NCBI GenBank assembly: GCA_023150835.1
Contig: JAKLKB010000154.1
Location: 1 to 27,033 of the forward strand
Direction: 5' to 3'
Length of the DNA: 27,033 nucleotides
From: Myxococcota bacterium
GTDB lineage: Bacteria; Myxococcota_C; UBA6777
Part shown: positions 1-27,033 of the stretch, one piece after another
Layout of the letters: each line of letters starts with the position of its first letter
How positions within the stretch are numbered: the first letter of the stretch is position 1
Translations under genes and position numbers: made by a program
Notes under the pieces: model-generated
Databases searched by the model: none
Told to the model about the DNA's origin: nothing
The model's input: only the letters and a program-made list of their open reading frames with translations

Positions 1-298
1 AGCGATGTCCAAAGCCGAGAACCCTTGACCGCTCCGCCTTGTTGTTTGACAGCCCTCCGCCCTCCTCAACGTCATCCTTTTCCCACATCATTCACAGACG
101 AATATCGCAAAGGCAAGACGCCGCCGATGATCTCGTCCGACTCGCCGACCTCTGGAAAAACAATTGTCAACCCCCACAAAGAAAACATCCCCCCCGACTC
201 CACAACCCACACCGCCATCTCCCACAGCCTAAAATCGGTTCAAAACAACATCCCGCCATCTTTTGGCAACTGCATCACTCCTACCCTATACGAAAAGA
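1..298. other. Left-edge region, no confident gene
   Basis: No gene can be called with confidence. A plus-strand frame is open from the left edge to position 329 and would overlap the end of the minus-strand ligase gene. Its first part (about 39-165) has acidic and basic residues like real protein, but the rest is His/Pro/Ser-rich and reads like translated non-coding sequence. It could be the tail of a gene entering from the left. No terminator hairpin with a T-run was seen behind the ligase gene. Confidence 0.4.
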
Positions 299-1342
299 TC
301 ACACGTTCCCAAGCACTGTACGACTTTGAGCTTGCAAAAACATCAAGAGGCTGCGCTGCGTTTGTGCGGAAAGCCCGTCCCATCGGGCAGCCTCCTCTTC
401 TCGCAACACAGCCAAGATATCTTCCCAAAGCAGCGCTTCGATCTGGGAGCGTCGAGGATCGTCGATCGTGCGAGGCCGTCCGACTTTCGAGATCGCATTT
501 TGAGCGCGTTGTGGTGTCGCAAGCTCTGTGATCCGCTTCTCCCAAAAAGCGATATCGACCACTTCAGAACGCGAGAGACGCGCAGGGTGCGCAGACCAAC
601 GCTGTGCTTGGTGATAGCGTGCATCTTCCTCAAAAGCCCGATGCTTTCGCTTTAAGAGCGGGCGGATCGGCCCTTTGGGGCTTGCGATCCAGATCGCGTC
701 GGCAGGGCGCAAGACAAAACCTTCGGCCTCGTTCGGCCAAGGCAAAGCAGGAAGCCCCCGCGTCTGTGGGATATGGGTCGAGAATTGCGGGGAAAGCGCA
801 AGCCCGTCTTCCATGCGGCCTCGAAACAACAACGGAGCAGCTTCCATTTTGGCCGAATCTGCGGCTTTTCGCATCGCGTCGTAGTGAAAGAAATGCAGGT
901 TTTGAGATCGATCGAGCCAAGCGATATCAAACACCGCAAAGCCGATATCAGGGCGATAATACACCCCAGTCTGCACAGCTTGAACGCCTTCTTCGAGGGG
1001 AACGTCTGGGTGTGGATACGCCCCGCCGTACAATTCTCCGTACACCCAAACTTCCGTTGCATCGGCCTGTTTTTCTTGTATCTCCCAAGTCATCGGCACG
1101 ACAGCGTCCGAGATCGTCGCATGGATGCGCTCGTGTCCAAAAAACGATTCGTACTCTTCCAAAAAGCCCTTGCGCTTCGCAAAGCGCACAGATCGGCCAT
1201 CACAGACCACACAAAAGTTTGCACCGTGGATCTTTTCTGTGGCGATCCACTCTTGCTTTTGTAGCCGCCGCCAGTCCGAGGCTTCCAACCGCCATGCTTG
1301 GCTGTCTTCGCTGATCTTGGGGTAAGAGAAAAATCCGCTCAT
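299..1342 (-). CDS. ATP-dependent RNA ligase, T4 Rnl2-like
   Basis: This 347-residue protein is predicted to seal RNA 3'-OH and 5'-phosphate ends through a covalent lysyl-AMP. All nucleotidyltransferase motifs are visible: motif I EKIHGANF with nucleophile Lys37, motif III VYGELYGG (about 100-107), motif IIIa FAVFDI (135-140), motif IV EGFVLRP (207-213) and motif V LLKRKH (about 229-234). The KIHGxNF form of motif I is typical of the T4 Rnl2/editing-ligase group. About 110 residues follow motif V and look helical, as in the C-terminal domain of that group. The ATG at 1342 is chosen because GAGGTGA lies 6 nt upstream; a GTG at 1348 would add two residues. It is last in the cassette, behind the HD-Pnk gene, whose stop is linked to this start by two tiny ATGA-overlapping ORFs. 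Family assignment is firm; the natural RNA substrate is unknown. Confidence 0.93.
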   Translation of the reverse strand: MSGFFSYPKISEDSQAWRLEASDWRRLQKQEWIATEKIHGANFCVVCDGRSVRFAKRKGFLEEYESFFGHERIHATISDAVVPMTWEIQEKQADATEVWVYGELYGGAYPHPDVPLEEGVQAVQTGVYYRPDIGFAVFDIAWLDRSQNLHFFHYDAMRKAADSAKMEAAPLLFRGRMEDGLALSPQFSTHIPQTRGLPALPWPNEAEGFVLRPADAIWIASPKGPIRPLLKRKHRAFEEDARYHQAQRWSAHPARLSRSEVVDIAFWEKRITELATPQRAQNAISKVGRPRTIDDPRRSQIEALLWEDILAVLREEEAARWDGLSAQTQRSLLMFLQAQSRTVLGNV

Positions 1343-1403
1343 ATCCACTCACCTCGATAAGAGAAAAATCCGCTCATATCCGAATAGAGAAAAATCCGCT
1401 CAT
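1339..1403 (-). promoter_or_regulatory. Triplicated ligase start with chained ATGA overlaps
   Basis: The first 18 nt of the ligase gene, encoding MSGFFS, occur three times, with ATGs at 1403, 1377 and 1342. The HD-Pnk stop TGA (1402-1400) overlaps the first ATG. The first mini-ORF (MSGFFSIRI) ends in a TGA overlapping the second ATG. The second (MSGFFSYRGEWI) ends in a TGA overlapping the third ATG, the real ligase start. The ancestral state was probably a single HD-Pnk/ligase ATGA overlap, expanded by tandem duplication of 26 and 35 bp. A ribosome could in principle reinitiate stepwise. The extra copies may equally be neutral, because the third start has its own GAGGTGA. Confidence 0.75.
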
Positions 1404-2743
1404 GCGCGCCCACTCCGAACAGAACGCACCAAGATATCGCGGGAGTCATAGGCCGTACAGCCCTCTGCATCGACAAAGATCGTGCGATGCGCTTCGTGGA
1501 TGTCGGGCCATTCGAGGGCTGCGAACTGCCGTTTTAAGGCCGAAGTGGGGATACTTTTCTCGCGTTGTCGATTGCGCCGAAAGATCTCGTTCATCGGTGC
1601 GCAAAAAACAACTTGGGTCGTGTGTACGCCGTAATCACGGGCGATCTGGATCAACATCGAACGGCTATCCCGACGGAGACTGGTGGCATCCCAGATCACA
1701 TCGCGTCCTTTGCGCAAAGCTTCTTTCAGGCGATCTCGGGCTTGATGCAAAACACGGGTGTTCTCGTGCTGATCGCCCGCATCGCCTGTGACATCTTCGC
1801 GGATCTGATCCAACGATATCACTTCTGAGGAACCTGCATACTTCGTGATCCATGTGCTTTTTCCCGCCCCTGACGGCCCCACCAACAGCGTCAGCGCCCC
1901 GCGCCCTTCGCGTACAAGGCGATAGGCCCGTGACACCGCTTCTTCGGGGCGCGTGTAGAGACCTTCTGCAAGATCCCACAGGCTTTCTCGCCACAGCCGC
2001 TCATGTTGCGTATCGCTCTCGCTGTGAAAGGTCATCCGCAACATCTCGCGCAAAGTATCTGCTCCCCACCCCGCCTGCTTTGCGTACCATCCTTCGAGAC
2101 CCCGTTGGCCGAACAATCCTGCACCTTGCCAGCCACCCGATTCTTCGCAAAGCATCCGAAACAACTCCATGATCTCGATCTGTTCTTGTTGATCGGAACA
2201 GATCCGCCCCAACATATCGGCTTTTTCGAGCAAGTACAGCGCTTGAAGATCGCACGCCTCCGCCAACATCCACTGTCTTCCAAACGAAACGTCGCGTTTG
2301 ACAAAGTGTTTCGGCTCGTGATGCGATCCCACCAACGCCACGATATCCAGCACAAGGCGCACAGGGATCCCCATCTCCAAAAGGCGGTACACCAGATAAG
2401 ACGCCCCACGCTGCGCGTGATGTGGTGCAACGATCCGCAGCCGACCGTCGATCTCTTGTTCGCGGGTGGTCAACGGCTTGCCGATATCGTGAAGAAATGT
2501 CGCCATCCACAGCACAAACCAACGTTCCGCAGAAAACCGCCACCCCTCTATGCGCAACAGTTCGGCCAGCCGTTCCAACACCATCGCGGTATGGATCGCA
2601 ACATCGCCCTCCCCGTGCCATTCGGGATCTTGGGGCGTCACAGACAATTCGCGCAGTAGCGGCAGGGCTTCGGCGCATACTTCAAGGCCATCTTCCCACC
2701 CGATGATTCCGCCCTCTTGGATCGCTTGGAGATACGCTTCCAT
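1400..2743 (-). CDS. HD-Pnk: HD phosphoesterase/polynucleotide 5'-kinase RNA end-healing enzyme
   Basis: This 447-residue protein is predicted to heal broken RNA ends. The N-terminal HD domain (about 40-260) carries FLHDIGKP with His85-Asp86, further His at 51, 108-109 and 141-142, and an Asp in LLEKADMLGR (about 176), fitting a metal-dependent 2',3'-phosphoesterase. The C-terminal kinase (about 283-447) has P-loop GPSGAGKST (289-297), an SLDQIR motif with Asp312 and Arg315 like the catalytic pair of Pnk, WDATSL (351-356) and Arg-rich lid RRNRQRE (389-395). This order matches the HD-Pnk family known from Runella slithyformis. The ATG at 2743 has an AGAAGAGG ribosome site about 6 nt upstream. 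A longer in-frame reading to 3052 runs through a dispersed repeat and is rejected. Its stop overlaps the first copy of the ligase start as ATGA. It sits between two RNA ligase genes on the same strand. Confidence 0.9.
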   Translation of the reverse strand: MEAYLQAIQEGGIIGWEDGLEVCAEALPLLRELSVTPQDPEWHGEGDVAIHTAMVLERLAELLRIEGWRFSAERWFVLWMATFLHDIGKPLTTREQEIDGRLRIVAPHHAQRGASYLVYRLLEMGIPVRLVLDIVALVGSHHEPKHFVKRDVSFGRQWMLAEACDLQALYLLEKADMLGRICSDQQEQIEIMELFRMLCEESGGWQGAGLFGQRGLEGWYAKQAGWGADTLREMLRMTFHSESDTQHERLWRESLWDLAEGLYTRPEEAVSRAYRLVREGRGALTLLVGPSGAGKSTWITKYAGSSEVISLDQIREDVTGDAGDQHENTRVLHQARDRLKEALRKGRDVIWDATSLRRDSRSMLIQIARDYGVHTTQVVFCAPMNEIFRRNRQREKSIPTSALKRQFAALEWPDIHEAHRTIFVDAEGCTAYDSRDILVRSVRSGRA

Positions 2744-2796
2744 CACACGCCTCTTCTCGTTTCGCAGATAGGGATCACTTCTTCGGTCGTTTTTAT

Positions 2797-2919
2797 GGGG
2801 CTTTGCCCCATGCCCCACAAGGGAGCGCGGCTCCCTTGACCCCGTGTTGGCGAAGAGAGCATCGTTTTTTGACAGAAACAGCACGATCGCTTGAAAAACC
2901 ACGAACACGGGGTTTTTTA
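2797..2919 (+). repeat. Dispersed repeat family B, copy 1
   Basis: A 123-bp element between the small RNA ligase and HD-Pnk genes. It begins with a GGGGC-TTT-GCCCC hairpin (2797-2809). Near its end the perfect inverted pair CCCCGTGTT (2840-2848) and AACACGGGG (2904-2912) is followed by six Ts (2913-2918). Related copies lie at 18196, 20365, 22797 and 26787, with a fragment at 12351. On the plus strand the long stem plus T-run resembles an intrinsic terminator, but the operon is transcribed in the opposite direction. Confidence 0.8.
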
Positions 2920-2967
2920 TCCACGAACAGACACCTCTGTTCTCTGGAAGCGGTGTCTCGCTTCGAG

Positions 2968-3606
2968 CTACTTGGGTTGTGCGAGTCCGTTGGGGACGAC
3001 CTCTGCGTGCATCCAATGGACATCGGTTTGAACGTGATGGCTTCGCACCCACTTGGCGACGAAATCTCCGAAGGACTCATGAGTAAACCCGATGGTTCGG
3101 CGGACAACGTACCCCTCGCTGCGCTGTGTGTCGACAGCAAGAGCGAGGCGGCGCAACGCTTTTTCGTTCCAGATCCCTCGGTAGAGTTCTTTGGGGGTTG
3201 AGAGTCCCAACATCGCGGCCCATTCGAGCGTTTCATCCCAAGACAAACTGCAATTGTCATGATCCCAGATCGAAAAGAGCAAAAAATACGATGGCAGTTC
3301 TTCGTAGAAGATCGAGTGGCAAGCGAACAAGTTTTCTCCACAAAGCCGCCATCCTTCGGGCAAAAGATAACCGATCTGCTGCTGAAGCTGTTTGACCCAA
3401 GAACGAGACGGATGGTGTCCTGAAGACAGCGAACGGGCGTGGATGCCGTCTCGATAGAGCGTTGTATTTTCACCGTCCATCTTTTCGGTAACGACCACCT
3501 CACGGCCTTCCCAGACCGAAAGATCCCATACCGTCAGATCATCCTCCCCCACCCCGCAAGACCATGGCAGATGGGGAGTTCGTGGATATTTATAACGTGA
3601 TTCCAT
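2968..3606 (-). CDS. Small RNA ligase family protein
   Basis: This 212-residue protein is a second covalent nucleotidyltransferase, distinct from the Rnl2-like one. Motif I is TEKMDGENT with Lys42 as predicted AMP acceptor. It is followed by a YRDGIHARS stretch, motif III CGENLFA (89-95), motif IIIa YFLLFSIWD (107-115), motif IV SEGYVVR (163-169) and motif V VAKWVR (183-188). The N-terminus YKYPRTPHLPWS matches the usual start of this bacterial/phage RNA ligase group, which supports ATG 3606; GAGAGG lies about 8 nt upstream. An in-frame start at 3648 would add 14 residues. It ends shortly after motif V, so no long C-terminal domain is present. It is first in the cassette, 224 nt ahead of HD-Pnk, with a dispersed repeat in the gap. 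Substrate preference cannot be read from sequence. Confidence 0.88.
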   Translation of the reverse strand: MESRYKYPRTPHLPWSCGVGEDDLTVWDLSVWEGREVVVTEKMDGENTTLYRDGIHARSLSSGHHPSRSWVKQLQQQIGYLLPEGWRLCGENLFACHSIFYEELPSYFLLFSIWDHDNCSLSWDETLEWAAMLGLSTPKELYRGIWNEKALRRLALAVDTQRSEGYVVRRTIGFTHESFGDFVAKWVRSHHVQTDVHWMHAEVVPNGLAQPK

Positions 3607-3624
3607 ACTCCGCGCCTCTCTTGA

Positions 3625-3706
3625 CTCAACGAATGGCCGCATGAACAAAAGCCAGATGGGACGAATTATCCGCAGTCTATCGTCTCTCGGCTCAACGAAT
3701 GGCCGC
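3625..3706 (-). promoter_or_regulatory. Two 16-bp direct repeats upstream of the RNA-repair cassette
   Basis: The 16-mer GCGGCCATTCGTTGAG (minus strand) occurs at 3640-3625 and again at 3706-3691, spaced 66 bp, just ahead of the small ligase start at 3606. The position would suit an operator or 5'-leader element. A chance local duplication is equally possible. No convincing -35/-10 pair or sigma-54 site was identified. Confidence 0.35.
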
Positions 3707-3883
3707 TTGTACGGTCTGTTGTCTTTGGCGGTTCGTTTCAGCTCCTTCTTTGCGTGAGCGGTCTTTCTTGCTGTGCGGAGGCTTCTTGCCTTCGTTTGAC
3801 GCCTGCGCTAGATTCTCGATACCTTTGAGGGGGTTCCGTCTGTTGATAACCTTCTCCTTCCCACCGCAACGATGGAGGGTGCA

Positions 3884-4402
3884 ATGCTCGCCCGCATCCG
3901 TTTTTTTGGTCTTGGTTGGTGTATGTTTGTGTGTTTGTTTGGAGCGGGCTGTTCGCCTGCGCCTTACACGACGTATCACCGCGTCACGCCGCAGATCGAC
4001 CCGTGGTTTGCGCAAAAAGACCTCGCCACCATCTGCATCTTGCGTGCAGGCCAACACTCTCCCCCCGCAACGGTCGCCTATTTCGATAACCAGCGTTTCG
4101 TCGGAATGACCGAACACAACGGGATTTATTTCTGCTATCTCGCCCAGCCCGGCGTGCATCATCTGATCGCTCGCAGCACCCGCGCTTATCCTGTGCAGAT
4201 CACCTTCCAAGCCCAGCCCAACCAATGCTACTACTTCCGACAAATCCATCGCATACGCAGTTTTAACCTCGAAGAAACCTCCACCACCACCGCCCGCAAG
4301 CTCCTTGTCCATCTGCTCTATGCTTACGTTCGCGCAACCCCCCATGCTCGCCCCCCCTATCGTATGCCTGTCCCTGCCCGCTATGCCCCCTCTTCTTTTT
4401 GA
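3884..4402 (+). CDS. Predicted lipoprotein with DUF2846-like domain
   Basis: This 172-residue protein starts with a basic, hydrophobic signal sequence and a lipobox FGAGC, with the lipidated Cys at position 23. It is therefore predicted to be an outer- or inner-membrane lipoprotein. The middle part (about 45-115) has the pattern of DUF2846-type domains: an extended strand (TICILRAG), a YFDNQRFVG turn, NGIYFCYLAQPGVHHL and a final strand run. The C-terminus is Pro/Arg/Ala-rich. ATG 3884 is chosen because GGAGG sits 5 nt upstream; the in-frame ATG at 3872 lacks such a site and would add four residues. It is convergent with the next gene, leaving 36 nt between them. Function is unknown and the domain match is by eye. 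Confidence 0.72.
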   Translation: MLARIRFFGLGWCMFVCLFGAGCSPAPYTTYHRVTPQIDPWFAQKDLATICILRAGQHSPPATVAYFDNQRFVGMTEHNGIYFCYLAQPGVHHLIARSTRAYPVQITFQAQPNQCYYFRQIHRIRSFNLEETSTTTARKLLVHLLYAYVRATPHARPPYRMPVPARYAPSSF

Positions 4403-4438
4403 TTTTTCTTTTTTTTGGACGACTGCGCCGCTGTTCTG

Positions 4439-5173
4439 TCAGATGAAAATAAAGTAGCGCGCCATGATCACATGAACCATTTGATCTGCTGTGGAGGTAC
4501 GAAACCATTGGTTCATATAAGCGAACTCAAGGCGACTGCCTCCCGAAAAAAGATAAAATAATGCGGCAACAGCGCGGTTTTGTGTAAAGCCTGTGGATTT
4601 GCTCCACGAGACCTCGTTGAACGTGAGAAAAAACTCATCCGCGATGCCGATGCCAACGGGAGAATTCGGGTGAAAGTGCCAATCAAAGCGAACCATTTGA
4701 CGAAAACGCACAGACAATCCGGCTTGATCCGCGACAAAGCGTTGTTCCAATCGAGAGCGCAAATACAGCCCGATGGCAAACGGCTTGTATTTCCACTTCC
4801 AAACACCTTGTTGCCAGATGCGATGTTCGATCTGAAAGGGATTGCCGGCCTCTTGGGCATTAAAAAAAGTGGCGTAACCCAAATACACGCCAAAACCGTG
4901 AGGCAGCGTGTAGCCCACCGCAGGGCGAAAAAGCCCCTGAGTATAAGAAAGCCCCCCATCTGCAAGGCGCATTTGCGAATCAAGGTACAAAAAGAGCTTT
5001 CTTTCAAGAACAGGCAGACGTGACTCAATAAAGATCGTCGACCACAGCGAGATGCCCTTGCTTGCTCCCTCTGCGCTGGCGGATCGCGTGTACATCAAGA
5101 CTGTGGTTGCAAACAAAACACTCCAAACAGAACAAAAAACACGCAAGCGCAGGTGCTTGCACGCCCTTTTCAT
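4439..5173 (-). CDS. DUF2490-like outer-membrane protein
   Basis: This 244-residue protein has an N-terminal signal peptide with a hydrophobic core at about 12-27 and a predicted cleavage after SASA (34). The mature part has the hallmarks of DUF2490 proteins: an ESRLPVLERKLFLYLDSQ stretch, a FRPAVGY strand, QIEHRIWQQ, LRSRLEQRF and many alternating aromatic strands ending in Phe-Ile-Phe-Ile. These suit a small outer-membrane beta-barrel. The start is well supported by AAGGAGATA about 6 nt upstream of ATG 5173. It stands alone, divergent from the MoxR operon and convergent with the lipoprotein gene. No specific function is known for the family. Confidence 0.75.
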   Translation of the reverse strand: MKRACKHLRLRVFCSVWSVLFATTVLMYTRSASAEGASKGISLWSTIFIESRLPVLERKLFLYLDSQMRLADGGLSYTQGLFRPAVGYTLPHGFGVYLGYATFFNAQEAGNPFQIEHRIWQQGVWKWKYKPFAIGLYLRSRLEQRFVADQAGLSVRFRQMVRFDWHFHPNSPVGIGIADEFFLTFNEVSWSKSTGFTQNRAVAALFYLFSGGSRLEFAYMNQWFRTSTADQMVHVIMARYFIFI

Positions 5174-5237
5174 CGGAATATCTCCTTGCGGAATAACGCT
5201 TTTTTAACCGTAATGGGTTGCGTGGGATGGATGAGAA

Positions 5238-5261
5238 AGCATCCTTGTTTTTTGGGATGCT
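5238..5261. other. Hairpin in the divergent intergenic region
   Basis: A 7-bp inverted repeat AGCATCC/GGATGCT (5238-5244 and 5255-5261) with a 10-nt T-rich loop lies between the divergent outer-membrane protein and MoxR operons. A small GTCG-TTGG-CGAC hairpin follows at 5262-5273. Either could be a regulator site or leader structure. No clear promoter was found nearby. Confidence 0.35.
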
Positions 5262-5451
5262 GTCGTTGGCGACGGGGAGGCATGGTAGCACCGACGTTTG
5301 CGAGTTCCAAGGAAAATTCGTTCGACTCGAAAAAGAAAGTTGAACCTGTGATCGCCCTGCTCCGTTAGGGGTGCCAGAACAAATCAAACCGCATGGGTAT
5401 TCCCCCTCATTTTCGAGAAAAACAAGCGCCCTTCTTTTTGGAGACCCCACA

Positions 5452-6570
5452 ATGGCGAATTTACAGACGGCGATCCAACCCAACGATCTACGTCCGGGCT
5501 TTGAGTTCGAGACGATCTTCCAAACCAACCGCAAATCCGAAAGCGCCTTTCGGTTTCGGGCCCGCCATATCAACGGACGACGCGCTCCCAAGGTGATCTT
5601 GTGCAACGATGGGCGTGTTCAGCCCGGGAAACCCTGCCAAGTCCGCATCCGCAACATCCGAAAGCCTGATAGCCGTCAGCGCGGATACATCGAAGTGGAC
5701 TTCTTGCGCCAACGGGGCTTTCAGTTGGATGACAAGATCTACGTCGATCCGTTGCAGTTGCGAAAACTCCAAGCGCTGCTCGAAAGCGGGATGAATATCT
5801 TGCTCGATGGCCCCCAAGGTTCGGGGAAAACGGTACTTTCTCGTAAAGTCGCCGAAGCCCTTGGCATGAATTACATCTTTTTTAACTGTAGCGCGATCTA
5901 CGAAGCGACGGACTTTCTGGCTTCGCTTCAGATCCGCGCAGGTGCGAGCGGCCAAGCCGAAACCGTTTGGATCCCCACCGATATCCTGCGCGCTCTCGAA
6001 GCCGCCCACGCCAACCCCGCACAGCGCTATCTGATCTTTTTGGACGAGTTCAACCGCTGCCGCGAGATGGCGCGAAACGGTATCATGCCCGCGCTCGATT
6101 CGACCCGAAAACTCTACAATCCGATCTCTGGCTCCATGCTTCACATCCCCCCGAACGTGATGTGGATCGCAGCCATCAACAACGGTGCGCAATTTACAGG
6201 CACAACCCACGTCGATCCCGCACAAATGGATCGCTTTGCACCGCTCAAGATGGATTATCCGCCACCCGAAGAAGAGATCCGTCTCTTGGCGGCCAAGTAT
6301 CCGCGTGCTTCGCGCAAAGAGATCGATCGCATCGTGCGCGCCGCCAACGCCATCCGCAAGGATGAAGCCCTTCAAGTCGATCTCAGTATGCGCGCCACCG
6401 AAGAAGCCTGTACGCTCCTCGAACATCCGAACTTTGCGGAAGCAACAGGCGATGCCTTGGTCGATATCCTCAAAACCAGCTTTTGTGGCCGTTATCTCGG
6501 TCGCTGGGATGATGAAACCACCGATGCAGGGATGATCTGGCAAGTGATCGTCCGCGCTCTTGAGATCTAA
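5452..6570 (+). CDS. MoxR-type AAA+ ATPase
   Basis: This 372-residue protein has a C-terminal AAA+ module with Walker A GPQGSGKT (120-127), Walker B YLIFLDEFNR (Asp198-Glu199), a sensor-1-like Asn in WIAAINN (about 243) and a probable arginine finger in QMDRF (Arg261). The FNRCREMARNGIMPALD segment after Walker B is typical of MoxR/CobS-like ATPases, which remodel or load partner complexes carrying VWA proteins. Residues 1-105 form a separate, probably beta-rich domain rich in Arg that I do not recognise. ATG 5452 is preceded by GGAG at 8 nt; an upstream in-frame start at 5371 lacks a better site. The VWA-protein gene begins 17 nt after its stop, so the two form an operon and very likely act together. 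Substrate is unknown. Confidence 0.88.
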   Translation: MANLQTAIQPNDLRPGFEFETIFQTNRKSESAFRFRARHINGRRAPKVILCNDGRVQPGKPCQVRIRNIRKPDSRQRGYIEVDFLRQRGFQLDDKIYVDPLQLRKLQALLESGMNILLDGPQGSGKTVLSRKVAEALGMNYIFFNCSAIYEATDFLASLQIRAGASGQAETVWIPTDILRALEAAHANPAQRYLIFLDEFNRCREMARNGIMPALDSTRKLYNPISGSMLHIPPNVMWIAAINNGAQFTGTTHVDPAQMDRFAPLKMDYPPPEEEIRLLAAKYPRASRKEIDRIVRAANAIRKDEALQVDLSMRATEEACTLLEHPNFAEATGDALVDILKTSFCGRYLGRWDDETTDAGMIWQVIVRALEI

Positions 6571-6587
6571 ACCAACGAGAAAAAAAC

Positions 6588-9500
6588 ATGAATCTGCAAC
6601 AACGCTTTGATGAACGCCAAGCCTCTCTAACGCAGGCCAAAAACAGCCAAGGCTCTTTGCGCCTCGAAGCAATTGATGCGCTTGGAAAGGGCGGATACGC
6701 CGACCTCGAAGTCCTGCTATTCTTGCGCGCTGGCCTTGTTGCAACGAGTGTGGGCGAAGGGATGGCTTGTGTGCGCACCCTGTACCGCCTGCAAGGGGAT
6801 ATCTGTTTACCTTGGATCATCGAAGCGCTGCCCTCGATGCCACGGGGCGTTGCGCGAGAAGCCGCTTCTTGGCTCACCGAACAAGGGCATCGCGGCAAAC
6901 GAGAGCTTACACGGCTGCTCGATCACAAAGAAGACACGCTGTTTGCGATGATCTCGGTGCTGTTGTTTGAAGAAGCCCCCGATATGGTAGCCGATTGGTG
7001 CAAGCGCCGTCTTCCTCAACAAGACGAAGCCCGCGCTCAGCGTGCGCTCGGTCTCGCCGTGTATCTGCTTGAGGATGGATGGCAAAAAGAAAAGAAGCCG
7101 AAACGACGCCAACAACGAAACGATATGCTTTTGCTGCTTTTGCGCCAAAAAGACCACGCCAACGAAACCATCCGCGAGGCCGTCGCAAAAGCCCTCAAAG
7201 AAGCCAAAGATCAAGATCCTTTGTTTGTCGCAGCCTTTCGTTTGCCGTCGATGGATGCCCAAGAAAAGCTCGGTGTATTGGGGATGTTGGAAACCAAGGG
7301 CCGCGAACAACACGCCGATTGCATCGAGCCTTTGATCGACGAAACCAACGAAGAAGTGTTTTTGACAGCATTTCGCGTGATCTGCAAACTCGATCCATCG
7401 CGTCGGCACAAATGGTTTGAGCGATGCGTCCAAACCACGGCCTCTTCGCGCTTTTTGACCGCGATCTCGATCACCAAAGCCGCCAACGATCACGAAGTCT
7501 GGAACGATCTGTTGCAAGCCCCCGCCATGTGGGGCGGTATGGAACGCATCGAATCGATCAAAGCCTTGTGCGAAGTGTTTCCTCGCTACAACAACGCCAC
7601 ACGCAAAACAGAGTTCGTCGAGATCCTTCGCCGTTATGCCAGCGATCCGACCGATGGCGTGCGCGAGACGGTCTTTCCGCAGCTTGCGCGCCTCGCGACC
7701 CCCGCAGAGGAAAGCCTCTTCATCGCGGGCGTCTCGGACTCGACGGCTACCGTTCGTGAACATGCCTTGCTCGGACTCCAACAATGCAGCCCCGAAAAAG
7801 CATGGGAACCCGCGATCGCTCTGTGTCGAGATGGCGCATTGACCGTCAAATGCGCTGCATACGGCGTCCTTTTACATGACGTTGCGCGCTGCCCCAACAA
7901 GATCTTTTTACAAGCCTGTCGCGAAGAAGACGCAACACTCCAACAACGCGCAGCTTCAAGCATCTCTCGATTGCCCGAAGCTCTGTTTCGTCGGTTGGTC
8001 GGACCCTTGCTAACCACCCGAAGCCAAACCGTCCAAGCAACGCTCGAACGCATGGCTCCGCTTTGCGAAAAAGACGAACAGTTGGCCTTGTTGCGCAAGG
8101 GTCTGCTCCAAGCCCATCCGAGCGGCATCTCGGCCATCTGCAAGGCTCTTTTTGAGCAAAGCCCGCAGCCGTGGACTGATCTCGAAGAAGCCTTGCCCAA
8201 TATGCGCCCTGTGGTGCGTGCAGCCCTTGTAGCGGTCTTGCGCCTAGACGCTTCGGAACAAGCACACCAGATGTTGCGCCATCTGCTCAAAGATGCGGAT
8301 GCTGAAGTTCGCCGCTGTGCGCTCGAAGCGCTCCAAGAAAAGTCTCGCGAAGAGGCGATGGATGCGGCACTGACGATGCGCGACGACGAAAACGCTGCGA
8401 TCCGCCTTGCCGCGATCCAACTCCTGCGCACACGCACCAGCGATGCAACGTTGGCGCTGTTGCTGCCGATGGCGCGAGACGAAGACGCCAGCGTTCGGCG
8501 CGAAGCGCTCGATGCGTTGTCAGCCTACGATGATCCCGAAGTCTTGAGCGAACTGGTTAGCTCTGTGAACGATGTGGATGAGGATATCAAAACCTTCGCC
8601 AAAGAGCTGTTGCAACGGAACGCAGAAGCTGTCCCCGCGCTGCGCCATGCGCACCGTCGTAGCTTCTTTTGGGACGATAGTGATCTCCCCGCAGGGATGC
8701 CTGTGTGGGAACGCTTGCACCAGCAAGTCGACGAAGTGCGGATGTGGGCAAGCCGTATCGGCCAGCTTTTGCTCGGCGCGCCTGTCTTGGTTCACCAATA
8801 CCGTCAAGGACTTGGCCGAACATGGCGGCGCAGCAAAGACGGGGTGATCGAGATCGAATTGTCGGATACACCGATCACACAAGGGCATCCCTTTGGCGAA
8901 GAGATCGTGAAAGGCTTGGCCCTCCACGAGATCGGACACCACTTGTATGACTTTGGAGTTCGCGGTTTCCCCACCGTTCGAGGGATCGCCCGATCCGAAG
9001 GACTCGGGCACTTGTTTGATGTGTTGATCGACGAACGCCTCGAACGCCGCTTGCGTTCACGACGCCCGATGTGGGGGATCTATTTTGATCGCCTTGCATC
9101 GTACGCCTTTGCGCAGCGTTGGCACCGACTACCGCTCCAAGAACTCGCAACATTCCTAGAGCGTTCGGTCGAAGAAGTGCGCGAAGATATCGCAAACGGC
9201 CTACTGCCCGGGATCTTGGTAGAAGCAGGTGAAGTCCTCACCGAAGGCCGCATGATGGCGCGCTTCTTTGGCGGTTTTCGCAGTCGTCGCATCGAGGATC
9301 TGCGGATCGCCAACGCCGACAGCGTGCTTTTGCGAGACAGCGATCTTCTCCGTATCCCCGACGCTTTAGCGCCCGAAACAGCCTTTTTGTGGTGCTTGCG
9401 CTGCGGCTTTGACCCAACGCTTTCGCCTGATCCACGCATCGCCCAAGCCATCGCCCTTGTGCAAGGTGAGTTCCGTCATCTCGAACATGCCGAGATCTTG

Positions 9501-10532
9501 CAACTCGCACGCGATATCACCGCGATCTTGGGCCATCCCGAAGATCCTTGCTGCAAAGAACAGCGTCAGCGTCGTCGCCAAAAACTGAGCGGCCTCGGCC
9601 ATCTGCGCAGCATTATGCAGCGTGTCAAACACCGGATGCGTGAAGTCGGAACGCTCCCTTCCCAAGGTCAAAAGATCCGAGGTTGTGGCGTCCGCAAACA
9701 AACACGCGAGATCATCTATGAACGCAAGCCCAGCGGCGAAAAAGGCGAGGGAGGCCAAACCCTCCACCTTGGCGCGCAGCTTGATTTCCCTTTACTCGAT
9801 CAAATCCAGAAATTCGATCGCAACGCAACGGAACAAACCGTCTTGTGCAAGAAAGTTCGGCCTTTTGTGCGCTTGATGCGTGCCTATTTTGAGCGGCTTG
9901 GTCGAAAAAATGTGGACGAGTATGCTTCCCGGCGTGGACGACGCCTTGATATGGGGCAGATCCGCAACGCTTGTGTGCGGCCCCATCTCAATGTCCTCGT
10001 TCACAGCGAAGAGATCCATACCGCCGATCTCTATATCGGCCTATTGATCGACCGTTCGGGTTCGATGTCGGGTGATAAACTCGAAAGTGCCAAAGCCTTC
10101 GGCACCTTGCTTTGCGAAAGCGCCAAAGGCTTGCGCGGCATCCAAGGCCACGTCCACGCTTTTGATGACAACACATGGTATCCGCTCGGTGACTTCGAGT
10201 CGAACAACATCGCCTCCCTCAGCTCAGGCGGCGCAAACAACGATGCTGGCGCTCTTTTGCGCGCCGCAGAACTCGCACTCCAAAGCAAAAAGCGGCAAAA
10301 GTTGTTGATCATGATCAGCGATGGCTCGCCCACCGAATGTTCTGTCGAGTCGCTCAAAAAATTGGTCGAGATCCTCGGGCGCGAACACGGTATCCTTTGC
10401 GCCCAAGCTGCCGTCGAAACTCTCCCCGAGATCGCCTTCCCCCATTATGTCGATCTCAGCCAATATCGCTTTGGTGATGCAGTGCAGCGCTTTGGAAAAC
10501 TCCTGATCCGACTCACCCAACACGTCGCATAA
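6588..10532 (+). CDS. Giant HEAT-repeat/HExxH metallopeptidase-like/VWA protein
   Basis: This 1314-residue protein has three parts. Residues 1 to about 690 are helical repeats of HEAT type, clearest at 565-690 where units such as DEDASVRREALDAL recur. Residues about 697-960 contain HEIGHH (780-785) and, about 30 residues later, VLIDERLERR (812-821). This matches the HExxH plus (N/D)xxEDxRIE pattern of the metallopeptidase-like domain found ahead of VWA domains in DUF2201/CobT-like proteins. Residues about 1150-1314 form a VWA domain with MIDAS DRSGSMSG (Asp1155, Ser1157, Ser1159) and the later SDGSP Asp (1245). No signal peptide or membrane segment is seen, so it is probably cytoplasmic. The MoxR ATPase just upstream is the expected partner that acts on the VWA domain. 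Peptidase activity is not certain; the domain may only bind metal. Confidence 0.85.
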   Translation: MNLQQRFDERQASLTQAKNSQGSLRLEAIDALGKGGYADLEVLLFLRAGLVATSVGEGMACVRTLYRLQGDICLPWIIEALPSMPRGVAREAASWLTEQGHRGKRELTRLLDHKEDTLFAMISVLLFEEAPDMVADWCKRRLPQQDEARAQRALGLAVYLLEDGWQKEKKPKRRQQRNDMLLLLLRQKDHANETIREAVAKALKEAKDQDPLFVAAFRLPSMDAQEKLGVLGMLETKGREQHADCIEPLIDETNEEVFLTAFRVICKLDPSRRHKWFERCVQTTASSRFLTAISITKAANDHEVWNDLLQAPAMWGGMERIESIKALCEVFPRYNNATRKTEFVEILRRYASDPTDGVRETVFPQLARLATPAEESLFIAGVSDSTATVREHALLGLQQCSPEKAWEPAIALCRDGALTVKCAAYGVLLHDVARCPNKIFLQACREEDATLQQRAASSISRLPEALFRRLVGPLLTTRSQTVQATLERMAPLCEKDEQLALLRKGLLQAHPSGISAICKALFEQSPQPWTDLEEALPNMRPVVRAALVAVLRLDASEQAHQMLRHLLKDADAEVRRCALEALQEKSREEAMDAALTMRDDENAAIRLAAIQLLRTRTSDATLALLLPMARDEDASVRREALDALSAYDDPEVLSELVSSVNDVDEDIKTFAKELLQRNAEAVPALRHAHRRSFFWDDSDLPAGMPVWERLHQQVDEVRMWASRIGQLLLGAPVLVHQYRQGLGRTWRRSKDGVIEIELSDTPITQGHPFGEEIVKGLALHEIGHHLYDFGVRGFPTVRGIARSEGLGHLFDVLIDERLERRLRSRRPMWGIYFDRLASYAFAQRWHRLPLQELATFLERSVEEVREDIANGLLPGILVEAGEVLTEGRMMARFFGGFRSRRIEDLRIANADSVLLRDSDLLRIPDALAPETAFLWCLRCGFDPTLSPDPRIAQAIALVQGEFRHLEHAEILQLARDITAILGHPEDPCCKEQRQRRRQKLSGLGHLRSIMQRVKHRMREVGTLPSQGQKIRGCGVRKQTREIIYERKPSGEKGEGGQTLHLGAQLDFPLLDQIQKFDRNATEQTVLCKKVRPFVRLMRAYFERLGRKNVDEYASRRGRRLDMGQIRNACVRPHLNVLVHSEEIHTADLYIGLLIDRSGSMSGDKLESAKAFGTLLCESAKGLRGIQGHVHAFDDNTWYPLGDFESNNIASLSSGGANNDAGALLRAAELALQSKKRQKLLIMISDGSPTECSVESLKKLVEILGREHGILCAQAAVETLPEIAFPHYVDLSQYRFGDAVQRFGKLLIRLTQHVA

Positions 10533-11640
10533 TCGGGCATCTCGCAAAAAACAAAAAAATGCGAACCAAAACTGCGATCGCTCGTACTCTCGGCCAAACC
10601 AACGCACAAAAAGCTCTTGCTTTTGTGCAAACCCCTTCGTCTCGTTACCATAGGATTTACGCACGTAGGGGCAGACAGATGTGGCTGCCCAAGGATAGGG
10701 CGTCTGGGCGCTACCCTTCGATCATAGATCACTCGGATATCGTATCAGTCCTATTATTACCAGTAGATTTTTTGATTCTTGACGATTTGTTGGGCCCGAG
10801 GTGATCCCAACCCGCAACGGATGGCCCTTACACGCTGTCCGGGGCAAATTGAAAATCATCTCAATGGACGTAAAACGCGCGGTATCACGCTGCGCACGCG
10901 GCAACAGAGCCTAGTCAAACCTTTTGTTGCCGTCGGATGCAGAAACGGTACGGATCTTCAATCCACAGTTGAGTCCTCGTGAAAACGAAACCAGCAGTGT
11001 TTTGGCGGTTCGCCTGCATCGTCCCGGCCTTGGTTCGTTCGCGTCCCAAGTCACCGACGGGACCTTTGCATACGCAAGTGTGCTCAGACCTATCGACAAC
11101 ATCGTCTTTTTGGCGGTCGCGTCGAGAGTATCGTCGTCCGCGTTTAGGTTGTCGGTATGTGGCCCAAACACGGTCATCCACGCGCAAAACCTTGGAAGCG
11201 ATAGCCTCCACAAAGTCGGTCCTTGAATTTCAGGATCTGCTTTGCAAAAGGGCGGCGCACGGCGGATGATCCTTGTTCTTCAGCCCCTCCCCAGATCCAC
11301 GAACGAAGACCTGTGGTGTCCGAAAGGACCAATGGAGATGCGTCTCCGCCCGGCGAGTTTCTTGGGGTGCCTTTTGGCTTTAGGGTCTGTCCTGTGTCAC
11401 GGCTGCGTACCAAACATCCGACTAGGTCGGCAATGATCACCGCCCCGATGGTGCTTCTTTGCTTGGCGACCGAGTTCTTCGCTTTGTTGTTGATAGAATG
11501 ATCTTGTGGTGTGACGGCCACCAAAACTCTGTCATCGCGCACCTTCGGGTGTTTTGGCAAAGTTTCGGTCTCTTCGCCCGCCACGATCAAAGGGGAACGT
11601 CCCAAAGACTCTCCCTGCGCACACAACACCCGCGCCGAAC
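10533..11640. other. Long intergenic region, no supported gene
   Basis: About 1.1 kb without a convincing gene. Short open frames exist on both strands at 10911-11226 and 11223-11501, but they overlap one another, lack ribosome sites and match no family I know. A worn copy of repeat family A is present at about 10674-10745. The rest could be decayed coding sequence or an unannotated RNA; nothing in it is diagnostic. Confidence 0.5.
10674..10745 (-). repeat. Degenerate family A element
   Basis: The core GTAGGGGCAG...GTGGCTGCCCAA and the right end CGGATATCGTAT match the complete elements at 20101-20331. The core hairpin arm is mutated and the left terminal repeat is not recognisable. Confidence 0.6.
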
Positions 11641-11656
11641 TTCGTTGCGGGAGGAC

Positions 11657-11684
11657 CGAAGGGTGGGAGCAATCCCACCCTTCG
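11657..11684. other. Perfect 12-bp hairpin with GCAA tetraloop
   Basis: The stem CGAAGGGTGGGA (11657-11668) pairs perfectly with TCCCACCCTTCG (11673-11684) around GCAA, a GNRA tetraloop if the plus strand is transcribed. No T-run follows, so it is not a normal intrinsic terminator. It may be the tip of a structured RNA or part of a palindromic repeat. Confidence 0.55.
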
Positions 11685-11752
11685 CAGAACCCCCCTGCTT
11701 TTCTGCCCTCCGCCTTTCCGCCTTCTCGGCTGGCTTCGTTGACCTCACCCCT

Positions 11753-11813
11753 GCCCCTTCGGGGCATCCCCTCTCCACGCTTACGCTCACTGCGTTCGCA
11801 ACGTAGAGAGGGG
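11753..11813. repeat. Palindromic intergenic repeat with CCCCTCTC/GAGAGGGG arms
   Basis: A GCCCC-TTC-GGGGC hairpin (11753-11765) is followed by CCCCTCTC (11768-11775) and its complement GAGAGGGG (11806-11813) around 30 nt. A similar palindrome (CCCTCCCC/GGGGAGGG) lies at 26949-26972. Such G/C-rich palindromes are common dispersed intergenic elements. Confidence 0.5.
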
Positions 11814-11834
11814 AAAAGGCAAAAACCCCGTCGC

Positions 11835-12231
11835 CGTGCTTTCCGCACTTTCCGTACTTTCCGCACTTCCGCACTTCCGCACTTCCGCACTTTCCGTACT
11901 TTCCGTACTTTCCGTACTTTCCGTACTTTCCGTGCTTTCCGTGCTTTCCGTGCTTTCCGTGCTTTCCGTGCTTTCCGTGCTTTCCGTGCTTTCCGTGCTT
12001 TCCGTGCTTTCCGTGCTTTCCTTTCCGTGCTTTCCGTGCTTTCCGTGCTTTCCGTGCTTTCCGTGCTTTCCGTGCTTTCCGTACTTTCCGCACTTCCGCA
12101 CTTCCGCACTTCCGCACTTTCCGTACTTTCCATACTTTCGGTATTTTCCGTACTTTCCGTACTTTCCGCACTTCCGCACTTCCGCACTTTCCATACTTTC
12201 GGTATTTTCCGTGCTTTCCGTGCTTTCCGTG
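11835..12231. repeat. Tandem array of 9-bp and 8-bp units
   Basis: About 44 tandem units occur. Most are the 9-mer CTTTCCGTG or its A variant CTTTCCGTA; runs of an 8-bp unit CTTCCGCA are interspersed. The unit variants are clustered in blocks. A block with 8-bp units followed by the variant CATACTTTCGGTATTTTCCG occurs twice (about 12090-12150 and 12165-12210), showing higher-order duplication. Because 9 is a multiple of 3, all six frames stay open, which yields long meaningless ORFs (poly VLS, FPC, KHG, EST). The array ends 400 bp upstream of the hydrolase gene. Confidence 0.9.
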
Positions 12232-12305
12232 GACTCTTCTTTGCTGTGCGCCCTCTGCATGATGCCCGCGATTTGTACCCATGTAAGAGGCGGGGCTGGG
12301 GGTGA

Positions 12306-12330
12306 GGTGTATGGTGCATCCCCATACACC
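12306..12330. other. 9-bp inverted repeat
   Basis: GGTGTATGG (12306-12314) and CCATACACC (12322-12330) are perfect complements around a 7-nt loop, just right of the tandem array. No T-run follows. Role unknown. Confidence 0.4.
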
Positions 12331-12350
12331 AAGCTTTCCGCCTTGGAGTT

Positions 12351-12370
12351 AACGAACACGGGGTTTTTGG
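12351..12370 (+). repeat. Fragment of dispersed repeat family B
   Basis: Only the right end of the element, AACGAACACGGGGTTTTTGG, is present. It matches the ends of the complete copies at 2797 and 20365. Confidence 0.6.
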
Positions 12371-12636
12371 CCAACTGCGTTGCTCCGATGAGAGATTCGC
12401 TTTCGAGCGTGTACACGCTTTTCATGCTTTGCCGTCTCTGCCCTCGTTCGCTTCGGCGTGTTAGAACACGTTTCAATTTTTCCACCATCTTCTTGATAAT
12501 TCATCGCAAATCTCATAAATCATTGATTTATCGAAACAAATATACGCACCGAACCGATACTCTGAACAATCTTCTCAAGCATTGCACAACGCAAGCTTCG
12601 GTTTTCGATTTTCATTATGCGTGGAAGGAAAAGAAC

Positions 12637-14739
12637 ATGTCCTCAAGAATCGACAACAACCGCCCCAATATCGCCCCCCCCGCCTCGCCTTCGACCCATA
12701 CGCCCACCCGATCAAACGCCACGACACCGACTGCACCAACCGCACCGACCGCGCCGACTGCACTCCCCACCACAGAGCGTCTCGCCGAAGCCAACGCAAC
12801 CCTCGCTCGTGCCGGAGAAACCGCACCTCGCACCGCACTTACTCGCGATATCGCAGGAGCCACTCCCTCCACAACCACCAACACCAACGCACGCAGCATC
12901 CCCCGTGAAACCGCCCCCACAAACCAACTCAACTTCAACACCAACCCCGAAGCCTTGCGCCGCGCCGAAGCCTCTTCGCTTGGCCGCCTCGCTGCCACCG
13001 AGATCCCCAAACATGCCGAAACCTACCGTCGCGCCTCCGAATTAACAGGCGTGCCCGCCGAGATGATCGCAGCGATACACGGAAACGAAGGCCAGTTCGG
13101 AACTTACCGCCCTTCCACACGCGGACCTGAATCGGGCTTTGGTCTCGACCCGCGCTCCGTCACCACCCAATGGGGCAACGAACAACTCGCCAAACACGGC
13201 CTCGGTACGTGGGAACGCGGTACAGGAACCGAGCGATCCACCCTCCAAAGCGCCGTGATCGCCGCAGAACACCTCAAACGAAATGCCGGATACGCGGGCA
13301 TCCAAGTGGATCGGCAAATGAACCAAGGCGAGATCGCAGGTGCCGTCCATTCGTATATGGCCGGCCCCAACTCTGGAAAACGCGCCAACGAAAACGGTAG
13401 CGGCTGGATGCTCAACCCCTCCGATCCCAACCCACACCCCCAACATCCGGGCGGAACAAGCATCGGTCGCAACGGTGAAACCATCCGCGTTGCACCTTCC
13501 CGAAAAGAAGGGCTGTTGCGTTGGGACACCTTGCTGCCGATCGCCCAAAAACACCTCGGCCAAACACCCACTACTGGCGCAACCGAACCTCGCACAGGCT
13601 CCGTTCCTCCCGATCACACAGGCTCCGTTCCTCCCGATCACACAGGCTCCGTTCCTCCCGATCATACGGGCAATCCCACGAACAACAACTCCCTCGGCCA
13701 ACTGCTCAACCGCAACCCCAACCTCCGCACCAACCAAGATCTGATCAACCATGCCTACAAAAACTCCGACAACACTTGGAATGGTGCTTCCAATTACGTT
13801 CGCGATCTCGGCCTCAATATCAACGACCTCGCTTCCAACCGCAACGGCTCTCTCCCTCGCTCCAACGGAACTCAACCCACCCAACCCACTCAACCCACCG
13901 CCCCACAAAGCCCCTTGGATCGGACCCTCGCACAAAATCCCGGCCTCCGCACCAACCAAGACATGATCAACCACGCCTACAAACAAGGCGGCAACACCTT
14001 CAATGGTGCTTCCAATTATGTCCGTGGCCTCGGCCTCAACATGAATACCCTGCTCGCCAATCGCGGTGGTGAGTTGCGCCAAGGCTCCACTCAACCCACT
14101 CAGCCCACTCAACCCACCCAGCCCACGGGCCCGATCAACCAACCCAACGGCACCGACCCCGTCAACGTCCCCCGCAGCCAGATCGATCGCTCGATCAACA
14201 ACGTGAACCCTTGGACGCCCGTCAATGCGCCACGTACGAACTCTCCCGATGCGCGTAATCCTTCGGAGTACTCCCGTGTGATCGATCAGTTTGGCGTCGA
14301 AAACAACGGTCGCTACGCCAAAAACCGCCAAGGATTGGGCGAAACCTACTGCAATATCTTTGCATGGGATGTCACCAAAGCGATGGGCGCAGAGATCCCT
14401 CACTGGGTCAACAGCAACGGTGATCCCGCCTCCCCCAGCACACGCGGCGCTCGCGAACTCACCGCCAACGCAACCCACGACTGGCTCAACCAACACGGCG
14501 CTCGCCACGGCTGGCGACAAGCCTCCGCCGAAGAGGCCCAACGCGCTGCCAACGAAGGACAGCCTTCTGTTGCCGTCTGGAAAAACCCTCATGGCATCGG
14601 TCATATCGGCGTGATCCGCCCGGGTGACATGACCGATCGCGGCCCCGCTCTCGCCCAAGCCGGCGGACGCAACCTCAACGATGCGCATATCCGCGACGGC
14701 TTCGGAAATGCCCAACCCGTCTATTGGGTCCACAACTAA
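12637..14739 (+). CDS. Two-domain peptidoglycan hydrolase-like protein
   Basis: This 700-residue protein has a Thr/Ala/Pro-rich N-terminal region (1-85). A lysozyme/transglycosylase-like domain follows (about 115-300), with GVPAEMIAAIHGNEGQFG and Glu151 as candidate catalytic acid. Then come three exact TGSVPPDH units (320-343). Two 45-residue repeats (about 360-404 and 434-478), each with LRTNQD(L/M)INHAYK and NGASNYVR, are joined by TQPTQP linkers. A C-terminal Cys-His hydrolase-like domain (about 545-700) carries ETYCNIFAWD (Cys572) and GIGHIGVIRPG (His656), as in CHAP/NlpC-P60-type cell-wall amidases or peptidases. No signal peptide is seen, so export would need a dedicated route such as a type VI or injection-type system, or lysis. 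ATG 12637 has GGAAGGA about 7 nt upstream. No immunity gene or secretion genes are adjacent. Domain calls are by motif only. Confidence 0.75.
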   Translation: MSSRIDNNRPNIAPPASPSTHTPTRSNATTPTAPTAPTAPTALPTTERLAEANATLARAGETAPRTALTRDIAGATPSTTTNTNARSIPRETAPTNQLNFNTNPEALRRAEASSLGRLAATEIPKHAETYRRASELTGVPAEMIAAIHGNEGQFGTYRPSTRGPESGFGLDPRSVTTQWGNEQLAKHGLGTWERGTGTERSTLQSAVIAAEHLKRNAGYAGIQVDRQMNQGEIAGAVHSYMAGPNSGKRANENGSGWMLNPSDPNPHPQHPGGTSIGRNGETIRVAPSRKEGLLRWDTLLPIAQKHLGQTPTTGATEPRTGSVPPDHTGSVPPDHTGSVPPDHTGNPTNNNSLGQLLNRNPNLRTNQDLINHAYKNSDNTWNGASNYVRDLGLNINDLASNRNGSLPRSNGTQPTQPTQPTAPQSPLDRTLAQNPGLRTNQDMINHAYKQGGNTFNGASNYVRGLGLNMNTLLANRGGELRQGSTQPTQPTQPTQPTGPINQPNGTDPVNVPRSQIDRSINNVNPWTPVNAPRTNSPDARNPSEYSRVIDQFGVENNGRYAKNRQGLGETYCNIFAWDVTKAMGAEIPHWVNSNGDPASPSTRGARELTANATHDWLNQHGARHGWRQASAEEAQRAANEGQPSVAVWKNPHGIGHIGVIRPGDMTDRGPALAQAGGRNLNDAHIRDGFGNAQPVYWVHN

Positions 14740-14932
14740 CCCCCCTCTCTTTCCCCCATCCCCCGCTTCCTCCCTCTTCTCCCGCACTCTCCACGTTTCC
14801 TCTTGATGATGACCTTCAAACGGCTTGGCAAACCACCGCGCAAGGTGTATGTGGGAAGAGTTCTCTTCTCTTTCGATCAGACGGCCCCATCGGGCGACTT
14901 TCCTTCCCCACAACAAAGGATCGAAAAAAACG

Positions 14933-16537
14933 ATGACAGAACCGATCTTTCAGGCCCCTGTTTCGCAAGCCTCCATCTCGATCTCCGAGCAACCCAACAC
15001 CGCCCAAGCCGAAGAAAATGGGCGTCTGCGTGAACCCGCAACCATCGTCATCTTCGGCGCAAGCGGCGATCTCAGCCGCCGCAAACTGATCCCTGCGCTC
15101 TATCATCTCCATCAATCGGGCTTTTTGCCGCACAATATGGCCATCGTCGGCTTTTCTCGCACCGAGATATCCGATCACGCTTTCCGAGAACGGATGTGCG
15201 AAAGCCTCTGCGATAACGTCGAATCCCCCGATTCTTTGCCCCAACATCCCTTGATCCGCTCGCTTTATTACGTCGCTGGCGACAGCAACGATCCTGCCGC
15301 CTACCGCAACCTTCACGAACGGCTCAACCAGATCGAAGCCGAACGCGGTATGCCGGGACATCGCTTGTATTATCTGTCCGTTGCACCCGCTCTTTTTCCC
15401 TTTATCACACAACACCTCTCTGATGCAGGGATGATCTACGATCGCTCAGATGCCCGATGGTCGCGTGTCATCATCGAAAAACCTTTCGGCCACGATCTCC
15501 ACAGCGCCCAAGAACTCAACCGCACCATCACCCGCTATCTCGACGAAAGCCAGATCTACCGCATCGATCACTACCTCGGAAAAGAGACTGTTCAAAATAT
15601 CCTAACCTTCCGCTTTGGAAACTCGATCTTTGAGCCGCTGTTCAACCAAAAATACGTCGAACAGATCCAGATCACCGTCGCCGAAACCCTCGGAATGGAG
15701 GGGAAACGCGGCCATTATTACGATCAAGCCGGTGCGATGCGCGATATGGTGCAAAACCACATGATGCAGCTGCTCACCTTGATCGCGATGGAACCCCCAA
15801 GCGCCCTCGAAGCCAACGCCATCCGCGACGAAAAAGTCAAAGTCCTGCGTTCCCTCCTACCCCTGCGCGAAGAAGAAGTCCGCGAACACACCATCCGCGC
15901 ACAATACACCAGCGGCGCACACAACGACGTCACTGTCCCCGGCTTCCTCGAAGAAGAAGGCGTTGCCCCAGACAGCCGAACAGAAAGCTACGTCGCCATG
16001 CGCGTTCAAGTCGATAACTGGCGATGGGCCGGTGTTCCTTTCTTGTTGCGTACCGGAAAGCGACTCCACAAAAGGGTCAGCGAGATCGCTGTCTTTTTCA
16101 AAAAACCACCCCTCCAGTTCTTCCGCAAAGACAGCAACCCCAACCTCTGCTTGCTCGCGGATCGCCCCAAAGCCAACCAGCTGATCTTTCGCATCCAACC
16201 CGACGAAGGCATCTCCTTGACCTTCGCAAGCAAACGCCCCGGAATGAAGCTCGATCTCGAACAAGTCAATATGGACTTTTTCTATCGCCAAGCCTTTTCC
16301 GAACGCTCTCCCGAAGCCTACGAGCGCCTTCTCTTGGATGCTTTGCGTGGCGATGCTTCTTTGTTCACACGCTCCGACGAAGTCGAGTTTGCTTGGCGCT
16401 TTATCCACGCGATCCACCAAGGCTGGGCCGCAGATCCCCATCCTCCCGTTCATTACACCGCGTTCACCGATGGACCCCGCGAAGCCCGCCGCCTGACCGA
16501 TGGCATCGCCCCTTGGCGTCCCCTCCAACAGATGTAA
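14933..16537 (+). CDS. zwf: Glucose-6-phosphate 1-dehydrogenase
   Basis: This 534-residue enzyme oxidises glucose-6-phosphate to 6-phosphogluconolactone with NADP+ (or NAD+), the first step of the oxidative pentose phosphate pathway. Evidence is the nucleotide-binding GASGDLSRRK (from residue 42), EKPFGHD (182-188) and the active-site signature RIDHYLGKE (210-218) with catalytic His213 region. Collinear C-terminal family motifs such as VPFLLRTGKRL are also present. About 35 residues precede the Rossmann fold, a little longer than usual. ATG 14933 is chosen because the family start fits. The AAAGGA site is 12 nt away, which is rather far; an in-frame start at 14825 would add an atypical 36-residue leader. 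pgl follows after 82 nt and gnd lies further downstream, so the branch is encoded in pathway order. Confidence 0.96.
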   Translation: MTEPIFQAPVSQASISISEQPNTAQAEENGRLREPATIVIFGASGDLSRRKLIPALYHLHQSGFLPHNMAIVGFSRTEISDHAFRERMCESLCDNVESPDSLPQHPLIRSLYYVAGDSNDPAAYRNLHERLNQIEAERGMPGHRLYYLSVAPALFPFITQHLSDAGMIYDRSDARWSRVIIEKPFGHDLHSAQELNRTITRYLDESQIYRIDHYLGKETVQNILTFRFGNSIFEPLFNQKYVEQIQITVAETLGMEGKRGHYYDQAGAMRDMVQNHMMQLLTLIAMEPPSALEANAIRDEKVKVLRSLLPLREEEVREHTIRAQYTSGAHNDVTVPGFLEEEGVAPDSRTESYVAMRVQVDNWRWAGVPFLLRTGKRLHKRVSEIAVFFKKPPLQFFRKDSNPNLCLLADRPKANQLIFRIQPDEGISLTFASKRPGMKLDLEQVNMDFFYRQAFSERSPEAYERLLLDALRGDASLFTRSDEVEFAWRFIHAIHQGWAADPHPPVHYTAFTDGPREARRLTDGIAPWRPLQQM

Positions 16538-16619
16538 TCCTTGCATTCTCCGCACAAAGTCGCTACACATCCATCCGCGCAAGGAGCGCACAGTTGCTTT
16601 TTTGTTGGAGATTGTCTGC

Positions 16620-17372
16620 ATGACGCCCGCTATGCCTGTCACACGAAAGATCTTTCCCGACACCCATCCGCTTTTTTTAGCGATGGCCCAAGAGCTTCGC
16701 AGCCTTGTGCGCGAACATCGCGGAGAACGCCCGTTTTCCATCGCGCTTGCAGGGGGCTCGACCCCTCAGCGTTTTTACGAACAGCTTGTACGTCCTCCTT
16801 TCAAAGAGCAGATCCTCTGGAAACAAGTCGCTTTTTATTTTGGCGACGAGCGTTGCGTCTCCCCCGATCACGAAGACTCCAACTACCGCATGGCCCACCA
16901 AGCCCTTTTTACCCACGTCCCCGAAGCCCAAGTCTTTCGTATGGAAGCCGAAGCCCCCGATCTCGACGCCAGCGCCGCTGCCTACGAAGCCTTGATGCGA
17001 CAACATCTGATCCGCGATCAAGACCGCGCCCCCGTCTTTGATCTGGTGTTGCTTGGCATCGGAAACGATGGGCATACCGCTTCACTTTTTCCCCAAACCA
17101 CCGCCCTCCACGAACAAGAACATTGGGTCGTCGCCAACGACGTCCCTCAGCTTAACACGCGCCGCATGACCTTGACCTATCCCGTCCTCAACGCCGCACA
17201 GCGCGTCTGGATCTTGGCCACAGGCATCAGCAAACGCCACATCATCGCCGACTGCCTCCGCTCTCACACCCCCCAAACCGATGCCGCCCGTTGGCCGATC
17301 TTGGGTGTCCAACCCTCCTCGGGAAATCTGATCTGGTGGCTCGATCGCGACGCTGCTTCTCTCCTCGTCTAA
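16620..17372 (+). CDS. pgl: 6-phosphogluconolactonase (DevB type)
   Basis: This 250-residue protein hydrolyses 6-phosphogluconolactone to 6-phosphogluconate, the step between Zwf and Gnd. The DevB/SOL-type signatures are present: LAGGSTP (43-49), FGDERCV (74-80) and GIGNDGHTASLFP (146-158) with the usual Asp-Gly-His. Length is normal for the family. ATG 16620 has GGAG 9 nt upstream; a second ATG 12 nt inside is possible. It lies 82 nt behind zwf. Directly after its stop the DNA turns into short inverted-repeat elements that separate it from gnd by 1.3 kb. Confidence 0.95.
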   Translation: MTPAMPVTRKIFPDTHPLFLAMAQELRSLVREHRGERPFSIALAGGSTPQRFYEQLVRPPFKEQILWKQVAFYFGDERCVSPDHEDSNYRMAHQALFTHVPEAQVFRMEAEAPDLDASAAAYEALMRQHLIRDQDRAPVFDLVLLGIGNDGHTASLFPQTTALHEQEHWVVANDVPQLNTRRMTLTYPVLNAAQRVWILATGISKRHIIADCLRSHTPQTDAARWPILGVQPSSGNLIWWLDRDAASLLV

Positions 17373-17380
17373 GAGGGACA

Positions 17381-17485
17381 GTGATGTGTACACGAAGGAT
17401 CGTGCGTAGACGCCCTGTAATAGGGCAGCCACAGGGGGCTGCCCCTACACCGTTATGGTGACACCATGGGCGGATCTCCTCTTAT
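17381..17485 (-). repeat. Family A element, copy 1
   Basis: It starts 8 nt behind the pgl stop codon. It has the family core GTAGACGCCCTGTAATAGGG followed by the GGGCAGCC/GGCTGCCC hairpin, and the right end CGGATCTCCTCTTAT. The left terminal repeat is shortened. Confidence 0.75.
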
Positions 17486-17557
17486 ACGATATCTGAGTGA
17501 TGTGTACACGAAGGGTCGTGCGTAGACGCCCTGTAATAGGGCAGCCATAGGACTTTT
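17484..17557 (-). repeat. Family A element, copy 2 (truncated)
   Basis: It begins with ATACGATATCTGAGTGATG, overlapping the end of copy 1, and breaks off inside the core hairpin after GGGCAGCCATAGG. The following 28 nt are unrelated to the family. Confidence 0.7.
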
Positions 17558-17585
17558 TCGCGTTGGTTGCCATAAAATCATGCCC

Positions 17586-17665
17586 CGTAGACGCCCTGTA
17601 ATAGGGCAGCCACAGGGGGCTGCCCCTACACCGTTATGGCGACACCATGGGCGGATCTCCTATTA
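17586..17665 (-). repeat. Family A element, copy 3 (left-truncated)
   Basis: It starts at the core GTAGACGCCCTG and runs to the right end CGGATCTCCTATTA, where a 236-bp element is inserted. Confidence 0.7.
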
Positions 17666-17901
17666 GAGGGTGTTTGCGAAATAGCGAGATATTTTGGACT
17701 GGTACACAGAAACATCGGAGGAATGGACGTCTTGTGATGTCCCCTCTTATACGAAATCCGCCCGTTGCGTGATCGTAAAGAGGTAGGGGCAGCCCCCTGT
17801 GGCTGCCCGACAATCGGGCGATTCGCGAACCGCCCCTACATCATGCGATCATACATGACGCGGAGATATCGCGTTCAGATATCGCTGCTTTAGACACCCT
17901 C
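17666..17901. mobile_element. 236-bp MITE-like insertion with 3-bp target duplication
   Basis: The element runs from GAGGGTGTTTG to its inverted end ACACCCTC. It is flanked on both sides by TTA (17663-17665 and 17902-17904). The uninterrupted junction CTCCTATTATACGATATC is still present at 18012-18029, so the empty site can be read directly in this window. It encodes no transposase, so it must have been moved in trans. GAG-type ends and a TNA-type target resemble some IS5-family groups, but the family is not proven. A further copy of family A lies inside it. Confidence 0.75.
17749..17876 (+). repeat. Family A element, copy 4, nested and opposite in orientation
   Basis: ATACGAAATCCGCCC opens the element, followed by the GGGGCAGCC hairpin core and a diverged right end CGGAGATATCGCGT. 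It lies wholly within the 236-bp insertion. Confidence 0.65.
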
Positions 17902-17903
17902 TT

Positions 17904-18021
17904 ATACGATATCTGAGCGATGTGTACACGAAGGGTCGTGCGTAGACGCCCTGTAATAGGGCAGCCACAGGGGGCTGCCCCTACACCGTTATGGCGACAC
18001 CATGGGCGGATCTCCTATTAT
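17904..18021 (-). repeat. Family A element, copy 5
   Basis: A near-complete copy from ATACGATATCTGAGCGATG to CGGATCTCCTATTAT, with the intact core hairpin. It is joined head-to-tail to copy 6. Confidence 0.75.
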
Positions 18022-18131
18022 ACGATATCTGAGTGATGTGTACACGAAGGGTCGTGCGTAGACGCCCTGTAATAGGGCAGCCACAGGGGGCTGCCCCTAC
18101 ACTTTGTGATCACACAACGAGCGGCTCTCGT
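18020..18131 (-). repeat. Family A element, copy 6
   Basis: A near-complete copy from ATACGATATCTGAGTGATG to CTCTCGTAT. Its inner arm TTTGTGATCACACAACG matches the elements behind gnd. An ACACCCTCT motif follows at once, like the end of the 236-bp insertion. Confidence 0.75.
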
Positions 18132-18195
18132 ATTAGACACCCTCTACCCCCCACGCTTTCGGCCCGATTGATCACATCTTGATGGCGCAGTAGAT

Positions 18196-18317
18196 AAAAA
18201 ACCCCGCGTTCGCACCCGTCCAAGCGACAGAGTCGTCTGGTTGAAAAACACCTGTTCTCTTCGCCTACACAGGGTCAAGGGGGCCGCGACCCCTTGCGGG
18301 GCGTGGGGCAGCGCCCC
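18196..18317 (-). repeat. Dispersed repeat family B, copy 2
   Basis: A minus-oriented copy. On the plus strand it runs from AAAAAACCCCGCGTTCG to GGGGC-AGC-GCCCC (18305-18317). The 16-bp tandem array starts within its last bases. Confidence 0.75.
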
Positions 18318-18511
18318 ACAACAAAAAAGCCCCACAACAAAAAAGCCCCACAACAAAAAAGCCCCACAACAAAAAAGCCCCACAACAAAAAAGCCCCACA
18401 ACAAAAAAGCCCCACAACAAAAAAGCCCCACAACAAAAAAGCCCACAACAAAAAAGCCCACAACAAAAAAGCCCCACAACAAAAAAGCCCCACAACAAAA
18501 AAGCCCCACAA
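18314..18511. repeat. 16-bp tandem array growing from a family B element
   Basis: Twelve tandem units of CCCCACAACAAAAAAG plus a partial copy occur; two units are 15 bp (one C missing). The first CCCC belongs to the end of the adjacent family B element, so the array seems to have expanded from that end. All long ORFs here (poly-Gly/Phe/Cys/Val on the minus strand, Lys/Pro/Thr on the plus strand) are repeat artefacts. Confidence 0.9.
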
Positions 18512-18541
18512 ACGCCGAATCATTGCGATCGCCACAACGCC

Positions 18542-18570
18542 TTGACTTTTCCCCATCAAAAAGAGATACC
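18542..18570 (+). promoter_or_regulatory. Candidate sigma-70 promoter for gnd
   Basis: TTGACT (18542-18547) and GATACC (18565-18570) are spaced exactly 17 bp, about 107 bp ahead of the gnd start and just right of the tandem array. The -35 is strong and the -10 weak. It would let gnd be transcribed despite the repeats separating it from zwf-pgl. Confidence 0.35.
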
Positions 18571-18676
18571 GACCTGTCCTTTTCCGTCAAGCCGCATCAT
18601 CCCAGAGGGGCTGTTCCCATCGTGCGGCCTTGGAATTCTCACCGCACAGGGCTGTTTGACAGCCAGAGGAGGCGTC

Positions 18677-20101
18677 TTGAAAGCACAGATCGGGGTGATT
18701 GGTCTCGCTGTCATGGGTGAAAATATCGCGCTCAATATCGAGCGAAACGGGTTCCCCATCGCCGTCTACAACCGTAGCTACGACAAAACTGAGAAGTTCA
18801 TGGAGACTCGCGCCCAAGGCAAACAAGTGACCCCTGCGCGTACCTTGGAAGAATTGGTCGCCTCACTCGAAAGCCCACGACGGATCCTCTTGATGGTGCA
18901 AGCTGGAAAGCCAGTTGATGCGGTGATCGATAGCCTCAAGCCGTTGCTTGACAAGGGCGATATCATCATCGACGGCGGAAACAGCCACTATCCCGACACC
19001 GAGCGCCGCGCCGTTGAACTCGAAAAGGAAGGGCTGCGCTTCTTTGGAATGGGCGTCAGCGGCGGCGAAGAAGGCGCACTTTGGGGACCCAGTTTGATGC
19101 CGGGCGGCGACAAACAAACCTACACCTTGCTTGAACCCGTATTGCGAAAGATCGCAGCAAAAGCCGACGGTGAAGACTGTGTCACCTACGTTGGAGCCCG
19201 ATCTGCGGGCCACTTCGTTAAAATGGTACACAACGGCATCGAGTATGGCGATATGCAGCTGATCGCCGAGGCCTACGATATGTTGCGCTATGGTCTGCAA
19301 CTTTCTTCCCAAGAGATCGCCGAGATCTTCACTGCATGGAACCAAACTGAACTGCAATCCTACTTGATCGAGATCACCTCGCACATCGTCAATTTCCAAG
19401 ATGATCAGTCCGATGCTTCGGGTCTTTTGCTCGACAAGATCCTTGATAGCGCTGGCCAAAAAGGAACAGGCAAGTGGACGACCGTTGCGGCCCTCCAGAT
19501 CGGCATCCCCATCCCCACCATGACAGCGGCTGTCGATGCGCGCTTGTTGTCAGCCCAACTCAAAACCCGCGCAGCGATCCCCAACCAAACCGCCCTCACT
19601 TCCGCCCTCTCAGCCTCCGAGAAAAAAGAGCGCGTGGCCGCCATCCAAGCCGCTCTCTACGCCAGTAAGATCTGTTCCTATGCCCAAGGCTTTCACCTGA
19701 TCCAAGAAGCCTCCCACGAACAGCAATACGATATCCAACTCGACGAAACCGCCCGCATCTGGAAAGCGGGCTGCATTATCCGCGCTGGGTTCCTCGACAA
19801 GATCCGCTCCGCCTATGCCAAACAGCCCGATCTACCGCATCTTTTCCTTGATCCTAGCTTCGCTCGTGATCTCGACGAACGCGCCCCCGCATGGCGAAAC
19901 GTCGTCCAATGGGCCGCTCAATCCCGCATCCCCATGCCCGCCACATCCGTTTCGCTCGCTTACTACGACAGCCTACGCCGCGAACGCCTCCCCGCCAACC
20001 TGATCCAAGCCCAACGCGACTTCTTCGGTGCGCATACCTACCAACGCACCGACCGCGACGGCATCTTCCATACACAATGGCCTTCTCTGCTCCAAAAATA
20101 A
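18677..20101 (+). CDS. gnd: 6-phosphogluconate dehydrogenase, decarboxylating
   Basis: This 474-residue enzyme converts 6-phosphogluconate to ribulose-5-phosphate and CO2, making NADPH. Family signatures are the N-terminal dinucleotide site GLAVMGENIALN (from residue 9), SGGEEGALWGPSLMPGG (from 128), KMVHNGIEYGDMQ with catalytic Lys182 and Glu189, and GTGKWT. The C-terminal tail YQRTDRDGIFHTQWPS is characteristic of the long, homodimeric form. The start is read as TTG 18677 because AGAGGAGG lies 4 nt upstream and it gives the normal family length; the open frame reaches back to 18542 without a better start. It completes the zwf-pgl-gnd set. A family A element begins at the last base of its stop codon. 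Confidence 0.95.
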   Translation: MKAQIGVIGLAVMGENIALNIERNGFPIAVYNRSYDKTEKFMETRAQGKQVTPARTLEELVASLESPRRILLMVQAGKPVDAVIDSLKPLLDKGDIIIDGGNSHYPDTERRAVELEKEGLRFFGMGVSGGEEGALWGPSLMPGGDKQTYTLLEPVLRKIAAKADGEDCVTYVGARSAGHFVKMVHNGIEYGDMQLIAEAYDMLRYGLQLSSQEIAEIFTAWNQTELQSYLIEITSHIVNFQDDQSDASGLLLDKILDSAGQKGTGKWTTVAALQIGIPIPTMTAAVDARLLSAQLKTRAAIPNQTALTSALSASEKKERVAAIQAALYASKICSYAQGFHLIQEASHEQQYDIQLDETARIWKAGCIIRAGFLDKIRSAYAKQPDLPHLFLDPSFARDLDERAPAWRNVVQWAAQSRIPMPATSVSLAYYDSLRRERLPANLIQAQRDFFGAHTYQRTDRDGIFHTQWPSLLQK

Positions 20102-20215
20102 TACGAGATCCGCCCGTTGTGTGATCGTAAAAACGTAGGGGCAGCCCCCTGTGGCTGCCCAAGAATCGGGCGTCTACGTACTATCTTACGATCACACATC
20201 ACTCGGATATCGTAT
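20101..20215 (+). mobile_element. Complete family A MITE-like element, copy 7
   Basis: A 115-bp element with terminal repeats ATACGAGATCCG (20101-20112) and CGGATATCGTAT (20204-20215). Subterminal arms are TGTGTGATCGTAA and TTACGATCACACA, and the central hairpin is GGGCAGCC/GGCTGCCC. Its first base is the last base of the gnd stop codon. The hairpin may help end gnd transcription. Confidence 0.8.
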
Positions 20216-20216
20216 C

Positions 20217-20331
20217 ATACGAGATCCGCCCATCGTGTTACCGTAACGGTGTAGGGGCAGCCCCCTGTGGCTGCCCAAGAATCGGGCGTCTACGTACTAT
20301 CTTACGATCACACATCACTCGGATATCGTAT
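20217..20331 (+). mobile_element. Complete family A MITE-like element, copy 8
   Basis: A second 115-bp element in the same orientation, one base after copy 7. It has identical terminal repeats and a nearly identical right half. The left arm differs (CCCATCGTGTTACCGTAACGG), so the two are not a very recent duplication of the whole unit. Confidence 0.8.
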
Positions 20332-20364
20332 AAGATCGAATAATTCGGTTTCATGCGATTTTGT

Positions 20365-20485
20365 GGGGCTTTGCCCCACGCCCCACCATAGACGATCGCC
20401 CCTTGACCCCGTGTCGGCGAAGAGAACAGGCGTTTTTCACACAAACGACTGCATCGCTTGGCAGGCTGCGAACACGGGGTTTTTG
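20365..20485 (+). repeat. Dispersed repeat family B, copy 4
   Basis: A full copy from GGGGC-TTT-GCCCC to AACACGGGGTTTTT, with CCCCGTGT at 20407-20414 pairing with ACACGGGG. It lies between gnd and the convergent OmpA-type gene. Its T-run end could act as a terminator for plus-strand transcripts. Confidence 0.75.
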
Positions 20486-20510
20486 TAGAACGACGTTGCT
20501 CTCTTCGTGT

Positions 20511-22676
20511 TCACAAGCCGTTGATCGCCAAGGAAGCCCATGTATTGAGGCGGCTGCGGCGTTTGGTGGTAGGGGAGATCGTGATCCGTGCGGCATCGAC
20601 TTTGTATTTGACGAGCAGATCGCGGATCAACGTGGCGGCTTTTTGACTGCGCCCGAGTACCCATGCTTTGTTGGTGCGGTGCGTTGTGGTGGCTGTGATG
20701 GTAAGGGTCGTCTGGGGGCGGCTGCGTAAGATGGACGCGACTTGCCACAAGATCCGTTTGAACTTCGGAGACATCCGTACTTTTCGACCAAAGTTCAGCG
20801 AGCCGCGAATGCGCAACTGCCCACGCTGAATCCAAGCGTATACCCGCTTGGGACAACCTCGACGGGATCGCGGCCCACGCAGATCAGGGCAACGATCGCG
20901 GCTATCAGGGACGTTATCGCCATCGCGATCATCGGGTTTTCCCCAATCATCGGCGGAGTTTGATGATGGAGTCATTCGGGCAACAGTAGTGTCACGACGG
21001 GTCGATGGTTCTTGGCGAACGACAGTCGCGTCACGAGACAGCGGGGGATCGCGGCGTTTTTTGGGGGGACAGCCTTGGTTTTCGATCGGCCCGGGTTCGT
21101 TGGGACAACGATCTTGCGGATCGATGATGCCGTCGTTGTCGCTATCGGGCCAAGGGCAGCCTTGGTTTTCACGTGGCCCTTTTTCACGAGGACAACGATC
21201 TTCGCGGTCACTCAGGCCGTCGCCATCGCTGTCTGGGGACTCATCTCCAACAGACCAAGGCGCCCACACGATGCCCAAAAATCCCCGAAACCTCGGGCTT
21301 CCATATCCGCCAATAATCCCGATCCCCACCCCCAACGATATCCCCAACCGATGCCCCTCGCTCGGAAAGAATCGCGCACCAAGCATCGCACCAAGCGGCG
21401 ATCGATCCGAGGCAACACCACCAGAAAGCCCGACCACACCGTTGAGATCAAAGATCGCTTCAAAACGATCGGGGACGATCTCGACACTCAAGGCCCCGTT
21501 GTATAGGACTTCATGCCCGATCTTCATTCCCAAAAGATCAGTTTCGGGATGGTAGCGATAACCCACTTCGAGCGCCCAGCGCAGCGCATGACGCCCCAAA
21601 AGATGCGAACGCCCCAAGATCGCCGTCGCACCGCCACTTACACCACCTTCTCCGTTCAAACGGGCGGCATTTCCTGTGGGAACGCCCAGATAGGGCAACA
21701 ACGCCAGATCGATCCCAAATGACTGTTGCTTGAGTAATTGAAGCCGTGTGCGGATCCGCAGATCTCCCATCGCAAATCCCGAAAGCTCCCGTCCTGAGGC
21801 CGTCTCCAACACATCCAACACGGGCATCCGTCCCACTTGGGTCAAGCTCATCGGCAACGTCAGCCCGATATCCAACCAAGACAACAGCCCCAGCCCGATC
21901 TGGAGATCTCCCCCGAGCTGGTGGCTCATCAACGCTTGTTCTTGCCCTGTCACCGAAGACACCAAAAACAGCGGATCGAGCGAATAGTGCATCCAAAAAC
22001 CCACCGCAAGTTTCCATTGTCCCAGACTCGACGAGGCGTGGGTTTGGAAAAATCCCTTGGGATCACCATCAGGCCGAAACTGTTGCAGTTGAAACGCGGT
22101 GTAGCGGTTCGGATCGCTTTGCGCCCATGCGCCTTCCTTCACCACGCCCTCACCCAGCCACACACCCACAATCAAACACACCAAGATCCCGTACCTTCGG
22201 ATCACTCGACGCCATCCCAGAAGAATCCACAGCAAACAACAGAACATATACACCTCGATATCACCCATCGATACGGCACAACCAAAGCCTTTCGGGCGAA
22301 ATTGAAGGGGATTTGCAGATCCGCCATCTTTGCCCGCCCCCTCCGGCACGGCTTCGACCGAACCTTCCTCGGGTTTGGGACAACCTTCGTCCGTCTGGCC
22401 GTTGCAGTTGTTGTCTACACCATCACCACACCACTCTTCTGCCGCTGGCAGGATCTGCCCGATACACGGACCCCACACACCACCCGAACAACGGCGCTGC
22501 CCTGCTTGGCATTCTCCGATCCCCAAGGTCCCTGTGGCTCCTTGGTAGCAGCTTTCTTCGGCACCTTCTTGACAGCTTTGTGCGTAAACCTGCCCCTCAT
22601 GGCCGATACACCACCCCGCAAACCAACAACACAGCGCCACACCCAACAACATTCTTCTCAACGATCCGCTCCACAC
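20511..22676 (-). CDS. MopE-like Cys-rich module fused to TSP3/OmpA outer-membrane protein
   Basis: The 721-residue frame holds what look like two exported proteins. Residues 1-34 are a signal peptide. Residues 35-100 are a Cys-rich MopE-like module ending in DGVDNNCNGQTDEGC. Residues 132-161 have a GC-hydrophobic-RRVIRR shape like a C-terminal sorting tail. Directly after it, 158-186 form a second signal peptide ending in GAWAQ. Residues 190-475 look like an outer-membrane beta-barrel. Three thrombospondin type-3 calcium repeats follow (from 482, 511 and 582, each ending in a GCP), then an OmpA-like C-terminal domain (about 612-705) with NKAWVLGRSQKA. GTG 22676 is the longest start; TTG 22661 has GGAG 7 nt upstream and may be the true one. 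The barrel part could also start separately at GTG 22205. It is probably an envelope anchor to peptidoglycan. Confidence 0.75.
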   Translation of the reverse strand: MWSGSLRRMLLGVALCCWFAGWCIGHEGQVYAQSCQEGAEESCYQGATGTLGIGECQAGQRRCSGGVWGPCIGQILPAAEEWCGDGVDNNCNGQTDEGCPKPEEGSVEAVPEGAGKDGGSANPLQFRPKGFGCAVSMGDIEVYMFCCLLWILLGWRRVIRRYGILVCLIVGVWLGEGVVKEGAWAQSDPNRYTAFQLQQFRPDGDPKGFFQTHASSSLGQWKLAVGFWMHYSLDPLFLVSSVTGQEQALMSHQLGGDLQIGLGLLSWLDIGLTLPMSLTQVGRMPVLDVLETASGRELSGFAMGDLRIRTRLQLLKQQSFGIDLALLPYLGVPTGNAARLNGEGGVSGGATAILGRSHLLGRHALRWALEVGYRYHPETDLLGMKIGHEVLYNGALSVEIVPDRFEAIFDLNGVVGLSGGVASDRSPLGAMLGARFFPSEGHRLGISLGVGIGIIGGYGSPRFRGFLGIVWAPWSVGDESPDSDGDGLSDREDRCPREKGPRENQGCPWPDSDNDGIIDPQDRCPNEPGPIENQGCPPKKRRDPPLSRDATVVRQEPSTRRDTTVARMTPSSNSADDWGKPDDRDGDNVPDSRDRCPDLRGPRSRRGCPKRVYAWIQRGQLRIRGSLNFGRKVRMSPKFKRILWQVASILRSRPQTTLTITATTTHRTNKAWVLGRSQKAATLIRDLLVKYKVDAARITISPTTKRRSRLNTWASLAINGL

Positions 22677-22796
22677 CTTCGCTTCTCTCCCAAAAAACCA
22701 AACAGCGCCGCGCAGTCTAGCACAACTTTTTCCCCCAAAGCGATATCCCTCGCTAGACTTGCTTCACTCGGATACTTTTCTTTTGGATAGCGTTGG

Positions 22797-22984
22797 GGGG
22801 GCTTTGCCACACCCCACCATAGACTGTCGCCCCTTGACTGTCGTGTCTCCTCCACCCACCCAGAGCTTCGCCCTCGCCCCACCATAGACTGTCGCCCCTT
22901 GACCCCATGTTTGGCGGGACAAACAGGCGTTTTTTTACCCAACAGCGCTGCCGCTTGATGTGTCACGAACGCGGGGGCTTTTGG
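22797..22984 (+). repeat. Dispersed repeat family B, copy 5, with internal duplication
   Basis: The left half occurs twice: CCCCACCATAGACTGTCGCC appears at about 22814 and 22877. The right half, to GAACGCGGGGGCTTTT, appears once. The terminal pair is diverged (CCCCATGTTT against GAACGCGGGGG). It fills most of the 490-bp gap between the divergent OmpA-type and peptidase genes. Confidence 0.65.
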
Positions 22985-23166
22985 AACACAGCACCGCCCT
23001 GCTTCCTCCTTAAAGGATGGCTTCTCGTCTTTCCTTTGGATCTGGTTCAGAGCCACCAAGCAGAGTGGTTTTTTTGCTTGACATCTGGCGCTCCCTTCGC
23101 AAGGATAACCCCCCCTAGATGCGGCCTTTGCAACGCGGACAACCACCACAACACAAGGAACGTGTG

Positions 23167-24783
23167 ATGATCTCAAAGCATGTCAAACTCGATCAAGACC
23201 TTCAAACCCTTGCTGTCTGGGGGGTCGAAGCCCTCAATGCTGTCATCGCCATCGATTCGCAAAGCGATGAACGCAACGCAGCATTACCGAGTTCCGAAGG
23301 GCAACGCCATCTTTCCGCTCACCTCCAAGACTTTTTCCAGCGCCTCGGCTACGCACCAGAGATCGATGCCTACGCCAACTTGCTTGTGCCTATCCCATCG
23401 AACCTTCCGACCTCTTCTGCCCCACAGATCGCGTTGATGGCCCATCTCGACACCGCGCAAGGTACACAAGCCATCCCCGCTCTTTGCAACACCCCCGCGT
23501 GGGATGGCCGTCCGATCGCCTTTTCCGCAAATCCCCGCCTCCAAGTCAGCGCCGAAGAATACCCCCAAACACGGGGCTTTCTTGGCGAAGATCTCTTGCA
23601 CGGTAACGGCGCGGCTCCTGTCGGACTTGATGATAAGCTTGGGATGGCGCAACTGATGACTTTGGCGCGTGTGTTGGCAGAAAACCCTTCGGTCGCGCAT
23701 GGTGACTTGTTGCTGGTCTTTCGACCCGACGAAGAGATCGGACGTATGGAAGTGATCGAAGGCTTGGCTGCACAACTCGCCGAACGTGGCGTCAAATTCG
23801 GCTACACAGCCGACGGACTCGACCCTTTCGAGATCAACGTCGAAAACTTCAATGCTTCACGAGCCAGAATAAGTTTCCAAGGCCAACCCCTCCCCCTTTC
23901 CGCACACGTCGCCCGCCGTCTTGATATCCTGATTCATGGTGTCAAATCTCACGGAGCCACCGCCAAGTCCGAAGGATACCGCAACGCGATCCGCCTTGTC
24001 TGCGAGATCTTGCGCAAAGTCCCCCAAAACTCGGTGTTTCCTGTCCACTTCCAAAGCGATGTCACTTCCGAAGTCAACGCCACGCTATCTTTGATCTTGT
24101 GCGGAGCGACCGAACAAGACCTCGATCTCACCGAACAACACCTTTGCGCGGCCTTTGATGCGACCCTCTCCCCAATTCAAAAACGCGGCGCATCGTGGGA
24201 GATCACGACACGCCTTTCTGTGGACCCCGCCTCTCCTTACTCCGATGAGATCGCCCGCGCCTTCCGATGCGTCGATGCTTTCTTGCGCAGTCAACCCGCT
24301 CCAATCCCCCTTCTATCCGAAGACAGCGAAGGCTTCCAAGGCTACACCAATCCTTACTTCATCGACCACAAAAGCCCACGCGCCACCCTTGATTTCCGCA
24401 TCCGCGACTTTTCCCCCGAACAACTCGCCTCACGCGAAGAACATATCTGTTCCGTCGTCTCCAAACAGCCCCATGCCACCGTCGAGATCGCCCAGCAGTA
24501 CATCAATATGGGACCCGCTCTTGCGCCTTTTCCACAGCTACTGACATGGGCGCAAGAAGCCGCCCAAAGTATCGGACAAACCGCTGTCCGACAGCCCATT
24601 CGTGGCGGAACAGGCGTCGATCCTTTCCTCGCTCACAACATCCCTGTCGCCAACCTCGGCACAGGCTACTTTGCCCCCGAAAGCGAAAAAGAATTCACCT
24701 CCCGCCAATGCCTCGCACGCCACATCCTCTGGCACGTTCAACTCGTCCACCACATCGCCACACAATACGCCTCCCAAACCTAA
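23167..24783 (+). CDS. Peptidase T-like M20 family protein
   Basis: This 538-residue protein resembles the tripeptide aminopeptidase PepT but is over 100 residues longer. Shared motifs are MAHLDTA (His93, Asp95), GLDDKLG (Asp155), RPDEEIGR (Glu189-Glu190), YTADG, ENFNASRA, a lid His262 in KSHGATAK, and PIRGGTG near the end. Two oddities stand out. The lid domain holds a second copy of its ATL...EQ(D/L)...E(Q/E)H(L/I)C half (about 304-350 against 405-450). The usual final motif HGKHEF is read here as PESEKEF, so the last metal-binding His appears replaced by Lys. Catalysis may differ or be lost. ATG 23167 has AAGGA 7 nt upstream. No signal peptide; predicted cytoplasmic. Neighbours give no functional hint. 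Confidence 0.82.
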   Translation: MISKHVKLDQDLQTLAVWGVEALNAVIAIDSQSDERNAALPSSEGQRHLSAHLQDFFQRLGYAPEIDAYANLLVPIPSNLPTSSAPQIALMAHLDTAQGTQAIPALCNTPAWDGRPIAFSANPRLQVSAEEYPQTRGFLGEDLLHGNGAAPVGLDDKLGMAQLMTLARVLAENPSVAHGDLLLVFRPDEEIGRMEVIEGLAAQLAERGVKFGYTADGLDPFEINVENFNASRARISFQGQPLPLSAHVARRLDILIHGVKSHGATAKSEGYRNAIRLVCEILRKVPQNSVFPVHFQSDVTSEVNATLSLILCGATEQDLDLTEQHLCAAFDATLSPIQKRGASWEITTRLSVDPASPYSDEIARAFRCVDAFLRSQPAPIPLLSEDSEGFQGYTNPYFIDHKSPRATLDFRIRDFSPEQLASREEHICSVVSKQPHATVEIAQQYINMGPALAPFPQLLTWAQEAAQSIGQTAVRQPIRGGTGVDPFLAHNIPVANLGTGYFAPESEKEFTSRQCLARHILWHVQLVHHIATQYASQT

Positions 24784-24838
24784 ACCGCCCCTAAAGAAGC
24801 GGGACTGCGCTCACTTTTCGTTCAAAGATGCCAATACA

Positions 24839-24874
24839 GCCAAAGCGTTCTTGCTTTTGTGAGCAAGCCTTGGC
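24839..24874. terminator. Hairpin between convergent genes
   Basis: CTTGCT/AGCAAG (24850-24855 and 24862-24867) forms the inner stem and GCCAA/TTGGC (24839-24843 and 24870-24874) the outer stem. It is followed by a weak T-rich stretch. It lies between the stops of the peptidase gene and the convergent unknown gene and may end transcription from both sides. Confidence 0.4.
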
Positions 24875-24884
24875 TTTCGGTGTT

Positions 24885-25607
24885 TCAGGGAGTGGGAGCG
24901 GGTGAAGGAGTCGGGGATTCTTTGGGCGGGTTGTTGAGGGGAGGCGTCATCGCACGATCGAGTAGATCAAAAAAAGTCTTGCGAAAAGTCTCTTCTTCCT
25001 TATCGCCGTCCTCGCATCGATCCGTGACATAGCGCCGAAGACGACGAACGGCCTGCTCAAAGCTCTTTCTTGCGGTGACAAGCTCTGCGCTGGTGGGAGT
25101 TTCAGGAGCGGCGATCGCTTCGCCTTGGAGAGCCGCGTCCATCTCGCCCGTGAACTTCTCGATCAGCGCGAGAGCAAAAGTCATCGCGTGTTGATCGAGA
25201 AAAGACGAGACACGCGGATCTTTTGCACGCTTGAGCAGTTCTTTGCAACCCGCCACTTCCTTCGGAAGGGTCCATTGCGTGATCGCCAAGCCGCTCGGAA
25301 AAAGATGTTTCGACACGATCGAAACGGCCTCTTCTGCTGCGGGATCGCGCATCGCGACGGCCTTTTGTTCGAGGCTGCGCAAAGCATAAAAAAGACAACG
25401 CAACGACGCATCCAACTGCGGATCGTACTCGCTTGGATGGCCCGCCTTCGGCATCTTTAGCGCAAAAGTCTTCCCAAAAAGCGGTTGAAGCTTTTTAAGC
25501 TGGACAAGCGCACGCTTCACGACCACCTCGTCTTTGTAGAAGGAATGGTCGAACAAAGGGATCACCTCGTCTAAAAAGACGCCACGTTGAGAATCCGTCC
25601 ACTGCAT
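24885..25607 (-). CDS. Unknown helical protein
   Basis: I do not recognise this 240-residue protein. It is predicted almost entirely helical, with many Lys, Glu and Leu. A conserved-looking N-terminal part (MQWTDSQRGVFLDEVIPLF) leads into long amphipathic helices. Around 155-195 (FALALIEKFTGEMDAAL and TSAELVTARKSFEQAVRRL) it could form a coiled coil or helical bundle. The last 20 residues are Pro/Thr/Ser-rich and probably disordered. No signal peptide, membrane segment or catalytic motif is visible. ATG 25607 is supported by AAAGGAG 9 nt upstream; a longer frame reaching 25901 has an atypical leader and is rejected. It is monocistronic and convergent with the peptidase gene. The coding status is supported by the ribosome site and amino-acid composition. 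Confidence 0.7.
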   Translation of the reverse strand: MQWTDSQRGVFLDEVIPLFDHSFYKDEVVVKRALVQLKKLQPLFGKTFALKMPKAGHPSEYDPQLDASLRCLFYALRSLEQKAVAMRDPAAEEAVSIVSKHLFPSGLAITQWTLPKEVAGCKELLKRAKDPRVSSFLDQHAMTFALALIEKFTGEMDAALQGEAIAAPETPTSAELVTARKSFEQAVRRLRRYVTDRCEDGDKEEETFRKTFFDLLDRAMTPPLNNPPKESPTPSPAPTP

Positions 25608-25869
25608 CGGTCTTTGCTCCTTTGTGAAAAAAGAATTGCACCAAAGCCTATCTTGCTGTTTCGTTGCGGTATGTCGGACCTTGCGAAGGATCATGGTGTT
25701 GCTGTTCTTTGGTGTTCGATTTGAGAATCTCTCACAAACCGCTGCGGCTTGCAAGAAACAAAACAGACGCTCCTTGCCCCCTGCCCTACCCGACGGCCTA
25801 GATGTCGTTTCACCCTCACCTTCTGTGGTTGTGTGAGCGTGTCCGTCCGCTGCTCTATGTCCCGATACA

Positions 25870-26306
25870 CGGGCGGTTCGCCAACACTTGGACCAACTCA
25901 CGCCATTCGTTTGCGATCATCATCCCTACAATATCCGTCAAAAGCGTATCCATAAGCGTCGATGCGGTTTGTTGTAAACACCCTGTGATTGGGCAGCCAC
26001 AGGGGGCACTTGGACCAACTCATGCCATTCGTTTGCGATCGTCATTCCTACAATATCCGTCAAAAGCGTATCCATAAGCGTCGATGCGGTTTGTTGTAAA
26101 CGCCCTGTGATTGGGCAGCCACAGGGGGCTGCCCCTACTTTTTCACGTACTTCACGGACGGAACTCGTGGAAACTGTTTGCTTTGAAAAAAGGAGCCGTC
26201 AAAGCGAACAGTCCGGAGCAGAAACCTCGTTACGCAGGGAAAAAAAGAGTCGTGTTGTCAGCGAAACGAATCGATTGAGTTGGTCCAAGTGTTCGCCAAC
26301 CGCCCG
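25870..26306. repeat. 31-bp inverted repeat flanking the duplication
   Basis: The 31 nt at 25870-25900 (starting CGGGCGGTTCGCC) recur as reverse complement at 26276-26306 with two mismatches. A shorter related piece (GTTGGTCCAAG) lies at 26334. The arms enclose the 122-bp duplication and about 150 bp of unique sequence without a gene. Confidence 0.6.
25886..26129. repeat. 122-bp tandem duplication carrying half of a family A core
   Basis: Two copies (25886-26007 and 26008-26129) begin with ACTTGGACCAACTCA and end in the family A core ...TGGGCAGCCACAGGGGGC. They differ at only a few bases. The second copy continues into CTGCCCCTAC, the normal core continuation, so the duplication broke inside the core hairpin. 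Confidence 0.8.
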
Positions 26307-26371
26307 CGCCTGAACCCGTTGGAGGGGCGGTAGTTGGTCCAAGGTCGCGAAGCGACGGGGTGAGGGGTGAA

Positions 26372-26621
26372 CCGCGATGGGGATACCATATAGCCAGACT
26401 GGCATCAGGCCAGCCATGTGGCGATACCATACAGCCAGACTGGCATCAGGCCAGCCATGTGGCGATACCATACAGCCAGACTGGCATCAGGCCAGCCATG
26501 TGGCGGTGCCATACAGCCAGACTGGCATCAGGCCAGCCGTGTGGCGATACCGTACAGCCAGACTGGCATCAGGCCAGCCGTGTGGCGATGCCATACAGCC
26601 AGACTGGCATCAGGCCAGCCG
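26372..26621. repeat. Six-copy 41-bp tandem array
   Basis: GGCATCAGGCCAGCC recurs at 26401, 26442, 26483, 26524, 26565 and 26606, an exact 41-bp period with few substitutions. Each unit contains a small hairpin CTGGC-ATCAG-GCCAG. Because 41 is not a multiple of 3, frames rotate between units. No unique spacers are present. The array resembles a bacterial minisatellite (VNTR). Confidence 0.9.
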
Positions 26622-26786
26622 TAACAGAACATTCTTTCGCCGTCATGTTTGAGGTGCTTGTGATGGCCTCAAATCGGATGATGGCCTTGAGTCGAGTGAT
26701 CTGTGTCAGGCGCTTGCTTGAACGAGCGAGTGTGTGTACCTTTCCAGCGCAAACGGTTCGAGTTGTGGCAGAAGCAGCGTAGTCCT

Positions 26787-26907
26787 AAAAAAAGCCGTGT
26801 ACGCAGCCACCCAAGCGGTGCCGTTGTGGGTTTGAAAGACCACTGTCCGTCCCGCCAATACGGGGTCAAGGGGACGCAGTTCCCTTGCGGGGTGTGGGGC
26901 AGCGCCC
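26787..26907 (-). repeat. Dispersed repeat family B, copy 6
   Basis: A minus-oriented copy running on the plus strand from AAAAAAAGCCGTGTACGCAG to GGGGC-AGC-GCCCC (26895-26907). It is diverged in the middle. Confidence 0.7.
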
Positions 26908-26948
26908 CATAGGCGTTAGGTTAAGCGCTTGTTGGCCCCCCACCCCAG

Positions 26949-26972
26949 CCCTCCCCCGTGAACAGGGGAGGG
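26949..26972. repeat. G/C-rich palindrome
   Basis: CCCTCCCC (26949-26956) and GGGGAGGG (26965-26972) pair around CGTGAACA. It resembles the palindrome at 11768-11813 and is probably another dispersed intergenic element. No gene was found from 26622 to the window end. Confidence 0.5.
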
Positions 26973-27033
26973 AGCGAAAGTCGGAAGCAGCGGGGATGTT
27001 GTTTTTTCGTGACGCACGCTGTATGCACGAGAC

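Follow-up and report, generated by a model that had tools for sequence, protein, structure and literature searches.

A three-gene cassette from a Myxococcota bacterium joins HD-Pnk to two RNA ligase-like enzymes and is a predicted RNA healing-and-sealing system

A 27,033-nucleotide stretch of DNA (the window), taken from a 7.56 Mb draft genome of a Myxococcota bacterium, carries three genes in one run that probably form a bacterial RNA healing-and-sealing cassette. They encode a DRB0100-type ligase, the end-processing enzyme HD-Pnk and an Rnl2-like ATP-dependent RNA ligase. HD-Pnk and the DRB0100-type ligase are a conserved core, also present in Deinococcus, Embleya and giant phages. To this core the Rnl2-like ligase is occasionally added, and its tree suggests that this happened several times independently. 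Most likely the genes encode a kit for repairing broken RNA, of a type already known from Deinococcus and phages; the second ligase is an uncommon extra, but one found again in distantly related bacteria.

Gene organization and selection

The three genes lie on the minus strand and are transcribed in the order DRB0100-type ligase (P0003, 212 aa, positions 3606-2968), HD-Pnk (P0002, 447 aa, 2743-1400) and Rnl2-like ligase (P0001, 347 aa from the ATG, 1342-299). The original prediction, made from the letters alone, had recognized these open reading frames by the motifs EKIHGANF and EKMDGENT and by an HD plus P-loop kinase protein, and Pfam matches and invariant residues bear this out. In the sister genome, KLAP109, the corresponding genes form a tight operon in which the HD-Pnk stop codon overlaps the Rnl2-like start (ATGA). 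Protein identity between the two genomes is 96% for the DRB0100-type ligase, 94% for HD-Pnk and 97% for the Rnl2-like ligase, with dN/dS values of 0.08, 0.09 and 0.10 (0.097), respectively; all three genes are under purifying selection. Because the genes are intact, dN/dS is 0.08-0.10 and the catalytic residues are invariant in homologues, the three-gene set is far beyond chance.

The window differs from KLAP109 at both gene junctions. The spacer between the DRB0100-type ligase and HD-Pnk measures 224 nt (2744-2967, minus strand) and has been enlarged by a dispersed MITE-like repeat at about 2790-2924, with related copies near 18190-18324 and 20400-20484 identified as repeat pairs; in KLAP109 the gap is <40 nt and the repeat is absent. 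At the second junction (1340-1403, minus strand) the sequence ATGAGCGGATTTTTCTCT occurs three times, starting at 1403, 1377 and 1342, and this local tripling of an 18-bp start region parts the HD-Pnk stop from the Rnl2-like start. An alternative GTG start at 1348 falls inside the tripled region, but the ATG at 1342 is the better choice and KLAP109 starts alike. PADLOC and NCBIfam gave neither a defence-system name nor a curated name for the trio. RtcB, which provides a direct ligation route, is encoded on another contig of the same genome.

The encoded enzymes

HD-Pnk consists of an N-terminal HD phosphohydrolase domain (Pfam HD, 3e-08) and a C-terminal 5′-OH polynucleotide kinase (AAA_33, 7e-29). 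The residues invariant in 25 homologues comprise the complete metal-binding set of the HD domain (H51, H85-D86, H109, H141, D176) together with the P-loop (G294-K295), general base and lid arginine of the kinase (D312, R315, R394). In the predicted structure (pLDDT 86) the HD domain aligns with its counterpart in a tRNA-processing enzyme and the kinase part with the kinase of C. thermocellum Pnkp, each with a Z score of 20. The HD-Pnk of Runella slithyformis is a bifunctional 2′,3′-phosphoesterase/5′-kinase, and its likeness to P0002 is one of two-domain architecture.

The Rnl2-like protein has its motif I lysine at K39 (GTG numbering) within EKIHGANF. Both nucleotidyltransferase motifs I-V and the Rnl2-specific C-terminal domain are present, as seen in matches to the Pfam families RNA_ligase (PF09414, 2e-18) and T4_Rnl2_C (PF18043, 3.4e-07, 30.9 bits against a cut-off of 27). 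Residues E38, K39, H41, G42, R59, E105, F140, D141, E209, G210, K233 and K235 are invariant in 43 homologues, and the family profile retrieves RNA editing ligase 1 (3e-33) and T4 Rnl2 (1e-28) from the PDB. The nucleotidyltransferase domain and its motifs are common to P0001, T4 Rnl2 and kinetoplastid RNA editing ligase 1, and the C-terminal domain is shared with T4 Rnl2. The family is bacterial, with a GELxGGxYPHPxVP motif that resembles the REL1 sequence. P0001 scores 124 bits against the curated Rnl2 equivalog TIGR02307, below its cut-off of 197, and is therefore named Rnl2-like and not filed in that equivalog.

The third protein, P0003, matches Pfam RNA_ligase (1.4e-32) and shares 55.6% identity with D. 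radiodurans DRB0100 across 98% of its sequence (tblastn), other Deinococcus homologues reaching up to 62%. Its motif I is EKMDGENT, where K42 aligns with K40 of DRB0100 (PMC1997131), and its nucleotidyltransferase motif residues are invariant or nearly so in 71 homologues. A sequence-profile search of the PDB with this family gave no significant match, the best being fatty-acid-binding proteins (E about 0.04); the fold was settled by the predicted structure (pLDDT 91). This is a bare adenylyltransferase domain whose nearest folds are T4 Rnl2 (Z 15.5), NgrRnl (15.3), archaeal RNA ligase and RNA editing ligase 1 (Z 14.0-15.5 overall), with DNA ligases at 12.6 or less. The two ligases had been described as unrelated-looking, a view that does not hold: both belong to the Pfam RNA_ligase superfamily, and the P0003 fold is also close to T4 Rnl2.

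Biochemical work on the Deinococcus proteins bears on what the cassette acts upon. In one in vitro study DRB0100 formed an AMP adduct but sealed none of the DNA or RNA substrates tried (PMC1997131), and other work reports that this ligase (LigB) joins DNA once PprA is added (PMC3893189). The latter result favours a role in DNA repair, as do the phosphorylation of 5′-OH DNA by DRB0098 (PMC1997131) and the radiation induction of DRB0098-DRB0100, first proposed to form a double-strand-break repair complex (PMC1274311).

Linkage of HD-Pnk to the DRB0100-type ligase

HD-Pnk and the DRB0100-type ligase are adjacent on one strand in the window and in KLAP109. The wider linkage was examined in 386 genomes sampled from across the bacteria, about 380 of them outside the host's family; HD-only matches (model positions about 20-210), which lack the kinase part, were left out of the HD-Pnk count. 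Outside the family, two-domain HD-Pnk occurs in only three sampled genomes (G286, G276 and G249), and in all three a DRB0100-type ligase is adjacent to it or fused with it. In G249 the two share a single 850-aa frame, and the same fusion is found on an Embleya plasmid. Viral contigs repeat the pattern, with a DRB0100-type ligase within 6 kb of HD-Pnk at 12 of 19 full-length loci, a few of these loci being near-copies. Two of these viral loci have tRNA genes nearby, one lying amid 14 and another near four.

Relatives of the host retain parts of the cassette. In NP119 these are HD-Pnk and the Rnl2-like gene; in M3003 they are the DRB0100-type ligase and HD-Pnk, with the Rnl2-like gene on a different contig. 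Some HD-Pnk/ligase pairs have DNA-repair neighbours, namely those of Deinococcus QL22 and Pseudomonas FeN3W (UDG and DinB; UmuD and a Y-family polymerase). The family of DRB0100, a radiation-induced Deinococcus protein, is thus placed beside HD-Pnk or fused to it in a range of bacteria and in giant phages.

The Rnl2-like ligase as a third partner

Among 84,980 species genomes scanned, 273 relatives of the Rnl2-like ligase came to light, and 80 of these loci were examined. For 73 of them, neither partner is found in the flanking 7 kb, or in whatever shorter flank the contig offers. All three genes occur together at six, in KLAP109, Minicystis, Byssovorax and three MAGs assigned to Chloroflexaceae, Cytophagales and Armatimonadota; the remaining locus is that of NP119. 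The six loci represent four phyla (Myxococcota, Chloroflexota, Bacteroidota and Armatimonadota) and three gene orders. The window has the order DRB0100-type ligase/HD-Pnk/Rnl2-like. The three MAGs have ligase/Rnl2-like/HD-Pnk, with a more divergent DRB0100-type ligase, and in the two Polyangiaceae (Minicystis and Byssovorax) the Rnl2-like gene accompanies a divergently transcribed ligase/HD-Pnk pair. A methyltransferase in the Chloroflexaceae operon was considered as Hen1 and rejected, its TIGR04074 score of 15.7 bits being below the cut-off of 340.

The original prediction depended on co-occurrence of the three genes in related genomes, and the trio is indeed found in KLAP109 and in other phyla. 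It had also singled out the presence of two ligase classes in one cassette as unusual. The arrangement is uncommon, but it is not peculiar to the window, as it recurs at six loci and has a precedent in D. radiodurans (PMC1274311).

On the Rnl2 tree, where deep branches are long and poorly supported, the linked members need 4-5 state changes. Clustering of neighbours at the examined Rnl2-like loci shows HD-Pnk to be the only nucleic-acid end-processing enzyme seen to recur across phyla. Because of the different gene orders, the changes on the tree and this recurrence of HD-Pnk, we read the trio as a working set that appears to have been assembled repeatedly. For the DRB0100 family this identifies a third, recurring partner in the Rnl2 group, and repair modules would seem to be built time and again from the same few parts.

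Proposed mechanism and alternatives

In the proposed pathway, a nuclease cut would leave a 2′,3′-cyclic phosphate (or a 3′- or 2′-phosphate) and a 5′-OH. The HD domain of HD-Pnk would strip the phosphate to yield a 2′,3′-OH end, and its kinase domain would phosphorylate the 5′-OH from an NTP. A ligase, adenylylated on its motif I lysine, would then pass AMP to the 5′-phosphate and seal the break. HD-Pnk and the DRB0100-type ligase would act as the core pair, and the Rnl2-like ligase would supply a further sealing activity. If it behaves like T4 Rnl2, it may act best on nicked RNA duplexes or bridged RNA. The tasks of the two ligases may differ. We infer RNA as the substrate from the ligase families and the phage context.

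The RNA-repair reading is supported by the domains and motifs, the folds, purifying selection, the tandem arrangement in KLAP109 and the linkage in bacteria and viruses. The same evidence lends support, at the level of predicted function, to the original proposal that HD-Pnk heals the ends in a cassette for healing and sealing. Counted against RNA repair are the failure of DRB0100 to seal any substrate tried in vitro and the PprA-dependent joining of DNA described above, the DNA-repair genes beside some HD-Pnk/ligase pairs, the 73 Rnl2-like loci standing apart from either partner, and the splitting of the window's operon by a repeat insertion.

More tentatively, the trio could be a complex in which a single HD-Pnk supplies two ligases that have different substrates: an Rnl2-like sealer of duplex nicks and an adenylyltransferase-only DRB0100-type ligase that is perhaps active only with partners. 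Such a complex would explain both the inactivity of DRB0100 alone and the repeated assembly of the trio.

One alternative is compatible with RNA repair and changes nothing but the part played by the second ligase. The two ligases may be redundant backups, the Rnl2-like gene having been laterally recruited without a separate role. The patchy, repeated co-location on the Rnl2 tree agrees with this, as does the retention of a single ligase in the cassettes of NP119 (Rnl2-like) and M3003 (DRB0100-type, with the Rnl2-like gene elsewhere). Similarly strong purifying selection on both ligases and assembly of the trio more than once, in different gene orders, argue the other way, and on balance simple redundancy is possible but rather unlikely.

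It is doubtful that the Rnl2-like protein is the only true ligase and that the 212-aa DRB0100-type protein, then an adenylyltransferase, has a different function, such as AMPylation of RNA 5′ ends, activation of ends for a partner or scaffolding. P0003 does have the adenylyltransferase domain only, and DRB0100 transfers AMP without sealing in vitro; however, its nucleotidyltransferase motif residues are conserved in the 71 homologues, the protein is fused to HD-Pnk in Embleya and G249, and it is often the only ligase adjoining HD-Pnk. Repair of DNA breaks is rather unlikely but still a serious rival. HD-Pnk would heal 3′-phosphate/5′-OH DNA ends, LigB and a partner protein would join these, and the Rnl2-like enzyme would act on ribonucleotide-containing or hybrid nicks. 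In favour are the Deinococcus biochemistry and the neighbours in QL22 and FeN3W. On the other side, Pfam puts both ligases with RNA ligases, as the fold does for P0003; Rnl2-type enzymes require RNA on the 3′-OH side, as established for T4 Rnl2; and no DNA-repair gene adjoins the cassette within the window.

Comparison with known systems

The RNA healing-and-sealing cassette proposed here has its closest counterpart in D. radiodurans. DRB0094 and DRB0098-DRB0100 have been put forward as candidate repair genes, up-regulated after irradiation or implicated in the recovery that follows it (PMC1274311). DRB0099 is described as a PARG that may clean ADP-ribosylated RNA or DNA ends (PMC11833690). 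On MP1 the order is DRB0100, DRB0099 (macro/PARG) and DRB0098 (HD-Pnk), with DRB0094 about 2 kb on, on the other strand. As in the window, one operon holds HD-Pnk together with a ligase that belongs to the P0003 family (56% identity), and a second RNA ligase of another family is close by, recalling the window's two ligases. The extra ligase, DRB0094, is on the opposite strand in D. radiodurans, whereas the Rnl2-like ligase of the window is inside the operon; a macro-domain PARG gene separates the pair in D. radiodurans but not in the window, KLAP109 or Deinococcus QL22. DRB0094 (DraRnl) is of the Rnl5 family, not Rnl2-like.

That RNA repair in bacteria is modular is an established idea, reportedly set out by Burroughs and Aravind in 2016. 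In Pnkp-Hen1 systems 3′ healing is performed by a metallophosphoesterase, in HD-Pnk by the HD domain. A survey of jumbo phages likewise describes modular RNA repair, including several RNA ligases in one genome (PMC7824862). The bacterial Pnkp-Hen1 and Pnkp1-Rnl-Hen1 complexes (PMC4411300) resemble the window in combining healing with ATP-dependent sealing and in their related kinase domain. In contrast to these complexes, the cassette lacks the Hen1 methyltransferase and distributes healing and sealing over separate proteins.

The DRB0100-type ligase and HD-Pnk, encoded by neighbouring genes of the cassette, are joined in a single open frame in Embleya sp. NBC_00896 (L038:5944-7731) and in a second sampled genome (G249:C1:8475414-8477138). 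Consecutive genes of the Chloroflexaceae operon (L070:955-6954) encode a methyltransferase, a divergent DRB0100-type ligase, the Rnl2-like ligase and HD-Pnk, then a phosphatase of the 'Swiss army knife' kind, a SUKH-like protein and a radical-SAM-like protein. On one viral contig (L136:1706-9002) 14 tRNA genes surround HD-Pnk and a ligase. In viral sequence at L156-L158 a very divergent HD-Pnk-like gene (1e-10) directly follows an Rnl2-like gene.

The window carries a dispersed repeat family with the ends CCCCGTGT...ACACGGGG, copies of which lie at 2790-2924, 18190-18324, 20399-20484 and 26786-26909. The first sits between two cassette genes, and the sister genome is without the repeat at that site. 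Three tandem arrays (11816-12251, 18268-18551 and 26337-26661) have periods of ~9, 16 and 41 bp. Divergently oriented from the cassette are genes for a MoxR-like AAA ATPase and then a 1314-aa HEAT-repeat and von Willebrand A protein (5371-10532), a pair of putative chaperone/regulator type.

The bacterial Rnl2-like family, represented in the window at 299-1342, scores higher with kinetoplastid RNA editing ligase 1 than with T4 Rnl2, a sequence likeness that may provide a lead on the origin of the editing ligases.
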